In this document: positions 1-64,000 of the stretch, one piece after another | Layout of the letters: each line of letters begins with the position of its first letter | Position numbering within the stretch: the first letter of the stretch is position 1 | Assembly (NCBI GenBank): GCA_944324465.1 | Contig: CALUWI010000006.1 | Coordinates: forward strand, 62,001-126,000 | Length of the DNA: 64,000 nucleotides | Source of the DNA: an uncultured Mucispirillum sp. | Lineage (GTDB): Bacteria; Chrysiogenota; Deferribacteres; Deferribacterales; Mucispirillaceae | Direction of reading: 5' to 3' | Translations under genes and position numbers: made by a program | Notes under the pieces: generated by a model | Seen by the model: only the letters and a program-made list of their open reading frames with translations | What the model was told of the DNA's origin: nothing | Database searches by the model: none

Positions 1-82
1 CTACAAGCTCTCTTAATGCTTTTTCATCAACTTCATTATTTTTAAATGGTGTAATAAGTGCAACTATACTGCCTTGAAACAT
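1..82 (-). CDS. dapA: 4-hydroxy-tetrahydrodipicolinate synthase, N-terminal fragment (cut by window edge)
   Basis: Only the first 27 codons lie in the window. They translate as MFQGSIVALITPFKNNEVDE and onward, and the GSIVALITPF block is the usual opening of DapA, the class I aldolase that condenses pyruvate with aspartate semialdehyde in lysine and diaminopimelate synthesis. A strong ribosome site (GGAGGA) lies 7 bases before the ATG at 80-82. The gene starts 12 bases after the dapF stop on the same strand, so the two diaminopimelate genes probably share a transcript. The rest of the protein is not visible, so completeness cannot be judged. Confidence 0.85.
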   Translation of the reverse strand, partial: MFQGSIVALITPFKNNEVDEKALRELV

Positions 83-94
83 AATATCCTCCGC

Positions 95-907
95 TTAATA
101 ATTATATGCTTCTTCCTGTAAATTTCCTATATATACTCTGCGTCCTTCTCCTTGAAGATACACAGTGTTATCGTCATAATATACTGTAAGAGTTTTACCA
201 CCAGATATTAACAGACGAACAGGTCCTTTTACAAGTCCTTTTTTAATGGCAACTATGGCAGAAGCTGCACAGCCTGTTCCACATGCTAATGTTTCCCCTT
301 CAACACCTCTTTCATAAGTTCTTATTTTTAATGAGTTTTCTCCAGTTACTTCTATAAAATTCACATTTGTGCCGTTTTCTGCAAAGTCTTTATTATATCT
401 TATATCTCTGCCTAATGAAAATACATCAGTTTCTGCCACATTATCGCAAATTATAACAGCATGTGGAACGCCGGTATTAACTGAATGAATATCATATTCT
501 CTGCCGCATGCAGTAACTTTTTTATCAAGCTCTAAACTGTGTGGTGCAGTAAGCATTGTTTTTACTTCATTATTTTCCATAATTTCTGCTTTAATAATAC
601 CTGCAAGAGTTTCAAATGCCATATTTCTGCCTGCAATATTTTCTAAATAAGCATATCTTGCAGCACATCTAGCACCATTACCACACATTTCTGCCACTGA
701 GCCGTCTGAATTAAAAAACTGCCATTTAAAATCAACAGTATCAGAATTTTCTATAAAAATTAAACCGTCTGCACCAACAGATAAACCTCTTGCACAAACT
801 TTTTCTATAAACTGTTTATTATATAATGATAAGTACTTACCATCTCTATTATCTATTATAATAAAATCATTGCCATTACCGCTCATTTTTGAAAATGTAA
901 TATTCAT
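95..907 (-). CDS. dapF: diaminopimelate epimerase
   Basis: DapF isomerises LL- to meso-diaminopimelate in the cytoplasm, the step before lysine and peptidoglycan cross-link synthesis. The 270-residue chain has the family opening (KMSGNGNDFIIID), the first catalytic cysteine in AEMCGNGARC and the second in ETLACGTGCAASA, so both active-site thiols are present. An upstream in-frame GTG at 913 overlaps the AGGAG ribosome site. I therefore chose the ATG at 907, five bases after AGGAG. It is followed by dapA and preceded, 54 bases away, by an acetyltransferase gene on the same strand. Length is normal for the family. Confidence 0.96.
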   Translation of the reverse strand: MNITFSKMSGNGNDFIIIDNRDGKYLSLYNKQFIEKVCARGLSVGADGLIFIENSDTVDFKWQFFNSDGSVAEMCGNGARCAARYAYLENIAGRNMAFETLAGIIKAEIMENNEVKTMLTAPHSLELDKKVTACGREYDIHSVNTGVPHAVIICDNVAETDVFSLGRDIRYNKDFAENGTNVNFIEVTGENSLKIRTYERGVEGETLACGTGCAASAIVAIKKGLVKGPVRLLISGGKTLTVYYDDNTVYLQGEGRRVYIGNLQEEAYNY

Positions 908-961
908 CTGCACTCCTAATTAAAATAATAAGAAAATGAATAACATATTTCTATGAATTTA

Positions 962-1588
962 TCAATTAATTTTATAAGCATACATATAAAGCGCTTGATG
1001 AAACTTTTCCCCTGCTAAAAAATAAAAATCTCTCTCCCTTTCATTAACTTTTAAACAGCCTGCTTTTTCATACATTTCATAATCACAGTAATTATCTGTA
1101 AAAAGATAAATATTAAGTTTATTCTTTTCTTTCATATAAGTATGAAAATCATTTAATAATGCCTTACCATACCCTTTGCCCTGATATGAAGGATGGGTTA
1201 TAAAAAGCACTAATTCTGCATTATATTTATTATCACTTTCATCTTTCATTTTATCAAGCTGTCTGTTATAAGCAAGCTGATATTTTAAAATACTTCTGCC
1301 ATCTTTATAAAATATCATTATAAATATATATATAAAACACAGTAGTAAGTAAAAATATTTAAAAAAACTGCTTCTGCCATATTCATTTGCTGCTAAAAAT
1401 GATATTAATTGATTATTTTCTTTAATTATTCTTCTATAATTTGTTTTATATAAAATATGGCATACATAAGCAGTGCATGATGCATAATACAATATCCTGC
1501 TTTTTATTTCCTTATCTAAATTCCAAACAATACCTACAAGATTAGATAGTTTGAAAAGATTTGAAAAACTATATTTTTCTATACACAT
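962..1588 (-). CDS. GNAT-family N-acetyltransferase
   Basis: The 208-residue protein has a GNAT acetyl-CoA binding segment in its C-terminal half: a beta strand AELVLFITHP followed by YQGKGYGKALL, matching the Q-x-x-G-x-G/A motif, and then a late strand with YEKAGC. The N-terminal half is hydrophobic in places (residues about 72-90, FFKYFYLLLCFIYIFIMIFY) and does not resemble a second acetyltransferase domain. The substrate cannot be deduced. An AGGTG ribosome site precedes the ATG. It sits upstream of dapF on the same strand and may be its operon leader gene, though nothing ties its function to lysine synthesis. Confidence 0.75.
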   Translation of the reverse strand: MCIEKYSFSNLFKLSNLVGIVWNLDKEIKSRILYYASCTAYVCHILYKTNYRRIIKENNQLISFLAANEYGRSSFFKYFYLLLCFIYIFIMIFYKDGRSILKYQLAYNRQLDKMKDESDNKYNAELVLFITHPSYQGKGYGKALLNDFHTYMKEKNKLNIYLFTDNYCDYEMYEKAGCLKVNERERDFYFLAGEKFHQALYMYAYKIN

Positions 1589-1660
1589 GATACACCTGAA
1601 ATATACATTATACTATAAACTCTAATAATATATTGAAATTTTATTTTATAAATGAATATA

Positions 1661-1690
1661 TTGACTTTTTTTCTTTTTACTATATATTAT
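1661..1690 (+). promoter_or_regulatory. smpB promoter placing the start site at the ATG (leaderless)
   Basis: TTGACT at 1661-1666 is followed after 16-18 bases by overlapping -10 candidates TATATT (1683-1688) and TATTAT (1685-1690). The chosen smpB ATG is at 1697, so transcription should begin at or within a couple of bases of the start codon. No Shine-Dalgarno sequence is present in the intervening TATCCCC. Confidence 0.5.
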
Positions 1691-1696
1691 ATCCCC

Positions 1697-2164
1697 ATGA
1701 GTAAAAATGCAAGTAATTCAAGCCTTGCTACAAATAAAAAGGCTTATCATGAATATGAAATTTTAACTGAGTATGAAGCAGGCATTGAGCTGCACGGTAC
1801 AGAAGTAAAATCTATCCGTGCTGGCAAGATGAACTTAAAAGAATCTATTGTAAAAATAATGAAAAATGAAGTTTATCTTATTAACTGCCATGTTTCCCCT
1901 TATGAGCAGGGTAATATTTTTAATAGAGACCCACTCCGCACTAGGAAACTGCTCTTACACAGGAAAGAAATTAACCAGCTGATAGGCAAAGTGCAGGAAA
2001 AAGGGCTTACATTAGTTGCAACAAAAGCCTATTTAAAAGGCAGAAGAATAAAAATACAAGTAGCTCTTGCCAGAGGTAAAAAACTCTACGATAAAAGACA
2101 GACTATAAAAGATAAAGATATGAATAGAGAACTGGAAAGAGATTTTAAATTAAAATTTAAATAG
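1697..2164 (+). CDS. smpB: SsrA-binding protein SmpB
   Basis: SmpB binds the tRNA-like domain of tmRNA and delivers it to stalled ribosomes for trans-translation. The 155-residue chain contains the family signatures [27 protein letters not shown], the NLKES segment, [10 protein letters not shown], and the basic C-terminal tail ([24 protein letters not shown]) that mimics the missing decoding stem. A start at 1652 would add a hydrophobic 15-residue stretch absent from the family, so the ATG at 1697 is preferred even though it has no ribosome site. A promoter sits directly before it. Its partner, the tmRNA gene, starts about 120 bases downstream on the same strand. Confidence 0.96.
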
Positions 2165-2282
2165 TTTTCATTGCAGTATATACACTGTAATTTAATATAT
2201 ACAAGCGGATTTACTAAAACATGTAAATGAGCATTGTGAGTGAAAATACAACGCAGTATTGCGAAAAATTGTTACATATTAA

Positions 2283-2628
2283 GGGGGTGCTCGGTTTCGA
2301 CAGGGGGCCGATATCCTCAAATGCATGTCAAGGCTGTCTGAGCCCTTGTAAAAACTCAGGCAAAAAAGTAAACGCTAACGACGAATTAGCTCTCGCTGCA
2401 TAGTGTCAGCGACGCTCTTATGGACTGTCCGCCCATGACGGACTGTAAGGGTGTCAACTAATATGGGCTGGTATCTGCTTTGCTCTGTGGCAGGTATAAG
2501 ACTTTAAGAGCTTTCCCCAAACTTACTTTGTCTGTGGAGGTGGGCGGGGGAGATTTAAGCACAGACTAAGCATGTAGTATTTGTGGACGTAAGCTTTTTG
2601 GACAGGGGTTCGATTCCCCTCACCTCCA
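2283..2628 (+). ncRNA. ssrA: transfer-messenger RNA (tmRNA)
   Basis: The 5' end GGGGGTG (2283-2289) pairs with CACCTCC (2621-2627) to form a 7-bp acceptor stem with one G-U pair, followed by discriminator A at 2628. CCA is not encoded. The conserved GCTCGGTTTCGACAGGGGG opening and the T-arm CAGGGGTTCGATTCCCCT are present. The tag reading frame runs from GGC at 2359 to the TAG at 2401-2403 and encodes GKKVNANDELALAA, ending in the ALAA degron recognised by ClpXP-type proteases. The resume codon GGC, rather than GCA, is assigned from the B. subtilis-like pattern and is inference. The gene lies next to smpB, its protein partner. Confidence 0.97.
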
Positions 2629-2639
2629 TAAATAAAAAT

Positions 2640-2663
2640 AGGCACCTATGGTGCCTTTTTTTA
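2640..2663 (+). terminator. Rho-independent terminator of ssrA
   Basis: GGCACC-TAT-GGTGCC (2641-2655) is a 6-bp hairpin with a 3-base loop, immediately followed by seven T residues. It begins 12 bases after the tmRNA 3' end. Confidence 0.85.
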
Positions 2664-2815
2664 TTTATAAAGATAAGTACAGGGAATCGAACGGCAAATT
2701 TCGCTGAGCGAGTAGCGAAGAAAAGCAAACAGGATGTTTGCGACAGAAATTTGGCTGGACTTTTAATGAATTTTTAGGACAAAAATTTATTAAAAGCGAT
2801 TCCCCTCACCATATA
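2654..2815 (+). repeat. tmRNA-flanking repeat unit, copy A
   Basis: The unit begins with CCTTTTTTTATTTATAAAG and holds GGGAATCGAAC at 2682-2692, the inverse complement of the tmRNA T-arm GTTCGATTCCC. It ends with CGATTCCCCTCACC at 2797-2810, a direct copy of tmRNA positions 2611-2624. Between them lies TTTCGCTGAGCGAGTAGCGAAG and a segment with AGCAAAC-AGGAT-GTTTGC, which forms a small hairpin. No protein is encoded. Copy B follows directly. Confidence 0.8.
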
Positions 2816-2825
2816 CCAATACTAT

Positions 2826-3086
2826 CCTTTTTTTATTTATAAAGATAAGTATTGGGAATCGAACGACATTAAACTTTTATTTAAAAATCCATCCATGGAT
2901 TTTTAAAATCTCCGCATCTACGGGGAAACCCCTTGATGCTTGCTAAAGAAGCTTTATCCTAAAGCTTTGTTTCGCTGAGCGAGTAGCGAAGAAAAGCAAA
3001 CAGGATGTTTGCGACAGAAATTTGGCTGGGTTTTTAATGAATTTTTAGGACAAAAATTTATTAAAAGCGATTTCCCTCACCATATA
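2826..3086 (+). repeat. tmRNA-flanking repeat unit, copy B, with a structured insert
   Basis: The first 40 bases (2826-2865) match copy A at 2654-2693, and the last 117 bases (2970-3086) match copy A at 2699-2815 with about three mismatches. Between them is a segment of about 100 bases absent from copy A. It includes the hairpin GCATCTACGGGGAAACCCCTTGATGC in two arms (2924-2949) and GCTTTATCCTAAAGC (2951-2965). The T-arm copies are again inverted at 2854-2864 and direct, with one change, at 3068-3081. I see no gene in it. Confidence 0.78.
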
Positions 3087-3225
3087 TCTTATTCTTTCTT
3101 TATCAATAAGTTATCGGATTATTTTTTTGCTTTCCACAAGAATTTTATCAAAAGAATAAAATATCACTAAATGTTTTATAAAAATATGTAATCAAATTGA
3201 ATAAGATATAGAAATAGTATTGGAT

Positions 3226-3265
3226 ATAATATAATATAATATAATATAATATAATATAATATAAT
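3226..3265. repeat. pentanucleotide tandem repeat, (ATAAT)8
   Basis: Eight perfect head-to-tail copies of ATAAT, flanked by further AT-only sequence. It lies in the stretch between the tmRNA repeats and the end of higA, downstream of higA on its coding strand. It is therefore not obviously placed to vary a promoter. Slippage variation between strains is plausible. Confidence 0.9.
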
Positions 3266-3352
3266 ATATATACATTGACTTATTTATAACATAGCAAATA
3301 AATATAGGAAATTATTATGTATAAGATAGAACAAAACAGTAGTAATTATATT

Positions 3353-3646
3353 TTACACTGCACAACTTTTAATATTCTTCAATTCTTCATTCATAGTTAC
3401 TAATGTATTGCGGATATCTATATCGTTTTGCAGATTTAAGAAATATTTATCACTTACATTAAAATATCTTGCTAGTCGCAGGGATGTATCAACAGTGATT
3501 TTGCGTTTATCTTTTAATATATCCTGTATGCGAGATGTTGGAACATTTATATCTTTTGCTAATTTATATGCAGATATTCCTAATGGTTGCATAAATTCTT
3601 CTAGTAATATTTCACTTATTTTTGGTGTTTCTATTATATTTTCCAT
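3353..3646 (-). CDS. higA: HigA-family antitoxin, HTH repressor
   Basis: A 97-residue helix-turn-helix protein: PLGISAYKLAKDINVPTSRIQDILKDKRKITVDTSLRLARYFNVSDKYFLNLQND is the XRE/HTH_3 fold in the arrangement typical of VapI/HigA antitoxins. It is expected to neutralise the toxin encoded just upstream and to repress the shared promoter. The ATG at 3646 is preceded by AAGGAG at 7 bases; that site sits across the end of higB. The toxin stop is 10 bases before this start. The higB-higA order, toxin first, is the usual one for this family. Confidence 0.88.
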   Translation of the reverse strand: MENIIETPKISEILLEEFMQPLGISAYKLAKDINVPTSRIQDILKDKRKITVDTSLRLARYFNVSDKYFLNLQNDIDIRNTLVTMNEELKNIKSCAV

Positions 3647-3656
3647 AGAATGCTCC

Positions 3657-3938
3657 TTAATGATAATCAACTATTTCCACATTATGTATGTGGTTATTAT
3701 CCACAGTAAAACAAATCCTGTATTGGTCATTAATTCTAATACTATACTGCCCTGCTCTATCACCAGATAATTTTTCTAAATGGTTTGATGGTGGAACTTT
3801 TAAATCTTGTATATTTTCAGCATTATCCATCATTATTAGCTTTCTTAATGCTATCTTCTGAATTGCTGCTGGCAATTTTTTAGAAAACTGCTGGTTATAT
3901 ATCTGTTCTGTTTCCTTACACTTAAATGTTTTAATCAT
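3657..3938 (-). CDS. higB: HigB-family toxin (RelE superfamily mRNA endonuclease)
   Basis: The 93-residue protein starting MIKTFKCKETEQIYNQ matches the HigB/RelE family. Conserved segments are LPAAIQKIALRKLIMMDNAENIQDLKVPPSNHLEKLSGDRAGQYSIRINDQYRICF, which holds the basic core and the R-x-Q-Y-R-I-x-F strand. Such toxins bind the ribosomal A site and cut mRNA. Ten extra residues are possible from an upstream ATG at 3968, but family members begin at MIK, so 3938 is chosen. It is the first gene of the pair, with higA 10 bases downstream. Activity is known for the family and not shown here. Confidence 0.88.
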   Translation of the reverse strand: MIKTFKCKETEQIYNQQFSKKLPAAIQKIALRKLIMMDNAENIQDLKVPPSNHLEKLSGDRAGQYSIRINDQYRICFTVDNNHIHNVEIVDYH

Positions 3939-4064
3939 ACTTATAATATACCTGTTATACATATACATGTCAAGCAGATATATTTTTTATATACGATATT
4001 TAATATATAAATCAAGGGAAACTTACCAAAAAAGTTTCTCAAGAATTTTCCAAAAATTTTGACA

Positions 4065-4105
4065 GAGGAAAAGCAAACTAAATGTTTGCGGCAGAAATTT
4101 GGCTG
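4065..4105 (+). repeat. partial third copy of the tmRNA-flanking repeat core
   Basis: GAGGAAAAGCAAACTAAATG and the following TTTGCGGCAGAAATTTGGCTG resemble positions 2716-2757 of copy A with a handful of changes. The outer T-arm-like ends are missing. It sits on the far side of higBA, so the toxin-antitoxin pair lies between copies of the repeat. Confidence 0.6.
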
Positions 4106-4116
4106 TTAAAAAAAAT

Positions 4117-4155
4117 CAGCCTGCAAACTAAGAATTATATTTGATTTACAGGCTG
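4117..4155 (-). terminator. terminator of the first RND efflux operon
   Basis: CAGCCTGCAAA (4117-4127) and TTTACAGGCTG (4145-4155) form an 11-bp stem with one G-U pair. On the minus strand the stem is followed by a run of eight T residues. It lies 29 bases after the stop of the pump gene. Confidence 0.75.
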
Positions 4156-4184
4156 TAATTATAAAGGGATAATTTATAAACTAT

Positions 4185-7100
4185 CTAATCATCAATATAC
4201 CCTTCTGGAAGGTGGTCGTTTCCTGGCACTTTATCTAAGAATAATGAAAGCAGTGCAGGAATTACAAACATAGTAAATACTGTAGCAAGAGCAAGACCGC
4301 CTAATATTACGCTTCCCATACCGCGATAAAGTTCACTTCCAGCACCAGGTGCTATAACCAGCGGAAGCATTCCAAAAAGTGATGTGGCTGTACTCATACT
4401 TATAGGGCGTATTCTTGTTTTTAATGCAAGTCTTACTGCAGCTTTACCGCTCATACCAAGTTTAATATAGTTTAATGACTGGTACACAATTAATATAGGG
4501 TTATTTACTACTGTTCCCACAAGCATAATAAAGCCAAGCATAGTAATAATATCAAGTGGCTGTTCTGCAATAAACAAGTCTGTTAATGCAAGCCCCATAA
4601 ACCCGCCTGTTGCTGCAAGTGGAATAGAAAATAATATAATCAATGGGTACAAAAAGTTATTAAGCAGTGCTGCCATTAAGAAATATGTAATAATAACGGC
4701 TAATATAAAGTTGCCTGATAATGCATTTTTAGCACTTTCTAGTTTTGATGATGCACCGCTTGTAGATATAATAATACCGTTTAAAAGTCCTTCTGCGCGC
4801 ATTGGCTCAATTACTTTATTCATAATGTTATCACGAAGTTCTTCCAACACCATACCTTTTTGCAGTGTGATTTTAAACTCAAAAGCTCTTTGTGAATTAA
4901 AACGCCTTATTCTTTCTACACCTAAAACTTCTTCTGCTTCAAATAAATTAGCAACAGGAACTGCAAGCCCTGTAGATGAATTTACTACAAACTCACTGAC
5001 TTCTGTAGGGTTTGTTTCCATATTGCCAGTTTCTTTTTCTTCATAAGGTCCGCGGAGAGAAATATCAATAGTGCCTATTTCTGGGTCTTTAAACTCCCCT
5101 ACTTTTCTGCCGTCTAAATAAACATCTACTGCGATACCTACTTCTTCAGTAGTAAGACCTGAAGCCATAATAGCTTCCCTGTCTGGGTTTAGCTGCACTT
5201 CTGGATATACTGGATTTGCTGACGGACTTATCTGCATCTGTACATCTGCCATTTCCTGATATATTCTTGACTGAATAAGCTGCACAATAGATATTAACTG
5301 GTCATAGCTCATATTACCAGATACATTCATTTTAAATTCATTACCCTGTCCGCCGCCCACTTTAAATAATGGTGATTGAGAAGTTGAGCCGCGAATACCT
5401 GGTATTTGGTTAACTATACCCTGCAGTAATGGTTTATAGTCCCCTGCACGCTGTTCGTCTGTACTTGTTAATATTGCCCTTACATTTGAACCGCCTACAA
5501 AACCGAATGTATTAATCCGTGGATAGCCGTTTAAATCCTGCTGCATATATGGCTCTAATTCTTTATAAAAGAAGTTACCAATATTTCTTCTTTCAGCAAG
5601 AGAAATACCTGGCGGCACAGTAAGTTTTGTTTCTATCATATTTTTATTGCCAAGAGGAAGATAGTCCATTTTAGGCATTAAAATATAAGCACTTATTAAA
5701 GATGCTACAGTTAAGCCAATTACAAATATTAACCTTGTGCTGACTTTTGCATTTATTTTATCAGAAATACCCACTGTAAAATTAACTACTTTTGAGCCGA
5801 TATTTCCTATAGTTTCATTAAAATTCTGCACTTTACTATGAAATTTGGAATGAGAATTAAATTTAAACTTATCAGTTTTTTCATATATTACTTTTGTAGC
5901 AACAGGTATTACAAATACTGATGCAATAAGGCTTAAGCCAACAGAGGAGCTTACTGCTATTGCAATATCTCCAAAAAGCTGGCCAGCTTCTTCTCTGATA
6001 AATGCAACAGGTAAAAATACAGCTATTGTAGTAAGGGTTGATGCTAAAATCGCACCCCACACTTCCCGCACTGCATCATAAGCTGCAGCTACTGCCTTTT
6101 TACCCATTTTCATGTGCCTGTCAATATTTTCAAGTACAACAATAGAGTTATCTATAAGCATACCTACAGAAAATGCAATACCTGCAAGGCTTATAACATT
6201 TAATGTTCTGCCTAGTGCATTCATAATAAAAAATGTGCCTATAATACATATTGGAATAGTTGTTGCAATAACAAGTGTAGAACGGATACTTCTTAAAAAT
6301 ACTAAAAGAACAATAACTGCTAAAAGCCCGCCTTCAATAATATTAGACTTTACTAAACTTACAGCATTTAAAATATAACCACGCTGGTCTGCTATCCATA
6401 TAAATTCTATACCGTTATCTTTTAATACTGTATTATTTAAATCGTTTATTACTTTTTCTAAATCATTAGTTAAATCTAATATATTATAGCCTGCCTGAGC
6501 AATAATACCGATATTCATAGCGTTTTTATTGTTATATCTAACAAACGAGTCTTTTTTCTCATAGCCGTAATCAACATGAGCCACATCGCCAAGTTTAAGT
6601 CTTGAATTATCACTGCTGACGATTACTATATTTGCTATATCTTCAGGTGTTTCGCCTTCTCCCATTGTTCTAAAACGGTAATCTTTTGCTCCATACGCTC
6701 TTGTACCTGCTGATACATCAATATTTTCTTTATCAATAGCATTAATTATTTGAGAAAGGCTTATATTGTATGCACCCATTTTATATGGGTCTACAGTAAT
6801 CTGCACCTGTTTTGACCTGCCACCCCAGTACCACATATCTGCAACACCCTGCACACGCTCAATATACGGCTTAATCACTTCTTCAAAGTAGCTTAAATAT
6901 TCATCTACACTTCTTGGGTTGCCGTCCCTTGTTGTAAGCATTAATTCAACAGATGCAAAAGAGTCACTGTCTGCTGAACGGATAGTTGGTTTATCTATAT
7001 CATCAGGGTATCCTTTAACTTCATCAAGTTTATTAGAAACAAGCAGTATTGCATCATCAACATTAACAGATAAATCAAAGGTAAGTTTTACATTACATCT

Positions 7101-7355
7101 GCCTTCCATAGCTGTACTTTCAAACTCTGTTAAGCCTGGTATGCTTTTTAATACCCTTTCCTGCCTGTCTATAACTTCTTTTTCCATATCATAAGGGGAA
7201 GCACCAGTCCATGTTGTGCGTATTGTAATCTGCGGATATTCTATATTTGGAATAAGGCGGTATGGCATATTCATTACTGCCTGCACACCAAAAAGCACTA
7301 CAAAAAATATTGCTACTAATACTTTTATTGGGTTATCTAATGCATACTTAATCAT
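4185..7355 (-). CDS. RND efflux permease (HAE1/AcrB-like), system 1
   Basis: This 1056-residue inner membrane pump has the RND layout: TM1 at the N terminus (VLVAIFFVVLFGVQAV), a large periplasmic loop, a six-helix block around residues 340-475, a second periplasmic loop, and a C-terminal helix block. The proton-relay helix reads GMLIDNSIVVLENI, with one aspartate of the usual Asp-Asp pair kept and the second position Asn, as in many HAE1 pumps. It should expel hydrophobic or amphipathic compounds by proton antiport; the substrate cannot be named. The adaptor gene ends 4 bases upstream. No TolC-type outer membrane gene is adjacent. A second pump with the same architecture is at 59805-62996. 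Confidence 0.93.
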   Translation of the reverse strand: MIKYALDNPIKVLVAIFFVVLFGVQAVMNMPYRLIPNIEYPQITIRTTWTGASPYDMEKEVIDRQERVLKSIPGLTEFESTAMEGRCNVKLTFDLSVNVDDAILLVSNKLDEVKGYPDDIDKPTIRSADSDSFASVELMLTTRDGNPRSVDEYLSYFEEVIKPYIERVQGVADMWYWGGRSKQVQITVDPYKMGAYNISLSQIINAIDKENIDVSAGTRAYGAKDYRFRTMGEGETPEDIANIVIVSSDNSRLKLGDVAHVDYGYEKKDSFVRYNNKNAMNIGIIAQAGYNILDLTNDLEKVINDLNNTVLKDNGIEFIWIADQRGYILNAVSLVKSNIIEGGLLAVIVLLVFLRSIRSTLVIATTIPICIIGTFFIMNALGRTLNVISLAGIAFSVGMLIDNSIVVLENIDRHMKMGKKAVAAAYDAVREVWGAILASTLTTIAVFLPVAFIREEAGQLFGDIAIAVSSSVGLSLIASVFVIPVATKVIYEKTDKFKFNSHSKFHSKVQNFNETIGNIGSKVVNFTVGISDKINAKVSTRLIFVIGLTVASLISAYILMPKMDYLPLGNKNMIETKLTVPPGISLAERRNIGNFFYKELEPYMQQDLNGYPRINTFGFVGGSNVRAILTSTDEQRAGDYKPLLQGIVNQIPGIRGSTSQSPLFKVGGGQGNEFKMNVSGNMSYDQLISIVQLIQSRIYQEMADVQMQISPSANPVYPEVQLNPDREAIMASGLTTEEVGIAVDVYLDGRKVGEFKDPEIGTIDISLRGPYEEKETGNMETNPTEVSEFVVNSSTGLAVPVANLFEAEEVLGVERIRRFNSQRAFEFKITLQKGMVLEELRDNIMNKVIEPMRAEGLLNGIIISTSGASSKLESAKNALSGNFILAVIITYFLMAALLNNFLYPLIILFSIPLAATGGFMGLALTDLFIAEQPLDIITMLGFIMLVGTVVNNPILIVYQSLNYIKLGMSGKAAVRLALKTRIRPISMSTATSLFGMLPLVIAPGAGSELYRGMGSVILGGLALATVFTMFVIPALLSLFLDKVPGNDHLPEGYIDD

Positions 7356-7359
7356 AATA

Positions 7360-8445
7360 TCAGCCTATTTTAGAAGTTATTTTAATTTTTACACCGTTAT
7401 TTACTGCATTATTACCGTCTAAAACTATCTGGTCATCTTTTTTAAGTGAACCTTCTGTTACTGAGGTTACTGCAGCATAGCCGCCGTTATAACCTATTAT
7501 TTTTACTGGTATAAAGCGAACTCTCTCATCTTCTGATACTTTAAACACTCCTTTTACACTGTTACGCTCTACTACTGCATCTCGCGGAACTAATAAGGAA
7601 TTAATTTTACTGCCTGACGGGATTAAGGCTACTACTAAAACTCCTTCTTTTAAATCAGGGTCCTGACCTAAATCTATACGAGTTAAAAATAATCTGGTTG
7701 CTGGGTCCCCTTTTGAGTTAATTGATAATACTTTACCTGTATATTCCTTGCGGCTTGTTTTTACTGTTACCTGCTGGCCGGCTTTGATATATGGAAGAAC
7801 TGTTTCTGGAATATATACTTTTGCTTCATAAGTTAAGGTAGCTACTCCTGCTACTACACCGCCTGAATTTACCCATTCGCCTACTTCCACATCTTTACTG
7901 ATTACTACCCCTTTTAATGGTGATTTGATTACCATTTTCTCTTTCTGAGTTTCAAGCTGTTTCTGTTGGGATACTGCTGATGTATATGCACTTTGGGCAT
8001 TAGTATAATCTGTTAATGAGTCTTGATATTTCTGCTGGGATATTGATTTTTGAGTGTATAATACTTTATTACGGTTAAAATCTCTTAAGGCTTTATCTAA
8101 ATTTGCTTTTGCCTGTTTGGTGGCTGCAACGGCACTTGATACACTGTACCCTAATAAACTGTCATCTAAACTTGCAAGGGGCTGCCCTATTTCTACTGCA
8201 TCACCCTCATTTACATACACTTTTAATACTTTGCCTGCACTTTCTGCTGCAACTTGGGAACTTTCGCTGAAATATGCTGAGCCTGTTATCATCATTGTAG
8301 GTGATGTCATTCCTTCTGACACTTTCTCTACAGTTACTAATACAACACGCTCTTTACTTGGTGAACCTGCCTGTTTATTTTGTGCTGATACTATAAATGG
8401 AATAAAAAAAAGAATTATTAAAATTATTAAAAAGTACTTTTTCAT
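7360..8445 (-). CDS. RND periplasmic adaptor (membrane fusion protein), system 1
   Basis: The 361-residue protein has a signal sequence (MKKYFLIILIILFFIPFIVSAQ), a split biotinyl-lipoyl-like domain (ESAGKVLKVYVNEGDAVEIGQPLASLDD and later KSPLKGVVISKDVEVGEWV), and a central helical hairpin rich in Lys, Gln and Ala. Beta-barrel and membrane-proximal domains follow. It should bridge the pump to an outer membrane channel. I chose the ATG at 8445 over 8457 because GGGG lies 7 bases before it and the signal peptide then starts with MKK. The 976 bases from the 3' end onward match the adaptor gene at 63021-64000 with two silent differences, whereas the two pump genes are clearly diverged. Confidence 0.94.
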   Translation of the reverse strand: MKKYFLIILIILFFIPFIVSAQNKQAGSPSKERVVLVTVEKVSEGMTSPTMMITGSAYFSESSQVAAESAGKVLKVYVNEGDAVEIGQPLASLDDSLLGYSVSSAVAATKQAKANLDKALRDFNRNKVLYTQKSISQQKYQDSLTDYTNAQSAYTSAVSQQKQLETQKEKMVIKSPLKGVVISKDVEVGEWVNSGGVVAGVATLTYEAKVYIPETVLPYIKAGQQVTVKTSRKEYTGKVLSINSKGDPATRLFLTRIDLGQDPDLKEGVLVVALIPSGSKINSLLVPRDAVVERNSVKGVFKVSEDERVRFIPVKIIGYNGGYAAVTSVTEGSLKKDDQIVLDGNNAVNNGVKIKITSKIG

Positions 8446-8576
8446 AAACAGCCCCATAACACTGACATATATCTTAATAGATTACTATAATTAGTAAAAG
8501 TTCAGTAATTTTTCAAGTCCAAATTAAAATATAAGTAGTGTTATGAAAGCCTAATGTTACATTTTAAATTATAAAA

Positions 8577-10643
8577 TTATCTTAAAGCCCGCATAGAGTT
8601 TAATAATGCAAGTAAAGCAACGCCTACATCACCAAATACTGCCATCCACATAGATGCAATATCTACTAACCCTAAAACTATAAACAGAGCCTTAATACCA
8701 AGAGCAAAAACTATATTCTGCCATATAATTTTTTTAGTTTTTTTCGCAACTTTTACAGCATCTACAAGTTTCATTAATGAGTCATTCATTATAACTACAT
8801 CGGCAGTTTCAATAGCTGCATCACTTCCTGCTGCTCCCATAGAAACACCAACATCTGCCATAGCAAGAACTGGTGCATCATTTATGCCGTCACCTACATA
8901 TAATGAATATCCGCTGCCTTTATATTTATCTGCAAATTCTTTAAATTTTTCTGCCTTGTCTTCTGGCAGTAAGTCATAATAATATTCTTTAATACCAGTA
9001 TCTTTTAATATGGTTTCTGTTGCATATTTATTATCGCCAGTTAAAACTGTAATATTTTTTATACCTGCTTCATAAAGTTTATTTACTGCTTCAACTGTAT
9101 CATCTTTTAATTTATCACTTATTATAATGTAGCCTGCATATTCCTTATCTATTACCACATGAGCAACACTGCCTAAAATATTACATACACTTTCATCATG
9201 AGCTGTATTAGTAAAATGCAGCAGACTATCGTTTCCTACCATGATTTCCTTATCTTCTATAGATACTTTTACACCTCTGCCGCTTATTTCTTCATATTCT
9301 TTAATAGAATAATCAATATTTCCGGCATATTCCACAATAGAGCGTGCTATAGGGTGGCTTGATTTACTTTCTGCAACAGCTGCATATTTTACAATTTCGC
9401 TTTCAGAATATCTGCCAAAAGATTTTACTTCAGTTACTGTAAAAATACCTTTTGTAAGAGTACCTGTTTTATCAAAAGCAACAGCCTGTATATTAGATAA
9501 TGCTTCAAGATAGTTTGCACCTTTTACTAATATACCTTTTTTAGATGCTCCACCAATACCGCCAAAGTAACCAAGGGGCACACTTATTATTAATGCACAT
9601 GGGCATGATACAACTAATGCAACTAATGCACGGTAAAGCCACTGGCTAAATGTTCCCATATCTAAAAGCGGCGGCACAACAGCTATTGCAAAGGCTATGA
9701 AAAACACAATAGGTGTATAATATGATGCAAATTTAGTAATAAAATTTTCTGTTTTTGCTTTATTTACAGCAGCATTTTCTACCATATCTAATATTTTAGA
9801 TGCAGAGCTTTCTGCAAATATTTTCTCTACCTTAACTTCAATAATACCAGTTAAGCTAATCATACCAGATAACACTTTATCGCCAGTTTCTGCACTTCTT
9901 GGTACAGATTCCCCTGTTAATGCTCTTGTATCTAATGTTGTTCTGCCTTTTATAACTATGCCGTCAAGAGCTATTTTCTCCCCTGCTTTTACAACTATAG
10001 TTTCACCGACATTTACAGTTTCAGGGTCAACTCTGCACTCTTTGCCGTCCCTTACAACTACTGCATAATCTGGGCGTATTTCTAAAAGGGACTGAATAGA
10101 ACGGCGGCTTCTATGAACTGCTAAATCCTGAAAAAATTCTCCAGCTCTGTAAAAAAGCATAACACCAACAGCTTCTTCATGGCTGCCTATTGCCCAGGCT
10201 GCAAGTGTAGCAAATGTCATAAGAAAATTTTCATCAAATATTTTACCATGACGGAGATTTTTAATAGATGCTAAGATTACATCTTTTCCCGCAATTAAAT
10301 AAACAATAACTAATACTGCATAGCTTAAATAAGAAAAAGGTGGAGTTTGAAAAGTATGCAGCATATAAAACCCTGCACCAAATGCAGCAAGCAGAACACC
10401 TAAAAGTATTAATTCATTTTTTACATTAAAACTTTCTTCCTGTTTTTTCTCGTGTATTACAACACCTTTTTCTATTTCATCAACTGCTTCCTGCACTTTA
10501 TGAATATTATCAGTATTTATCATTAATGTTTTTGTGGCAAAAACTACCTTTGCATCTTTTACACAGTCAAGATTTTTTATCCCTTCTTCTATTTTTGCAG
10601 CACAATATGGACAGTCTAAATTTTCAAGCATATATTTTTTCAT
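8577..10643 (-). CDS. zntA/cadA-like: P1B-type heavy metal ATPase (Zn/Cd/Pb type)
   Basis: The 688-residue efflux ATPase has one N-terminal heavy-metal-associated domain with LDCPYCAAKI (Cys11, Cys14). It also has the TGES actuator loop (about residues 243-246), the transport motif SCPCAL (Cys347, Cys349), the phosphorylation site DKTGTLTKG (Asp391), the SSHP motif, the GDGINDAP hinge, and a final helix with GDVGVALLALLNSMR whose Asp matches the metal ligand of ZntA-type pumps. CPC with this final Asp points to divalent Zn/Cd/Pb export rather than copper. The ATG at 10643 has GAGG 8 bases upstream and lies 4 bases after the repressor gene, so the two are co-transcribed and probably metal-induced. 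Confidence 0.94.
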   Translation of the reverse strand: MKKYMLENLDCPYCAAKIEEGIKNLDCVKDAKVVFATKTLMINTDNIHKVQEAVDEIEKGVVIHEKKQEESFNVKNELILLGVLLAAFGAGFYMLHTFQTPPFSYLSYAVLVIVYLIAGKDVILASIKNLRHGKIFDENFLMTFATLAAWAIGSHEEAVGVMLFYRAGEFFQDLAVHRSRRSIQSLLEIRPDYAVVVRDGKECRVDPETVNVGETIVVKAGEKIALDGIVIKGRTTLDTRALTGESVPRSAETGDKVLSGMISLTGIIEVKVEKIFAESSASKILDMVENAAVNKAKTENFITKFASYYTPIVFFIAFAIAVVPPLLDMGTFSQWLYRALVALVVSCPCALIISVPLGYFGGIGGASKKGILVKGANYLEALSNIQAVAFDKTGTLTKGIFTVTEVKSFGRYSESEIVKYAAVAESKSSHPIARSIVEYAGNIDYSIKEYEEISGRGVKVSIEDKEIMVGNDSLLHFTNTAHDESVCNILGSVAHVVIDKEYAGYIIISDKLKDDTVEAVNKLYEAGIKNITVLTGDNKYATETILKDTGIKEYYYDLLPEDKAEKFKEFADKYKGSGYSLYVGDGINDAPVLAMADVGVSMGAAGSDAAIETADVVIMNDSLMKLVDAVKVAKKTKKIIWQNIVFALGIKALFIVLGLVDIASMWMAVFGDVGVALLALLNSMRALR

Positions 10644-10647
10644 AATA

Positions 10648-10995
10648 CTACCTCTTTTCATTAATGTGCTCTAAACCCATTAAAAGCACACCTGTAATAT
10701 GGTCATCATCAAGGCTGTAAAATACATTTTTGCCTTCCTGCCTTGATTTTACAATACCTGTCTGCCTTAAAAACCTAAGCTGCTGCGATACAGTGGACTG
10801 CTTTAATGATAATGCTGCACATATATCATATACACAAAGCTCTGCTTCCTTTAAGGCAAATAATATTTTTATTCTTGTTGTATCTGCAAATACTTTATAA
10901 AAAAGCTCCAGTGACACAAAAGAATATTCAGAAGGCAGGCTTTCTCTTGCTGCATGCACTGCTTCTGCATCAATTATTTTACTGTCATCTCCCAT
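10648..10995 (-). CDS. ArsR/SmtB-family metal-responsive repressor
   Basis: A 115-residue winged-helix repressor. It has ELCVYDICAAL, the region of the alpha3N cysteine site of CadC/SmtB-type sensors, the recognition helix LKQSTVSQQLRFLRQTGIV, and in the last helix DDDHITGVLLMGLEHINE, with the Asp-x-His and His-x-x-Glu ligands of the alpha5 zinc site. Carrying both sets of ligands suggests response to zinc, cadmium or lead, matching the ATPase it precedes by 4 bases. AGGAG lies 7-8 bases before the ATG. A palindrome 30-51 bases upstream is its likely operator. Confidence 0.93.
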   Translation of the reverse strand: MGDDSKIIDAEAVHAARESLPSEYSFVSLELFYKVFADTTRIKILFALKEAELCVYDICAALSLKQSTVSQQLRFLRQTGIVKSRQEGKNVFYSLDDDHITGVLLMGLEHINEKR

Positions 10996-11024
10996 AAAAA
11001 AACTCCTGTATTTATAACATCACT

Positions 11025-11046
11025 TCATCATATCATTATATGATGA
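11025..11046. promoter_or_regulatory. palindrome, candidate ArsR operator
   Basis: TCATCATAT-CATT-ATATGATGA is a perfect 9-4-9 inverted repeat in the divergent gap between the ArsR gene (start 10995) and the OmpR gene (start 11106). ArsR/SmtB proteins bind AT-rich inverted repeats of this size. It is 23 bases upstream of the -35 box proposed for the OmpR gene, so binding could affect both directions. Confidence 0.6.
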
Positions 11047-11068
11047 TATATAAATCTAAAAGTAATAC

Positions 11069-11097
11069 TTGTCAAGAAGAAAAAATCAATGTATATA
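11069..11097 (+). promoter_or_regulatory. promoter for the OmpR-type gene, predicted leaderless
   Basis: TTGTCA (11069-11074), a 17-base spacer, and TATATA (11092-11097) make a near-consensus promoter. The ATG follows after 8 bases, at 11106, so the transcript should begin at the start codon or within two bases of it. There is no Shine-Dalgarno sequence between. Confidence 0.6.
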
Positions 11098-11105
11098 TAT
11101 TTATT

Positions 11106-11801
11106 ATGAGTGATAAAATTAATATATTAATCGTCGAAGACGAAATCAAAGTTGCGGAAACAATCAAGTCCTACTTAGAAAAAGAAGGCTTTAATGCTTC
11201 TTTTGCTATTTTAGGCTCAGCTGCGGTAAACATTTTAAATGAGAAAACATTTAATCTGATTATCCTTGACTTAATGCTGCCAGATATTTCTGGTGAAGAA
11301 ATATGCAAAATGGTTAGAAAAACAAGCGATGTACCTATCATCGTCCTAACTGCAAAAAGTTCTGAGGATTCAAAAGTTAATGTTTTAAATACTGGTGCTG
11401 ATGATTATCTTATTAAGCCGGTTTCTCCTAGGGAGCTGGTGGCAAGAGTGAAAGCTGTGCTGCGTCGTGCAGGGCTTTTCAGTGAAAATAGTGCTGTGCT
11501 TTATAATGACGGCTTATCTATTGACTTTACTTCAAGGACTGTTAAGAAAAACGATACAGAAATCACCTTAACACCTAATGAGTACAAACTGCTGAAATTT
11601 CTTGCCCAAAATGCTGGCAGATATTTTTCAAGAGAAGATTTAATTGAAGGTGCAATCGGTGCTAAATATGACGGGTATGACAGAGCAGTTGATTCTCACA
11701 TTAAAAATCTTCGCCAGAAAATTGAAGATAACCCTAAAAACCCTAAATATATCGTTACTCAGTACGGTGTAGGTTATAAATTTGCCGGGACTAAAATATG
11801 A
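11106..11801 (+). CDS. OmpR/PhoB-family response regulator
   Basis: The 231-residue protein has a receiver domain with the acidic pair in ILIVEDE, the phosphoacceptor Asp in LIILDLMLP, the conserved Thr/Lys in VLTAKS and YLIKPVSPREL, and a C-terminal winged helix with the trans-activation loop and wing (DRAVDSHIKNLRQKI, YGVGYKF). The reading frame extends 22 codons further upstream, but that part is not receiver-like and lies over the promoter. I therefore start at 11106. The kinase gene overlaps its stop by 4 bases (ATGA), a tight two-component operon. The stimulus is unknown; proximity to the metal ATPase is suggestive only. Confidence 0.94.
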   Translation: MSDKINILIVEDEIKVAETIKSYLEKEGFNASFAILGSAAVNILNEKTFNLIILDLMLPDISGEEICKMVRKTSDVPIIVLTAKSSEDSKVNVLNTGADDYLIKPVSPRELVARVKAVLRRAGLFSENSAVLYNDGLSIDFTSRTVKKNDTEITLTPNEYKLLKFLAQNAGRYFSREDLIEGAIGAKYDGYDRAVDSHIKNLRQKIEDNPKNPKYIVTQYGVGYKFAGTKI

Positions 11802-13135
11802 AATTAAGCATTAAAAAGCAGTTCCTTTTGCTTTTTCTGCTTGTTACTATTGTTTCGCTTTTCATTCTGTCCTTTATGCTTAGAACAACTATTGACAGCT
11901 GCTTCTATGACTATAAATGGGCAGAACAAAGCAAAATATTTGATTTAATAGTGTCCCGCCTTGAAACATTTTATGCTGAGCATAAATCATGGGATAATTT
12001 TAATGGCAACGAAATAGGCAAGCTGGCTATGAAAGAAGGCTGTTATTTTACCTTGTATGATAATGAAGGTAAATTAATATGGACTTCTGAACACACTATT
12101 TCTACCAGAAATAATACATCAGTAGTGCATAGATACTGGCGTAATATTTATCCTGTAAACTATAAAAACCAAATGAAAGGCAAAGTATATATTGTACAGT
12201 TTACTGACAGCCTTTTTACTCCAAAAGATATTACATTTAAAGAAAGTGTTCTTACATATATATTAATATCATTAATTATTGCATTACTTTTATCTCTGCC
12301 GTTTATTATGATATTATCATCACGATTTTCAAGCCCTATTACATATCTGCAGAAAAAAGCAGAAAATATGATAAAAGGCGACTTAACTACAGAAATAAAA
12401 GTTGCATCATCTACTACAGAAATTGTAAAGCTGTCTATATCGCTTGACAGACTTAGAAAATCATTACTTCAGCAGGAAGATTTAAGAAAACAGCTTGCTT
12501 CAAATATTTCTCATGAGCTTAGAACTCCGTTAAATGTTATACAAAACCAGTTAGAAGCTATAATTGATGGTATTTTTGAGCCAACAGAAGAAAGGCTTGA
12601 CGGTCTTTTACAGGAAGTTATAAGACTTACAAGTTTAGTGGGCGAACTTGAAAAAATTACAACAATAGAATCACATGATTTTATACCAGATATAAAAGAT
12701 GTAAAACTTGCATCTGTTGTTGAAAATGTATGCTCTACTTTTGAAGCAGCATTTAAAAGAAAAAATATTGAATTAATTACAAAACTTCAAAAAGGTATAA
12801 TAGTTAAAGCTCAGGAAGATAAACTTATACAGCTTGTTATAAATATTGTAAATAATGCACTTAAATATACAGACCATGGAAGTGTTACAGTAAGCACTTA
12901 TATGAAAGATGACCATGCAGTATTTGAAGTTACAGATACTGGTGTTGGTTTATCAGAAGAAGACAAAGTAAAAATCTTTGAAAGGTTTTACAGAGTGGAA
13001 AAATCACGGAATAGAAATACTGGCGGTGCTGGACTTGGACTTTCTATTGTTAAAAATATAGCAAATGCACACGGCTGGGAAATAGAAGTAGAAAGTGACG
13101 GCAAATCAGGCACTACATTTAAGGTAAATTTTTAA
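11798..13135 (+). CDS. sensor histidine kinase
   Basis: The 445-residue membrane kinase has TM1 at about residues 7-27, a periplasmic loop of about 125 residues, TM2 at about 152-173, a HAMP linker (SPITYLQKKAENMIKGDLTTEI), the H-box SNISHELRTPLNVIQNQ, the N-box VINIVNNALKYTD, and G-boxes DTGVGLSEED and GGAGLGLSIVK. It should autophosphorylate on the H-box histidine and pass phosphate to the regulator encoded just upstream, whose stop codon overlaps its start. The sensing loop has no recognisable domain. It ends 4 bases before the convergent acetyltransferase gene. Confidence 0.94.
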   Translation: MKLSIKKQFLLLFLLVTIVSLFILSFMLRTTIDSCFYDYKWAEQSKIFDLIVSRLETFYAEHKSWDNFNGNEIGKLAMKEGCYFTLYDNEGKLIWTSEHTISTRNNTSVVHRYWRNIYPVNYKNQMKGKVYIVQFTDSLFTPKDITFKESVLTYILISLIIALLLSLPFIMILSSRFSSPITYLQKKAENMIKGDLTTEIKVASSTTEIVKLSISLDRLRKSLLQQEDLRKQLASNISHELRTPLNVIQNQLEAIIDGIFEPTEERLDGLLQEVIRLTSLVGELEKITTIESHDFIPDIKDVKLASVVENVCSTFEAAFKRKNIELITKLQKGIIVKAQEDKLIQLVINIVNNALKYTDHGSVTVSTYMKDDHAVFEVTDTGVGLSEEDKVKIFERFYRVEKSRNRNTGGAGLGLSIVKNIANAHGWEIEVESDGKSGTTFKVNF

Positions 13136-13139
13136 AAGT

Positions 13140-13577
13140 TTATTTTATCTTTTTTATAAAACAAATAATTTTATTCGATACATTAAACCCTGCCCTATTG
13201 TGAAATAATATGCTTTCTGAATTATCAATACTGCAGTCACTTGCAAACTCTATACATTTATAACTTTTAGCCCACTTTTCGCACTCTGAAAGTAAGTTTT
13301 TTGCATATCCTTTACATCTATATGGCTCATCTATAAATATGCCCTCTAAATATCCAACAGGATTTGTGGAAGAACCCTCTACATAATCATTTCTTAAACT
13401 GCAAAAAGCAAACCCTATAGGTTTATCTGAAATATACTTAATAAATACAACTGACTTATTATTTTCTAATACATTTATAAATTCTTTTTTTAGTTCATTA
13501 ATAGTATGATGTTTCCATAATTTAAAGGCAAGCTCTGCTGCCACATTTATATCATTTATATCTGCTTTAATAATCAT
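13140..13577 (-). CDS. GNAT-family N-acetyltransferase (AAC(6')-like size)
   Basis: The 145-residue GNAT protein starts MIIKADINDINVAAELAFKLWK, has the middle strand YLEGIFIDEPYRCKGYAKNLLSECEKWAK with R-x-K-G-Y-A as the acetyl-CoA loop, and ends with ILFHNRAGFNVSNKIICFIKK. The layout and length resemble the aminoglycoside 6'-acetyltransferase-like subgroup, but many of these modify other small molecules. The substrate is not deducible. It lies 15 bases after the gene at 13593-14135 on the same strand and probably shares its transcript. Confidence 0.85.
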   Translation of the reverse strand: MIIKADINDINVAAELAFKLWKHHTINELKKEFINVLENNKSVVFIKYISDKPIGFAFCSLRNDYVEGSSTNPVGYLEGIFIDEPYRCKGYAKNLLSECEKWAKSYKCIEFASDCSIDNSESILFHNRAGFNVSNKIICFIKKIK

Positions 13578-13592
13578 ATAAAAATACCTGCA

Positions 13593-14135
13593 TCAAGCAT
13601 CTTTATTTTCATTTAAATTTTTATTATCACTTTCTTTTTCTGCCATTTCCATTTCCTGTAATATTTTATCTAAATCTTCCATTGATAATATTTCTTCATC
13701 GCCTAATTTATCTAAAATTTCCAGTTTTTCTCTTAAAACAGCTAAAGTTTTCTGAACTTCTTCACTGCCAGTATTACCCTTTTCAATTATTTCATCTATC
13801 ATTTTTTCAATTCTTTCTTTTAATTTTTCATTTTCTGGAAGCAGGTCTTTATCAATACTTGATGCACTTGTATTAAATACTGCTCTAAAAAGCAGACTTT
13901 GAATATCATCTATTGTATAGTCCTTATTTTCTTCCTGATTTATGGAAATATTTTCCATTATATTATCCATTTCTTGAAAACCATAAGGGTTGCTTAATGA
14001 AATATTTTGAAAGCTGTTATTTTCATATCTATCTGCACTAATTTTCATTAGCTGTAAATCTTCTTTCTTATCAATATTTTTTATATTTGATAAAGTATAA
14101 AACTCTGCAATTTTATTAACAGCATTAATATTCAT
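13593..14135 (-). CDS. hypothetical acidic, helical protein
   Basis: I do not recognise this 180-residue protein. It has no signal peptide or membrane segment. From about residue 75 on it is very rich in Glu, Lys and Leu in heptad-like spacing (LPENEKLKERIEKMIDEIIEK, VQKTLAVLREKLEILDKLG), which suggests a coiled coil or helical bundle. The N-terminal 70 residues are Asn- and Ile-rich. A good ribosome site (GAGGTGG) lies before the ATG. It is upstream of and close to an acetyltransferase gene. Its opening MNINAVNKIAEFY is reminiscent of small flagellar-associated or FlgN-like proteins, but that is too weak to name it. Confidence 0.7.
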   Translation of the reverse strand: MNINAVNKIAEFYTLSNIKNIDKKEDLQLMKISADRYENNSFQNISLSNPYGFQEMDNIMENISINQEENKDYTIDDIQSLLFRAVFNTSASSIDKDLLPENEKLKERIEKMIDEIIEKGNTGSEEVQKTLAVLREKLEILDKLGDEEILSMEDLDKILQEMEMAEKESDNKNLNENKDA

Positions 14136-14318
14136 AAACCACCTCTTATATTAAAATATAGCAATAATAATGCCACTAACCAATATTTTTTGTACTAATA
14201 AACTATTTATAAATATATTAACTTATTCATTTATGAACAAATTAAGTATAAATGTTTATTTTTTAGTTGCATCAAATAATTTAATAATTTATTATACACA
14301 AAATTTATAGGAGATGAG

Positions 14319-15938
14319 ATGAAGTACGATGTTATTATTATAGGCGGTGGTCTAGGCGGTTTAACTGCTGGTGCTGTTTTAGCAAAAAAAGGTAAAAAGG
14401 TTCTGCTGATTGAGCAGCATTTTATGGTTGGTGGTGCTGCTACAGTTTTTAAAAGAAAAGATATTAACATAGAAGTTGGACTTCATGAAATGGATTTTGG
14501 TGAATATGGCTATGATGTTAAAAGAGATTTATTTGACTTTTTAGAGCTTGATAAAAAAATAGAATTAATCAGCCTGCCAGAAACATGGGACATAAAAGAT
14601 AATAATGAAACATTCAGAGTGCCAGAAGGTGTTGAAGAAGCTAAAAAATATTTAATATCTAAATTCCCCCATGAAGAAAAAGGTATAAAAAAATATTTTG
14701 CCATATTAAAAAGCACAGCTTACACTATGGGAAAAATACCTTATGATATGAACTTTTTTCAGTTTCTATCATATCCTTTTGTGAAACTTCCAAGACTTAT
14801 TAAATATTTCTTTAATCAAAAATCAACAGGTGAAATGTTAGATTGTATGATTAAAGATGATAAATTAAAAAGAATTTTAAATACAAACCTTGTATATTTT
14901 CATGATAATCCATATGAATTTTCATGGCATTATCATGCTCTTGCACAGTATAATTATTACAATGGAGCAAAATATATTAAAGGCGGCAGCTACTCTTTAA
15001 GTCTTGCCCTTGCTGAAATTATACAAGAAAATGGCGGCACAGTAGAAACTATGTGTACTATGGAAAAAGTAATTGTAGAAAATGGAAAAGCAAAAGGCGT
15101 TATTTATAAAGATAAAAGAAAAAAAGAAGAAATCACTGTAAATTCTGAATATGTAATAGCAAACTGCTCACCTAATGTGCTTTATGATAATATGGTAGAT
15201 GAAAAGTATAAAGATAAAAGCCTTGATAAATTTAAGGAATCAGTTTCTTTATACACTGTATATATTATCTTTAAAGAAAACTTAAAAGATATATATAAAA
15301 ACCATGCCTACTCTACTTTCATTAATAATGATAATGAATTAAGTGCTCCATTTAATTTAATGCAGGAAGGTTTAAAGCATAAAAATATTGAAGACAGAGG
15401 TTTTGTTTTTGTTGATTATGGTGCAATAGATGCAGGACTTAATATTAAAGAAGATGATAAAAGAAGTATAGGTGTATTCTGCGGTGCATCATATCTTGAT
15501 GAATGGGAATCATTACCAAAAGAAGAATATCTTGCAAAAAAACAGAAACTTGCTGAAGATTTATTTAAAAAGGCAGAAAAATATTTCCCAAATTTAAAAG
15601 ATTATGTGGAATATTTTGAAGTATCCACCCCTAAAACTATTAAAAGATATATGAAAACACCATCAGGCACAGCTTACGGCTATGTAAATAACAACTATTT
15701 AAGAAAAGGCAGAGTGCCGCGTTTTTCAAAAACTATTAAAAACCTTATGTTTACAGGTGCTTATGCGTTCCCTGGCGGCGGTTTTACTGGCGCACTTATA
15801 AGTGGATATTTTGCTGCAAATAATGTAATAGAGCCACAGTGGAAGCATATTATCCGCAGAACAGTATTATCTGCTGCTGTACTAACTTTATTATTTACTT
15901 CGCCAATGTGGCTGAAAGGATTATTTAATTTATTTTAA
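14319..15938 (+). CDS. FAD-dependent oxidoreductase of the phytoene desaturase/carotenoid isomerase-like group
   Basis: The 539-residue flavoprotein opens with the dinucleotide-binding motif DVIIIGGGLGGLTAGAVLAKKGKKVLLIEQH and ends the catalytic part with MFTGAYAFPGGGFTGALISGYFAA, the C-terminal FAD-contact motif of the CrtI/RetSat-like family. A final hydrophobic stretch (VLSAAVLTLLFTSPMWLKGLF) could anchor it to the membrane. Such enzymes desaturate or isomerise polyenes or act on other hydrophobic substrates, and the one used here is unknown. It has a good ribosome site (AGGAG) and stands alone between divergent and convergent neighbours. Confidence 0.85.
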   Translation: MKYDVIIIGGGLGGLTAGAVLAKKGKKVLLIEQHFMVGGAATVFKRKDINIEVGLHEMDFGEYGYDVKRDLFDFLELDKKIELISLPETWDIKDNNETFRVPEGVEEAKKYLISKFPHEEKGIKKYFAILKSTAYTMGKIPYDMNFFQFLSYPFVKLPRLIKYFFNQKSTGEMLDCMIKDDKLKRILNTNLVYFHDNPYEFSWHYHALAQYNYYNGAKYIKGGSYSLSLALAEIIQENGGTVETMCTMEKVIVENGKAKGVIYKDKRKKEEITVNSEYVIANCSPNVLYDNMVDEKYKDKSLDKFKESVSLYTVYIIFKENLKDIYKNHAYSTFINNDNELSAPFNLMQEGLKHKNIEDRGFVFVDYGAIDAGLNIKEDDKRSIGVFCGASYLDEWESLPKEEYLAKKQKLAEDLFKKAEKYFPNLKDYVEYFEVSTPKTIKRYMKTPSGTAYGYVNNNYLRKGRVPRFSKTIKNLMFTGAYAFPGGGFTGALISGYFAANNVIEPQWKHIIRRTVLSAAVLTLLFTSPMWLKGLFNLF

Positions 15939-16015
15939 ATAACAGATAAAAATAGAAACTGCGGTTATATTTTATATTTTTTAGATTATAGGTTTAGTAT
16001 CTGTAAATATTTGAT

Positions 16016-16047
16016 ATACAGGCTCCCATATTATTGAGAGCCTGTAT
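16016..16047. terminator. bidirectional terminator between the FAD oxidoreductase and serA
   Basis: ATACAGGCTC (16016-16025) pairs with GAGCCTGTAT (16038-16047), a perfect 10-bp stem. It is followed by TTTT on the plus strand and lies 20 bases from the serA stop on the minus strand. Confidence 0.7.
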
Positions 16048-16066
16048 TTTAAGGTTATAATATTTA

Positions 16067-17698
16067 TTATATTCTAATATATTTAGCTTCAATAATATCA
16101 TCTAAATTGGCTAGTTGTTTTACTACATCAGAAGATACTTTATCATCTACAAGAACAAAAGAAATAGCTTCGCTTCCTTTACTGCCTACGCGGGCAAGAC
16201 CAAAGTTAGCAATATTGATATTATTTTCACCAAGCAGAGTTGCTACTTTACCAACGATACCTGGACGGTCATTGTTTCTAAAGTAGATATAATTGCCACT
16301 TGCTTCTAAATCAAGTGTGTAGTTATCGATAAATAAGATTTTACCAATATTTTCTGCAAAAAGTGTGCCGCCAATAGTAGTTTCTTTGCCGTCACTTGTT
16401 TTTACAGTTAATACAAGTAAGTCATTATATTTATCATAATGGTCAGTTTTAGATTCCATTACATGAATATTTCTGTCTTTTGCTAAATATGGTGAATTAA
16501 TGAAAGAAACAGAATCTTCAAGCACAACTTCTAAAAAGCCTTTTAATGATGCAATAGTAAATGGCTGATAGTTAAATGGTGAATCAAATGTTCTTTCGCC
16601 AAAATCTTCTTCAAATCTTTTACCAACCATAGTAAATCTGATTTCTTCTGGTCTGCCGTTAATAAATTGAGAAGCAAGGCGTCCCATACTTCTAGCAAGT
16701 TCAAAATAACGCTGTAATTCTTCAGGCAGAAGTGATTTCATATAAGGGATATTTACAGCATTAGCATAAGACCTGCCTTCAAGAGCATTAACTATCTGTT
16801 CGCATATAATAACTGCAACACCTTTTTGACCTTCATGAGTATTTGCACCAATGTGAGGTGTAACAAATATATTTTCAAGTTCTAATAATTTCATACCTTT
16901 TGGAGGTTCATAAGAAAAAACATCTGTTGCAGCAGAGAATAATTTACCGCTTTTTACTGCTTCATAAAGAGCATCTTCATCAACTAAACCGCCTCTTGCA
17001 CAGTTAACAAATACTGCTCCATCTTTCATCATATCAAACTGAGGCTTTGCTATCATACCTTTTGTTTCTTCAGTTAATGGTGTGTGCAGAGTAATAACAT
17101 CAGCCTGTGATAATACTTCATCAAGAGAGTTGCATAAAGTAACACCAAGGTTTTCTGCACGGGACTGTTTAACATAAGGGTCATAAGCAAGCACTTTCAT
17201 ACCAAATGCTTTACATCTTGTAACAACATTACCGCCAATTCTACCGATACCAACGATACCCAGAGTTTTATCTAAAAGCTGAATACCCATAAATTTTTTC
17301 CTGTTCCATTCTCCAGCTTTAACAGACTGGTTAGCAGCAGGAATTTTACGGCATGCAGCTAATATCATACCCATAGTAAGCTCAACAGCTGCATAAGTAT
17401 TGCCTGTAGGGGCGTTCATAACGATAAGACCTTTTTTGCTGGCTGTTTCAATATCAACATTATCAAGACCAACCCCTGCTCTGCCTATGATTTTAAGTTT
17501 GCCAGTATTTTCAAGTAAATCTGCATCTACTGTAGTGCCGCTTCTAGTGATAACAGCATCATAATTGCCAAGAATAGGCTTTAAATCAGCATTAGAAATA
17601 CCTGCACGGATTTCATAATTAATGCTTTCCGCCTTTTCTAAAATCTCAATACCTTCCTCTGCGATATGGTCAGTAATAAGAACATCAAATTTTTTCAC
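16067..17698 (-). CDS. serA: D-3-phosphoglycerate dehydrogenase, long form
   Basis: SerA oxidises 3-phosphoglycerate with NAD to start serine synthesis. The 543-residue chain has the substrate domain, an NAD-binding domain with LGIVGIGRIGGNVVTRCKAFGMKVLAYDP, the catalytic Arg (NCARGGLVDEDAL), Glu (FSYEPP) and His (VTPHIGANT), an intervening allosteric substrate-binding domain, and a C-terminal ACT domain (YIYFRNNDRPGIVGKVATLLGENNINIANFGLAR) that usually binds serine. This is the type I long form. I chose the GTG at 17698 because GAGG lies 6 bases upstream; a TTG 12 bases earlier overlaps that site. Confidence 0.95.
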   Translation of the reverse strand: MKKFDVLITDHIAEEGIEILEKAESINYEIRAGISNADLKPILGNYDAVITRSGTTVDADLLENTGKLKIIGRAGVGLDNVDIETASKKGLIVMNAPTGNTYAAVELTMGMILAACRKIPAANQSVKAGEWNRKKFMGIQLLDKTLGIVGIGRIGGNVVTRCKAFGMKVLAYDPYVKQSRAENLGVTLCNSLDEVLSQADVITLHTPLTEETKGMIAKPQFDMMKDGAVFVNCARGGLVDEDALYEAVKSGKLFSAATDVFSYEPPKGMKLLELENIFVTPHIGANTHEGQKGVAVIICEQIVNALEGRSYANAVNIPYMKSLLPEELQRYFELARSMGRLASQFINGRPEEIRFTMVGKRFEEDFGERTFDSPFNYQPFTIASLKGFLEVVLEDSVSFINSPYLAKDRNIHVMESKTDHYDKYNDLLVLTVKTSDGKETTIGGTLFAENIGKILFIDNYTLDLEASGNYIYFRNNDRPGIVGKVATLLGENNINIANFGLARVGSKGSEAISFVLVDDKVSSDVVKQLANLDDIIEAKYIRI

Positions 17699-17904
17699 AA
17701 TCCACCTCAAAAATAGCTTTAATAATTAAAAGCAAGATAACAATATCAAAATTCTATTAACTAATCAAGAGTAACTATTAAATTTTACAACATTTATATA
17801 AAACTTGTATGAAAAATATAAGCAGAATAAAAATTTTGCTTAATTACTTGATATTTTTTCTCTGAACATATATACTTATTAAAATTTTTTTTAGGATGTG
17901 AAAT

Positions 17905-18912
17905 ATGGCTTTCAACGATTTACTATTAAAGGCATTAAATAAAGAAAAAACAGAGCGCCCGCCAGTATGGCTTATGAGGCAGGCTGGCAGATATATGCCT
18001 GAGTATATGGAAGTGCGTAAAAAAGTTTCATTTTTAGAATTATGCAAAACTCCAGAGCTGGCATGCGAAGTTACACTGCAGCCTATTGATATAATAGGAG
18101 CTGATGCTGCTATTTTATTTTCAGATATATTAATACCTATAGAGCCTATCGGGGTAAACTTGAGCTTTAACCCTGCCCCTGTTATTTCCAACCCTGTAAG
18201 AACTATGGAAGATGTAAACAGGCTCCGTCCATTTAACCCTGAAAGTGATGCTCCATTTGTATATAAAACAATAGATTTGCTTGTAAAAAAATTAAATGTG
18301 CCGTTAATCGGTTTTTCTGGTGCTCCATTTACTCTTGCATGTTATATGACAGAGGGTGCAGGTTCTAAATCATTTTTAGAAATTCGTAAAATGATGTTAA
18401 ACACACCAGAAGTTTTTCACTCTTTAATGAAAAAATTAACTGAAGACACTATAAAATATTTACAAAATCAGGTAAACCACGGCTGTGCAGCTATCCAGAT
18501 GTTTGATACATGGGCAGGAATTTTACCGCCAGCAGAATATAAAGAAATGGTATTTCCTTATGTGAAAGAAATAAGCGAAAGTATTTCTGCCCCATTTATT
18601 TATTTTGCAAAAGACGGCTCAGCTTATTTTGATACTATTAAGGAATTAAACTGTGCAGGTATCGGTGTTGACTGGAAAATCAGCTTAAAAGAAGCTAATG
18701 ACAGACTTGGCAGTAAATTTACTTTACAAGGCAATCTTGACCCTGCAATACTGTTTTCTAATAAAGCATCTATTAAAAAATATGCAGAAACTGCAATAAG
18801 TGAAGGTAAATTATGCCCTGGCCATATTTTTAATTTAGGTCATGGAATTATGCCGGCTACACCAGTTGAAAATGTAAAATACTTAATAGATGTTGTAAAA
18901 GGCTTAGCTTAA
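17905..18912 (+). CDS. hemE: uroporphyrinogen decarboxylase
   Basis: HemE removes four carboxyl groups from uroporphyrinogen III to give coproporphyrinogen III in haem synthesis. The 335-residue chain has the N-terminal signature RPPVWLMRQAGRYMPEY, FSDILIPIEPIG with the catalytic aspartate region, GFSGAPFTLACYM, FDTWAG, and the C-terminal FNLGHGIMP motif, all complete. AGGA precedes the ATG at about 8 bases. It is the first gene of a tight plus-strand run in which hemH follows after one base, then ubiA and ubiX. Confidence 0.97.
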   Translation: MAFNDLLLKALNKEKTERPPVWLMRQAGRYMPEYMEVRKKVSFLELCKTPELACEVTLQPIDIIGADAAILFSDILIPIEPIGVNLSFNPAPVISNPVRTMEDVNRLRPFNPESDAPFVYKTIDLLVKKLNVPLIGFSGAPFTLACYMTEGAGSKSFLEIRKMMLNTPEVFHSLMKKLTEDTIKYLQNQVNHGCAAIQMFDTWAGILPPAEYKEMVFPYVKEISESISAPFIYFAKDGSAYFDTIKELNCAGIGVDWKISLKEANDRLGSKFTLQGNLDPAILFSNKASIKKYAETAISEGKLCPGHIFNLGHGIMPATPVENVKYLIDVVKGLA

Positions 18913-18913
18913 A

Positions 18914-19879
18914 ATGAAAAAAGATGTATTATTTATAATGGGAATGGGCGGCCCAGACAGCATTGAAGCTATAGAGCCATTTTTATTTAATCTTTTTTCA
19001 GACAGGGATATAATAGACTTCCATGTGGGCAGTATGCTGCAAAAATTTATTGCTAAAAAAATAGCAGCAAAACGCTCTAAAAAACTTGCTCCTGAATATT
19101 TAAAAATGGGATATAATGGTGCTTCGCCTCAAAATATTATCCATAGAAGAATATTTAAAGCATTAGAAAAGTATTATACAGAAAATACAGGAAGACAGTT
19201 GCAGGTTATAGAAGCAAACTGCTACTATCATCCATTTTTTGATGAAGCTCTTAATGTGCTTAAAAATACAGAGTGTGAAAGAGTAATATTTACAACAGTT
19301 TATCCACAGTATTCTTTAACCACTGTAGAAGCATGCTTTAACAGGATTGCAAAACTGTATAATATTTCAGGCAATAATAAATATAAAAGTGTAGTAATAC
19401 CACACTGGTATGAAAATGAAAAATACTGCACTGCAATATCTAAAAGAATATTACAGGCTGCAGAAAAGCTGAATAAAGATATAAAAGACTGCCATGTACT
19501 TTATTCTGCCCACTCTGTACCAATGAGTTATGTAGAAAAAGGTGACCCTTATCCAGAACATGTAAGGCATCACACTGATATAATTAATAAAATGACAGGT
19601 ATTAAATCATTTGAAACTGCTTATCAAAGTAAAGTTGGCCCTGTAAAATGGCTGCATCCTACTATGATTGAAACACTTGAAAGCTACAAAGAAAAAAATA
19701 TTGATAATATTATTATTGTGCCTATATCTTTTATTTCTGACCATATAGAAACATTAATAGAGCTTGATGAACAGCTTATACCAATATTAAAAAATTCAGG
19801 CAAAAATATAGTGCGGATAGAAAGTTTAAATGACAGCCCTGATTTTATTGAAGCATTAAGCAATATTATTACTATTTAA
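18914..19879 (+). CDS. hemH: ferrochelatase
   Basis: The 321-residue protein fits ferrochelatase, which inserts Fe2+ into protoporphyrin IX (or a coproporphyrin, depending on the pathway). It has MGMGGPDSIEAIEPFLFNLFSDRDII at the N terminus, TTVYPQYS, the metal-site histidine in LYSAHSVPMSYVEKGDPYP, YQSKVGPVKWLHP, and the acidic ISFISDHIETLIELD motif. It begins one base after the hemE stop and has no clear ribosome site of its own, so translational coupling is likely. Haem genes hemE and hemH adjacent to quinone genes suggest a respiratory-cofactor operon. Confidence 0.95.
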   Translation: MKKDVLFIMGMGGPDSIEAIEPFLFNLFSDRDIIDFHVGSMLQKFIAKKIAAKRSKKLAPEYLKMGYNGASPQNIIHRRIFKALEKYYTENTGRQLQVIEANCYYHPFFDEALNVLKNTECERVIFTTVYPQYSLTTVEACFNRIAKLYNISGNNKYKSVVIPHWYENEKYCTAISKRILQAAEKLNKDIKDCHVLYSAHSVPMSYVEKGDPYPEHVRHHTDIINKMTGIKSFETAYQSKVGPVKWLHPTMIETLESYKEKNIDNIIIVPISFISDHIETLIELDEQLIPILKNSGKNIVRIESLNDSPDFIEALSNIITI

Positions 19880-19893
19880 TTTTGGAGCATTTA

Positions 19894-20748
19894 ATGAAAA
19901 GTTTTTTTGCTTTTATAAAAATGATAAAACTGGAGCACTCTCTTTTTGCACTTCCTTTTGCCTTTGTTGGTATGATATTAGCGGCAAAGGGACTGCCTTC
20001 ATGGGATATTATATTATGGGTAGTTGTTGCAATGGTTGGTGCAAGAAGTGCAGCTATGGGTGTAAACAGGTATGCAGATGCTGAGATTGATGCACGAAAC
20101 CCACGGACTGCTTCAAGAGAGATACCTGCAGGCAATATTTCTAAAAAGGCTACATTATTTTATATTTTATTAAGCCTTGCATTATATTTTACTGCAGCAT
20201 TTATGCTTAACAGGTTAACAGCAATACTCTCCCCTATTCCTGTATTAATATTTATATTATATGCTTATGCAAAAAGGTTTACAAACTTCTGCCATGTAAT
20301 TTTAGGCATAGCTTTAGGACTTGCTCCAATTTGTGCATGGATTGCTGTAACCGGAAGTATAGATACAGCGCCTTTTATATTAGGCAGTGCTGTAATATTA
20401 TGGGTGGCAGGCTTTGATATATTATATGCTATTCAGGATATAGAATATGACAGAAAAGAAGGACTTTATTCTATCCCTGCAGTTTTTGGTACAGGCGGCT
20501 CTTTAATTATAGCAAGAATACTGCATTTTGCTGCTATCTGCTTATTTATATCATTAATGGCTTTTACTAATTTAGGATATATATATTTAGCAGGTGTGCT
20601 GTTATCTGGTGCTTTAATGGCTTATGAACACAGTTTAGTATCAAAAGATGATTTATCAAAACTTAATATGGCATTTTTCAATATGAATGCATATATTAGT
20701 ATTACAATTATGATTTTTACAATTATAGATATATGGGTAGGTAAATAA
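19894..20748 (+). CDS. ubiA/mqnP-like: UbiA-family prenyltransferase (quinone synthesis)
   Basis: The 284-residue polytopic membrane protein carries the two aspartate-rich motifs of the family: NRYADAEIDARNPRT, and DIQDIEYDRKEG. They bind the Mg-prenyl-diphosphate. It attaches a polyprenyl chain to an aromatic acid. In an organism without clear ubiquinone genes, and next to a UbiX-type flavin prenyltransferase, the futalosine-pathway menaquinone role (MqnP-like) is as likely as 4-hydroxybenzoate prenylation. The ATG at 19894 has TTGGAG 6 bases upstream; the in-frame TTG at 19882 is inside that site. The stop overlaps the ubiX start by one base. Confidence 0.88.
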   Translation: MKSFFAFIKMIKLEHSLFALPFAFVGMILAAKGLPSWDIILWVVVAMVGARSAAMGVNRYADAEIDARNPRTASREIPAGNISKKATLFYILLSLALYFTAAFMLNRLTAILSPIPVLIFILYAYAKRFTNFCHVILGIALGLAPICAWIAVTGSIDTAPFILGSAVILWVAGFDILYAIQDIEYDRKEGLYSIPAVFGTGGSLIIARILHFAAICLFISLMAFTNLGYIYLAGVLLSGALMAYEHSLVSKDDLSKLNMAFFNMNAYISITIMIFTIIDIWVGK

Positions 20749-21326
20749 TGAAACGCTCATTTGTTGCATTAACTGGAGCAAGTGGTATTCTTTACGGCTT
20801 TGGTATAATAAAGGCTTTGCAGAATGCAGGATATGAAGTACATACTGCGGCAGCTAATGAAGCATTAGCAAATGCTCAGGCAGAAACGGGTATAACTTAT
20901 AAAAGCATTGAAGATATGTATAAATCTAACGGTATAGAGAATATTATAATACATAACAATAATGATTTAAGTGCATCTGTTTCAAGCGGTTCATTTAAAG
21001 TGGAGCATTATATTATTGCTCCAGCTTCTATGGGCTTTGTAGGCAGATGTGCAAACGGTATAAGTGCATCATTAATAGAAAGATGTGCCGATGTAGCTTT
21101 AAAAGAAAGGCGTCCATTAGTTGTGCTTTTTAGAGAAATGCCTTTATCTACTATACATTTAGAAAATCTTACTAGGCTTTCTCAGTCAGGAGCTGTAATT
21201 ATTCCTGCTGCTCCCGGGTTTTATAATAAGCCAGAAACTATTGATGATTTAGTAAATTTTGTAACAGGCAAAGTGCTTGATGTTTTAGGAATAGATAATA
21301 ACTGCTATAAACGGTGGGAAAATTGA
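20748..21326 (+). CDS. ubiX: flavin prenyltransferase UbiX-type
   Basis: UbiX joins dimethylallyl phosphate to FMN to make prenylated FMN, the cofactor of UbiD-type decarboxylases. The 192-residue chain has the opening FVALTGASGILYGFGIIKAL, the IIAPASMGFVGRCANGISASLIERCADVALKERRPLVVLFREMPLSTIHLENLTRLSQSGAVIIPAAPGFY core, including the RE-P-L motif and the P-A-P-G-F-Y ending. All key blocks are intact. It overlaps ubiA by one base. No ubiD-type gene is present in the window. Its stop overlaps the start of the next gene. Confidence 0.95.
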   Translation: MKRSFVALTGASGILYGFGIIKALQNAGYEVHTAAANEALANAQAETGITYKSIEDMYKSNGIENIIIHNNNDLSASVSSGSFKVEHYIIAPASMGFVGRCANGISASLIERCADVALKERRPLVVLFREMPLSTIHLENLTRLSQSGAVIIPAAPGFYNKPETIDDLVNFVTGKVLDVLGIDNNCYKRWEN

Positions 21327-21784
21327 GAATACTCTGTGCAGAATGTTTTAATCAGATAGTAGATATTAAAAAAGGTATTGCTGTATGCTCCTGCTGCGGT
21401 GCTGAATACAATATTGCAGAAAAAAGCACTCAGTTTAAGGTCCGTTTATCTGGCGGGTTTATTAAAACAAAACTCTCTTATGATGATGTGGTTTTAGGTA
21501 TAAAAACAGGCTCTATTTTAGCAGGCGATTATATTGCAAGTATAGACGGACCATGGATACATGTTTATGACTCATCTTTTGAATACTATTTCAAAAAAAT
21601 AGATGAGCAGGATAACAGAAGCGGCATAATCTTATATAAAAAAAAGAAGAAAAAATTATCTGTTATTAATGCACTTGTATTTCTGCTTATAATTTCTATT
21701 GCAATTAATTTTACATTAATTGTATTATTATATATGATGAATAACAGGATAACTAATTTAGTAAGTCAAATAACAGGAGGCTGA
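21323..21784 (+). CDS. hypothetical zinc-ribbon protein with one C-terminal membrane helix
   Basis: This 153-residue protein of unknown function starts with a probable zinc ribbon: Cys-x2-Cys (ILCAECF) and later VCSCCGAEY. It has a middle region of about 70 residues with no family I can name, then a lysine-rich stop (KKKKKK) before a hydrophobic helix (VINALVFLLIISIAINFTLIVLLYMM). The N-terminal part should therefore face the cytoplasm. I chose the TTG at 21323, which overlaps the ubiX stop (TTGA) with GGTGGG upstream; a GTG at 21314 is the alternative. It is the first of three small uncharacterised genes after ubiX. Confidence 0.7.
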   Translation: MRILCAECFNQIVDIKKGIAVCSCCGAEYNIAEKSTQFKVRLSGGFIKTKLSYDDVVLGIKTGSILAGDYIASIDGPWIHVYDSSFEYYFKKIDEQDNRSGIILYKKKKKKLSVINALVFLLIISIAINFTLIVLLYMMNNRITNLVSQITGG

Positions 21785-21786
21785 TT

Positions 21787-22173
21787 ATGGATAAATCTGA
21801 AGGAAAAGACTGGTTTGCAAAAACACTTAATAATGTTACAGAAGAAACAGCAAAAGTTTACAAAATTTCTCGTTTAAAATTAGAAATCAATTCTTTTAAT
21901 AAAACTTATAATGAGAAAATGCATAAAATGAGTAAACGCCTGCTTAAACTTATTCAGCAGGGAGAAATAGATGCATCTCTTTTTGAGCCTGAATACAGCT
22001 CTATTGTGCAGATTTCTGAAAAAATAGAAGAAATGGAAACAGAAATAGAAGCTATTAAAGGCAACTTAAAATTCGGCTTTGGTAAAAAGAAATCTAATGA
22101 TGAAGATGAAAATATTGTAGATGTTAAAGTAGAAACTGTTGAAAATGATGAGAAAAAAGAGGATAATAAATAA
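21787..22173 (+). CDS. hypothetical coiled-coil protein
   Basis: A 128-residue soluble protein of unknown function with a very strong ribosome site (AGGAGG), 2 bases after the previous stop. Residues about 20-95 are predicted by eye to be a long amphipathic helix or coiled coil (KISRLKLEINSFNKTYNEKMHKMSKRLLKLIQQ, IVQISEKIEEMETEIEAIKGNL). The C-terminal 35 residues are highly acidic and probably disordered (DEDENIVDVKVETVENDEKKEDNK). Its end overlaps the next gene by 29 bases. It may work with the zinc-ribbon protein beside it, but that is only inferred from position. Confidence 0.75.
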   Translation: MDKSEGKDWFAKTLNNVTEETAKVYKISRLKLEINSFNKTYNEKMHKMSKRLLKLIQQGEIDASLFEPEYSSIVQISEKIEEMETEIEAIKGNLKFGFGKKKSNDEDENIVDVKVETVENDEKKEDNK

Positions 22174-22612
22174 TTATATTATTATACTGCTTATAAGTTT
22201 TATAACAGGCTGTTCAGGTACATTATTTGGTTATGATAATTTGGACGGCCTGTATAAAAACAATATCAGTAATATGGATATAAGTGTATACTATAACACT
22301 GAAAGCGGCTACATAAGCTCTGCAGTTAAAAATGTAAGCAGCACATTTATGACAAACTTAAATATGTCTATGGAATGTGAATATGATAATGGGGATATTA
22401 TCACAGATATTCACTCTCTAAGCAATTTAAAAACATACTTTTATAAAAGCATAGTCTTTCAAATAGATTATGAAAAATGTAAAAGTTTAGTATTAAAATA
22501 TATCTATTATCCACAAGTTGATGGTGGATTTATTTATACAGACAGGTTTGGTTCTTATCCTATGCCTGTTTCAAATGATATACCAGTTGATGGTGCATTA
22601 GTAATAAAATAA
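22145..22612 (+). CDS. hypothetical lipoprotein
   Basis: The 155-residue protein has a basic N terminus, a hydrophobic core and a lipobox (ISFITGC), so it should be an acylated envelope lipoprotein. The residue after the cysteine is Ser, not Asp, consistent with outer membrane sorting by the E. coli rule. The mature part contains two further cysteines (MECEYDNG and YEKCKSL) that could form a disulfide. No family is recognised. The start is uncertain: ATG codons at 22145 and 22148 and a TTG at 22139 are all inside the preceding gene, and none has a clear ribosome site. This implies translational coupling. Confidence 0.7.
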   Translation: MMRKKRIINNYIIILLISFITGCSGTLFGYDNLDGLYKNNISNMDISVYYNTESGYISSAVKNVSSTFMTNLNMSMECEYDNGDIITDIHSLSNLKTYFYKSIVFQIDYEKCKSLVLKYIYYPQVDGGFIYTDRFGSYPMPVSNDIPVDGALVIK

Positions 22613-22630
22613 TTAATTAAAGGGGTAGTT

Positions 22631-22840
22631 ATGGTTAGAAGACTAAATAATGAAAGAGAGTTTTTACAGGCTTTAAACAGAGTTGATGAATTAATGTTTC
22701 ATGCAGTTCCTGGCACACCAGAAGGTGATGAACTTGAGCAGCTTTCTAAAATGATAGAAGAATATGAAAATAGAAATGCAATAGTTATGAGCCAGTCAAA
22801 AGTTGATGATGATGTTATAAATACTAAATATAAAAAATAA
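22631..22840 (+). CDS. small protein resembling the N-terminal part of HigA (COG5499) antitoxins, without HTH
   Basis: The 69-residue protein reads NEREFLQALNRVDELMFHAVPGTPEGDELEQLSKMIEEYENRNA. This is like the dimerisation half of COG5499 HigA antitoxins, which share a pattern of an E-x-E/Y, A-L-x-R-V/I-x-E-L-M, P-G-T-P-E-G-D-E-L-E, I-E-x-Y-E. The C-terminal DNA-binding half is absent and the tail is a short polar stretch. A clear ribosome site (AAGGGG) precedes the ATG. No toxin gene is adjacent. It could be a remnant, a small solo regulator, or an unrelated helical protein; the family match is by eye. Confidence 0.6.
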   Translation: MVRRLNNEREFLQALNRVDELMFHAVPGTPEGDELEQLSKMIEEYENRNAIVMSQSKVDDDVINTKYKK

Positions 22841-22957
22841 AATACCAAATTTTAAAATAAGTATAACTTAACAGTAGTTTTTTATATATCTAAAAAAGGC
22901 TTCTAGTAATAAATTTTATAAATATAGTAAAATCTTTCAATTAAGATAAAATATATC

Positions 22958-22986
22958 TTGAAAGAAATTAAACAATATAATACTAT
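22958..22986 (+). promoter_or_regulatory. promoter of the flavoprotein gene, predicted leaderless
   Basis: TTGAAA (22958-22963), a spacer of exactly 17 bases, and TACTAT (22981-22986). The ATG follows after 7 bases at 22994, with no Shine-Dalgarno sequence, so the transcript should begin at the start codon. Confidence 0.6.
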
Positions 22987-22993
22987 ACTTATT

Positions 22994-23530
22994 ATGAGCA
23001 TATTAATTATTAACGCAAGCCCTAGAAAAAATGGCAATTCAACATTTATCGCTGATAGTTTAAAGGAAAAGTATGGTGATGACTGTCAGGTAGTGAATCT
23101 TAGAGAACTTAACCTTAAGCCATGCACTGCCTGCCGCTCGTGCAAAACTAATAACAGTCTTTGTGTTATTCAAGATGATATTTCTGAGCTTTACCCTGCT
23201 CTTTTATCAGCTGATAAGATTATTCTTATTTCTCCAAATATTATGGGTTTTATATCAAGCCTTGCTAAAATTTTAACAGACAGATTTTACTGTTTAAAAA
23301 CGGCTGAGCGTAAAACTAAATTTGAAGAAGGCAAAAAAATGTTTTTTATATTAACACAAGGTGCAGCAGACAGAAGCCATGGTGATATGGCTGCTAACTG
23401 GGCAAAAAGGTTTTTTGAGCAGTATGGCTTAAAAACATTTACAATGGTTATACCAAACTGTGCCTATGATAATACTGACGGTGTAAAAATAAAACTTGAT
23501 GAAATAAAAATGAATGTATCAATGTTTTAA
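22994..23530 (+). CDS. NADPH-dependent FMN reductase / iron-sulfur flavoprotein-like
   Basis: A 178-residue flavodoxin-fold protein. It opens with the FMN phosphate loop ILIINASPRKNGNS and has a cysteine cluster CTACRSCKTNNSLCVIQDD that resembles the C-x2-C-x2-C-x(n)-C cluster of iron-sulfur flavoproteins, followed by ILISPNIMGFISSLAKILTDRFY, the usual FMN-isoalloxazine and dimer region. It probably carries out two-electron reduction of flavin, quinone or oxidants in the cytoplasm. The longer reading frame from 22958 covers the promoter, so the ATG at 22994 is preferred. It lies 18 bases before the aldolase gene and may share its transcript. Confidence 0.88.
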   Translation: MSILIINASPRKNGNSTFIADSLKEKYGDDCQVVNLRELNLKPCTACRSCKTNNSLCVIQDDISELYPALLSADKIILISPNIMGFISSLAKILTDRFYCLKTAERKTKFEEGKKMFFILTQGAADRSHGDMAANWAKRFFEQYGLKTFTMVIPNCAYDNTDGVKIKLDEIKMNVSMF

Positions 23531-23548
23531 TTAAAGGAGGATACTCTA

Positions 23549-24526
23549 ATGGCAGTTTCTTACAAAGAATTAGGTCTTGTAAACACAAGAGAAATGTTTG
23601 CAGACGCTATGAAAAATGGTTATGCAGTTCCTGCATACAACTTTAATAATCTGGAGCAGATTCAGGCAATTATCCAAGCATGTGCTGAAACAAAATCTCC
23701 AGTTATACTGCAGGTTTCAAAAGGTGCAAGAAACTATGCAAATGCAACAATCTTACGCTATTTAGCAGTTGGTGCTGTTGAATATGCAAAAGAATTAGGC
23801 TGCAGCATACCTATAGCATTACACTTAGACCATGGCGACAGCTATGAACTTTGTGTTGACTGTATAGAAAAAGGTTTCTCATCAGTTATGATTGATGGCT
23901 CTCACCTTCCTTATGAAGAAAATGTTGCATTAACTAAAAAAGTTGTTGATTATGCTCACCAATTTGATGTTACTGTTGAAGGTGAATTAGGTGTACTTGC
24001 TGGTATTGAAGATGAAGTTCAAAGCGAACATTCTCACTATACTGACCCAGACCAGGTTGAAGATTTCGTTAAACGCACAGGTGTTGATTCTCTTGCAATC
24101 TCTATTGGTACATCACATGGTGCATACAAATTTAAAGTAAAACCTGGCGAAAGTGTTCCACCACTTCGTTTTGATATATTAGAAGAATGTGAAAAAAGAC
24201 TGCCAAACTTCCCTATTGTTTTACATGGTGCTTCTTCTGTTCTTCCAGAATATGTGGAATTAATTAATAAATACGGCGGTAAAATGGAAAATGCTGTTGG
24301 TGTTCCTGAAGACCAGTTAAGAAAAGCTGCTAAATCTGCAGTATGTAAAATCAATATTGACTCTGACGGTCGTCTTGCATTTACTGCAAAAGTTAGAGAA
24401 ACACTTGCTCTTCAGCCTGGCGAATTTGACCCTAGAAAATATTTAGGCAATGCTAGAAGTGAGCTTGTGAAAGCATATAAAGCTAAAAACGAAAATGTTT
24501 TAGGCAGTGCAAACAGAGTTAAATAA
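23549..24526 (+). CDS. fba: class II fructose-bisphosphate aldolase
   Basis: The 325-residue zinc-dependent aldolase splits fructose 1,6-bisphosphate in glycolysis or joins the trioses in gluconeogenesis. Seen here: AYNFNNLEQIQAIIQAC, the zinc ligand and catalytic region ALHLDHGDSYELC, SSVMIDGSHLPYEENVALTK, EGELGVLAGIED, SLAISIGTSHGAYKF, and VLHGASSV with the C-terminal NIDSDGRLAFTAKVRE phosphate-binding part. Length is typical. AAAGGAGG gives a strong ribosome site 9 bases before the ATG. Its 3' end is followed by a terminator-like hairpin. Confidence 0.96.
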   Translation: MAVSYKELGLVNTREMFADAMKNGYAVPAYNFNNLEQIQAIIQACAETKSPVILQVSKGARNYANATILRYLAVGAVEYAKELGCSIPIALHLDHGDSYELCVDCIEKGFSSVMIDGSHLPYEENVALTKKVVDYAHQFDVTVEGELGVLAGIEDEVQSEHSHYTDPDQVEDFVKRTGVDSLAISIGTSHGAYKFKVKPGESVPPLRFDILEECEKRLPNFPIVLHGASSVLPEYVELINKYGGKMENAVGVPEDQLRKAAKSAVCKINIDSDGRLAFTAKVRETLALQPGEFDPRKYLGNARSELVKAYKAKNENVLGSANRVK

Positions 24527-24535
24527 ATATATAAG

Positions 24536-24563
24536 CAGAATGGGATGAAATATTCCCATTCTG
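24536..24563 (+). terminator. terminator-like hairpin after fba
   Basis: CAGAATGGGA (24536-24545) pairs with TCCCATTCTG (24554-24563), a perfect 10-bp stem with an 8-base loop, 9 bases after the fba stop. The following sequence is AT-rich but lacks a T run, so termination strength is uncertain. Confidence 0.6.
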
Positions 24564-24714
24564 TAATTAATTAATCTTTTCTATAAAATATAAACTATTC
24601 ATTTTTATAAACATTTATCTTAAATATTACTTACAGACTGCTTCTAAATATTCTTTGGCTTAAAAACTATATTTTGCTGTATGGGAATGTAAAAAATATT
24701 ATAAATCAGAAATT

Positions 24715-24748
24715 GATTTATGTATGATATTTAAACCATACATAAATC
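24715..24748 (-). terminator. hairpin downstream of the TauE-like gene
   Basis: GATTTATGTATG (24715-24726) pairs perfectly with CATACATAAATC (24737-24748), 17 bases after the stop of the minus-strand TauE-like gene. The stem is AT-rich and has no good T tail, so it may be a weak terminator or an mRNA end stabiliser. The other 190 bases between the two genes show nothing else. Confidence 0.5.
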
Positions 24749-24765
24749 ATATATAATTAATTATA

Positions 24766-25542
24766 TTATGCTTGAACTATTTTAATAATAAGTGAAACGA
24801 ACATTACAATAAATACTATTATTAATATTTTTTTAACGAAAGCCTGACCGTTTTTTATAGCCATTTTACTGCCTATGTAGCTGCCTAAAACATTAGCTAT
24901 TAAAAGAGGGATACCAATAGCTATTATTACCTGCCCTGCTTTTAAAAACATTACTAATGCACCAGCACCTGAAGAAAAGTTTACAATTTTTGCTACAGCT
25001 GAAGCATTTACCATATTCATACCTAATATAGAATAAAATGCAATTATTAAGAATGTCCCCATACCAGGACCGAAAAAGCCGTCATATATACCTAAAACAA
25101 AAGTAATAAATGGTGCTGCAATGTATAATTCTTTTTTAGTAAAATCTGTTACATTCTGCTTTAAATTCTTTTTAGGGATAAATGTAACAATAGCAGCAAC
25201 AGGAAGAATAAACAGAACTATTTTATTTAAAGTATCCTGAGATAAACCTAAGTTTAGATTTGAGCCAACCATACCGCCTAAAAATGCACATACAAGTCCG
25301 ATTAATGCAATAGGCCATATTACAGTTTTACTGCGGATAAAGTTATATGCCGCTGTTGCTGTGCCGAATACTGCAGGCAGTTTGTTTGTAGCTACAGCCA
25401 TAGTTGGCGAAAGACCAGCAAGCATTAAGGCTGGCACAAGAATAAACCCGCCGCCCCCTGCAATACTATCTATAAATCCAGCACAAAATGAGGCAATTAT
25501 TAAAAATGTAAGTATATAATAAGAATCAGCAATATATTCCAT
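24766..25542 (-). CDS. TauE/SafE-family permease (sulfite/organosulfonate exporter-like)
   Basis: The 258-residue protein has about eight hydrophobic segments and the internally repeated motif of the TauE/SafE/YfcA family: first half GFIDSIAGGGGFILVPALMLAGLSPTMAVATNKLPAVFGTATA, second half GIYDGFFGPGMGTFLIIAFYSILGMNMVNASAVAKIVNFSSGAGA. Members export sulfite, sulfoacetate or related anions across the inner membrane. The substrate here is not deducible. A good ribosome site (GGAGG) precedes the ATG. It is divergent from panD. Confidence 0.88.
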   Translation of the reverse strand: MEYIADSYYILTFLIIASFCAGFIDSIAGGGGFILVPALMLAGLSPTMAVATNKLPAVFGTATAAYNFIRSKTVIWPIALIGLVCAFLGGMVGSNLNLGLSQDTLNKIVLFILPVAAIVTFIPKKNLKQNVTDFTKKELYIAAPFITFVLGIYDGFFGPGMGTFLIIAFYSILGMNMVNASAVAKIVNFSSGAGALVMFLKAGQVIIAIGIPLLIANVLGSYIGSKMAIKNGQAFVKKILIIVFIVMFVSLIIKIVQA

Positions 25543-25645
25543 AAAATTCCTCCAAATAAGCTATAATATAAATTTATAATTATTTCAATTGATTTCTTCA
25601 ACAATTTAATATATACCTATTTTACTATTACTAGGAGGCTTATTA

Positions 25646-26074
25646 GTGGAGCTGATTGAAGTTATATCTGCAAAACTGCATGGAATAAAAATAACAGAAA
25701 GTGCACTGCATTACCACGGCAGTGTTACAATTGATGAAGATATTCTTCGTAAGGCTGGTATCCGCCCTATGGAGTTTGTATATATATGGAATAAAGCAAG
25801 TGGTGCAAGAATAAGCACTTATGTTCTGCCTGGAGAAAAAGGAAGCGGTGTTGTATGCTTAAACGGTGCTGCTGCAAGAAGCTGCCAGGTTGGAGATGAA
25901 GTGATTATATCTCTTTCTAAATATGTTACAAATGACGAAATGGGTGAAAGAAAAGCAAAAGTGCTTACTTTTAATCATAACAGCCGTATAAATACAATAG
26001 ATGAAATATTAGAATATGATTTTATAAGCGATACAGAAGATAACTGGCAGTTTAAAATCAATAAACTCTATTAA
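25646..26074 (+). CDS. panD: aspartate 1-decarboxylase precursor
   Basis: PanD converts aspartate to beta-alanine for pantothenate and CoA. It is a pyruvoyl enzyme that cleaves itself. The protein has LHGIKITESALHYHGSVTIDEDILRKAGI, with the cleavage pair Gly25-Ser26, and YVLPGEKGSGVVCLNGAAARSCQVGDEVIISLS, the rest of the conserved fold. The catalytic serine, which becomes the pyruvoyl group, is therefore present. At 142 residues it is about 15 longer than usual because of a C-terminal extension (TIDEILEYDFISDTEDNWQF). The start is a GTG with AGGAGG 7 bases upstream. It is a single-gene unit. Confidence 0.93.
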   Translation: MELIEVISAKLHGIKITESALHYHGSVTIDEDILRKAGIRPMEFVYIWNKASGARISTYVLPGEKGSGVVCLNGAAARSCQVGDEVIISLSKYVTNDEMGERKAKVLTFNHNSRINTIDEILEYDFISDTEDNWQFKINKLY

Positions 26075-26209
26075 AATTATCTTTTAATTTATAAAACATT
26101 AATTTTATTTAAAAAAAGACAAATTTTCTCTTGCAATATAATAAAATAAGTTTATTAATAGTATATTATAATATATATTATAATAATTATTTTATCTTGG
26201 GAGAGAAAA

Positions 26210-27733
26210 ATGAAGGTAAACGAAAATCCAGGAGCAAAACAAGGTATATTATCTGCTGTCAGCTCTAATTTTTTAGGCAGTGCTCCAAGATGGTATAAGA
26301 TTTTAATTATATCATATCTTATCATTAACCCTATTTTATTTGCTGTTAATCCATTTGTAGCAGGCTGGGTGTTAATGGCAGAATTTATTTCTACACTAGC
26401 ATTAGCACTAGTATGTTATCCACTGCCATCTGGTGGTTTATTAGCTATTGAAGCAGTTATTATTGGTATGACTTCCGCAGAACATGTTTATGAACATGTA
26501 GTAGATAATTTTCCAGTATTATTATTACTTATGTTTATGGTAGCAGGTATCTTCTTTATGAAAGAACTGCTGCTTTTTATTTTTACTCGCCTTTTAGTAA
26601 GCATTCGTTCTAAAATATTTTTATCATTAATCTTTTGTTTTCTTGGTGCATTTTTATCTGCATTTTTAGATGCATTAACTGTTATAGCTGTTATAATAAC
26701 AGTTGCATATGGTTTTTATGGTATATATCATAAATATGCATCAAGTAAAGGGGAAAAACAGGCAAAATCTATTAAAGATGATGAAAATATTGATGCAATT
26801 GATAAAGAAGATTTAGAGAATTTTCGTGGATTTTTAAGAAACTTAATGATGCATGCAGCAGTAGGTACAACATTAGGTGGAGCATTAACATTAGTTGGGG
26901 AGCCTCAAAATCTTCTTATAGGTAAACAAATGGGCTGGGATTTTATTCAGTTCTTTAAAGAATGTTCCCCAGTTTCTGTGCCGGTATTTTTTGCAGGTCT
27001 TATAACTTGTATTTTAACAGAAGTATTTAAAATATTAGGCTATGGCTACCAAATGCCTGAAAATGTCCGTAAAGTTTTAGAAGCTGAAGTAAAAAGAACT
27101 TCTGAAAATATGGACAGTAAAACAATAGGCAGATATATTGTAGAAGCTGTTGCTGGTGTATTTTTAATTATAGCTCTTGCTCTGCATTTAGCTGAAGTTG
27201 GTTTAGTTGGTTTAACTATCATCATTTTAGTTACATCATTTACAGGTGTTATTGAAGAACACCGTTTTGGTGAAGCCTTTACAGAATCGCTGCCATTTAC
27301 TGCTCTTTTAGTTGTATTTTTTACAATTGTTGCAGTTATAGCAGACCAAAACTTGTTTAAACCTATTATTGATGTAGTATTTAGTATGGACGGTAAACAC
27401 CAAATACTAGCATTCTTTGCTGCAAACGGTGTGCTTTCTGCTATTAGCGATAATGTGTTTGTTGCTACCGTTTATATTACAGAAGTTGTTGCAGCATTAA
27501 AAGGCGGCATTATTGACCAGCTGCAGGCTGATAAACTTGCAGTTGCAACAAATATGGGAACAAATATTCCATCAATTGCAACACCTAACGGACAGGCTGC
27601 ATTTTTATTCTTATTAACTTCTTCACTTGCTCCATTAATAAGATTATCTTATGTACAGATGCTTAAACTTGCCCTTCCATACACTATTGTAATGACTACA
27701 GTTGCATTACTGGCAACATATTTTAATTTATAA
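26210..27733 (+). CDS. nhaB: Na+/H+ antiporter NhaB
   Basis: The 507-residue inner membrane protein aligns by eye with E. coli NhaB through most of its length: [133 protein letters not shown]. The conserved charged residues in these helices are present. It exchanges external H+ for cytoplasmic Na+, helping pH and sodium homeostasis. GGGAGAG lies 7-8 bases before the ATG. The next gene starts within its stop codon (TAATG). Confidence 0.96.
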
Positions 27734-28536
27734 TGACATTAAAAAGTAAAGAAAGTAAGTTAATCAACATATTAAAGGGTTTTAAATCATGTGCCGTCGC
27801 TTTTTCAGGCGGCACAGATTCTACCCTGCTTTTATATTACCTTTCAAAGCTGAATATAAAAACAAAAGCATATACTTTTCATTCTTATTTATACCCTGAA
27901 AGTGAGCTGAAAGATGCAGAAAATACTGCAGCAATGCTTAATATTGAGCAGGAAGTAATTTATCTTGAGCCACTTGATATGATAGAAAATATTAAATATA
28001 ACCCTAAAGAAAGATGTTATATATGTAAAAAATATATGTTTTCTATACTAAAAAAAGCAGCAGCAAAAGACGGACTTGAAACACTGATTGAAGGCTCAAA
28101 CTATGATGATAGAAAAGACTTTCGTCCAGGATTTAAGGCTGTGCAGGAAATAGGAGCAGTAAGCCCCCTTGATATGGCAGCTCTTACAAAAGAAGATATT
28201 AGAAACCTTTTAAAACAGGCTAATCTTAACTATAATAAACCGTCTTTTGCATGCTATTTCTCTCGTTTTCCATATAATATGGAAATAAGCAAAGATATGA
28301 TTGAGCTAGTATCTAAAAGTGAATGTTATATCCACAGCCTTGGAATGATAAGTGCAAGAGTTAGATACCATAACCAAATCGCCAGAATTGAAGCATCAGA
28401 AAATCATATAAAAGAAATTATAAATAATAAAGATATACGGGAAAAAATCATCACCTACCTAAAATCTCTTGGCTTTATCTTTGTATGCATTGATTTAGAA
28501 GAATATAAAACAGGCTCCATGAACAGGTTAATATAA
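27733..28536 (+). CDS. larE: LarE-like ATP-dependent sulfur transferase
   Basis: LarE sulfurises the pyridinium carboxylate precursor of the nickel-pincer cofactor, giving up the sulfur of its own cysteine. The 267-residue protein has the PP-loop AVAFSGGTDSTLLL (Thr where Val is common), ERCYICK, EGSNYDDRKDFRPGFKAVQEIGAVSPLDMAALTKEDIRNLL, and KPSFACYFSRFPY, in which Cys174 matches the sacrificial cysteine. No larA, larB or larC lies nearby, so it may serve a distant lar locus or a related sulfur transfer. Its ATG overlaps the nhaB stop and the next gene begins directly after its own stop, so the three probably share one transcript. Confidence 0.88.
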   Translation: MTLKSKESKLINILKGFKSCAVAFSGGTDSTLLLYYLSKLNIKTKAYTFHSYLYPESELKDAENTAAMLNIEQEVIYLEPLDMIENIKYNPKERCYICKKYMFSILKKAAAKDGLETLIEGSNYDDRKDFRPGFKAVQEIGAVSPLDMAALTKEDIRNLLKQANLNYNKPSFACYFSRFPYNMEISKDMIELVSKSECYIHSLGMISARVRYHNQIARIEASENHIKEIINNKDIREKIITYLKSLGFIFVCIDLEEYKTGSMNRLI

Positions 28537-29385
28537 ATGAAATTTAAACTTATAAAATATACTATAATAATATTCTCATTGTGTCAATTTTTGACACAAA
28601 TAAGTTATGCATATAATATGCCATTATTTAATGATACATTAAATAAAAAAGGATTTATGAAAAAACAGCCTTTCAATATAAGCATAGGATATGAATATAG
28701 CAGCACTGATGCCTTTAACTTATCATCAGGTTCAAATATAAGCAGTGCAGAAATCAATAAATCAAGTAACGGTATAAAAACAGAAGCAGGGCTTTATATT
28801 ACACCTTTTCTTAAGTTATTTATAAACTATACATATAGAAACAGTCTTTTAAACATTGAATATACTATTAATAAGCAGAACAAAAAAGACCTTTTGAAAG
28901 ATTATACTGCATTATTTGCAAGAAAAAGTAATGAGCATATTTATATGGCTGGTTTTGAAGCCGCTTATGAATGGACTATAAAAAAGTACACACCATATAT
29001 AGCTTTTAGAGCTGGTTTTGGCTGGACAACATCAGACAACTATGAAGATATATTTTATAATGCATCCTTTGCCTTAAAAGCAGGCACATATATAACATTT
29101 AATAAAAACTTTATATTAAACATATATACTGGTGCAGACTATACTACTCTTTTTAACAGCGGCTTAATGGTGGAAAATTTTAATATCAGCATACCTGATG
29201 AATATTTAATGATTGGTGCAGTAAATAATTATAATGGAGCAGCAGAGTATCAGGAAAATTATGATAAAAATATAAATATGCTTCTTGGTGCTGAATTTGA
29301 TATGTATAAGTATTCATCTATATTTGCAGAAATAAAATATATAAACTGTCTTGTGTTTTATACGGGTGTAAAAGTAAAATTTTAA
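28537..29385 (+). CDS. outer membrane beta-barrel protein, uncharacterised
   Basis: The 282-residue protein has a signal peptide (IIIFSLCQFLTQISYAYN) and many alternating hydrophobic/polar strands with aromatic girdle residues (FNISIGYEYSSTD, AAYEWTIKKYTPYIAFRAGFGWTT, SLALKAGTYITF-like segments). It ends in a C-terminal phenylalanine (YTGVKVKF), the signature recognised by the BAM machinery. I cannot name a family. The ATG directly follows the larE stop, with no ribosome site of its own beyond the overlapping AT-rich sequence, so coupling to larE is likely. Confidence 0.75.
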   Translation: MKFKLIKYTIIIFSLCQFLTQISYAYNMPLFNDTLNKKGFMKKQPFNISIGYEYSSTDAFNLSSGSNISSAEINKSSNGIKTEAGLYITPFLKLFINYTYRNSLLNIEYTINKQNKKDLLKDYTALFARKSNEHIYMAGFEAAYEWTIKKYTPYIAFRAGFGWTTSDNYEDIFYNASFALKAGTYITFNKNFILNIYTGADYTTLFNSGLMVENFNISIPDEYLMIGAVNNYNGAAEYQENYDKNINMLLGAEFDMYKYSSIFAEIKYINCLVFYTGVKVKF

Positions 29386-29684
29386 CTTGTAAAGCATTTT
29401 AATTATGCAATAGTTATAACCCATTGCAGTTATGTTATACTGAGCCTGTAAGGCGAAGTATCTGGAATGTAAGTGGGTGTGGCTAATTAATTAAAATTAA
29501 AAGTATAAATGTCTATAATTAACTATAAATTTTTAATTTTATTTATTTCACATATATATCACACAAAATAAGCTATAGTGTCAAGAAAAAAATATCATAT
29601 TTTGCTTTACATAATAGATAAAATAAGATATGCTTTTTAATGTTTTTTATAGTAAAAAAATATTTTTTATGAGGTTTTTATAGT
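29386..29684. other. intergenic region with a REP-like element
   Basis: About 300 bases with no gene. TGCAAT and ATTGCA around 29407-29429 can form a small hairpin. The stretch TTATACTGAGCCTGTAAGGCGAAGTATCTG at about 29433-29462 looks like the CTGAGC...GCGAAG-type dispersed repeats common in AT-rich Gram-negative genomes. It shares the TGAGC/GCGAAG words with the units downstream of the tmRNA gene. The last 100 bases are AT-only promoter-like sequence before the next gene. Confidence 0.5.
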
Positions 29685-30647
29685 ATGAAAAAAATCACAG
29701 TTTTACTTACTGCATTAGCATGTGCTTTTTCATTTGCTAATGTATCATTTGCTCAAGAGCAGAAAGCTGAATCAGATACGGCTGTTACAGCAAAAAAACG
29801 CCCTGCTCCAATTCCAAGGGCTCATATTGTGGAAGATTATCTTCCAATATTAGGTAAACAGGCTCGTGCAAACGGGGTAAGACCACCAAAACCATTCTTT
29901 ATTTCTGCAATCTACTATCACATGGAAATACCTCAAACAATTACAAATGCTAGGGGCTGGGGTTTCCACGATGCATTTATGACAGAAGACCAGGCAATTG
30001 GTGTAAGAATGGAAAATGCAAAAATAGTAACAAACTCTGGCGGTTTTAGAGCTGGTGTGAATATTCTGCCATTTATGTCTATCTTTGGTGTATATATGCA
30101 CACAGAAGGTTATTCTCAGTTTACTGCGGTTGCAGATGGTAATGCTGCAATGCCTAATGGATATATGCTTAATCAAAAAATAGATTTTAAAGCTGATACT
30201 GGTGCTGTTGGTGTAGGTTTCCAATATGGTATGCGAATAGGCAGGGTAGTGCCGTTTGCAGTTCTTAATGCAAACTATGCATGGACTACTACTAATATGA
30301 CAGACCAAATAATTGAAACAATAATAGCAGGTGCAAGAGTTGGTTTAAGAGTGCCACTGCCTAAAAATATGGGAATAAGTGCCCATATAGGCACACAATA
30401 CCAATACCTGCCAATGGGAAATGAGAGAAGTGGTCAATATACTGTTGAATTGCCTGCTGGTACAATTATTGGTCAAAATGACCCTATCAGTATTACATCA
30501 AAATATAGAGCAAATGCACAAAATGCTTCCCCTTGGGCTATGAATGCTGGAATTGCTTTTTCTGCTACAGAGCATTTTATGATGCTTTTAGAGTTTGGTT
30601 TTTTAAGCAGATTTACTACAATGGTAGCTGTGCAGGCTAACTTTTAA
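29685..30647 (+). CDS. outer membrane beta-barrel protein, uncharacterised
   Basis: The 320-residue protein has a clear signal peptide ending SFA (MKKITVLLTALACAFSFANVSFA) and a polar linker rich in Ala, Lys and Pro. From about residue 68 it has beta-strand-like segments (PFFISAIYYHMEIPQ, GFRAGVNILPFMSIFGVYMHTEG, GAVGVGFQYGMRIGRVVPFAVLNANYAWTT, FMMLLEFGFLSRFTTMVAVQANF) ending in Phe. This fits an outer membrane barrel with a periplasmic N-terminal extension. No family is recognised. A GAGG ribosome site precedes it, and the next gene, a lipoprotein, begins 21 bases after its stop. Confidence 0.78.
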   Translation: MKKITVLLTALACAFSFANVSFAQEQKAESDTAVTAKKRPAPIPRAHIVEDYLPILGKQARANGVRPPKPFFISAIYYHMEIPQTITNARGWGFHDAFMTEDQAIGVRMENAKIVTNSGGFRAGVNILPFMSIFGVYMHTEGYSQFTAVADGNAAMPNGYMLNQKIDFKADTGAVGVGFQYGMRIGRVVPFAVLNANYAWTTTNMTDQIIETIIAGARVGLRVPLPKNMGISAHIGTQYQYLPMGNERSGQYTVELPAGTIIGQNDPISITSKYRANAQNASPWAMNAGIAFSATEHFMMLLEFGFLSRFTTMVAVQANF

Positions 30648-30668
30648 TTTAATAAGGAGTTATATATT

Positions 30669-31736
30669 ATGAAAAAAATATTATTAAAATATTTACTTTT
30701 AACTATAACTGCAGCATTTATGCTTACTGGTTGTTTAGAAGAAAATGAAGTAATGGGACCAATTCCTTATAAATCAGATACTAGAACAGATATTGATGTT
30801 AATAATCCATCTACATTTAATGGTAACTATAAACCATTAGACTATATTGTAGACCCTGAAAAAACAAATGTTTTAGATATTTTATATCTTCAAGGCTCTA
30901 TAAATTTATTTTATAATGGTTCATCTAAAAAATTAACTTATAATTATGGCTTAAAATATACTGGTTATAATACAGAAGGTGATTATGCAAAACAAATAGA
31001 ATTAATAGATTTTCCAGAATATACAGTTGATGCAGATAAAAAAACAGTTAGATTTAAAGAACCTTTAATAATAAACTATAATAATGAAACATATACTATT
31101 AATTCTATTCAAAAAGTAGATGATAATTTAAAAACAATAACAGATACAGCATCTCTTAGTGATATAAATACTCAATACACTTTATGTGACCCTAGAGAAG
31201 TTGGTTCATCTAACCCAAAAAGCTGTACAAGTGTTAACGGAGCAATGAAATATATTGGATATTATAGAATAGAAAGTATTACTTGTAATAATGTTATATA
31301 TACAGGTGGAAAAAATTTTGCTGGCGAAATGGTTACTAACCCAAGTTTATTAGGTTTAGATGTAACAATACCAATAACTGTTAAAATTCAAGTTGCAGAA
31401 AGCAGTCCATTAAAACAATGTTTTCTGAAAACAAGTGAACTTAATGCATATAACTTATACTACACAGATGACACATATATGCTTACAGGAAGTGACTATC
31501 AAGGTGGATTGAGTAGTGCTTTTACTAAAGTAGGTTTAATCGGTTTAAATGTTGATGATAATTTTGAAAGAACAAGCCAAATAGAATATAAGCCTAAAGA
31601 TACAAGTTTTAATGATTTGACTTTTGGTGATGCTGGCAATAAAGTAACAATGCGATTAAAATTTATTGAACAAGGCACATTAAATGCAAGTCCTGTAAAA
31701 GAAATTGAAAACATACCTTATACAGTAAATCCATAA
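30669..31736 (+). CDS. lipoprotein, uncharacterised, partner of the preceding barrel
   Basis: The 355-residue protein has a signal and lipobox (AAFMLTGCLEEN) followed by a short linker and a large Asn/Thr/Tyr-rich mature domain with probable beta structure. Cysteines in the mature part at TLCDPRE, KSCTSVNG, ITCNN and KQCFLK suggest disulfides. The words NNPSTFNGNYK just after the linker resemble TKPETLNGNYE in the lipoprotein at 32267-33001, though the rest differs. It follows an outer membrane protein gene by 21 bases with AAGGAG as ribosome site, so the two are probably made together. Confidence 0.75.
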   Translation: MKKILLKYLLLTITAAFMLTGCLEENEVMGPIPYKSDTRTDIDVNNPSTFNGNYKPLDYIVDPEKTNVLDILYLQGSINLFYNGSSKKLTYNYGLKYTGYNTEGDYAKQIELIDFPEYTVDADKKTVRFKEPLIINYNNETYTINSIQKVDDNLKTITDTASLSDINTQYTLCDPREVGSSNPKSCTSVNGAMKYIGYYRIESITCNNVIYTGGKNFAGEMVTNPSLLGLDVTIPITVKIQVAESSPLKQCFLKTSELNAYNLYYTDDTYMLTGSDYQGGLSSAFTKVGLIGLNVDDNFERTSQIEYKPKDTSFNDLTFGDAGNKVTMRLKFIEQGTLNASPVKEIENIPYTVNP

Positions 31737-31749
31737 TAATATAAATAAA

Positions 31750-31768
31750 GGGTAGATTTTATCTACCC
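31750..31768 (+). terminator. hairpin after the 30669 lipoprotein gene
   Basis: GGGTAGA (31750-31756) pairs with TCTACCC (31762-31768) across a 5-base loop, extended by AA/TT pairs, 13 bases after the stop. It lacks a direct T run but is the only structure at the end of this unit. Confidence 0.6.
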
Positions 31769-31770
31769 TT

Positions 31771-32216
31771 CAGACTGTCAAAAAATACATTTTTTTAACA
31801 ATCTGCCTTTTCTATTTCTTTTATATCAAAAATATATAACCATATCAAACCCATATTTATATATATTACTTTAATATAAAAGTAAATTTAATAATCATAT
31901 CTTATGTATAATGTTTATAGCTTATACATCTTATATGAAATTAAAAATAATAATTATAATTTATATAATAAATAATATATTATAAACACTTTCAGATAAA
32001 ATATATAACTACAATATAGAATATCTATTATTATGAAGTAAAAATAATAGATGCTAAATAATAAAATAAACAAAGCTTTTATAGTTTATAATTTTTATAT
32101 ATACTATCCTGTAATCTAAATATAATATAAAAAGAAAAAAGAAATAAAGAGTATTTATAATTAAAAATATTATGGTCAAGAAAAGAATACAATAAATACA
32201 ACAAGTATAATAAGAT
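31771..32216. other. AT-only intergenic region, no gene seen
   Basis: About 450 bases that are nearly all A and T, between convergent lipoprotein genes. A minus-strand reading frame at 32054-32239 encodes only a Phe/Ile/Tyr-rich string with no ribosome site, which is what such composition yields by chance. I see no RNA structure beyond an imperfect inverted repeat around 31771-31806. Confidence 0.6.
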
Positions 32217-32220
32217 AAAA

Positions 32221-32245
32221 AAAGCGGTGGACTAACCACCGCTTT
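32221..32245 (-). terminator. terminator of the lipoprotein/barrel module 1
   Basis: AAAGCGGTGG (32221-32230) pairs with CCACCGCTTT (32236-32245), a 10-bp stem with a 5-base loop. On the minus strand it is followed by a run of T. It lies 22 bases after the stop of the lipoprotein gene. Confidence 0.85.
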
Positions 32246-32266
32246 TATATATGCAAACTTTATAAA

Positions 32267-33001
32267 TTAGTTAGCTGGTTCTGCTGGTGTAAATGGTTTT
32301 TGAATAGCATTTGCAAGAGCAGTAGTATCATCATTTACTTTTTTAAGAATGATAGTATTTTTTGTATCAACTATTGCCATGCCAAGAACAGATTTACCAA
32401 CTAATGTCATATCAATTTTTATAGAGCCATCTGCTAATTGAGATACTGTATATGGGCTTTCTGGAAATTCTGTAGATGCAGCTGATGGTGCATTATTAAC
32501 ATCATCATAATTCCAACCTGTTACACCTGTACCGCTGAATGTTGTAAGGTCTTTAGTTGCATAATATTTAGTAAATTGATATTTATCTACTGGAGATATT
32601 TCAACAATACCACCTTCCATTTGCATTCTTGATGCAATATTCATTTCATTATTAGCAACTGTTATTACAACTTTTCCATCTAATAAAGTAGATTGAGATT
32701 CTGAATTACATAGATTTAAACCACCTTGGTTAATTACATCTGGATATAATTCTGCAGCTTTTACACAGTCATTAGATATGTATGCTGCTGAAAGAAACGT
32801 TTCCATTCCAGCTGGAACATTAGTTACTTGTGAACCAAAAAAAGTAACTTCATAGTTACCATTTAATGTTTCTGGTTTTGTTAAATCAACTGGAGTATTA
32901 GGTATTGGAGCTGGTGTATCATTTTTTTCTTCTTCTGCACAACCAGCAAGTGCAAAAATAGCAAAAAGACTTGCTAAAATAAGTAATAAAGACTTTTTCA
33001 T
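32267..33001 (-). CDS. lipoprotein of the C-x18-C family (member 1)
   Basis: The 244-residue protein has a signal and lipobox (FAIFALAGCAEEE) and a short Pro-rich linker. Its core reads GNYEVTFFGSQVTNV, YISNDCVKAAELYPDVINQGGLNLC, SQSTLLDGKVVITVANNEMNIASRMQMEGGI, DKYQF and DTKNTIILKKV. The two cysteines 18 residues apart are kept in all three members found in this window and probably form a disulfide outside the cytoplasm. I recognise no described family. GAGG lies 8 bases before the ATG at 33001; an upstream ATG would spoil the signal peptide. It is the last gene of the module at 32.3-34.5 kb. Confidence 0.8.
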   Translation of the reverse strand: MKKSLLLILASLFAIFALAGCAEEEKNDTPAPIPNTPVDLTKPETLNGNYEVTFFGSQVTNVPAGMETFLSAAYISNDCVKAAELYPDVINQGGLNLCNSESQSTLLDGKVVITVANNEMNIASRMQMEGGIVEISPVDKYQFTKYYATKDLTTFSGTGVTGWNYDDVNNAPSAASTEFPESPYTVSQLADGSIKIDMTLVGKSVLGMAIVDTKNTIILKKVNDDTTALANAIQKPFTPAEPAN

Positions 33002-33126
33002 AACTTTTACCTCGTTATTTATTTTTTTTAAAAAGCTGCCACTATTATAATACATTATTTTATAGTGTCAACAATAAAAAAAGATAAATTTAATATTTTT
33101 TATAAAATAATTTATTAACAATTTTA

Positions 33127-33846
33127 TTAAAAAGGATAATCATTATTATTAATAAGCTCAATAGTATTATTATCTAATTTTTCTAAAATATATGTATTTT
33201 TAGTATCAACATTTATATTATTAAATATGGTATCTAGCTTAATATCTTTTCTATAATAAAATATATCTATTTGTATAGTCTTGTCATTCAGTTTTGTAAT
33301 AACATAATTATTATCTGAATGCTCATAAGCTGTATCTGATATATTGTTATTATAATAATAATATTCTTTTATTTCATTACCATTTAAGCTGTTAGATGGA
33401 GCAGATGTAATATATTGATATTTATAAGTTAAATATTTATCTGTTATGTTACCTTCTGCCTGAAGCTTTGCTTTAAAAGATATTTGGTTATCAAAAATAT
33501 AGATTACTGCTTTATTTGTCAACAAATTCAGTTGTGTCACTTCATCACACTTATTTTTTCCATTTTTATTAATAACATCCGGAAAAAGTTCTTGAGCTTT
33601 TTGGCAGTTATTAGAAATATAATAATTATTATATGTTTCAAATAAATCTGTATTAATTGCATTATTTAGATTTGTTAATTCTGAACCAAAAAATATAATA
33701 TTATATGTGCCTGCCAGATTTTTAAATTCTTCTGGAATATTATCAACTGGCAGACTATCTGTGTTTAGTGATGATTTTTCTTCTGCACAGCCTGTAAATA
33801 AAGATAAAATTACTGCAATACTAAGCAATAAAAATATTTTTTTCAT
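33127..33846 (-). CDS. lipoprotein of the C-x18-C family (member 2)
   Basis: The 239-residue paralogue of the neighbouring lipoprotein has a lipobox (ILSLFTGCAEEK) and then GTYNIIFFGSELTNL, YISNNCQKAQELFPDVINKNGKNKC, LLTNKAVIYIFDNQISFKAKLQAEGNI, TYKYQY and DTKNTYILEKL. It is more diverged and Asn-richer than the other two, but keeps the cysteine pair and the FFGS strand. A strong ribosome site (AGGAG) precedes the ATG. It lies between a beta-barrel gene (61 bases upstream) and member 1 (125 bases downstream), all on the minus strand. Confidence 0.8.
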   Translation of the reverse strand: MKKIFLLLSIAVILSLFTGCAEEKSSLNTDSLPVDNIPEEFKNLAGTYNIIFFGSELTNLNNAINTDLFETYNNYYISNNCQKAQELFPDVINKNGKNKCDEVTQLNLLTNKAVIYIFDNQISFKAKLQAEGNITDKYLTYKYQYITSAPSNSLNGNEIKEYYYYNNNISDTAYEHSDNNYVITKLNDKTIQIDIFYYRKDIKLDTIFNNINVDTKNTYILEKLDNNTIELINNNDYPF

Positions 33847-33907
33847 TAGTTTCTCCTATCATAAGATTTTTTCTATAATATGTTTTATACTATGCCGTTA
33901 AAAACAT

Positions 33908-34465
33908 TTACCAGCTGAAACCTACTTCTGCTATAGCATTAAACTGAGACATATTTCTTGATGCTGGCAAGTCGTTTTTATGATAAACATATTCTATACC
34001 TATACCAAGCATTAAGAAATCAATAATTTTTACACGAAGTCCGCCTTTTGCTGCTACACCTATATCAAAACCTGCTTTATCTTCATAATTTTTATTATCA
34101 TAGTCCACACCAGATACAGATAAAACTGGTGCAATACCAACATAAGGTATTAATGCATTATGCTTATTGCCTAATGTAGATTGAATTAATACATAAGGTT
34201 TTAAATCAAGTGTCCATGAAATGTTTTTGCCGCCCCATTCAAGCCAGCTTGTATCTGCTGATAATTCCATACCAACATATTTCCATAATAAGCCGCCTAT
34301 AGTAAACTTTACAGGGCCAGTAGATGTCCAGCTGCCGTCTACACTTTGAGAATAACCATAACCAACTGTAAGCCAGCCGTATTTAGCTCCAGTATTCTGT
34401 GCAAAAACTTTCTCTGCTGATAAAAACAAAGAAAATAAAAATAATAAAACAATCAGCTTTTTCAT
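33908..34465 (-). CDS. small outer membrane beta-barrel, TIGG family (member 1)
   Basis: The 185-residue protein has a signal peptide (MKKLIVLLFLFSLFLSAEKVFAQ) and an eight-strand-like pattern ending in Trp (AEVGFSW), a BAM-type C terminus. It shares with two genes at 53.8-55.1 kb the words GPVKFTIGG, PYVGIAP and FDIGVAAKGGLR...GIGIEYVYH, so it belongs to a paralogous barrel family. The ATG at 34465 has GGAGGA 7 bases upstream; earlier in-frame ATGs would disrupt the signal peptide. It is the first gene of the module followed by the two lipoproteins. Function is unknown. Confidence 0.8.
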   Translation of the reverse strand: MKKLIVLLFLFSLFLSAEKVFAQNTGAKYGWLTVGYGYSQSVDGSWTSTGPVKFTIGGLLWKYVGMELSADTSWLEWGGKNISWTLDLKPYVLIQSTLGNKHNALIPYVGIAPVLSVSGVDYDNKNYEDKAGFDIGVAAKGGLRVKIIDFLMLGIGIEYVYHKNDLPASRNMSQFNAIAEVGFSW

Positions 34466-34784
34466 AATATCCTCCATAAAAACAAAATATATGCTGATAA
34501 AGTAAACAATTAGCATATTAATAAATATCTTTCAATATTTTATATACTTAAATAGTGAATAATATTTCAAAAATTGTGGTGTTTTATGCAAACTGTATTT
34601 TACTGAAAAATAAAATATGTACTTATATAAATATACCATAACATATAAAATATAAATAAGCACAGTATTCTAATATTATACTGAATAAACTTTCTACAAA
34701 CTTAAAATATTTTTAATACTTAAATTCTGATAGATTCTTTGCTGTGCTTAGAATAAAAAGTTGAAAATAGATATATAAATTAAT
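34466..34784. other. AT-rich intergenic region upstream of the barrel gene
   Basis: About 320 bases between the barrel gene and the livF terminator. It should hold the module 1 promoter, but in sequence this AT-rich I cannot choose one candidate. No gene or strong hairpin is visible. Confidence 0.5.
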
Positions 34785-34818
34785 AAAAAAGCCAGAAAAG
34801 CATTAAAACTTTTCTGGC
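34785..34818 (-). terminator. terminator of the liv operon
   Basis: GCCAGAAAAG (34791-34800) pairs with CTTTTCTGGC (34809-34818), followed on the minus strand by six T. It lies 36 bases after the livF stop. Confidence 0.85.
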
Positions 34819-34853
34819 AGTTAAATAATTATGATTATAATATAAATCAGGTG

Positions 34854-35558
34854 TTAAAAGCCTAAATATGCAGCTTTTACACTTTCATTATCCATTAAAT
34901 TACTTGCTTTATCTTCCATAACAATATTACCTGTTTCCATTACATAGCCTCTGTGAGCAATAGAAAGAGCAAGAGTTGCATTCTGCTCTACAAGTAATAC
35001 TGTTGTGCCCTGTTCATTAATCTTTTTTATAATATCAAAAATATCATGAACAAATATAGGTGCTAAACCTAAAGACGGCTCATCCATTAATAATAATTTT
35101 GGTTTACTCATTAATGCCCTTGCAATTGCAAGCATCTGCTGTTCACCGCCAGATAATGTGCCTCCAAGCTGATTAAAACGCTCTGCAAGACGAGGAAAAT
35201 ATGATGTAACTTTTTCTATATCTTCTTTTATGCCCTGCTTATCTTTCCTTAAAAAAGCACCTAATTTAAGGTTTTCCATAACAGTTAAGTTTGGAAATAT
35301 TTCCCTGCCTTCTGGTACTTGAATAAGTCCGCTTTCTACAATTTTATCTGTAGGCATATGAGTAATATCTACCCCATTAAATTCAATAGTTCCAGCAATA
35401 GAGCGAACTAAGCCTGATATTGTATTTAAAGTTGTGCTTTTTCCTGCACCATTTGCACCGATAATAGTTACAATTTCGCCTTCATTTACAACTAAATCTA
35501 TACCTTTAAGTGCATAGATACTGCCATATTTAGTCTGGATAGAATTCAGTTTTAACAT
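34854..35558 (-). CDS. livF: branched-chain amino acid ABC transporter ATPase LivF
   Basis: The 234-residue nucleotide-binding subunit has Walker A GANGAGKST, the LivF-type GLIQVPEGREIFPNLTVMENL, signature LSGGEQQMLAIARAL, and Walker B LLLMDEPSLGLAP. It pairs with LivG on the cytoplasmic face to power uptake of branched-chain or other amino acids. It is the last gene of livH-livM-livG-livF; spacing to livG is one base. The liv set here has no periplasmic binding protein gene, which must be elsewhere. Confidence 0.95.
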   Translation of the reverse strand: MLKLNSIQTKYGSIYALKGIDLVVNEGEIVTIIGANGAGKSTTLNTISGLVRSIAGTIEFNGVDITHMPTDKIVESGLIQVPEGREIFPNLTVMENLKLGAFLRKDKQGIKEDIEKVTSYFPRLAERFNQLGGTLSGGEQQMLAIARALMSKPKLLLMDEPSLGLAPIFVHDIFDIIKKINEQGTTVLLVEQNATLALSIAHRGYVMETGNIVMEDKASNLMDNESVKAAYLGF

Positions 35559-35559
35559 A

Positions 35560-36333
35560 TTATTCCCCCTTTCCTAAATATGCTTTAATAACTGCAGGGT
35601 TATTCCTGATTTCTTCAGGTGTACCCTCTGCAATCTTCTGACCATAATCAAGCACAACAATTCTATCTGAAATACCCATAACAAGCTTCATATCATGCTC
35701 AATTAAAAAGATTGCTTTATTTAAATTATTTTTAATATTTCTAATAATATCCATAAGTCCTGCTGTTTCTGACGGGTTTAAGCCAGCTGCAGGTTCATCT
35801 AATAAAAGTAAATCTGCACCAGTTGCAAGAGCACGGCATATTTCAAGCTCTCTTTGTTTACCGTATGATAAATTTTCTGCCCTTTGGTCTTTATATTCTG
35901 CTAAATTTGCATACTCTAAATATTTAAGAGCCTGCTCTCTTACACTTTCCATTTCTTTTTTACCAGGCCCGAATGGAAGTAAAGATGCAAAAAAGTTTAT
36001 TTTTCTTCTATGGTCCATAGCAAGAATAATATTTTCAAGCACTGTTAACTGTTTAAAAAGCCTGATATTTTGGAATGTTCTTGCAATACCCAGATTAGTA
36101 ATCTGATGTGGTTTATATTTTTTTAAATTTTTGCTTTTATATAATATAGCACCACTTGTGGCAGTATATACACCAGTAATTAAGTTAAATGTAGATGTTT
36201 TACCTGCTCCGTTTGGACCTATAAGGCTTAAAATTTCATTATCTTTCATTTTAAAGTTAACATCACTTACAGCCTTTAAGCCGCCAAATGTTAAGGATAC
36301 ATTTTGTAATTCTAATATAGTATTATCTGACAT
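35560..36333 (-). CDS. livG: branched-chain amino acid ABC transporter ATPase LivG
   Basis: The 257-residue ATPase has Walker [31 protein letters not shown] (the Q-loop region typical of LivG), signature [16 protein letters not shown], and Walker [17 protein letters not shown] with [21 protein letters not shown]. It acts with LivF as the ATPase pair of the transporter. It starts 15 bases after the livM stop on the same strand. Confidence 0.95.
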
Positions 36334-36348
36334 AACTAATCACCAAAC

Positions 36349-37185
36349 CTACACATTTACTCTGATACTGCCAAAAAGGCCTCTTGGACGGAATACCATC
36401 ATAAATATTAAAACAATACCATACATTATCATTCTATATTCCTGAGCAAATCTTAATAATTCTGGGATAGCAGTTAAAACTGTTGTACCTGCAATAACAC
36501 CAACAATACTGCCCATACCACCTAATACAAGCATACAAAGCATTTCAATAGAACGCATAAAGCCAAAGTCCCCCGGGCTTATAACTGTCATATAGCTTGC
36601 ATATAAAGCACCACCAAGCCCTGCGAATGCTGAACCTATTGCAAATGATAATATTTTATGGCGTGCAATATCTATACCCATCATTTGAGATGCAACTTCA
36701 TCTTCTCTGATACTTCTAAGAGCAAGTCCAAATTTAGAGCGTTCTAATGCTACCATAAATAATGTAGCAAGCACTACTAAAGAAAGCACTAATATAAGTG
36801 TAGTATTTCCAGGAATACCGCCTAAACTTGTAGAAAGAAGTTTTTCAGAGCCGTGAATAGTTACTTTTAAGTTTAATATTACAACACGAACAATTTCACA
36901 AAAACCAAGTGTAGCAATAGCAAGATAATCACCGCGAAGCCTAAGTATTGGTATACCAAATAAACCGCCGATTAAACCTGCCATTAATGTAGCCAAAACT
37001 AATGCCACACCAAAAGGAACACCAAGCATTAACATTAAAAGAGCTGATGTATATGCACCAATACTGAAAAATGCCGAATGCCCTAAGGAAAGCTGGCCAG
37101 TAACACCAGTAATTAAATTAAGTCCTAAAACTGTAATTATATTAATACCAGAAAATATTAATATATTAACAATATCTATACTCAT
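36349..37185 (-). CDS. livM: branched-chain amino acid ABC transporter permease LivM
   Basis: The 278-residue inner membrane permease has about eight hydrophobic segments, and the conserved [29 protein letters not shown] near the N terminus, [68 protein letters not shown], and [16 protein letters not shown] toward the C terminus, the EAA-like coupling region. It forms the membrane channel with LivH. It starts one base after the livH stop. Length is slightly short for the family but the motifs are complete. Confidence 0.94.
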
Positions 37186-37186
37186 A

Positions 37187-38479
37187 TTACACCTTCTCTT
37201 TCATTGTTTTGCCAAATATACCTGTTGGCTTGATTATAAGAATAAGTATTAATATACCAAAAGCTATTGCATCTTTATAAGATGATGATAAAAATGCAAT
37301 ACCAACAACTTCAGCAATACCTAAAACAATGCCGCCAACAACAGCACCAGGAATACTGCCGATACCGCCTAAAACTGCAGCAACAAAGGCTTTTAAGCCA
37401 TACATCATACCAATATTTGGGCTGACTGATTGATAATATGTACCAACAAGCACACCTGCAACACCTGCTAATGCTGAACCAATAACAAATGTCATAGCAA
37501 TAACTTTATCTGGGTTTATACCCATAAGCCTTGCAGCATTTAAGTTATGAGATACTGCACGCATAGAAAGTCCAAATTTTGTTTTATGAATAATGTAAAA
37601 TAATATACCCATTAAGATAAATGAAAATACAATAATAAATATCTGCAGAGAAGAAACACTGAAAGAGCCAATATTTATAGTGCCTGTAAAAAAGCCCATT
37701 CTATATGGCTGGTCACTTGTACCTCTTAAAAGCATTACCATATTTGAAAGTATCATAGACATACCGATAGCACTGATTAAGGCATTAATACGAGAGTTGC
37801 CACCAGCATTAGTTGATTTTACACGGCTTACTACAAGCCAGTATATAAGCAGTACGAATGCAAATGATACAAATACCATTGTAGTCATATCAAAATACCA
37901 TGCAAGGTATGCTAATATGATAAATGCAATAATATATAAAACTGAATATACAATAATTTTCTGATTAATATTTTCTTTGCTTAAAGATTTAATATTGTTG
38001 CCAGCATATCTAATATAAGCAAATGATAAAATAGATAACATACCAAGAATTACAAGAAATAATAATGCAGTATCCATTTGAAATTCGCCTTTTCCAAAAA
38101 CTGCTACAAATATAATAAAAGCAAGACCAATAGCTGAGCCTATAATAGTTTTAGGCGAACCTTCCCTTAATGGTCTATAAGCTACACGCTCAACAAAAAG
38201 CCCCAGCAGACCGCAGAAAATAATAGATGATATAATAGCTATTATCAGCTTATATTCTGATACAACGGCTCCAATTGAAGATGCAACAAGTGTACCTATA
38301 AATAAATCTGTAATTAAGGTGATAGCAAAAAAGCCTGCAAAAGCACCTATCATAAAAATATCACCATGGGCAAAGTTGATTAACTTGATGATACCATAAA
38401 CCATAGTATAACCAAGAGCAATAAGTGCATAAATACCACCCACAGTTAAACCATTTAAAAGCTGCTGAATTATTTCCAC
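37187..38479 (-). CDS. livH: branched-chain amino acid ABC transporter permease LivH with an extra membrane insert
   Basis: The N terminus (LLNGLTVGGIYALIALGYTMVYGIIKLINFAHGDIFMIGAF) and C-terminal half (INALISAIGMSMILSNMVMLLRG, MRAVSHNLNAARLMGINPDKVIAMTFVIGSALAGVAGVLVG, GLKAFVAAVLGGIGSIPGAVVGG) are standard LivH. Between VERVAYRPLR (about residue 104) and INALISAIG (about 231) lie about 125 residues with roughly four extra hydrophobic segments; typical LivH joins these points almost directly. At 430 residues it is about 130 longer than usual. The start is a GTG with GAGG upstream. It is the first gene of the liv operon. Confidence 0.92.
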   Translation of the reverse strand: MEIIQQLLNGLTVGGIYALIALGYTMVYGIIKLINFAHGDIFMIGAFAGFFAITLITDLFIGTLVASSIGAVVSEYKLIIAIISSIIFCGLLGLFVERVAYRPLREGSPKTIIGSAIGLAFIIFVAVFGKGEFQMDTALLFLVILGMLSILSFAYIRYAGNNIKSLSKENINQKIIVYSVLYIIAFIILAYLAWYFDMTTMVFVSFAFVLLIYWLVVSRVKSTNAGGNSRINALISAIGMSMILSNMVMLLRGTSDQPYRMGFFTGTINIGSFSVSSLQIFIIVFSFILMGILFYIIHKTKFGLSMRAVSHNLNAARLMGINPDKVIAMTFVIGSALAGVAGVLVGTYYQSVSPNIGMMYGLKAFVAAVLGGIGSIPGAVVGGIVLGIAEVVGIAFLSSSYKDAIAFGILILILIIKPTGIFGKTMKEKV

Positions 38480-38601
38480 AATCTTAATTCCTCATATTTC
38501 ATATTATTTGGTATTTTTATTTTTACAAGTGGCTATTTTATCATAAAAAATAAAAAAAATACAGTGATTTTTTAACATTTTTTTATTAAAAGTAAAAAAA
38601 A

Positions 38602-38636
38602 ACTGTCTGAAAAGTTTATAACACTTTTCAGACAGT
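38602..38636 (-). terminator. terminator downstream of the flavin oxidoreductase gene
   Basis: ACTGTCTGAAAAG (38602-38614) pairs perfectly with CTTTTCAGACAGT (38624-38636). On the minus strand a run of nine T follows. It closes the long surE-to-oxidoreductase run and separates it from the liv operon. Confidence 0.88.
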
Positions 38637-38679
38637 ATTAAAATTGAAATAAATCTTTATAGATAAATAATTTATAAAA

Positions 38680-40065
38680 CTATCTGCCGATAATTTCGTT
38701 TATTACTTCTTGTGCTGTATATCCATAAGGTCTTGTGATTACAGATTTATAATCATCTCCCATTGTAACAAGTGGTTTTTCTTCTTCACCAGATTTACAT
38801 ATTAACGGATAGCCTGCTGCAGACATTAAAGCGTTGCATAAACACTTCCTGCCTTTAGTATTTTCTTCCTTTCCGCCTTTTTTCACATACATTTCAACAG
38901 GCTCTGCAGCACACCTATACCCTATTGTGCCGTCCTCTTTTTCATAAGCTGAGCGTAAATAACCAAGGTTGCATACACGCTGTCTGTTATTATAAAGTTC
39001 CTCATCTGATAAAGTGCCTGCCACATCTGCCACCTTAAAAGGAAAACCTGTTGGCGATGCATAAGGGTCTGTTTTTATATTAATACTTTCTGATGATATT
39101 ACTTTCTGTTTTATATCATCTGTAAAGCCTGCCTCTTTTGTAAATGCAAAAACTGTGCCTGCCTGGATACCTGCTGCCCCTGCTGCTAATGCTTTTTCTA
39201 AACCTTCTTTTGTGCCGTAAGAACCTGCAAGCCAGAAAGGAACATTTAATTCTTTTAATTTTTCTAAATCTACAACATCTTTTTCGCCATATACTGGCTC
39301 GCCTTTTTCATTAAACACACCAGATACTCTTGGCGGAGCATTATGACCGCCAGCCTGATGACCTTCTATAATAAAACCGTCTGGTGCTACAGGTGATTTT
39401 TTCATTAAAGTAACAGCTAAAATGTTTGATGATATAATAGCAAGAAATTTTGGACGCTTTAATTTTAAATGAGAAAGTCCAAATCTTGACGGGTCAAACA
39501 TCATTTTTCTAGGCTCTTTAGCATTTTCCACATTGCATGTATATTCTACTTTTTCATGACGCATAAGTTTTTCTATAACTGCTGGTATCTCTTTTGGAAT
39601 ACCTGCCCCCATAATAATGTAATCAATACCTGCAAGTAATGCACCATATATACCTGCTAAATTAGGAAACTGAATTTTTTCTAAAAAATTAATACCAACA
39701 ATACCTTTATGGCCTTCCTTTGCTAAAAATACTTCTGAAAAATTAGCAGTAACTATTTCATTTTCTTTTTCATGGCTCATATTTAATGAAGGCATAGTAA
39801 ATTTAAACATCTGCTTAATTTTATTGTTAGCATTATAAAACTTGTCTATCATCTGCTGGCCTATTTCTTTAACAGGAAAGTTATGTAAACTTCTTCTAAC
39901 ATTTCCTAAAATATCGCCGTAATGAAGACGCATAGCCATTACTGCATCAATCGCTGTGCCAGAAACCACCCCCAGCTGGCCAGCCATAGAAACAGCTTTT
40001 GCAAGATGATAATTACTTACCGCTATACCCATACCGCCTTGAATAATTAATGGATAACTACTCAT
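38680..40065 (-). CDS. NAD(P)H-dependent flavin oxidoreductase (nitronate monooxygenase / 2-nitropropane dioxygenase family)
   Basis: The 461-residue TIM-barrel flavoprotein starts PLIIQGGMGIAVSNYHLAKAVSMAGQLGVVSGT. It has the family motifs GIDYIIMGAGIPKEIP, GFIIEGHQAGGHNAP and FWLAGSYGTKEGLEKALAAGAAGIQAGTVFAF, the last holding the FMN-phosphate site. The C-terminal 100 residues contain several cysteines (KCLCNAL, PLICKSG), as in longer anaerobe members. Family activities include nitronate oxidation and flavin reduction, so the true role is open. It lies 18 bases after purL on the same strand and has a GAGG ribosome site. Confidence 0.85.
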   Translation of the reverse strand: MSSYPLIIQGGMGIAVSNYHLAKAVSMAGQLGVVSGTAIDAVMAMRLHYGDILGNVRRSLHNFPVKEIGQQMIDKFYNANNKIKQMFKFTMPSLNMSHEKENEIVTANFSEVFLAKEGHKGIVGINFLEKIQFPNLAGIYGALLAGIDYIIMGAGIPKEIPAVIEKLMRHEKVEYTCNVENAKEPRKMMFDPSRFGLSHLKLKRPKFLAIISSNILAVTLMKKSPVAPDGFIIEGHQAGGHNAPPRVSGVFNEKGEPVYGEKDVVDLEKLKELNVPFWLAGSYGTKEGLEKALAAGAAGIQAGTVFAFTKEAGFTDDIKQKVISSESINIKTDPYASPTGFPFKVADVAGTLSDEELYNNRQRVCNLGYLRSAYEKEDGTIGYRCAAEPVEMYVKKGGKEENTKGRKCLCNALMSAAGYPLICKSGEEEKPLVTMGDDYKSVITRPYGYTAQEVINEIIGR

Positions 40066-40083
40066 TTTTACCTCATTCTATGT

Positions 40084-43000
40084 TTATTCTTCTCCAGTAA
40101 AATATTTAACGCCGGCTTCAAATAAGCACTGGTTCATATTGCCGTAATTATTGTTAATATGAACACCATTTCCAACACGCTCACTGTGCCCCATTTTACC
40201 TAATGCTCTGCCGCATGGGGAACATATACCCTCTATCGCCATTACTGAGCCGTTAGGATTATACGGAGAATCCATTGTAATATTGCCCTCTAAATCAGTG
40301 TACTGGAATAATACCTGACCATTTTCAAAAAGTTTGTCAATTGTTTTCTGCGGAGCTGTAAACCTGCCCTCGCCATGTGATACTGGGACAATATCTATTT
40401 CACCTATATTTCTTAAATTCATCCATGGTGATTTAAGAGATGATACTCTTGTATGCACCATTTGAGAAACATGTCTGCCTATTGTATTAAAAGAAAGAGT
40501 TGCATCTTCTTCAGTTAAGTCGCAAATATGGCCGTAAGTTAATATGCCTGTTTTGATTAATGCCTGAAAACCGTTGCATATACCTATAATTAAGCCGTCT
40601 CTTTTATTTATTAAATCATCAACTGCCTGTCTTACTTTATTATTTTTTAATACTGATACATAAAATTTACCAGAACCCTCAGGCTCGTCCCCTGCACTAA
40701 AACCACCAGGAAGTACTAATATTTGAGAGTTATTTACTAAATCTGCAAACTCATTGCATGAATCTATCGCATCTTCTACTCTCATATTTCTAAAAACAAA
40801 TGGCTCAACAGTGCGGCTGCCTGCACGCTCAAAAATGCGTTTAGTATCGTATTCGCAGTTTGTACCAGGTAATGCAAGCACTGCCACCTGTGGCTTAACT
40901 ATTACTTTTGCTTTTTTCAAGCTGCTTCTTTCTGGATAATCCTGCGGTTTAATAATAACTTTTTCACTTTCCACTTTACTTGGGAAAATATGTTCTAACG
41001 GGCTCTGCCATATAGAAAGAGCATCTGCTAATGATATTTTTTCATTATTAAATGATAATTCCTGATTATTATTTAATTCTGCAATTTCTGTAATATTATT
41101 AACACCTTTAATATCATAGCCTTTTTTAGTCTGTATTAAAAAACTGCCGTAAAATGGGAATGATAATTCATCAAGAGATAAATTTTTAATATTAAGTCCT
41201 GCCATATTACCGAATGCCATTTTTGAAAGTGATTCTATAATACCGCCGTTAGTAACAGTATGCACTGCTTTTACAACTTTATCTGCAATTAATTTTTCTA
41301 ATGTTTTTAAGTTTTCTTTAAATGCAGCAATATTTAATAAATCGCTGTCAGCAAGTGGAGTTTTTAATAAATAAATATTTCCACCATCTAATGAAAGTTC
41401 ATTTGTTACAATATTTGATAAATCAGACGGAGCAACTGCAAAAGATATTAATGTAGGCGGTACATTTATTTCTCTGCCTGTATCGCTGTCTTTAAATGTG
41501 CCAGACATACTGTCTTTTCCGCCTATTGCTGCAAGACCTAAATCATACTGAGCTTTTAATGCACCAAGCAGTGCTGCTGCTGGCTTGCCCCAGCGTTTTT
41601 CATCCTGCATAAGTCTTTCAAAATATTCCTGAAATGAAAGACGGATATCTTCAAGTCTGCCGCCTGCTGCTGCAATTTTTGCTACTGATTCCACTACTGC
41701 AAAATAAGCACCATGGAATGGACTCCACTGCATAATAAATGGATTATAACCTGATGCCATAATAGAAACAGTAGTAGTATCACCACTTTGCACTGGTATT
41801 TTTGCAATCATACTTTGTGCTGGAGTATTACCAGTTTTTCCGCCAAATGGTGTTACAACACTTGATGCTCCAATAGTAGAGTCAAACATTTCTACTAAAC
41901 CTTTTTGAGAGCATACATTTAAATCTGATAATGTATTTTTTACAAGCTCTTTAAATGAGCCGTATTTTTTATTTTCTATATAGTTAGTTTTTTCTGGGTT
42001 TGAAATATATGCTTTTTGGTATCTTGCAGCACCTGCAGAATCAAGAAACTCTCTTGATATATCTACAATCACTTTGCCGTCATGCACCATTTTAAGCCTT
42101 TTGCTGTCAGTAACTTTTGCTACAAGTGTAGCTTCTAAGTTTTCTTTGCTGCATTCTTTTATAAATTTATCTATATCAGATGCATCAATAACAACAGCCA
42201 TTCTTTCCTGTGATTCAGAAAGAGCTATTTCTGTACCAGTTAACCCTTCATATTTTTTAGGCACTTTATTTAAATCTATTTCTAAACCCTCAGCAAGCTC
42301 GCCTATTGCAACAGCAACACCGCCAGCTCCAAAGTCATTACATTTTTTAATCATTGCAGAAACATTTTCTTTTCTGAAAAGCCTTTGTATTTTATGTTCT
42401 TCCGGTGCATTACCTTTCTGAACTTCTGCTCCGCATATTTCAATAGATGATGCATCATGTTCTTTTGATGAGCCAGTTGCTCCGCCTACACCATCTCTGC
42501 CAGTTCTGCCGCCAAGAAGTATTATTAAATCACCAGCACATGGGCTTTCCCGCCTAACTGCCTTTTTAGGACATGCACCAATTACTGCACCAGTTTCAAG
42601 CCTTTTTGCAGTAAAACCATCATGATAAAATTCCTGTACATAACCTGTTGTAAGACCTATCTGGTTACCATAAGAAGAAAAACCTTTTGCAGCATCCTGC
42701 ACTATTTTTCTCTGCGGCAGTTTTTTGCCTTTTAAGTAATCTTCCACACCTTTTCTAGGGTCTGCTCCGCCAGTTATACGCATAGACTGGTAAACATAAG
42801 CTCTGCCAGAAAGTGGGTCACGGATTGCACCACCTACACATGTTGCAGCACCACCAAATGGCTCAATTTCTGTAGGGTGGTTATGGGTTTCATTTTTAAA
42901 CTGTAAAAGCCATGGCTCTTTTCTGCCATCTATATTTACATCTATTTCAATAGAGCATGCATTATTTTCTTCACTTTCTTCTAAATTATTTAAAAGACCT

Positions 43001-43863
43001 TTTCTTTTTGCATCTCTTGCACCAATTACTGCCATATCCATTAAAGAAACTGGTTTGTTAGATATTTTTTCACCATATATTTCTTTACGCATATTATAGT
43101 ATTTTTCTAATACTTCATTAAATAGCTGGCTGTATTTGCCGTCCTCTATTTTTATGTCTTCTAAAATAGTATTAAATGTAGTATGTCTGCAGTGGTCAGA
43201 CCAGTATGTATCAAGCAGTTTTAATTCTGTTTCAGTTGGATTTCTTTTTTCCTGATTTTTAAAATAGTTTTGAGAAAATTTAATATCATCAAGATTCATA
43301 GCAAGACCCATAGATGATATTAAACTTTGAAGCTCACTTTCATTCATATCTATAAAGCCGGCTATCTCTTTTACTGGTGCAGGCTCTGGCATAACTAAAC
43401 AAAGAGTCTCTGGTTTTGCTTCTGCTGCTATTCTTTGGTCAATAGTATTAACTAAAATACTTATAACCTTTTTAACATCATCATCACTGATGCTGCCTTC
43501 TAAAACATAAGTTTTAGCACATCTGACAGTTACTGTTTCAGCCCCAGTCATAACTTTAATACACTGTTCAGCACTATCACTTCTTTGGTCATACTGACCA
43601 GGAAGATATTCTACAGAAAAATATTTACTGCTGCCAAAAGGATATGTTTCTAAATATATATCATCAACCATAGGCTCAGAAAACACAGTATGCAGTGTTT
43701 TATTTAACTGCTCACTTGTTAAACCTTCCACATCATACCTGTTTAAAACAGTAAGATTTGTAAGCCCAGAGATTGCTTCATCATTTTTAAGCATATTAAA
43801 AAGTCTTAATGCTTCTACTGCATGCTCATTCCTTTTTGCAACATAAATACGATTGACAGCCAT
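40084..43863 (-). CDS. purL: phosphoribosylformylglycinamidine synthase, single-chain
   Basis: The 1259-residue enzyme makes FGAM from FGAR, glutamine and ATP in purine synthesis. It carries synthetase and glutaminase parts in one chain: TYWSDHCRHTTFN, FKNETHNHPTEIEPFGGAATCVGGAIRDPLSGRA, a second AIRS-like repeat, and a C-terminal class I glutamine amidotransferase with nucleophile LIIGICNGFQ and VSHGEGRF. Sequence features such as the short N-terminal domain fit the clostridial/Bacteroides-type long PurL rather than the proteobacterial one, so no PurS or PurQ is needed. GGGAG precedes the ATG. It is 119 bases after tonB in the same direction. Confidence 0.95.
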   Translation of the reverse strand: MAVNRIYVAKRNEHAVEALRLFNMLKNDEAISGLTNLTVLNRYDVEGLTSEQLNKTLHTVFSEPMVDDIYLETYPFGSSKYFSVEYLPGQYDQRSDSAEQCIKVMTGAETVTVRCAKTYVLEGSISDDDVKKVISILVNTIDQRIAAEAKPETLCLVMPEPAPVKEIAGFIDMNESELQSLISSMGLAMNLDDIKFSQNYFKNQEKRNPTETELKLLDTYWSDHCRHTTFNTILEDIKIEDGKYSQLFNEVLEKYYNMRKEIYGEKISNKPVSLMDMAVIGARDAKRKGLLNNLEESEENNACSIEIDVNIDGRKEPWLLQFKNETHNHPTEIEPFGGAATCVGGAIRDPLSGRAYVYQSMRITGGADPRKGVEDYLKGKKLPQRKIVQDAAKGFSSYGNQIGLTTGYVQEFYHDGFTAKRLETGAVIGACPKKAVRRESPCAGDLIILLGGRTGRDGVGGATGSSKEHDASSIEICGAEVQKGNAPEEHKIQRLFRKENVSAMIKKCNDFGAGGVAVAIGELAEGLEIDLNKVPKKYEGLTGTEIALSESQERMAVVIDASDIDKFIKECSKENLEATLVAKVTDSKRLKMVHDGKVIVDISREFLDSAGAARYQKAYISNPEKTNYIENKKYGSFKELVKNTLSDLNVCSQKGLVEMFDSTIGASSVVTPFGGKTGNTPAQSMIAKIPVQSGDTTTVSIMASGYNPFIMQWSPFHGAYFAVVESVAKIAAAGGRLEDIRLSFQEYFERLMQDEKRWGKPAAALLGALKAQYDLGLAAIGGKDSMSGTFKDSDTGREINVPPTLISFAVAPSDLSNIVTNELSLDGGNIYLLKTPLADSDLLNIAAFKENLKTLEKLIADKVVKAVHTVTNGGIIESLSKMAFGNMAGLNIKNLSLDELSFPFYGSFLIQTKKGYDIKGVNNITEIAELNNNQELSFNNEKISLADALSIWQSPLEHIFPSKVESEKVIIKPQDYPERSSLKKAKVIVKPQVAVLALPGTNCEYDTKRIFERAGSRTVEPFVFRNMRVEDAIDSCNEFADLVNNSQILVLPGGFSAGDEPEGSGKFYVSVLKNNKVRQAVDDLINKRDGLIIGICNGFQALIKTGILTYGHICDLTEEDATLSFNTIGRHVSQMVHTRVSSLKSPWMNLRNIGEIDIVPVSHGEGRFTAPQKTIDKLFENGQVLFQYTDLEGNITMDSPYNPNGSVMAIEGICSPCGRALGKMGHSERVGNGVHINNNYGNMNQCLFEAGVKYFTGEE

Positions 43864-43982
43864 AATATACTCCCAGTATTATTAATAATATTTTAAGCCA
43901 GTTTTTTTAAAAAAGGTATTATAATGATATTTTTAAATTTTTTCAAATAGAAAATAGATATAATAGGAAATTAATAAATATT

Positions 43983-44852
43983 TTATTTTTGAACTTTAAA
44001 CTGCATTGTAATTTGAGCAAAATCTTCTCTGTTTTCAATAATGGCATCAAATTTCATACGGCTTACATAATCTGCAGCTAATTTTTCCACATCTACAGAA
44101 CTGCGGGTAATAAATATAATATTATATGTGTTGCCTGCCTTATCAATGCTGAAACGAACTGTTACTTTTGTATCATTTGCAAGAGCAAATACAGGGTCTG
44201 GTGGCAGATAAACTACTTTTCTATTGCCTGTTGGTGCTATATCAAAATTATATATATTGCCCTTAACTGCATCTTCTGCCTTTGCTGTTTCTTTCTGCAC
44301 TTGGCTTGAAATACTGCTGTTATCTGCCTGCATATCTTTTTGAGCCTCACTTAAAGAAGAAAGCTCTTTTGATATATCTATATTTTTCTGATTTTCTGCT
44401 GTTTCTAATGGCACATCAATATTTGGTTTTGGCACATCAGGCACTGTAATTTCAGGCATAGTTTCATTTGGAGTAAGTGGTACATGTATATCAGGTAAAA
44501 CAAGAGGGTCATCTGCCCCTTTTGGACGGAAAGGCTTTTCTTCCACTTTTTTATTTTCAACCTGCTGTTTTGGAGCTGCTTTTTTAGCTTCCACACTGGC
44601 AGTATCTTTTTTTACTTCTTTTTGCGGCTCTTTTTTAACTTCTTTTTTAGGCTCAGTCTTTTTCTCAACAGGTTTTGGCTTTGGTTTCTGCTGCTTTTTT
44701 GGCTGTTCCTTTTTCTGCTCTATTGTTTTGTAGTCCACAATAGAGACTGGTATTACTTCCTTTTTCTCACACTTTTTCTCAGGTAAAGGAATAGCCAGCA
44801 ACCCTAAATGAACTACAAATGATACAACTAATAAAACAGCTAGTAAACGCAC
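43983..44852 (-). CDS. tonB: TonB-like energy transducer
   Basis: The 289-residue protein has one N-terminal membrane anchor (LLAVLLVVSFVVHLGLLAI) and a long Lys/Pro/Glu-rich periplasmic spacer (KKEQPKKQQKPKPKPVEKK and onward to about residue 110). Its C-terminal domain (VYLPPDPVFALANDTKVTVRFSIDKAGNTYNIIFITRSS) looks like the TonB C-terminal fold. It should carry energy from ExbB/ExbD to outer membrane receptors. TolA is the alternative, but no tolB or pal lies nearby. The GTG start is 3 bases after the exbD stop. Confidence 0.85.
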   Translation of the reverse strand: MRLLAVLLVVSFVVHLGLLAIPLPEKKCEKKEVIPVSIVDYKTIEQKKEQPKKQQKPKPKPVEKKTEPKKEVKKEPQKEVKKDTASVEAKKAAPKQQVENKKVEEKPFRPKGADDPLVLPDIHVPLTPNETMPEITVPDVPKPNIDVPLETAENQKNIDISKELSSLSEAQKDMQADNSSISSQVQKETAKAEDAVKGNIYNFDIAPTGNRKVVYLPPDPVFALANDTKVTVRFSIDKAGNTYNIIFITRSSVDVEKLAADYVSRMKFDAIIENREDFAQITMQFKVQK

Positions 44853-44855
44853 AGC

Positions 44856-45260
44856 CTATTTTGCTTCCTCAGTAGCTATTGCAAACCTTGTATAGTCTGC
44901 ACTTTTTGCCTTATCTATAACAAATACTACTTTGCCATGGAGAGATTTTTCATCTGCTTCAATAACAATAAGTGCCTCAGGGTTTACATCTTTTAACACT
45001 TTAAGCCTGCTTTCAAGCTCCTCATCTTTTACTGCTTCACCATCTAAAAATAATGCACCTGTACTGTCAACAGCTATGCGGATATTTTTCTTTTCTTCCA
45101 CCGCTTCGCCTTTTGCCTTAGGTAAATCCACCTTAATAGATGACGGTGTAACAAATGATGTTGTTACTGCAAAAAATATAAGCAGAATAAATACTACATC
45201 AATTAATGATGTAATATTTATCATTATATTTGTATCTTTCTTTTCATTACGAAAACGCAT
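44856..45260 (-). CDS. exbD: ExbD/TolR-family biopolymer transport protein
   Basis: The 134-residue protein has a short cytoplasmic start, one membrane helix with the essential aspartate (INITSLIDVVFILLIFFAVTTSFV), and a periplasmic domain including IKVDLPKAKGEAVEEKKNIRIAVDSTGALFLDG. The Asp in SLIDVVFILL is the proton-path residue of the family. It forms the proton-driven motor with ExbB. It follows exbB by 16 bases and precedes tonB by 3. Confidence 0.92.
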   Translation of the reverse strand: MRFRNEKKDTNIMINITSLIDVVFILLIFFAVTTSFVTPSSIKVDLPKAKGEAVEEKKNIRIAVDSTGALFLDGEAVKDEELESRLKVLKDVNPEALIVIEADEKSLHGKVVFVIDKAKSADYTRFAIATEEAK

Positions 45261-45276
45261 ATACTAACCTAAAATA

Positions 45277-45888
45277 TTATTTTTCATCTTCTTTAAAAAG
45301 CAGGTTCATCACATCTGATGATGCTTTTTCTAAAGCAGCCCCTATGGCATCTGCTCTTGCTTTTGCAATAAAATAAAATATCTGAGCAGGGATAGCAACC
45401 ACAAGACCTGCGGCAGTTGTAAGCAGAGCTTCTGCAATACCTGATGATAAAGCCTCAGCACTTCCAGTGCCTTGTAATGCTATTACATCAAATATTTTAA
45501 TCATACCTAATACTGTTCCTAAAAGACCAAGTAATGGAGCAATAGCAACAATAGTTTGTAACGATGGTAAAAACTTATCTAACTTTGAAGCCTCACTTCT
45601 GCCTGATTCTTCTGCTACTTCTAAAAGCCTTGATAATGGTAAATCAGTATTAGTAATAATAGTTTCAGATATTCTTGCAAGTGCTGATTTATTAGCTTTG
45701 CAAACTTCTACTGCTTCATTTATATTTCTCTTTTTTAAAAGACTAACAAGCTGTTCATAAAATGCTTTTGGCACATATTTTTCTTTACGCAGGCTGATAA
45801 GCCTTTCTAAAAATACTGCTAAAGCTATAACAGAAAGTAATATGATGGGATACATTGTAATACCACCTTTCTGTATTAATTCCCACAT
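45277..45888 (-). CDS. exbB: ExbB/TolQ-family proton channel subunit
   Basis: The 203-residue inner membrane protein has three hydrophobic segments: ITMYPIILLSVIALAVFLERLISLRKE, SLQTIVAIAPLLGLLGTVLGMIKIF, and GIAEALLTTAAGLVVAIPAQIFYFIAKARADA. The APLLGLLGTVLGMI and ALLTTAAGLVVAIPA blocks are the family signatures. It forms the ring that drives TonB. It follows the large TPR gene by 17 bases, with a strong AGGAGG ribosome site. Confidence 0.94.
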   Translation of the reverse strand: MWELIQKGGITMYPIILLSVIALAVFLERLISLRKEKYVPKAFYEQLVSLLKKRNINEAVEVCKANKSALARISETIITNTDLPLSRLLEVAEESGRSEASKLDKFLPSLQTIVAIAPLLGLLGTVLGMIKIFDVIALQGTGSAEALSSGIAEALLTTAAGLVVAIPAQIFYFIAKARADAIGAALEKASSDVMNLLFKEDEK

Positions 45889-45905
45889 CTTGTCCTCCTA
45901 AATTA

Positions 45906-48647
45906 TTATTTATTATTTTTTCTACTAATATTCACTTTTTGATTTGAAGTAGATTTTTCATTTTTTATGTTATATTCTTTTAACATATCTTCTATAACTG
46001 CTAATTCTTTTTTCATTTTCCTTTTTGTATAAGATGCTTTTGCACCAATTAAGTTCTCTGCCGCATATTTTTCTTCTGGGAAAAGATAGTAACCTTTCAT
46101 AAAGCTCACTGCCGCATCTTCTACTTTTCCATTTTCAAACTGGTTTTTACCTATACGCCATAATGATGCAGAACGAACTGCTGGTGTAGAAGTTTTTGCC
46201 ATTTCTTCAATATATGCTGCATGTTTATCAAAATCTTTTTTATCTGATAAATCAATAAACCTTAAATAGCCTGCCTGCCAGAGATTTGGCGAGCTTTGTT
46301 TTAACTGCTCTGATGCCCAAAGCACATCTTCTGCACTGTTGCTCATACCTGCCACTCTGCTGTAAGCTGGTTTTGAAAATCTTTTACTTGTTTTTGCCAC
46401 TTCTTTATATATATCCATAGCCTTATTTTTATCAATATTTTCCATACACTCTGCTTTCATAAATAAAGCATCTTCTGCCCCTGTTCCACCTTTTGATATG
46501 ATTTTATCAGCATCAGCTACACAGTTATCATATCTGCCAGTTAAACGGAAAAGTTTTGCTCTTGTTTCAAGCACATCTGGATAATATTTAGACTGCGGAT
46601 AATTATCCATAAAAAAGTTTACATAACCAATAGCAGTATTTGGGGAATTTACTTCTAAAGAATATGCTGCAAACTGAGATATAATCATATCTTTATTTTC
46701 AAATTCACTGCTTTTTTCTATATAGCTTAATTTTTCATCTATAAAAGATTTGCCTTTTTTCTCTTTTTTAGCAATTTCAAAAAGTCCGCTTAATGATTCA
46801 TAAAGGTAATTACCTGATATAATCAGTGAGTTGTAATCTGCTTTTGCTTCTTTAGTTTTATTATATGCTGCTAAAAGTTTTGCTCTTTCCAGCTTAAATT
46901 CTGGTGATAAATCTTTTAATCCTTCCATATAAGCAAGAGCTTTTCTGCCTTCCCCTGCTAATATTAACTGCTGAATACCATTAGAGAATATGCGGATATC
47001 ATCTTTATTTTTCTTCATAATTCTTTCAGCATCAAGCACTCGTTTTTCTTTAAAAAGGCTCATCATAAGTAAAAATTCAGAATCTGGTGTAGATTTTTTA
47101 ATTTTTACAAGTTCAGCCAGTGCACTTTTATATTTTTTATCGTTATAGTAAACATTAGCTTTAATAAGCCTTGACCTGTCATCTGTTTTATTTTTTACAT
47201 ATTCAAATGCTTTTTCTTCATTATTTAAAGCAAGATATAAATCACCTTTTAATACTTCGCAGTATGCAGCAGTACAGTCATCAACAAGCATAAGTGCTTC
47301 ATCATATTTAGATTTTAAGAAATAAATCTGAGAAAGCATAAATTTTGCAAGCATAAGTTTTTCTGTATCGCTTCCTGCATTTACAAACTTATTAAAATTA
47401 TATTCTGCTCTGTTTATATCTAACTGCAGGCTTGCCATACCTTGATAAAAGTATGATGAATTAATTAATTCCTTATTAAAGCCTATCATAGAAAAGAAAA
47501 GCATAGAGTTTGCATAGTCTTTATCTTCAAAATATTTAAGACCAGTATAAAAATATACATAGTCATTATTTACCCTGTCTTTAAACTTAAAACTTTGTAA
47601 AAATGCTGGTGTTACTTTATCAAACTTATCACTTACTGCATAAAAAAGTAATGATAATTTTTCATTATCGCTTTGGATATTTATAATTTTATCACTGGCA
47701 TTTGCAAGCCTGCCCTCTGATATATCTATTTTAGCACTTAATAAATAATATATATCATTTTTTGGCAGTTCTTTTAAATAATTTTTAGCTTTATCATTTT
47801 TACCACTCATAATAAAGCTGTCTGCAATGATAGGTGTAATATTAGTATCTGTAATATTATCAGCTATTTTTTCAATTTCCTTATACTGCTTTAAAAAGTA
47901 ATAGCATGTAATGCGGATATTTTTATAAACTGGATAGTCTGCTTCTAAAACAGGATAATTATTTAATAACTGAATAATATCTTCAAACCTGTCTTTAGAA
48001 TAAAGATATTCTATCCATTTAGAAAGTGAATACTCTGTAAAATCATTAACAAGTGCTGCAGTTTCTTCCATTATATCATAGCGTTTAAGCTCTGATGATA
48101 TTAAAAATAAAGCATCTTGAGCAAGTACAGCATATTCCCCTTCCGTTTTAAGCACTTCTAAAAGCACTTCTACCGCTTCTTTCTGACTGCCTGTATAAAA
48201 AAGGCTTAAGCCGTATAAAAATCTAGTTTCAACAGCATATTCACTTTTCTGCAGTTTGTTTTCAAAACGAAGATAAGAATTAACTGTATCAATATATGAT
48301 TTATTTAAAAAGGCTTTTACAACATTATTACGCAGTGCTTTTGCACCAACAAATAATGATGTAAACCGTGCAGAGTTTGGGTCTTTATATATAAAGCCTG
48401 GCTCATCAGACATATAATCTCTTTTATCGCCGCCAGATAATTCAGCCTTGCGTTTCTGCAAATAAATATCCATCTGGCTTGGCATACTAAAATTAAACTG
48501 GATTGCAGTATAGCTTGGCCTTACTTTGAAATTAGTGATTTCCTGCCCAGTAAAAGCATAATTTGGCACTGTTACCTGAGCAAAACTGCTGCCTGTAAAT
48601 ATTACTAAAAATATAAATGTAAAAGAAAGGAGTCTATTTATCACCAT
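45906..48647 (-). CDS. large tetratricopeptide-like repeat protein, exported
   Basis: The 913-residue protein has a signal peptide (LLSFTFIFLVIFTGSSFAQ) and then mostly helical repeats in TPR-like spacing (FLYGLSLFYTGSQKEAVEVLLEVLK, YVYFYTGLKYFEDKDYANSMLFFSMIGF, KFMLSQIYFLKSKYDEALMLVDDC, AAVSFMKGYYLFPEEKYAAENLIGAK). The last 50 residues are basic and Asn-rich. It should be a periplasmic or outer-membrane-attached scaffold. Its place between surE and exbB-exbD-tonB suggests a role in a Ton-dependent assembly or uptake process, but I recognise no family. It overlaps the surE stop by 7 bases. Confidence 0.75.
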   Translation of the reverse strand: MVINRLLSFTFIFLVIFTGSSFAQVTVPNYAFTGQEITNFKVRPSYTAIQFNFSMPSQMDIYLQKRKAELSGGDKRDYMSDEPGFIYKDPNSARFTSLFVGAKALRNNVVKAFLNKSYIDTVNSYLRFENKLQKSEYAVETRFLYGLSLFYTGSQKEAVEVLLEVLKTEGEYAVLAQDALFLISSELKRYDIMEETAALVNDFTEYSLSKWIEYLYSKDRFEDIIQLLNNYPVLEADYPVYKNIRITCYYFLKQYKEIEKIADNITDTNITPIIADSFIMSGKNDKAKNYLKELPKNDIYYLLSAKIDISEGRLANASDKIINIQSDNEKLSLLFYAVSDKFDKVTPAFLQSFKFKDRVNNDYVYFYTGLKYFEDKDYANSMLFFSMIGFNKELINSSYFYQGMASLQLDINRAEYNFNKFVNAGSDTEKLMLAKFMLSQIYFLKSKYDEALMLVDDCTAAYCEVLKGDLYLALNNEEKAFEYVKNKTDDRSRLIKANVYYNDKKYKSALAELVKIKKSTPDSEFLLMMSLFKEKRVLDAERIMKKNKDDIRIFSNGIQQLILAGEGRKALAYMEGLKDLSPEFKLERAKLLAAYNKTKEAKADYNSLIISGNYLYESLSGLFEIAKKEKKGKSFIDEKLSYIEKSSEFENKDMIISQFAAYSLEVNSPNTAIGYVNFFMDNYPQSKYYPDVLETRAKLFRLTGRYDNCVADADKIISKGGTGAEDALFMKAECMENIDKNKAMDIYKEVAKTSKRFSKPAYSRVAGMSNSAEDVLWASEQLKQSSPNLWQAGYLRFIDLSDKKDFDKHAAYIEEMAKTSTPAVRSASLWRIGKNQFENGKVEDAAVSFMKGYYLFPEEKYAAENLIGAKASYTKRKMKKELAVIEDMLKEYNIKNEKSTSNQKVNISRKNNK

Positions 48648-49396
48648 ATATCTCCTAATTTTTGTATCTGCTCTAATGCTTTATAATCAGTTCTATCCAT
48701 TAAAAGTGGTGTAATAGATATATAATTTTCGCTTAATGCACCATCATCAGTCCATTTATCAATATGTTCTGGCTCACGAAAATCTGCCAGCCAGTAAAAA
48801 TCTTCACCAAAAGGGTCTACCCCTTTATCATAATTTAAAAGATATGAATACTGGGAAGCACGAGTCCACCTAACACCTTTTATTTCTTCCTTTTTTAACG
48901 GCGGAATATTTATATTATACAAAAGGCTTGTTTTTGGTATAAGATGTGCTTTTTGTATAAATTCTTTCATAAAATCAGCACTTACAGAATAATCTTGATG
49001 ATGATAGCCTGTTAAACTGACAGCAAATGACATAATACCATTAACTGCTCCTTCTGCTGCTGCTCCAACTGTGCCAGAATAATGGATATTGCAGGCATTG
49101 TTTGGACCTTTATTAATACCAGAAATAATATAATCCGGCTTTTCTTTGCATATATCAAAAAGAGCAAGTTTTATACAGTCTGCAGGGCTGCCGTTAATGC
49201 CATAGCCTAAAAATTCACCATTTCTAACTATCTCTTTTACCTGCATAGGCTGGTGAATTGTTAAAGACTGGCTTGCACCGCTTCTTTCATATAATGGGGC
49301 TGCCACTGTAACATTAGCAATAGTTTTTAAGGCTTTTACAAGGCTCTGAATACCGTCTGCCTCTATGCCGTCATCATTACTTATAAGTATATTCAT
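48641..49396 (-). CDS. surE: 5'-nucleotidase SurE
   Basis: SurE is a metal-dependent survival-related 5'/3'-nucleotidase. The 251-residue chain has the N-terminal metal site MNILISNDDGIEADGIQSLVKAL, APLYERSGASQSLTIHQPM, INGSPADCIKLALFD, IISGINKGPNNACNIHYSGTVGAAAEGAVNGIMSFAVSLTG, and the C-terminal TDDGALSENYISITPL. All metal-site residues (Asp-Asp, Ser, Asn) are present. A promoter lies just upstream. It heads the minus-strand run that continues through the TPR gene, exbB, exbD, tonB and purL. Confidence 0.95.
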   Translation of the reverse strand: MNILISNDDGIEADGIQSLVKALKTIANVTVAAPLYERSGASQSLTIHQPMQVKEIVRNGEFLGYGINGSPADCIKLALFDICKEKPDYIISGINKGPNNACNIHYSGTVGAAAEGAVNGIMSFAVSLTGYHHQDYSVSADFMKEFIQKAHLIPKTSLLYNINIPPLKKEEIKGVRWTRASQYSYLLNYDKGVDPFGEDFYWLADFREPEHIDKWTDDGALSENYISITPLLMDRTDYKALEQIQKLGDIW

Positions 49397-49413
49397 AATT
49401 CTACCAGTTTACT

Positions 49414-49442
49414 TTATAGCATTATTTATTATATTTTGCAAT
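49414..49442 (-). promoter_or_regulatory. promoter of the surE operon
   Basis: On the minus strand TTGCAA (49437-49442), a 17-base spacer and TATAAA (49414-49419) make a near-consensus promoter. The ATG at 49396 follows after 17 bases with a weak GGTAG ribosome site. Confidence 0.65.
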
Positions 49443-49560
49443 CCTTTAAAATACTGATTTACCTCCATTTTTTTATAAAAACTTTTATAACTGCTTAATA
49501 ATAAAAACAAAATATTTTATAAGTGTAAAAATAGACTTTTAAATTTAGTATAATATTAAT

Positions 49561-50060
49561 ATGTTTTTTGTATCCGTTTTTAAGAAAGCCCCCAAGTTAT
49601 TTCATTACCTTTGCGACTTAATTGTATATGAGCAATTTTTTCGTAATGTTTTGCTGTCAGATTGTTTGAGCGTTAGCGAGTTGCTGCAGCAATGCGAGTG
49701 TTTTTTACGAGGACACTACGCCCGACTGAGTAAGGAGGAAATAAAAAAAGTGGCTGATAGAAAAAATTGTGAATGGTTATGCAATTCGGAGCATAAGGAA
49801 TGAAATAACAAAAAGTTTGATTACTAGATTGTGCGGCGGTAGTGATAGTTACAAATATACTGCAAATACATATTATTAGAAAATAATAAAGCCAAATTTT
49901 ATTGTAAAATAAATGCTTTTCATAGCAGCTTGAAAAAATAGCTATAAACCAGTTTAAAACAATAATAAAAAATACGTTCCAGCTACGCATTTCTATTTCC
50001 TGCCTATTCGTCGGGAAATGCTTGCGTCGCTTCGCTCCCCATGTATTTTTTATTCAGGCA
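49561..50060. other. gene-poor region with GC-elevated repeat-like blocks
   Basis: About 500 bases between surE and rqcH. Two blocks stand out from the AT-rich surroundings: about 49655-49745 (TTTGAGCGTTAGCGAGTTGC and on) and about 49975-50045 (with TTGCGTCGCTTCGCTCCCC). Both contain GAGCG/AGCGA-type words like the tmRNA-flanking repeats, and the second lies between GTTCC (about 49977) and GGAAC (about 50066). An 80-codon plus-strand frame (49561-49803) starts 6 bases after a TATAAT box, but its product resembles nothing and is probably chance. Possibly decayed mobile DNA. Confidence 0.5.
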
Positions 50061-50112
50061 TTTGGTCGGAACAAGTCCTTACATCTATCAAACAATATTA
50101 AAAATAAAGAAA

Positions 50113-51699
50113 TTAATTATTTTCCTTTAATAATCCATAATCGCTGATTTCCTGCTTACTAAAAGGTTTTACTGTAACAGTTTTAAACCTTTTATATATT
50201 ACAAACCCTGCAGGTGTATTTTTAGGCTTTGTAACATATTTTTTATATGTATAATCAACATCTATAAGGTTTTCACTGCCGTATTTTGAATAATATGCTG
50301 TAACTTTTGCAGCAAACTCTATTATTTCATCAGTAAGTTCCACCCCTTCAAGCCTTATAATAATATGAGCAGAAGGAATATTTCTACCGTGAAACCAAAT
50401 ATCATCACTTTGGGCAAACCTGAAAACAAGCTCATGGTTCGATGCAGAGTTTTTACCAGCATACAGCCTGAAACCCTCACCAATATATTCTAAAAATGGC
50501 TTTAACTGCTCTTTTTTCTGTTTTTTATTTTTGTTTTTACTTTCATCATCTAATATTTTCTCAAACTCTGAAAGTTCTTCTTCTGATAAAGTTTCTGCAT
50601 AAAATATCTGTTCTTCAGAAAATAATGCAAGCTGCATAGTATCCTGTAATCTTTCTTCTATCAACGGTATAGATTTTTTTAATCTGGAGGCTTTTTTAAA
50701 AAGTTTATCACTTTTTTTCTGCAAATCTTCCCCATGCTCCACATTATATTCTACTTCACAAATACCATCTTCGCTGTATTTTTCAAAAATATATTTGCCA
50801 GGTACATTTACTTTATAAAGGTTATTTTTTATTAATTCTGCCTCATCAAGTATATCTTGATATTTTTTTGCTATATTTAATTCCTGCTCCAGCTTTTCTG
50901 CTAAATCTAAATATTTATCCCGCTTTAATGTATAAAGTTTTTTAATTTTTCTTGAAATATCTTTTGATGCAGATTTATTTTCCTTTACACAGAAATAATC
51001 ACCTAATTCTTCATAAGTGATTACTTTCACAGCATTTTCAATATAAAACGGTATTACTTTGCCTTTTTCATCTATATAAAATTTATCATCAAGCAGATTA
51101 TTTTGTATAATAGAGCAGCTTTCAGCAAAAGAATATTTCTCCAGCAGCATATCTGCATACTTTGCAGTAACAGGATAAAAACCAGAAAGTTCATTAAATG
51201 ATACTGCTCCATCATATTTTAAAAGGGTATATTTCTTATTTGCTTTTGGCAGGCTGTATTTGCCGCCAGCACCAATATTTCTATCTGCATCAATAGTTCT
51301 TGGCGATAAAGAATATAAAATAGTATCTTCACTAGAAAGCAGAAAAAAGTTTGCATAATTGCCAGCAGGCTCTAAAATCAGCTTATATGTTAACAGCTTT
51401 CCGCTTGCTTTTCTTTTTTTAAGCTCTATAAAACAAGCTCTTTCATAAGAAAATGTATCCATATCTGATACATGAGCACCATGTATTGCTGAAATTGCAC
51501 CGGGACTTTCACCTATAATATTTGTTACTTTTTTTAGAACAGGTGGTGCTGGGGCTGCCCTGTATTCCAGATTAAAAATACCGCCAGCATAAAATGATAA
51601 AAAAACAGAATCATTATTAATAGTTAATGTATTTAGTTTAGAATTTATTAATTTTTCTTTTAATATATTAATAAGTTTATAAAAAGTTAAGCCGTCCAT
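50113..51699 (-). CDS. rqcH: NFACT/RqcH-family ribosome quality control protein
   Basis: The 528-residue protein has the family start MDGLTFYKLINILKEKLINS, a middle coiled-coil part (about residues 250-360), and the C-terminal NFACT-R domain (GEGFRLYAGKNSASNHELVFRFAQSDDIWFHGRNIPSAHIIIRLEG). RqcH recruits alanyl-tRNA to stalled large subunits to add C-terminal tails. Around residue 90, where RqcH carries Asp-Arg, this chain appears to read Glu-Arg (SYERACFIEL), and the region before it is shorter than usual. The function may therefore be partial. GAG lies 9 bases before the ATG at 51699. A promoter (TAGACA at 51752-51757, TAAAAT at 51730-51735) precedes it. Confidence 0.88.
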   Translation of the reverse strand: MDGLTFYKLINILKEKLINSKLNTLTINNDSVFLSFYAGGIFNLEYRAAPAPPVLKKVTNIIGESPGAISAIHGAHVSDMDTFSYERACFIELKKRKASGKLLTYKLILEPAGNYANFFLLSSEDTILYSLSPRTIDADRNIGAGGKYSLPKANKKYTLLKYDGAVSFNELSGFYPVTAKYADMLLEKYSFAESCSIIQNNLLDDKFYIDEKGKVIPFYIENAVKVITYEELGDYFCVKENKSASKDISRKIKKLYTLKRDKYLDLAEKLEQELNIAKKYQDILDEAELIKNNLYKVNVPGKYIFEKYSEDGICEVEYNVEHGEDLQKKSDKLFKKASRLKKSIPLIEERLQDTMQLALFSEEQIFYAETLSEEELSEFEKILDDESKNKNKKQKKEQLKPFLEYIGEGFRLYAGKNSASNHELVFRFAQSDDIWFHGRNIPSAHIIIRLEGVELTDEIIEFAAKVTAYYSKYGSENLIDVDYTYKKYVTKPKNTPAGFVIYKRFKTVTVKPFSKQEISDYGLLKENN

Positions 51700-51808
51700 A
51701 ACATACTCAAGCAATAATTATTTTTATAAATTTTATATATTATAAAAATTTTGTCTATATTTTTTTTTGAACTTTATTAAAATAAACAAGTCTAACTATT
51801 ATAAGAAA

Positions 51809-51930
51809 GATTTTTTCAACCTCCTATAAAAAGATTAAATGGTAATATCCCCAAATTACCATTTAATCCCTCCTAGAACCTAAAAGTAAAATGCCAGCAT
51901 CCCCCAAGTGTTGGCATTTTACTTTTTAAA
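51809..51930 (+). ncRNA. candidate small RNA with two C-rich hairpin loops
   Basis: Hairpin 1: GATTAAATGGTAA (51833-51845) pairs perfectly with 51856-51868 around loop TATCCCCAAA. Hairpin 2: AAAAGTAAAATGCCA (51882-51896) pairs perfectly with 51912-51926 around a loop containing ATCCCCCAAG, and ends in a T run, as in a terminator. CCTCCTA occurs before hairpin 1 (51820-51826) and after it (51869-51875). A possible promoter, TTATTA (51774-51779) with a 17-base gap and TATTAT (51797-51802), would start RNA near 51809. The likely promoters for rqcH and mazG both lie outside this block, so it is not simply the leader of either. C-rich loops and CCUCCU are typical of RNAs that pair with Shine-Dalgarno sites. 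Confidence 0.45.
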
Positions 51931-52001
51931 GGCTTATTTTTAAAAATATATTGTAAATTTTTTCAAGTTAATATATACCCAATATGGTACAGGAGATACA
52001 T

Positions 52002-52781
52002 ATGAATGAATTTGATAGATTAGTAGATATAGTAAAAAAACTTCGTGCCCCTTATGGATGTCCATGGGATAGAAAGCAGACATTATACAGCTTAAAAGAT
52101 GCACTTCTTGAAGAAACATGTGAGCTTATTGATGCTCTTGATAATAAAGATATAGAAAATATTAAAGAAGAACTTGGCGATGTGCTTTTACATGTAGTAT
52201 TTCACTCCCAGACTGCCTGTGAAGATGGACTTTTTAATATAGAAGATGTGGCTCGGGGAATTAATGAAAAATTAATACGAAGACACCCGCATGTTTTTAA
52301 AAATGAACACTATGAAACTGCTGAACAGGTAAAAGAAAGATGGGACGAAATTAAAAAAGAAGAAAATAAAGATAAGAAAGTTCCAGAATCTGTTCTTGAT
52401 AAAGTGCCAAGAAGTCTGCCTTCTTTAATGCAGGCTGAAAAACTGCAGAAAAAAGCATCTAAATACGGATTTGACTGGGATAATCCTGAACAGGTATTTG
52501 AAAAACTGCAGGAAGAATTAAATGAACTCCAAGAAGCATATAAAGAAAAAGATAAAGAGCATATCAGCGAAGAATTAGGCGATGTAATATTTGTGCTTTC
52601 CCGCCTTGCATCTCATTTAGATATAAGTGCCGATGAATCTTTAAGAAAAGTAAACAATAAATTTCGCAGACGCTTTGGTTTTGTAGAAAAAGCATTAAAA
52701 GAAACAGGCAAAACATTAGAAACTGCATCTGTTTTAGAAATGGAAGAAAAATGGCAGGAAGCAAAAAGAAAGGGATTATAA
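52002..52781 (+). CDS. mazG: nucleoside triphosphate pyrophosphohydrolase MazG
   Basis: MazG hydrolyses NTPs to NMP and pyrophosphate, cleaning the nucleotide pool. The 259-residue chain has two MazG domains: the first with FDRLVDIVKKLRAPYGCPWDRKQTLYSLKDALLEETCELIDALD and EELGDVLLHVVFHSQ, the second with KASKYGFDWDNPEQVFEKLQEELNELQEA and EELGDVIFVLSRLASHL. Both carry the E-x2-E-x(12-28)-E-x2-D metal motif. I start at 52002, where AGGAG is 6 bases upstream; an ATG at 51984 lies directly after the promoter (TTGTAA 51951-51956, TATACC 51974-51979) and is the alternative. It is a single-gene unit. Confidence 0.94.
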   Translation: MNEFDRLVDIVKKLRAPYGCPWDRKQTLYSLKDALLEETCELIDALDNKDIENIKEELGDVLLHVVFHSQTACEDGLFNIEDVARGINEKLIRRHPHVFKNEHYETAEQVKERWDEIKKEENKDKKVPESVLDKVPRSLPSLMQAEKLQKKASKYGFDWDNPEQVFEKLQEELNELQEAYKEKDKEHISEELGDVIFVLSRLASHLDISADESLRKVNNKFRRRFGFVEKALKETGKTLETASVLEMEEKWQEAKRKGL

Positions 52782-52816
52782 TTAATTCCTTTCTTTAATT
52801 TCTGTTTTTTTATTTA

Positions 52817-53761
52817 TTATCTGCTGAATTTTTTCTGGACTTTATTTTCAAGCCTTGCATTATCAGAGCTGATTTTTTTCAGTATAATAGTATTTTTAGC
52901 ATCTATAGTCATACTTTTGCCAACTGCTTTTATCATTTTATCAATTAAGGTCATATCAATACGCACTAAATCATCTTCAAGTATGCTTAGTTTAAAAGGA
53001 CTTTTATTAAATGTATTGGTTACCTTCGATGGACTTTTTGTAAGCATATCATAATTCCAGCTAGTAACACCTTTGCCCTGCAGCAATACACTATCCTGCA
53101 CTGGATAATAAACTGTATACTGGTATTTATCTGCTGGAGAGTTTTCAATAATGCCGCCTTCCATCTGCAAGCGAGATACAATATTTATTTTATTATTTTC
53201 ATCATAAAATATGGTAACAACACCATCTAAAATTTTAGATTGAGTAAGTAAACTGCACTGATTTTTTATACCGTTATTAACAATCTCTGGGTATAATTTT
53301 TGAGCTTTTTTGCAGTCATTTGAAATATAATACATATCTGCAACACTTCCAAATATTGCATTATCCACATTAACTACCTGCGAGCCAAAAAAGATAATTT
53401 TATATGTACCTGTAAGACTGCTGTCTATAAGAGATGTGTCTGATATATATAAATCTGTAAGCTTATCTTTTAAATTATGGCTTAAATCTGGTGACTGTAT
53501 AATACTTTTATTATCTATACTATGCAGTTTCCTATTCTGAATTGAATCATTAGAATTGCTGATTACACTATTACTTTCAGCATTATTTAGAATATTAGAA
53601 TTATCAGAAGAATTATCAATATTTTTATCTATTTTATTTTCAGATACAATATAACTGTCTTCAGTCTGATTATCAGAAGAAGATATACTTCTTTCATTAA
53701 AACAGCCTGAAAATGCAACACTTATTACAATAAAGCTGATTAGGTATAAATATTTTTTCAC
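52817..53761 (-). CDS. lipoprotein of the C-x18-C family (member 3) with a long Asn/Ser linker
   Basis: The 314-residue protein has a lipobox (ISVAFSGCFNER), then about 95 residues rich in Asn, Ser, Asp and Ile, probably disordered (NKIDKNIDNSSDNSNILNN). Its core is like the two lipoproteins at 32.3-33.8 kb: GTYKIIFFGSQVVNV, YISNDCKKAQKLYPEIVNNGIKNQC, LLTQSKILDGVVTIFYDENNKINIVSRLQMEGGI, DKYQY, WNYDMLTKSPS and DAKNTIILKKI. It is closest to member 1. The start is a GTG without a clear ribosome site. It follows two barrel genes of the matching family; a terminator-like hairpin lies between. Confidence 0.8.
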   Translation of the reverse strand: MKKYLYLISFIVISVAFSGCFNERSISSSDNQTEDSYIVSENKIDKNIDNSSDNSNILNNAESNSVISNSNDSIQNRKLHSIDNKSIIQSPDLSHNLKDKLTDLYISDTSLIDSSLTGTYKIIFFGSQVVNVDNAIFGSVADMYYISNDCKKAQKLYPEIVNNGIKNQCSLLTQSKILDGVVTIFYDENNKINIVSRLQMEGGIIENSPADKYQYTVYYPVQDSVLLQGKGVTSWNYDMLTKSPSKVTNTFNKSPFKLSILEDDLVRIDMTLIDKMIKAVGKSMTIDAKNTIILKKISSDNARLENKVQKKFSR

Positions 53762-53798
53762 AAGTTAAATGAGTATGTTAAAATTTCAGCCAGCATAA

Positions 53799-53825
53799 AA
53801 AAGGGCAGCAAAAGCCACCCTTTTA
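53799..53825 (-). terminator. terminator of the second barrel pair
   Basis: AAAAGGGCAGC and GCCACCCTTTT form a stem with one internal mismatch around AAAA, followed on the minus strand by T residues. It lies 13 bases after the stop of the barrel gene at 53838-54461 and 38 bases before member 3, so the lipoprotein may need its own promoter or read-through. Confidence 0.65.
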
Positions 53826-53837
53826 TATATATTCATT

Positions 53838-54461
53838 TTACCAAATAAAACCTACTTCAGCACCAACAGTCCAGCCAGACAAATCATAATCTGCATTATT
53901 TATTTTTGCTTTATGATATAAGTATTCTGTGCCTACACCTACAAATAAGAATTTAAGTGCCTGCAGCCTTAACCCTGCTTTTGCAGAGAAACCTACATCA
54001 AAAGTTGAATCACTTGTTGATGATTGACCAATTAAATCTAATGTAGAGTTTACACCAGTAAAATGGAAAGATGGACCAATACCAATATATGGTCTTAAAG
54101 AAATCATATCAACACCTAATTTTGGCTGAATCATTAAATATGGTTTCATATCAAAAGACCATAATGCTTCAGTATAACTAACTATATGCTGATTATTTGC
54201 ATACAAACTGTATTCATTAGTAGCCCATCTGCCGCCAAGAGTAACTTCTAAACCTATAAAACGCCATAAGTCGCCGCCAATAGTGATAGTTGCAGGGCCC
54301 TGCAGTCCTTCCATTGATTTACTGTCAGGAAATGTATAAGAATAACCAACTAAAAACCATCCATCATTACTTCTTGATTTACTTTCCTGTGCATAAGCAC
54401 TGCTAAAAGTTACCGCAAAAAAAGCTGCAATAACAAAAGAGATTTTCATAAATACTTTCAT
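53838..54461 (-). CDS. small outer membrane beta-barrel, TIGG family (member 2)
   Basis: The 207-residue protein has a signal peptide (MKISFVIAAFFAVTFSSAYAQ) and beta strands ending in Trp (VGAEVGFIW). It shares with the other two family members GPATITIGGDLWRFIGLEV, LRPYIGIGP and FDVGFSAKAGLRLQALKFLFVGVGTEYLYH. Compared with member 1, about 15 residues are added in a loop (STLDLIGQSSTSDST), probably surface exposed. A good ribosome site (GAGG) precedes the ATG. It is between a third barrel gene and the lipoprotein gene on the minus strand. Confidence 0.8.
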   Translation of the reverse strand: MKVFMKISFVIAAFFAVTFSSAYAQESKSRSNDGWFLVGYSYTFPDSKSMEGLQGPATITIGGDLWRFIGLEVTLGGRWATNEYSLYANNQHIVSYTEALWSFDMKPYLMIQPKLGVDMISLRPYIGIGPSFHFTGVNSTLDLIGQSSTSDSTFDVGFSAKAGLRLQALKFLFVGVGTEYLYHKAKINNADYDLSGWTVGAEVGFIW

Positions 54462-54499
54462 TTTTCACCTCATATAATTAATATTGTGTGATAATCAAA

Positions 54500-55039
54500 T
54501 TAAAAAACTACACCTATTTCGCCGCCAAACATAATGCCTGATGCATTATATTTGTTTTTAATACCATTATATTCTACTTCTACAGGATTGTATAAATATT
54601 CAATACCAACACCAAATAACAACCCATTTTCAACAAATCTTACACCAGCTTTTGCAGAAAATCCATAAGAAAATATGTTATTTGCATAGTTTGTATTATT
54701 TGCAGATATCTGCGGACCTATACCAATATATGGCAGCACATCAAACATACCTGTATCAAAGCTAGGCTGAATAAGAAAATCAAGACGGATAGGCATTGTA
54801 TTAATATCAGTATCAGCCTGCTTTGGCTGTAAATCCCATAAATAGCCTATGCTGAAATCAATAGCAACCCAGTCTGTAACCTGACCGCCTATTGTTAAAT
54901 TTGCAGGACCCATAGGAGCTTTTGCACCGCTTTCCTCTGGCAGATAATAGTTATAACCTAAATTTATCCACATATCTTCTGCATAAGAATAACTTGCAAA
55001 AGATATTAAAAACATAACTGCAATTAATGCTTTTTTCAT
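54500..55039 (-). CDS. small outer membrane beta-barrel, TIGG family (member 3)
   Basis: The 179-residue protein has a signal peptide (MKKALIAVMFLISFASYSYAE) and a beta-rich body ending in Phe (GGEIGVVF). Shared words are GPANLTIGGQVTDWVAIDF, PYIGIGPQ and FSYGFSAKAGVRFVENGLLFGVGIEYLYN. It is the shortest member. The ATG at 55039 has GAGG 8 bases upstream; earlier in-frame starts would add 11 residues before the signal peptide. It is the first gene of module 2, with member 2 38 bases downstream. Confidence 0.8.
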   Translation of the reverse strand: MKKALIAVMFLISFASYSYAEDMWINLGYNYYLPEESGAKAPMGPANLTIGGQVTDWVAIDFSIGYLWDLQPKQADTDINTMPIRLDFLIQPSFDTGMFDVLPYIGIGPQISANNTNYANNIFSYGFSAKAGVRFVENGLLFGVGIEYLYNPVEVEYNGIKNKYNASGIMFGGEIGVVF

Positions 55040-55111
55040 ATAACACCTCACTATATGATAGTCGCACAGCATACTAATATAGTTACAAAAATATTATATT
55101 TTATAAAAATT

Positions 55112-55136
55112 AAACCCACATTATTAATGCGGGTTT
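55112..55136 (-). terminator. terminator of the CorC-like gene
   Basis: AAACCCACATT (55112-55122) pairs with AATGCGGGTTT (55126-55136), one G-U pair, short loop. It is followed on the minus strand by an AT-rich tail, 23 bases after the stop. Confidence 0.75.
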
Positions 55137-55159
55137 AAAAAATATATTCATAATGCTTT

Positions 55160-56500
55160 TTATTCAAAGCTTTCTGAGTTTTCTGTATCCTTTTGTTTTA
55201 ATATAGCTCTTATTTTTTTAACTCGGTTACCGTCTACTTCTAAAACTTCATAAATACACGATTCATCTTCTGCCTTATCGCCAGCAGCAGGCACTCTGCC
55301 TAAAAGATTAAATACATAACCGCCGATAGTTACCTGTTCTTCATCTTCAAAGTTAATACCTATTCTTTCGCCAGAATCTTCTAATGAAGCCATGCCGTCA
55401 AATTCAAATGTATTTTCATCAATCTGCTTACATTCTTCTGTTTTTTCGTCATGTTCATCAGATATATCGCCCATAATTTCTTCAATAATATCTTCCATAG
55501 TTAAAAGACCAGCTGTACCGCCGTATTCATCTAAAACTAATGCTGTATGAATTTGCCTTCTGTTCATTTTAGCAAGTATATCAGAAATAGATGCAGTTTC
55601 TGGCACAATAATCATTTCTCTTACAAGTTTTGATAAATCATGACAAGGGTTTTGTGCAAGCTGATTTTCAAGTAAATCTCTAATATGTATCATACCTATA
55701 ATAGAATCTTTACCACCTTCGCAGTAAGGGTATCTTGTATGGTTTGATGCTTTAACTATTGCAAGATTTTCTTCATAAGTTTTATCAGCAACAAGACACA
55801 CTATATCTTTTCTAGGTGTCATAATTTCTTTTGCAACTGTATCTGAAAAATCAACTGCATTTTTAATAATTTCTTCTTCAACTGTATCTAAAACACCGCC
55901 TCTTACACTTTCACCAACAATAAATTTTAATTCTTCTTCGGAATGGGCAGTTTCTGCTTCTGAAGCAGGATGTATTCCCATTCTTTTTAAGAAAAATGCT
56001 GAAAGAAAATCAAATGTTTTAATTAATGGGAAAAATATTACCCAGAAAAAGTGAAGTGGAGCAGCTACTTTTAAAACAGCACCCTCTGTTTTTGCAATAG
56101 CCACAGATTTTGGAATAAGTTCACCCATTACAACATGCAGAAGAGTAATAAAAGTAAAAGCAATAACAAAGCTTACTGTATGAAGTAAAGTTTTATTATC
56201 GCCAAAAAAATCTGCAAATAAATATTCTAAAAGTCTTGCAAAAGCAGGCTCACCTATCCAACCTAATGCAAGAGATGATAATGTTATACCTAATTGAGTA
56301 GCACTTAAATAAGAATCAAGCTTGTGTGTCATATCAAGAGCAAGTTTTGCATTTGGTCTGCCTATTTTAACCAACTCTTCTAAACGAGAACGCCTTATTT
56401 TTACAACTGAAAATTCTGATAAAACAAAGAAACCATTGAGAAAAACGAGAAGAACAGCAAGCCCCAGCATTAGGACCGACTCACCAACATTAATGTCCAT
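55160..56500 (-). CDS. CorC/HlyC-family CBS-domain membrane protein
   Basis: The 446-residue protein has an N-terminal DUF21 membrane domain with about four helices (VLMLGLAVLLVFLNGFFVLSEFSVVKIRRSRLEEL, SATQLGITLSSLALGWIGEP), two CBS domains (about residues 210-330, MTPRKDIVCLV and ILAKMNRRQIHTALVLDEYGGTAGLLTMEDIIEEIMGDI), and a C-terminal CorC_HlyC domain (TFEFDGMASLEDSGERIGI, EEQVTIGGYVFNLLGRVP). Family members act in magnesium or cobalt efflux or homeostasis. The role here is inferred from that. GGGAG precedes the ATG. It is a single-gene unit divergent from gdhA. Confidence 0.9.
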   Translation of the reverse strand: MDINVGESVLMLGLAVLLVFLNGFFVLSEFSVVKIRRSRLEELVKIGRPNAKLALDMTHKLDSYLSATQLGITLSSLALGWIGEPAFARLLEYLFADFFGDNKTLLHTVSFVIAFTFITLLHVVMGELIPKSVAIAKTEGAVLKVAAPLHFFWVIFFPLIKTFDFLSAFFLKRMGIHPASEAETAHSEEELKFIVGESVRGGVLDTVEEEIIKNAVDFSDTVAKEIMTPRKDIVCLVADKTYEENLAIVKASNHTRYPYCEGGKDSIIGMIHIRDLLENQLAQNPCHDLSKLVREMIIVPETASISDILAKMNRRQIHTALVLDEYGGTAGLLTMEDIIEEIMGDISDEHDEKTEECKQIDENTFEFDGMASLEDSGERIGINFEDEEQVTIGGYVFNLLGRVPAAGDKAEDESCIYEVLEVDGNRVKKIRAILKQKDTENSESFE

Positions 56501-56636
56501 TATACTCCCTGTATTTTAAATTATTCCGATTATTAATCGGTATCTTATACAATATCTAATTTTTTTATAATTGCAAGTATTATTTTATAACAAACACAAT
56601 TTATTCATAAAAAAAACATTTTTAAATTATAATTAA

Positions 56637-58058
<1,422 letters not shown>

Positions 58059-58118
58059 TAATATATTCTTACAAAGTTATTTTGTATTAAGAATAGCATA
58101 AAACTTTCTCAACAATCT

Positions 58119-58153
58119 AAAAACTGGGATAATATAAATTATCCCAGTTTTTT
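58119..58153. terminator. bidirectional terminator between gdhA and the nitroreductase gene
   Basis: AAACTGGGATAAT (58121-58133) pairs with ATTATCCCAGTTT (58138-58150) around a 4-base loop, with A runs before and T runs after, so it works in both directions for the convergent genes. Confidence 0.9.
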
Positions 58154-58155
58154 AT

Positions 58156-58728
58156 TTATGAAATAACTGTAACTCGTTTTTTAATATCTTCTTTTTCTTT
58201 TTGTGCAGGTTCTTCACCTATTGCACCAAAAGGCATTTGTGCAATTAATACATATTCTTCTGGAATATTTAAAAGCTCTTTAACTGGTTTATCTATTACT
58301 GGGTTATAGTGCTGTAAAGATGCACCAATTTCAAGTTCTCTTAATCCGCTCCACACAGCTATCTGCAGCATTGCACTTGCCTGGTTTGCCCATACTGGAA
58401 AATTTTCTGCATAAGCTGGAAACTGGCTTTGTAAAGCTGATACTGTTTTACTGTCATAAAAATATAAAATAGTGCCGCTTCCTGAACGGAAAAGAGAGAT
58501 TTTTTCTTCAGATACTTTGCCTTCAAAAGCATTATATACAGTATCCCACAGTTTATTCTGCATTTCTCCATATACTATAACTGCACGGCTGCTTTTCATA
58601 TTAAAAGAATCCGGCACAAGCTCTGTTACTTCTTCCACTAACTCAATAACTTTTTCAATAGGTACTGGAAGTTCTTTTTGAATATTATAATATGTTCTGC
58701 GTTTTTTTAATGAATTAACTATCTGCAT
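58156..58728 (-). CDS. nitroreductase-family flavoprotein
   Basis: A 190-residue FMN-dependent NAD(P)H oxidoreductase: KKRRTYYNIQKELPVPIEKVIELVEEVTELVPDSFNMKSSRAVIV at the N terminus matches the nitroreductase opening (R-R-x-Y and the S-x-N motif). VWANQASAMLQIAVWSGLRELEIGASLQHYNPVIDKPVKELLNIPEEY is the core helix, and LIAQMPFGAIGEEP is the C-terminal flavin contact. Substrates are probably nitro compounds or quinones. It lies 18 bases after a MarR repressor gene, a common pairing for electrophile or phenolic stress. Confidence 0.9.
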   Translation of the reverse strand: MQIVNSLKKRRTYYNIQKELPVPIEKVIELVEEVTELVPDSFNMKSSRAVIVYGEMQNKLWDTVYNAFEGKVSEEKISLFRSGSGTILYFYDSKTVSALQSQFPAYAENFPVWANQASAMLQIAVWSGLRELEIGASLQHYNPVIDKPVKELLNIPEEYVLIAQMPFGAIGEEPAQKEKEDIKKRVTVIS

Positions 58729-58746
58729 AATTACTTCTCCATTATT

Positions 58747-59163
58747 TTATTTTCCCAGCTTTTTTAAAAGCCTTAAAAGTTCATCTTTTTCATTATCTGA
58801 TAAATTTTTAAAAGATTCTATAATCATATTCTTATTTTCTGGAAACACCTGTTTTATTAAATCTGCACCCTTATCTGTAATATGCAGTATGCACTTTCTT
58901 TTATCACATTCATCTGCCTTATGAGTAACATATCCGCTTTTTTCAAGGTTTTTTATAATGACAGGTATAGTCCCGCTTGAGCTTAAAATTTTTTCCTGCA
59001 CCTGCCCTACTGTCATATCGCCTTTATGATATAGTGCTTCTAAAACTGCAAACTGCCCTAAACTTAAGCCGTACTGCTTAACTATTTTAATAGTTTTACC
59101 GTCTATTTTATTAACTGCTCTGTGCATTCCTATTAATATTTTCAGCTCTGCTGGATTATCCAT
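58747..59163 (-). CDS. MarR-family transcriptional regulator
   Basis: The 138-residue winged-helix protein has LSLGQFAVLEALYHKGDMTVGQVQEKILSSSGTIPVIIKNLEKSGYVTHKADECDKRKCILHITDKGADLIKQVFPE, the MarR fold with recognition helix SSSGTIPVIIKNLEKSG and wing DECDKRKCILHITDKG. Cys residues in the wing (ECDKRKC) could sense electrophiles or oxidants, but this is inference. It should repress its own operon with the nitroreductase, through the palindrome just upstream. GGAG lies before the ATG. Confidence 0.93.
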   Translation of the reverse strand: MDNPAELKILIGMHRAVNKIDGKTIKIVKQYGLSLGQFAVLEALYHKGDMTVGQVQEKILSSSGTIPVIIKNLEKSGYVTHKADECDKRKCILHITDKGADLIKQVFPENKNMIIESFKNLSDNEKDELLRLLKKLGK

Positions 59164-59173
59164 ACACTCTCCA

Positions 59174-59193
59174 TTATCTCTATATAGAGATAA
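59174..59193. promoter_or_regulatory. perfect palindrome, MarR operator
   Basis: TTATCTCTATATAGAGATAA is a perfect 20-bp palindrome, 11 bases upstream of the marR-like start. Its outer end overlaps the -10 box (TATTTT on the minus strand, 59192-59197). A second half-site TAGAGATAA lies at 59205-59213, between the -10 and the -35 box (TTGCAA, 59215-59220, spacer 17). A dimer on the palindrome would block polymerase, the usual MarR autorepression. Confidence 0.8.
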
Positions 59194-59220
59194 AATATTC
59201 TAACTAGAGATAAATTGCAA
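59192..59220 (-). promoter_or_regulatory. promoter of the MarR-nitroreductase operon
   Basis: On the minus strand: TTGCAA (59215-59220), 17-base spacer, TATTTT (59192-59197). Transcription should start near 59185, inside the palindrome, leaving a leader of about 22 bases with the GGAG ribosome site. Confidence 0.6.
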
Positions 59221-59284
59221 GACAATTTTATATATTTATAATAATTAAAGAAAATATTTGAAAGCAGTGAATATTATAAGATAT

Positions 59285-59812
59285 TTATATTAAAGGATTT
59301 TTAATGCTGTAGACATAATGGGGCATATCTATATTATAGTAATGCTTTATAATTTCATCTTTTACTGTCATCCCATTTCTTTCTGCAACTTTTTGTGACG
59401 GGTAGTTATTTGTGCGGATAATAGAATAAACTTCATCTATTTTCAGCTGTTTAAATGCATATTCCTTACATGCTGCAGAACTTTCTAAAGCATAGCCATT
59501 GTGCCAGTATGATTTATTAAAAAGATAGCCTATTTCATAAACTTTTTTATCTTTATAATCCTGCAGAGTAAGTCCGCACTGACCAATTAACTTATCTTCA
59601 CTTTTTAATATAACAGCTAAAAGACCGACACCATCCTGCATATATCTATACTGCTGTTTTTCATACCACTGCATAACTTCTTCATCAGAAAAGCCATGCT
59701 CATAAGCATACATTACTTCTTTATCCTGCAGAATATCCCTTAATGCATTTATATCAGATATCTGCAGCTTTCTTAAATAAAGCCTTTTTGTTTCCATAAT
59801 AGCATTATTCAA
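59285..59812 (-). CDS. GNAT-family N-acetyltransferase (RimJ/RimL-like)
   Basis: The 175-residue protein has the RimJ/RimL-type layout: METKRLYLRKLQISDINALRDILQDKEVM at the start, LIGQCGLTLQDYKDKKVYEIGYLFNKSYWHNGYALESSAACKEYAF in the middle with the W-x-x-G-Y-A acetyl-CoA loop, and YSIIRTNNYPSQKVAERNGMTVKDEIIKHY at the end. Such proteins acetylate protein N termini, antibiotics or other amines. Its first codons overlap the end of the RND pump gene by 8 bases, so it belongs to the same operon as the second efflux system. Confidence 0.88.
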   Translation of the reverse strand: MNNAIMETKRLYLRKLQISDINALRDILQDKEVMYAYEHGFSDEEVMQWYEKQQYRYMQDGVGLLAVILKSEDKLIGQCGLTLQDYKDKKVYEIGYLFNKSYWHNGYALESSAACKEYAFKQLKIDEVYSIIRTNNYPSQKVAERNGMTVKDEIIKHYYNIDMPHYVYSIKNPLI

Positions 59813-62800
59813 CTATTTCACTGCCTTGTTTTCTACCTAAAAACAGTGATAATAATGCAGGTATTAAAAAGAGAGTAAATATGGTAGATAATGCCATACC
59901 CCCTAATATAACACTTCCCATACCGCGGTAAAGCTCACTGCCTGCCCCTGGTGCTAAAACAAGTGGAAGCATACCAAAAAGAGATGTGGCTGTACTCATA
60001 AAAATAGGTCTAATCCGTGTTTTTAAAGCATCGCGTATTGCAACACTGCCGCTCATGCCGTATTTAATATTATTTAATGTTTGATAAACAATTAATATAG
60101 GGTTATTTACAACTGAACCTATAAGCATAATAAACCCAAGCATAGTAATAATATCAAGGGACTGTGGCGTTAAGAACCTGTTTACTAAATCAAGCCCAAT
60201 AAAACCACCTGATGCAGCAAGAGGCACTGAAAACATAATAATAAGCGGATAAAAGAAATTATTAAGCAGAGCAGCCATTAAAAGATATGTTATAAGTATT
60301 GCAAGTATAAAATTACCAGAAAGAGCATTTTTAGCACTTTCTAGTTTTGATGATGCACCGCTTGTATAAACTGTAATACCCTGCAGCAATCCTTCTTCTC
60401 TCATAGGCTCTAATACTTTTGTATTTATTTTATCCTGCAGCTGTTCTAATACCATACCTTTTGGAAGTGTAATAATAAATAAAAATGAACGCTGATAGTT
60501 ATATCTTCTGATTCTTTCTATGCCCATTACTTCCTTTGTTTCTGCAAGGCTTGATATTGGGACAGGAAAACCAGAGCCAGAGTTTACAAGTATAGAATAT
60601 ACTTCATCTGGGTTATCAAAACTTTTCCTTTCTCCCTGCAGCATAATATCTATTGTGCCGATAGATGAATCTTTAAACTCTCCAACTTTTCTGCCGTCTA
60701 AGTAAGCATCAACAGATATACCAAGCTCTGTAGCAGTAATACCTGCTGATTTTAATGCTTCCCTGTTTGGAATAATCTGCACTTCTGGATATACTGGGTT
60801 TGATGTAGGGTTTAACCTTAGCTGCACTTCTGGTATTTCATTCATTATTCTATCCTGTATAAGACGGACAGTATTTATAAGGCTTTCATACTCCATAGCT
60901 CCTGCCACATTCATTAAAAATGTATTACTTGAGCCTCTGCCAATATTAAATAACGGCACTTGTGAAGTAGATGCTGTAATACCTGGTATTCTTGCAGAAA
61001 TTGATGCAAGTAATGGCTGCAGTTCAACAACTCTTGCCTCATCTTTACATGTTGCACGAAGTGCCACATAAGTAGAGCTTGCAATAAACACAAAACTGTC
61101 TATCTGCGGATAGCCGTCTTTTTCCCCTTCCATATAAGGCTTTAGTTCCCTGTATATAAAATCGCCCATAGCTTTTCTTTCGTTATATGAAATACCAGGC
61201 GGTGGAGTAAAACGGGATTCAACCATATTTTTATTACCAAGTGGCAGATAATCCATTTTAGGCATAAGCATATAAGCACTTATTATAGAAAAACCTGTTA
61301 CTATAATAATAAAGGCAAATTTTATAATAAATTTAGAATTAAGTTTATCAGATATTAATACAATATATTTTACAAAAAAGTTACCTGTAGTAACAAGCAG
61401 ATTATTTGGACTGTATTTTATTAATTTTTCTTTTACATTATCATTTATATGCAGTGCAGATGTTTTGCTTTTTATCTTACTTAATACAGCACTGCTTTTT
61501 TCCTTTTTATTTTCTCCTGCAGAAAATAATATTTTAGATAATACAGGAATAACAGTAATAGATGTAATAAGGCTTAAACCAACGGCTGCACTAACTGCTA
61601 TTGCAATATCTCCAAAAAGCTGGCCTGCTTCTTCCTTTACAAAAATAATAGGAAGAAATACTGCAATTGTTGTTAAAGTAGAAGCAAGCACTGCACCCCA
61701 CACTTCTTTTGTAGCAGTAACTGCTGCATCAAGAGCCTTTTTACCGTTTGATATATGCCTGTCTATATTTTCAAGCACAACAATAGAGTTATCTATAAGC
61801 ATACCTACAGAAAATGCAATACCTGCAAGGCTTATTACATTTAATGTTCTGCCAAGTAAGTGCATAATTAAAAATGTGCCTATAATACATATTGGAATAG
61901 TAACAGCAATAACTAATGTGGCACGAACACTTCTTAAAAATACTAAAAGTACAATAACAGCTAAAAGACCGCCAACAATAATATTTGATTTCACTAATGC
62001 TATAGCCTGTAAAATATAATTTTTCTGGTCTGCTATTTTTACAAACTTTAAGCCGTTATTTTTTAATATGCCGTTATTTAAGTTTTCTACTACTTTATCT
62101 ACATCATTTGTAAGCTCTAATACATTTGCCCCTGCCTGAGCAACTATTCCTACACTTAAAGCATTTGTATTACCATAACTTACAATAGTGCTTCTTTTAG
62201 AAAATCCATAGTCTACATTAGCAATATCGCCTAGTTTAATTCTTGCATTATCACTTGATACTACTACAATATCTCTAATATCCTGCGGTGTTTTTGCTTC
62301 GCCTATTGTGCGGAACCTGTAATCTTTTGCACCAAAATCAATAGTTCCTGCAGAAATATTTACATTTTCTTTATTTAAGGCATTTATAATTGCTGAAAGA
62401 GTAATATTGTAAGCACTCAGCCTGTATGGGTCTACATCTATTTGTATCTGCCTTGCCCTGCCGCCCCAGTAGCTTACATCGGCAACACCTTTTACCCTGT
62501 CAAAATAAGGTTTGATAGTTTCTTCAAAAAAACTTAAATATTCATCAATAGAGCGTTTATTTGTATCATCAGTTAAAAGCATTAAATCTACAACTGATAC
62601 AGCATCTGTATTTGCTGCCCTTATTGTAGGCTGGTTCATATTATCTGGATATCCGCTTACTTCATTTAATTTATTGGCAACAAGAAGTATTGCATCATTT
62701 ACAGGTACATCCATATCAAACATTAAAGTAATATAAGCAGAACTTTCTCTTGCAGAGCTTTCGCAGTCTATTAAGCCGGGGATAGTTTTAAGCACCCTTT

Positions 62801-62996
62801 CCTGCCTTTCAAGTATTTCTTTTTCTACTTCATAAGGGGATGCTCCACGCCAGTATGTACTTACAGAAATCTGCGGATATTCAATGCTTGGAATAAGACG
62901 GTATGGCATATTTAAAAACGCCTGAATACCAAATATTACTAAAAAACATACTCCAACAAGAACTTTTACTGGGTTTTCAACTGCAAACTTAATCAT
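59805..62996 (-). CDS. RND efflux permease (HAE1/AcrB-like), system 2
   Basis: The 1063-residue pump has the same architecture as the one at 4185-7355. Many identical blocks occur in the membrane parts (NMPYRLIPSIEYPQIS, GGLLAVIVLLVFLRS, NVISLAGIAFSVGMLIDNSIVVLENIDRH, SGASSKLESAKNALSGNFILA), but there are many differences in the periplasmic loops. The central linker at about residues 500-560 also differs. Its upstream neighbour is the adaptor gene, 24 bases away, and an acetyltransferase follows. AAGG lies 11 bases before the ATG. The substrate is unknown and probably differs from that of system 1. Confidence 0.93.
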   Translation of the reverse strand: MIKFAVENPVKVLVGVCFLVIFGIQAFLNMPYRLIPSIEYPQISVSTYWRGASPYEVEKEILERQERVLKTIPGLIDCESSARESSAYITLMFDMDVPVNDAILLVANKLNEVSGYPDNMNQPTIRAANTDAVSVVDLMLLTDDTNKRSIDEYLSFFEETIKPYFDRVKGVADVSYWGGRARQIQIDVDPYRLSAYNITLSAIINALNKENVNISAGTIDFGAKDYRFRTIGEAKTPQDIRDIVVVSSDNARIKLGDIANVDYGFSKRSTIVSYGNTNALSVGIVAQAGANVLELTNDVDKVVENLNNGILKNNGLKFVKIADQKNYILQAIALVKSNIIVGGLLAVIVLLVFLRSVRATLVIAVTIPICIIGTFLIMHLLGRTLNVISLAGIAFSVGMLIDNSIVVLENIDRHISNGKKALDAAVTATKEVWGAVLASTLTTIAVFLPIIFVKEEAGQLFGDIAIAVSAAVGLSLITSITVIPVLSKILFSAGENKKEKSSAVLSKIKSKTSALHINDNVKEKLIKYSPNNLLVTTGNFFVKYIVLISDKLNSKFIIKFAFIIIVTGFSIISAYMLMPKMDYLPLGNKNMVESRFTPPPGISYNERKAMGDFIYRELKPYMEGEKDGYPQIDSFVFIASSTYVALRATCKDEARVVELQPLLASISARIPGITASTSQVPLFNIGRGSSNTFLMNVAGAMEYESLINTVRLIQDRIMNEIPEVQLRLNPTSNPVYPEVQIIPNREALKSAGITATELGISVDAYLDGRKVGEFKDSSIGTIDIMLQGERKSFDNPDEVYSILVNSGSGFPVPISSLAETKEVMGIERIRRYNYQRSFLFIITLPKGMVLEQLQDKINTKVLEPMREEGLLQGITVYTSGASSKLESAKNALSGNFILAILITYLLMAALLNNFFYPLIIMFSVPLAASGGFIGLDLVNRFLTPQSLDIITMLGFIMLIGSVVNNPILIVYQTLNNIKYGMSGSVAIRDALKTRIRPIFMSTATSLFGMLPLVLAPGAGSELYRGMGSVILGGMALSTIFTLFLIPALLSLFLGRKQGSEIVE

Positions 62997-63020
62997 CTAT
63001 ATATAACCTTAATTATCTGT

Positions 63021-64000
63021 TTATCCTATTTTAGAAGTTATTTTAATTTTTACACCGTTATTTACTGCATTATTACCGTCTAACACTATCTGGTCATCTT
63101 TTTTAAGTGAGCCTTCTGTTACTGAGGTTACTGCAGCATAGCCGCCGTTATAACCTATTATTTTTACTGGTATAAAGCGAACTCTCTCATCTTCTGATAC
63201 TTTAAACACTCCTTTTACACTGTTACGCTCTACTACTGCATCTCGCGGAACTAATAAGGAATTAATTTTACTGCCTGACGGGATTAAGGCTACTACTAAA
63301 ACTCCTTCTTTTAAATCAGGGTCCTGACCTAAATCTATACGAGTTAAAAATAATCTGGTTGCTGGGTCCCCTTTTGAGTTAATTGATAATACTTTACCTG
63401 TATATTCCTTGCGGCTTGTTTTTACTGTTACCTGCTGGCCGGCTTTGATATATGGAAGAACTGTTTCTGGAATATATACTTTTGCTTCATAAGTTAAGGT
63501 AGCTACTCCTGCTACTACACCGCCTGAATTTACCCATTCGCCTACTTCCACATCTTTACTGATTACTACCCCTTTTAATGGTGATTTGATTACCATTTTC
63601 TCTTTCTGAGTTTCAAGCTGTTTCTGTTGGGATACTGCTGATGTATATGCACTTTGGGCATTAGTATAATCTGTTAATGAGTCTTGATATTTCTGCTGGG
63701 ATATTGATTTTTGAGTGTATAATACTTTATTACGGTTAAAATCTCTTAAGGCTTTATCTAAATTTGCTTTTGCCTGTTTGGTGGCTGCAACGGCACTTGA
63801 TACACTGTACCCTAATAAACTGTCATCTAAACTTGCAAGGGGCTGCCCTATTTCTACTGCATCACCCTCATTTACATACACTTTTAATACTTTGCCTGCA
63901 CTTTCTGCTGCAACTTGGGAACTTTCGCTGAAATATGCTGAGCCTGTTATCATCATTGTAGGTGATGTCATTCCTTCTGACACTTTCTCTACAGTTACTA
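63021..64000 (-). CDS. RND periplasmic adaptor, system 2 (cut by window edge)
   Basis: The C-terminal 326 codons lie in the window and the N terminus is beyond position 64000. Within this part the protein is identical to residues of the adaptor at 7360-8445, and the DNA from 63025 to 64000 differs from 7364-8339 at only two silent positions, near the 3' end (63076 region and 63111 region). There are no insertions or deletions. The lipoyl-like halves and helical hairpin are as in that copy. Downstream of the stop codon the two loci are unrelated. A shared recent origin or gene conversion is the simplest reading. Confidence 0.94.
   Translation of the reverse strand, partial: VTVEKVSEGMTSPTMMITGSAYFSESSQVAAESAGKVLKVYVNEGDAVEIGQPLASLDDSLLGYSVSSAVAATKQAKANLDKALRDFNRNKVLYTQKSISQQKYQDSLTDYTNAQSAYTSAVSQQKQLETQKEKMVIKSPLKGVVISKDVEVGEWVNSGGVVAGVATLTYEAKVYIPETVLPYIKAGQQVTVKTSRKEYTGKVLSINSKGDPATRLFLTRIDLGQDPDLKEGVLVVALIPSGSKINSLLVPRDAVVERNSVKGVFKVSEDERVRFIPVKIIGYNGGYAAVTSVTEGSLKKDDQIVLDGNNAVNNGVKIKITSKIG

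What the first reader, a model, noticed from the sequence alone, without database searches (positions are those of the whole stretch)
51809..51930. Tandem C-rich hairpins that look like an anti-Shine-Dalgarno small RNA
Two perfect stems (13 and 15 bp) carry nearly the same loop motif (ATCCCCAAA and ATCCCCCAAG), joined by two CCTCCTA linkers, and the second ends in a T run. CCUCCU is complementary to the AGGAGG ribosome sites used by genes here, such as exbB, the coiled-coil gene at 21787 and panD. C-rich loops that target ribosome sites are known from Staphylococcus RNAs such as RsaE. The block lies upstream of both likely flanking promoters. On the opposite strand the loops read GGGGA/GGGGGA with AGGAGG linkers, which would instead suit a CsrA-sequestering RNA.
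Basis: partly seen in the sequence, partly recalled or inferred. Interest (0 to 1): 0.75.

Follow-up and report, generated by a model that had tools for sequence, protein, structure and literature searches.

The report
Envelope-stress small RNA that silences porins
A gut bacterium of the genus Mucispirillum appears to carry a small RNA, switched on by its outer-membrane stress sigma factor, that blocks the ribosome-binding site of its porin mRNAs; the same strategy is known from enterobacteria and fusobacteria, and here it turns up in a third phylum.

Summary
Window 51802-51932 (+) is an intergenic ~130-nt sRNA gene: 5' CCUCCU, hairpin with CCCC loop, linker CCCUCCUAGAACCU, terminator hairpin with CCCCC loop. 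It lies at the same site (divergent from the NFACT/RqcH gene) in every genome of three Mucispirillaceae genera that holds that gene. Stems change, even completely, while loops and linker stay. In sister genus g2 the stems pair only as + strand RNA. The minus-strand CsrA-sponge reading fails.

Its promoter is GAAC-N17-GTC, a sigmaE/ECF-type element present in all 12 homologs. The same element precedes rpoE, in an rpoE-rseA-rseB-degP operon 27 kb away.

The linker pairs over 17 contiguous nt with the SD region of a porin mRNA: the best of 809 gene starts tested; the second best is the tandem porin paralog. That porin (or a paralog) is the best site in 7 of 8 species.

Best explanation: a sigmaE-dependent, porin-repressing anti-SD sRNA. 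It works like MicA/RybB and FoxI/FoxJ, with LhrC-like anatomy, in a genome without detectable Hfq. No Rfam family matches. Expression and repression are inferred. Target pairing is weak in one species and unresolved in sister genera.

The parts
51769..51795 (+). sigmaE/ECF-type promoter of the sRNA: -35 GAACTT (51769-51774), N15, -10 GTCTAA (51790-51795), preceded by a T tract
   Evidence: GAAC-N17-GTC at identical spacing in all 12 homologs of three genera and upstream of rpoE in two species; 0.03% of random 100-nt own stretches hold it; matches the sigmaE motifs GGAACTTTT / GTCAAA given in PMC1804206
51802..51932 (+). sRNA gene, about 130 nt; 5' end inferred from the -10 position, 3' end from the terminator
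   Evidence: Fold z -8.7; homologs at the same site; covariation; no Rfam family reaches its cut-off
51820..51825 (+). 5' single-stranded anti-SD motif CCUCCU (mean unpaired probability 0.78)
   Evidence: in most homologs (CCUCU in g2); the two porins rank 5th-6th of 809 gene starts for this segment too
51833..51868 (+). Hairpin 1, 14 bp, loop AUCCCCAA
   Evidence: CCCC loop kept in all 12 homologs although stems differ completely in g2/g3
51869..51885 (+). Linker CCUCCUAGAACCUAAAA, the proposed main seed: 17 contiguous pairs with the porin SD region UUUUAGGUUUUAGGAGG
   Evidence: core CUCCUAG kept in 11 of 12 homologs (diverged in L013 = G006)
51882..51929 (+). Hairpin 2 / intrinsic terminator, loop UCCCCCAAG, T-rich tail
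   Evidence: T-rich tail in all 8 genus members
51730..51757 (-). Divergent sigma70-like promoter TAGACA-16-TAAAAT of the NFACT gene
   Evidence: conserved in the genus
50113..51714 (-). NFACT/RqcH-like gene, the conserved neighbour that marks the site
   Evidence: Pfam NFACT_N and NFACT-R; adjacent in every homologous locus
51984..52781 (+). mazG; annotated start 51984, likely start 52002. Downstream neighbour, not a constant part of the unit
   Evidence: in G004 a porin-like gene on the opposite strand lies between sRNA and mazG, and in G005 the porin-like gene lies beside the sRNA

Best explanation
The block is the gene of a trans-acting sRNA of about 130 nt, transcribed from the + strand by RNA polymerase carrying the RpoE-like ECF sigma factor of this bacterium. 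On envelope stress the sRNA is made. Its unpaired C-rich linker (CCUCCUAGAACCUAAAA), helped by the 5' CCUCCU and the C-rich loops, base-pairs with the Shine-Dalgarno region of the major tandem porin mRNAs and blocks ribosome binding, so porin synthesis falls while DegP is raised. Shown here by sequence: a conserved RNA structure on the + strand, a promoter element shared with rpoE, and exceptional complementarity to porin SDs. Inferred: that it is transcribed, that sigmaE drives it, that pairing represses translation, and that it acts without Hfq.
For: Conserved gene: 8 of 10 genus genomes by BLAST. The two without it, G002 and G009, also lack NFACT. Homologs with replaced stems but the same loops and linker occur in G011 and in G010/G012/G013. 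Structure: 7 pairs with changes on both sides, 93.7% of cells paired, slid controls 40-51%. Strand: 12 G.U against 2 A.C cells; g2 folds at -41 on + against -31/-34 on -. Promoter: GAAC-N17-GTC in 12 of 12 homologs and before rpoE in G000 and G006. rpoE is followed by zf-HC2/RseA_N, MucB_RseB and DegP genes. Target: exact 17-nt complement (G.U allowed) at a porin SD, 0.0015 such sites expected in the genome. It is the best non-self site in 7 of 8 species, the same or a paralogous porin each time. In the own genome the two tandem porins rank 1 and 2 of 809 gene starts (-25.4 and -19.0; mean -8.0, sd 2.6); no shuffled tail of 200 reached -25.4, the best being -22.3. The CCUCCUAGAACC core is mostly unpaired, 0.72.
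Against: No expression data. In G006 the linker has lost CCUCC (CUCUAUAAGAACUUAAAA) and own-porin pairing falls to -15.8, weaker than the G000 sRNA on that porin (-20.3); a C-to-U / G-to-A co-change is present but does not restore energy. In the sister genera no site matches at 0-1 mismatches; porin leaders there share only about 9 nt. The UAAAA end of the seed is paired in hairpin 2 in the free RNA (0.08 unpaired), so full pairing needs opening of A-U pairs. The element GAACT...GTC is not enriched genome-wide, so a broader regulon is not shown. In g2, hairpin 2 has no clear U-tract. The 'porin' has no significant Pfam or PDB match; it is called so from its signal peptide, size, composition and tandem paralogs.
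Confidence: 0.78

Rival explanations
1. A broad anti-SD sRNA (LhrC / alpha-r14 style) that titrates many AGGAGG-type ribosome sites through four redundant C-rich motifs; the porins are only the best of many targets and control need not be sigmaE.
For: Four C-rich unpaired motifs; loops and linker kept across genera; sister genera lack an outstanding porin match; lipoprotein starts also rank high for the linker (-18.8, -16.9).
Against: The linker tail AGAACCUAAAA is conserved in the genus beyond what SD pairing needs and is what singles out the porins; the promoter element is shared with rpoE.
Confidence: 0.15
2. The minus strand is transcribed as a CsrA-sequestering RNA (GGA loops, AGGAGG linkers).
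For: A csrA gene is present; the minus strand reads GGGGA/GGGGGA loops and AGGAGGGA linkers and also folds well.
Against: Loop-1 GGA lost in 5 of 8 genus members; g2 stems break on the minus strand; 12 G.U against 2 A.C cells; the T-run after hairpin 1 on the minus strand occurs only in the own genome.
Confidence: 0.02
3. A cis-acting leader or attenuator of mazG, or merely back-to-back terminators.
For: mazG follows in most species; hairpin 2 is a plausible terminator.
Against: In G004 a porin-like gene on the opposite strand separates the RNA from mazG, and in G005 the porin-like gene lies beside it; conserved loops, linker and own promoter are not needed for a terminator.
Confidence: 0.04

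Closest known systems
FoxI and FoxJ of Fusobacterium nucleatum (PMC11005410)
   Same: sigmaE-dependent sRNAs with a C-rich seed that repress an abundant porin (FomA) in an organism lacking Hfq and ProQ
   Different: Another phylum; no sequence relationship was tested; here at least four C-rich motifs and a 17-nt extended anti-SD linker
MicA and RybB of enterobacteria (PMC1804206)
   Same: sigmaE promoter (-35 GGAACTTTT, -10 GTCAAA), repression of major omp mRNAs, intergenic sRNA gene
   Different: From general knowledge MicA/RybB use Hfq and 5'-end seeds; here no Hfq was detected and the seed is an inter-hairpin C-rich linker
LhrC of Listeria (PMC4132741)
   Same: Anatomy: 111-114 nt, C-rich motifs in the first loop, in the single-stranded linker and in the terminator loop; SD blocking; Hfq dispensable
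   Different: Gram-positive, five copies, LisRK-controlled, target lapB; here single copy with an ECF promoter and a porin target
alpha-r14 family / NfeR1 ('cuckoo' RNA) of alphaproteobacteria (PMC10746234)
   Same: Repeated anti-SD motifs in unpaired regions with stems that diverge freely in sequence
   Different: Three CCUCCUCCC hairpins, nitrogen-stress control by LsrB/NtrC; no Rfam relative was matched here

Membership tests
sigmaE-dependent porin-repressing sRNAs (functional class: MicA, RybB, VrrA, FoxI/FoxJ) | sigmaE-type promoter | tested here: met
   GAAC-N17-GTC in 12 of 12 homologs and at rpoE of two species; activity not tested
sigmaE-dependent porin-repressing sRNAs (functional class: MicA, RybB, VrrA, FoxI/FoxJ) | RpoE/anti-sigma envelope-stress system in the genome | tested here: met
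   rpoE, zf-HC2/RseA_N, MucB_RseB and degP genes in a row
sigmaE-dependent porin-repressing sRNAs (functional class: MicA, RybB, VrrA, FoxI/FoxJ) | Complementarity to translation-start regions of major outer-membrane protein mRNAs | tested here: met
   Found in 7 of 8 species (weak in G006) and in both tandem porins of the own genome; binding not tested
sigmaE-dependent porin-repressing sRNAs (functional class: MicA, RybB, VrrA, FoxI/FoxJ) | Induction by envelope stress and lowering of porin mRNA or protein | not testable with these tools
   Needs experiment
MicA / RybB sequence families (Rfam) | Covariance-model match | tested here: not met
   No Rfam hit at gathering cut-off; weak hits are other families, all below cut-off
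LhrC / alpha-r14 (cuckoo) RNA families | Homology to the known families | tested here: inconclusive
   No Rfam match; architecture alike, but no direct alignment was made
CsrA-sequestering RNA (CsrB/RsmY type) | Conserved GGA in hairpin loops of the transcribed strand | tested here: not met
   Loop-1 GGA absent in 5 of 8 genus members; structure favours the opposite strand

The most novel reading that the evidence does not exclude
A previously undescribed RNA family of the Mucispirillaceae (Deferribacterota): the noncoding arm of a sigmaE response in a third phylum, without detectable Hfq, built on an LhrC-like multi-seed anti-SD scaffold. This would imply that sigmaE-driven porin silencing by C-rich sRNAs arose repeatedly or is ancient.
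Probability: 0.7. Interest if true: 0.75.

Novelty: new member of a known kind. Interest (0 to 1): 0.68.

Why it matters
sigmaE-controlled porin-silencing sRNAs were known from Proteobacteria and, recently, Fusobacteriota. A case in Deferribacterota, in a mucus-dwelling gut genus, with the promoter shared with rpoE and the target readable from sequence, makes the question of whether this circuit is ancient or convergent directly testable. It also gives a concrete regulator of surface composition in a gut organism, in a genome where no Hfq was detected.

Tried and rejected
CsrA sponge on the minus strand: rejected. mazG leader or attenuator: rejected by synteny in G004/G005. sigma70 -10 at TATAAG (51800-51805), my first reading: not kept in G006, g2 and g3, whereas GAAC-N17-GTC is. 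Rfam family: none. Paralogs in the own genome: none with the covariance model. Short target pattern GGTTCTAGGAGGG: not enriched over control, but it pointed to the porin. g2- and g3-specific target patterns: no strong hit. Intermolecular covariation in G006: present at one position but not supported by energies, so not counted. Genome-wide sigmaE motif scan: not enriched over controls; only rpoE and the sRNA combine a T tract, exact spacing and a fitting location.

Full report
What is there. Folded as + strand RNA the block is 8.7 standard deviations more stable than shuffles. No Rfam family reaches its cut-off. The window belongs to the genus Mucispirillum: an exact scan of named genomes with the linker plus stem-2 pattern hit only Mucispirillum records, and the window's assembly (2.42 Mb) clusters with them.

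A conserved gene at a fixed site. BLAST found the block in 8 of the 10 genus genomes including its own, 77-96% identical in the others, always divergent from an NFACT/RqcH-like gene. The two genus genomes without it lack that gene too, so the site may simply be missing from those assemblies. A covariance model run over 51 genomes of the phylum found a weak hit in one sister genus, G011. It proved genuine: it sits at the NFACT site with the same order of parts. The upstream region of NFACT in G010, G012 and G013 (another sister genus, g2) holds it too. In these the stems are completely different in sequence, while AUCCCC in loop 1 and CCCUCCUAGUA in the linker are kept.

Which strand. Within the genus, 7 base pairs changed on both sides and 93.7% of cells are paired, against 40-51% for slid controls. 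There are 12 G.U cells but only 2 A.C cells, the pattern expected if the + RNA is what folds. In g2 the + strand folds into the two hairpins at -41 kcal/mol through G.U pairs, while the minus strand does not (-31 to -34). The loop-1 GGA needed for a CsrA sponge on the minus strand is missing in 5 of 8 genus members. The T-rich tail of hairpin 2 is present on + in all genus members; g2 lacks a clear U-tract.

Promoter. Upstream of the RNA lies GAAC-N17-GTC, at exactly this spacing in all 12 homologs of three genera. This fits the sigmaE motifs reported for micA and rybB, GGAACTTTT and GTCAAA (PMC1804206); two homologs carry GTCAAA itself. I then looked for an RpoE homolog. Its best NCBIfam match is RpoE, below that model's cut-off. 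It is followed by genes for a zf-HC2/RseA_N anti-sigma protein, a MucB/RseB-like protein and DegP. Its own promoter region reads TTTTTTTTGAACTAAATATAATTATCTATGTCAT: the same element at the same spacing, 36-37 nt before the SD and start in two species. Only 0.03% of random 100-nt stretches of this genome contain GAAC-N17-GTC. A genome scan did not show enrichment of the motif in general, so the rest of the regulon is open.

Target. The complement of the linker, with G.U allowed (TTTTRGGTTYTRGGRGG), was searched in eight genus genomes. Leaving out the sRNA gene itself, the best site is the SD region of the same exported 376-383-aa barrel-like protein in six species (G000, G003, G001, G005, G006, G007) and of a paralog in G004. 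In G008 it is a start region cut off by a contig end, with another porin-like gene next. In the own genome all 17 positions pair (UUUUAGGUUUUAGGAGG-UUCA-AUG). A Markov model expects 0.0015 such sites in the genome, and it predicts the number of 3-mismatch sites well (36 expected, about 43 found). Against 809 own gene starts the porin ranks first (-25.4 kcal/mol; mean -8.0, sd 2.6) and its tandem paralog second (-19.0). None of 200 shuffled linker tails reached -25.4, the best being -22.3. The 5' CCUCCU segment, scored separately, ranks the same two porins 5th and 6th.

Weak points. In G006 the linker has lost CCUCC and pairing is weaker (-15.8). The sister genera show no outstanding target. 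The last five seed nucleotides are paired in the free RNA. The porin assignment rests on sequence character, not on a family match. No Hfq gene was found by the profile search while the controls rang, but other chaperones were not examined. Expression was not testable.

Comparison. Functionally it resembles MicA/RybB (PMC1804206) and, closest, FoxI/FoxJ of Fusobacterium: sigmaE-dependent, C-stretch seed, porin repression, no Hfq (PMC11005410). Anatomically it resembles LhrC, with UCCC motifs in loop, linker and terminator loop and Hfq dispensable (PMC4132741), and alpha-r14/NfeR1, with anti-SD motifs in freely diverging stems (PMC10746234). It is not filed in any of these sequence families. 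It meets the sequence-testable features of the functional class 'sigmaE-dependent porin-repressing sRNA'.

Noticed in passing
L038, L057, L058, L061 (upstream of NFACT; genomes G026, G049, G038, G050 of another family of the order): At the same NFACT site another candidate RNA: TTGACA promoter, CCCTCCTCCCTCCT, a short CCTCC/GGAGG hairpin and a strong terminator; a possible independent or very distant anti-SD sRNA.
   Followed up: partly
L274:11744-15159 (-) (G000 contig C6, about 27 kb from the sRNA): rpoE - anti-sigma (zf-HC2/RseA_N) - MucB/RseB-like - DegP operon with an apparently autoregulated GAAC-N17-GTC promoter.
   Followed up: yes
L014 and L015, beside the sRNA: In G004 and G005 a porin-like gene is found next to the sRNA at the NFACT site, where other species have mazG directly.
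   Followed up: no
L226:14412 (+) and L223:1829 (+): TolC-like and efflux-adaptor-like genes carry GAACT...GTCTT about 120-150 nt upstream; possibly further sigmaE targets, but not above the background of the scan.
   Followed up: partly
L116 (G007) and L125 (G005): A FliL-like gene start has 15 of 17 matches to the sRNA linker complement (TATTTGGTTTTAGGAGG), second-best or near-best site in these genomes.
   Followed up: no
window 2283-2631 (+): tmRNA gene, the only Rfam match of the window.
   Followed up: no

Follow-up and report, generated by a model that had tools for sequence, protein, structure and literature searches.

How can one gene of a duplicated cassette remain almost identical in its two copies whilst the gene next to it does not? 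This question is raised by a 64,000-nucleotide stretch of DNA (hereafter the window) from an uncultured Mucispirillum, which corresponds to positions 62001-126000 of contig C6 of the genome designated here as G000. Two cassettes lie in it, each with an RND periplasmic adaptor gene upstream of an RND pump gene: A1-P1 at 4185-8457, and A2-P2 from 59805 to beyond 64000 (Table 1). The initial annotation put the likeness of the adaptors down to gene conversion or re-duplication, and saw a possible reason in an outer membrane channel shared by both pumps.

The Two Cassettes

With TIGR01730 (RND_mfp) the adaptor scores 183.5 bits against a curated cut-off of 94.9, which makes it an RND periplasmic adaptor, and the scores of both pumps with PF00873 (AcrB/AcrD/AcrF family) stand against a cut-off of 28. 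Neither pump reaches the named multidrug RND permease subfamilies, with 538 and 562 bits for NF033617, and 444 and 430 bits for NF000282, the cut-off being 1250 in both cases.

Table 1. Features of the two cassettes and their neighbours (window positions).
Feature	Position	Strand	Evidence
A1, RND periplasmic adaptor, 365 aa, upstream of P1	7360..8457	-	ORF; TIGR01730 RND_mfp; Pfam HlyD families
P1, RND pump (ACR_tran), 1056 aa	4185..7355	-	ORF; PF00873 615.5 bits
A2, second adaptor, extending beyond the window end (ATG at contig C6:126109)	63021..64000	-	ORF
P2, RND pump (ACR_tran), 1063 aa	59805..62996	-	ORF; PF00873 622.2 bits
Homogenised tract, copy 1, reaching from near the cleavage region of the signal peptide to the final codon	7364..8392	-	
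Homogenised tract, copy 2, continuing to window-equivalent 64053	63025..64000	-	
A1 signal peptide region, outside the homogenised tract	8393..8457	-	
Heavy-metal P-type ATPase-like gene, upstream of A1	8577..10661	-	Pfam HMA, E1-E2_ATPase; synteny
GNAT acetyltransferase-like gene, overlapping the P2 end	59285..59812	-	PF13302; synteny

Pairwise comparison of the window with itself reproduces exactly the match from which the question arose: positions 63025-64000 align to 7364-8339 at a constant offset of 55661, with two differences in 976 bases and no indels. Both differences, at 7423/63084 (A/C) and 7450/63111 (A/G), are silent; their distances from the A1 gene end at 7360 are 63 and 90 bases. 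When contig C6 is read beyond 64000, a third silent difference appears at 8365, after which the copies are identical up to 8392, bringing the full tract to 1029 bases (7364-8392) with three differences; in the second copy it ends at window-equivalent 64053, that is, C6:126053. The upstream breakpoint, which lay outside the initial view, therefore falls at the junction between signal peptide and mature protein (A1 ...IPFIVSAQNKQAG, A2 ...IPITVSAQNKQAG), which we infer to be a signal peptidase site. At the other side the match ends, as first described, at the stop codon, the last codon being GGC in one copy and GGA in the other, and the adaptor stop is separated from the pump start by 4 bases (7356-7359) in A1-P1 and by 24 bases (62997-63020) in A2-P2. 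The homogenised part is thus essentially the mature coding region only, with both signal peptides, which share 59% of their nucleotides, outside it. The pumps do differ across their length (about 63% amino acid identity, dN 0.28), and at silent sites they are far from being as close as the adaptors: dS is 1.03 for P1 and P2, against 0.017, with no amino acid change, for mature A1 and A2.

Adaptors and Pumps across the Genus

The genus sample comprised 10 Mucispirillum genomes including G000, and almost all genomes used are draft assemblies. Two complete cassettes are found in five (G000, G003, G005, G006 and G007), G006 being a single contig of 2,347,083 bases with both copies. Of the others, G001 has two copies of the adaptor, both cut off at codon 131, and in G002 a remnant accompanies one intact adaptor. 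In G004 and G008 a contig end interrupts the only adaptor, while G009 has fragments alone. Comparisons of dS between two copies hence cover six of the 10 genomes (five complete pairs and one partial), the other four having one copy, a remnant or fragments. In the five family members that belong to two other genera, adaptor and pump of this type occur once each, the pump being split into two fragments in two of them. The adaptor tree has 20 rows, without the G009 fragments, the G002 remnant and the distant relatives G031, G036, G041, G044 and G047; the pump tree has 18, without the partial pumps of G002 (P2), G008, G009 (P2), G012 and G014.

In all five complete two-cassette genomes the adaptors resemble each other more than they resemble those of any other species. 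Within a genome, dS between mature A1 and A2 is 0.051 in G003, 0.026 in G006, 0.008 in G005 and 0.013 in G007, in addition to the value given for G000, with one amino acid change in each of G005 and G006 and none in G003 and G007; between these five species, orthologous adaptors differ by dS 0.48-1.07. Even the variable N-terminal linker is species-specific and common to both loci (both copies in G006 read KQPSGISSS, and both in G005 TKQSGSQAQ). The adaptor tree accordingly joins A1 and A2 of the same genome in 5/5 complete pairs with 98-100% bootstrap, and an AU test on these pairs rejects the five A1 as one clade against the five A2 (p 5.6e-29). The pumps give the opposite picture, with P1 and P2 forming separate clades (100/100) and differing by dS 0.84-1.09 within the five genomes.

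Between species the adaptor changes rather little at the protein level (dN 0.02-0.17), and purifying selection alone might for this reason be thought to keep the copies similar. The silent sites are homogenised too, however, with dS of 0.008-0.051 within genomes against 0.48-1.07 between them; we reject this explanation on these data and give it a practically negligible probability.

The same five pairs were compared in windows of 30 codons. Adaptor windows are 98-100% identical within genomes versus 72-90% across genomes, whereas pump windows show no clear same-genome excess that would indicate micro-conversion inside the pumps (mean of +0.7 points over 35 windows; the largest, +4.4 points, in the window starting at codon 750). 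Similarity within genomes exceeding that between orthologues, at silent sites as well, together with synteny at both loci, is what characterizes concerted evolution, and judged by these comparisons the adaptor pair of Mucispirillum evolves in concert, most likely by gene conversion. Homogenisation is only partial in the incomplete pair of G001, where dS is 0.30 over the 235 codons assembled. The tuf pair offers no control for conversion here, since there is only one tuf gene per genome in the 8/10 genus genomes with a match.

In closer species pairs, adaptors are more diverged between species than pumps are: dS is 0.48-0.49 against 0.34-0.35 between G000 and G003, and 0.62-0.64 against 0.42-0.45 between G000 and G006.

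Signal Peptides, Synteny and the Origin of the Cassettes

The A1-P1 cassette adjoins the metal ATPase gene across species, and this neighbour marks its locus genus-wide, whilst the genes found next to P2 in the various species are of GNAT, nitroreductase or DegP-like type, GNAT marking the P2 locus in several of them. In G005 and G007 the order is a tandem one (metal ATPase-A1-P1-A2-P2-GNAT), with which the contig ends of G001 are consistent. In G000, G003, G006 and G002 the ATPase-A1-P1 block is separate from the A2-P2 block, by 55 kb in G000 and by location on different contigs in G003 and G002; in G006 the copies are on opposite strands, 1.47 Mb apart one way and about 0.88 Mb the other if the contig is circular. 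Adaptors are therefore homogenised also where the cassettes lie far apart. A DegP-like protease gene (identified by Pfam) and its neighbour flank the tandem in G005, and lie near A2-P2 in G000 and G006.

The signal peptides follow the locus and not the genome. Among G000, G003, G006 and G002, nucleotide identity is 85-92% between A1 signal peptides, the G002 remnant included, and 88-97% between those of A2, but only 58-60% between A1 and A2 of one genome; in G005 and G007 same-genome identity is 72% and 69%, and assignment to locus is ambiguous there. These figures bear on the second process proposed at the outset, in which the adaptor would be re-duplicated in each species and the new copy inserted before the other pump. 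Such re-duplication also predicts identity within genomes, and its molecular end product would be similar. Yet in signal peptides and flanks orthology follows the locus (85-97% at the same locus versus 58-60% in the same genome, in the G000/G003/G006 group), and synteny is kept at both loci, so only the mature region was exchanged. Whole-gene re-duplication is thus rejected on account of the locus-specific signal peptides and flanks, and we consider repeated re-duplication in general very unlikely, whilst the other part of the initial proposal, homogenisation of the adaptor but not of the pump, stands in 5/5 pairs and in both trees.

Since the pump of G011 falls outside P1+P2 in the pump tree (100/99, with a long-branch warning), the cassette duplication looks specific to Mucispirillum or its stem. 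A parsimonious reading of gene order is that tandem duplication came first and that the A1-P1 block moved later, with homogenisation continuing at a distance.

Could the Identity Be an Artefact of Assembly?

One locus could in principle be a copy or consensus of the other. The genomes being mostly drafts, and the contigs of four other species (G001, G004, G008 and G009) breaking within the adaptor, this would not be surprising in itself. Against it, the single contig of G006 has both copies, seven differences apart; the copies of G003 are similar in contig coverage (32.4 and 34.1); and genomes from separate assemblies repeatedly combine identity within the genome with between-species dS of about 0.5 or more. 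An artefact is already largely refuted by this, and we regard it as most improbable. The contig breaks themselves are explained by the homogenised adaptors, in draft genomes of Mucispirillum.

The differences that remain between copies are clustered at tract ends in four genomes (permutation P of 0.0005 in G000, <1e-5 in G003, 0.017 in G005 and 0.007 in G007), and not so in the single-contig G006 (permutation P 0.29). As collapse of repeats in draft assemblies can mimic such clustering, it is no proof of internal tracts.

The A1 of G001 is mosaic-like: in the first assembled bins it hardly differs from the A2 of the same genome, and beyond them it is 96-100% like A1 of G007, which could be due to conversion after introgression or to a chimeric contig. 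On contig C66 of the same genome, P1 is at dS 0.033 from P1 of G007, while the dS between the P2 of the two genomes is 0.49; either introgression or a mixed assembly would account for this A1-P1 block.

A Genome that Lost One Adaptor

In G002 the position upstream of P1 is occupied by an open frame of 83 codons, which comprises the signal peptide, the start of the mature protein, a part corresponding to residues 281-332 and the last few residues; about 250 residues are missing, most of the adaptor fold among them. Over 52 codons the remnant differs from A2 of its own genome by dS 0.206 and dN 0.151, whilst dN in the same stretch is 0.02-0.05 between G002 A2 and the intact adaptors of three other species, and its substitutions are not an assembly slip. 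Because its dS to its own A2 is below that to A1 of other species (0.54-0.86), the remnant probably used to be homogenised with A2, its erosion having set in when homology was lost.

The pump next to it has nevertheless been kept. P1 of G002 is intact and 95% identical to that of the window, with pairwise dN/dS against three relatives of 0.06-0.10, to be compared with 0.05 and 0.07 in two computed pairs among those relatives, all of which have an intact A1; a hand estimate from the pairwise values gives branch dN/dS of about 0.09 for G002 and 0.10 for G006. A pump under such constraint without a neighbouring adaptor suggests that in G002, a natural knock-out of A1, it is A2 that serves both pumps, the case being that of one draft genome, 86% complete.

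What Keeps the Adaptors Alike?

The explanation that we find quite probable starts from two cassettes that probably arose by tandem duplication in an ancestor of the ten Mucispirillum genomes sampled, and that would have evolved in concert ever since. The pumps would have diverged into two old orthologous groups, whilst recurrent, non-reciprocal gene conversion would overwrite the mature part of one adaptor with that of the other. The most likely route would be RecA-type strand exchange between mature-region sequences followed by non-reciprocal repair, the tracts ending where the two genes cease to be homologous, with the signal peptide as the upstream limit and the stop codon as the downstream one. 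Converted alleles would be kept by selection if each adaptor must fit both pumps, so that the adaptors would form one interchangeable pool for the two. Adaptor sharing as the cause of homogenisation is supported but unproven. A more detailed version, in which the single pool perhaps includes mixed assemblies, conversion of the mature part only is selected as mismatched adaptors spoil the adaptor ring, and the signal peptides and upstream regions, being separate, remain available for tuning how much adaptor each locus supplies, is put forward tentatively, as possible rather than probable.

The sharing of an outer membrane channel, suggested at first as the reason, is neither shown nor needed. 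A profile search of G000 finds no channel gene at either locus, and none of its 8 PF02321 hits on contig C6; the hits belong to four genes, on contigs C1, C3, C13 and C24. A common channel does not require like adaptors, because one channel tolerates diverged ones, TolC being described as the single channel for AcrAB, AcrEF, AcrAD and MdtABC (PMC6975555). Sharing of the adaptor fits better, on account of G002.

A serious alternative is that homogenisation is neutral, the adaptors having stayed above the similarity that recombination demands and the pumps having fallen below it, with no functional sharing. Pump windows, mostly 50-80% identical between P1 and P2, are poor substrates for recombination, and adaptors, at 98-100%, are not; the G002 remnant, moreover, diverged once its homology was reduced. 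Given one duplication, however, adaptors and pumps started from equal identity, yet only adaptors escaped divergence in 5/5 complete pairs, and P1 remained constrained in G002 without A1. We therefore consider neutrality rather unlikely. The adaptor-docking domains of the pumps are not better conserved between P1 and P2 (61% for DN and 59% for DC, against 77-80% for the membrane parts), a weak comparison with approximate borders, which are those of AcrB shifted by eye using the alignments.

Comparison with Known Systems

Concerted evolution is already known as a process. Long-lasting cases have been reported for 26 prokaryotic protein genes, including tufA/tufB, ammonia oxidation genes and psbA/psbD, the causes proposed being gene balance and paralogue interference in complexes, with partial-gene cases left for future work (PMC6053082). 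As here, the paralogues described there are closer within than between species, silent sites included, with both loci syntenic, and many are subunits of complexes. Unlike them, the Mucispirillum adaptors are homogenised in their mature part only and the neighbouring partner gene is free to diverge; the classic tuf pair, for its part, is absent from Mucispirillum. The main text of that study names no efflux gene ('efflux' has 0 occurrences), and no report of concerted evolution of an RND adaptor was found in the literature searched, as judged by titles and the starts of abstracts. In that literature the RND adaptor is thus new as a gene type, and its layout is unusually clean.

Amongst efflux systems, the adaptors AcrA and AcrE are encoded by two distinct genes that have diverged. 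In Mucispirillum, the pumps mostly keep an adaptor of their own next to them and both adaptors are near-identical. Otherwise the two situations are alike in that several pumps may use one adaptor: in Salmonella both AcrA and AcrE work with AcrB and AcrD, and AcrD has no adaptor of its own, just like P1 in G002 (PMC8446912, PMC6975555). MdtABC, with one adaptor and two pump proteins, likewise combines two related pumps with effectively one adaptor, and in G005 and G007 the cassettes are in tandem, but the adaptor gene is present twice in Mucispirillum, and a mixed trimer such as MdtB and MdtC form would be conjectural for P1 and P2.

The cassettes amount to a natural experiment, in which one subunit is held identical whilst its partner genes diverge, genus-wide, with sharp borders, with the cassettes in tandem or distant, and with one lineage in which the adaptor was lost and the pump kept. 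They render testable the proposal that shared subunits of complexes are protected by concerted evolution against paralogue interference, and the pattern suggests that adaptor sharing might be read from sequence.

Other Features near the Loci

Beyond the P1 end of the first cassette, a tmRNA gene (2283-2631) is followed, within 2628-4105, by two direct repeats of 117 bases (2699-2815 and 2970-3086, 97%), which end in a short stretch resembling the tmRNA 3′ end; a third, partial copy is found at 4065-4105, just beyond P1. The arrangement resembles a scar left by the integration of an element at the tmRNA. Adjoining the repeats, two small overlapping minus-strand ORFs (3353-3968) may represent a HigB/HigA-type toxin-antitoxin pair, which they resemble by position and reading.

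On the other side, beyond the window, a 560-aa ORF and an overlapping 111-aa ORF are present in a recent tandem duplication of 2.3 kb (C6:128349-132924, 97.6%), adjoined by ORFs of 1304 aa and 297 aa. None of the ORFs of this region reaches a Pfam cut-off; by eye, the 297-aa protein resembles a PAAR-like secretion protein.
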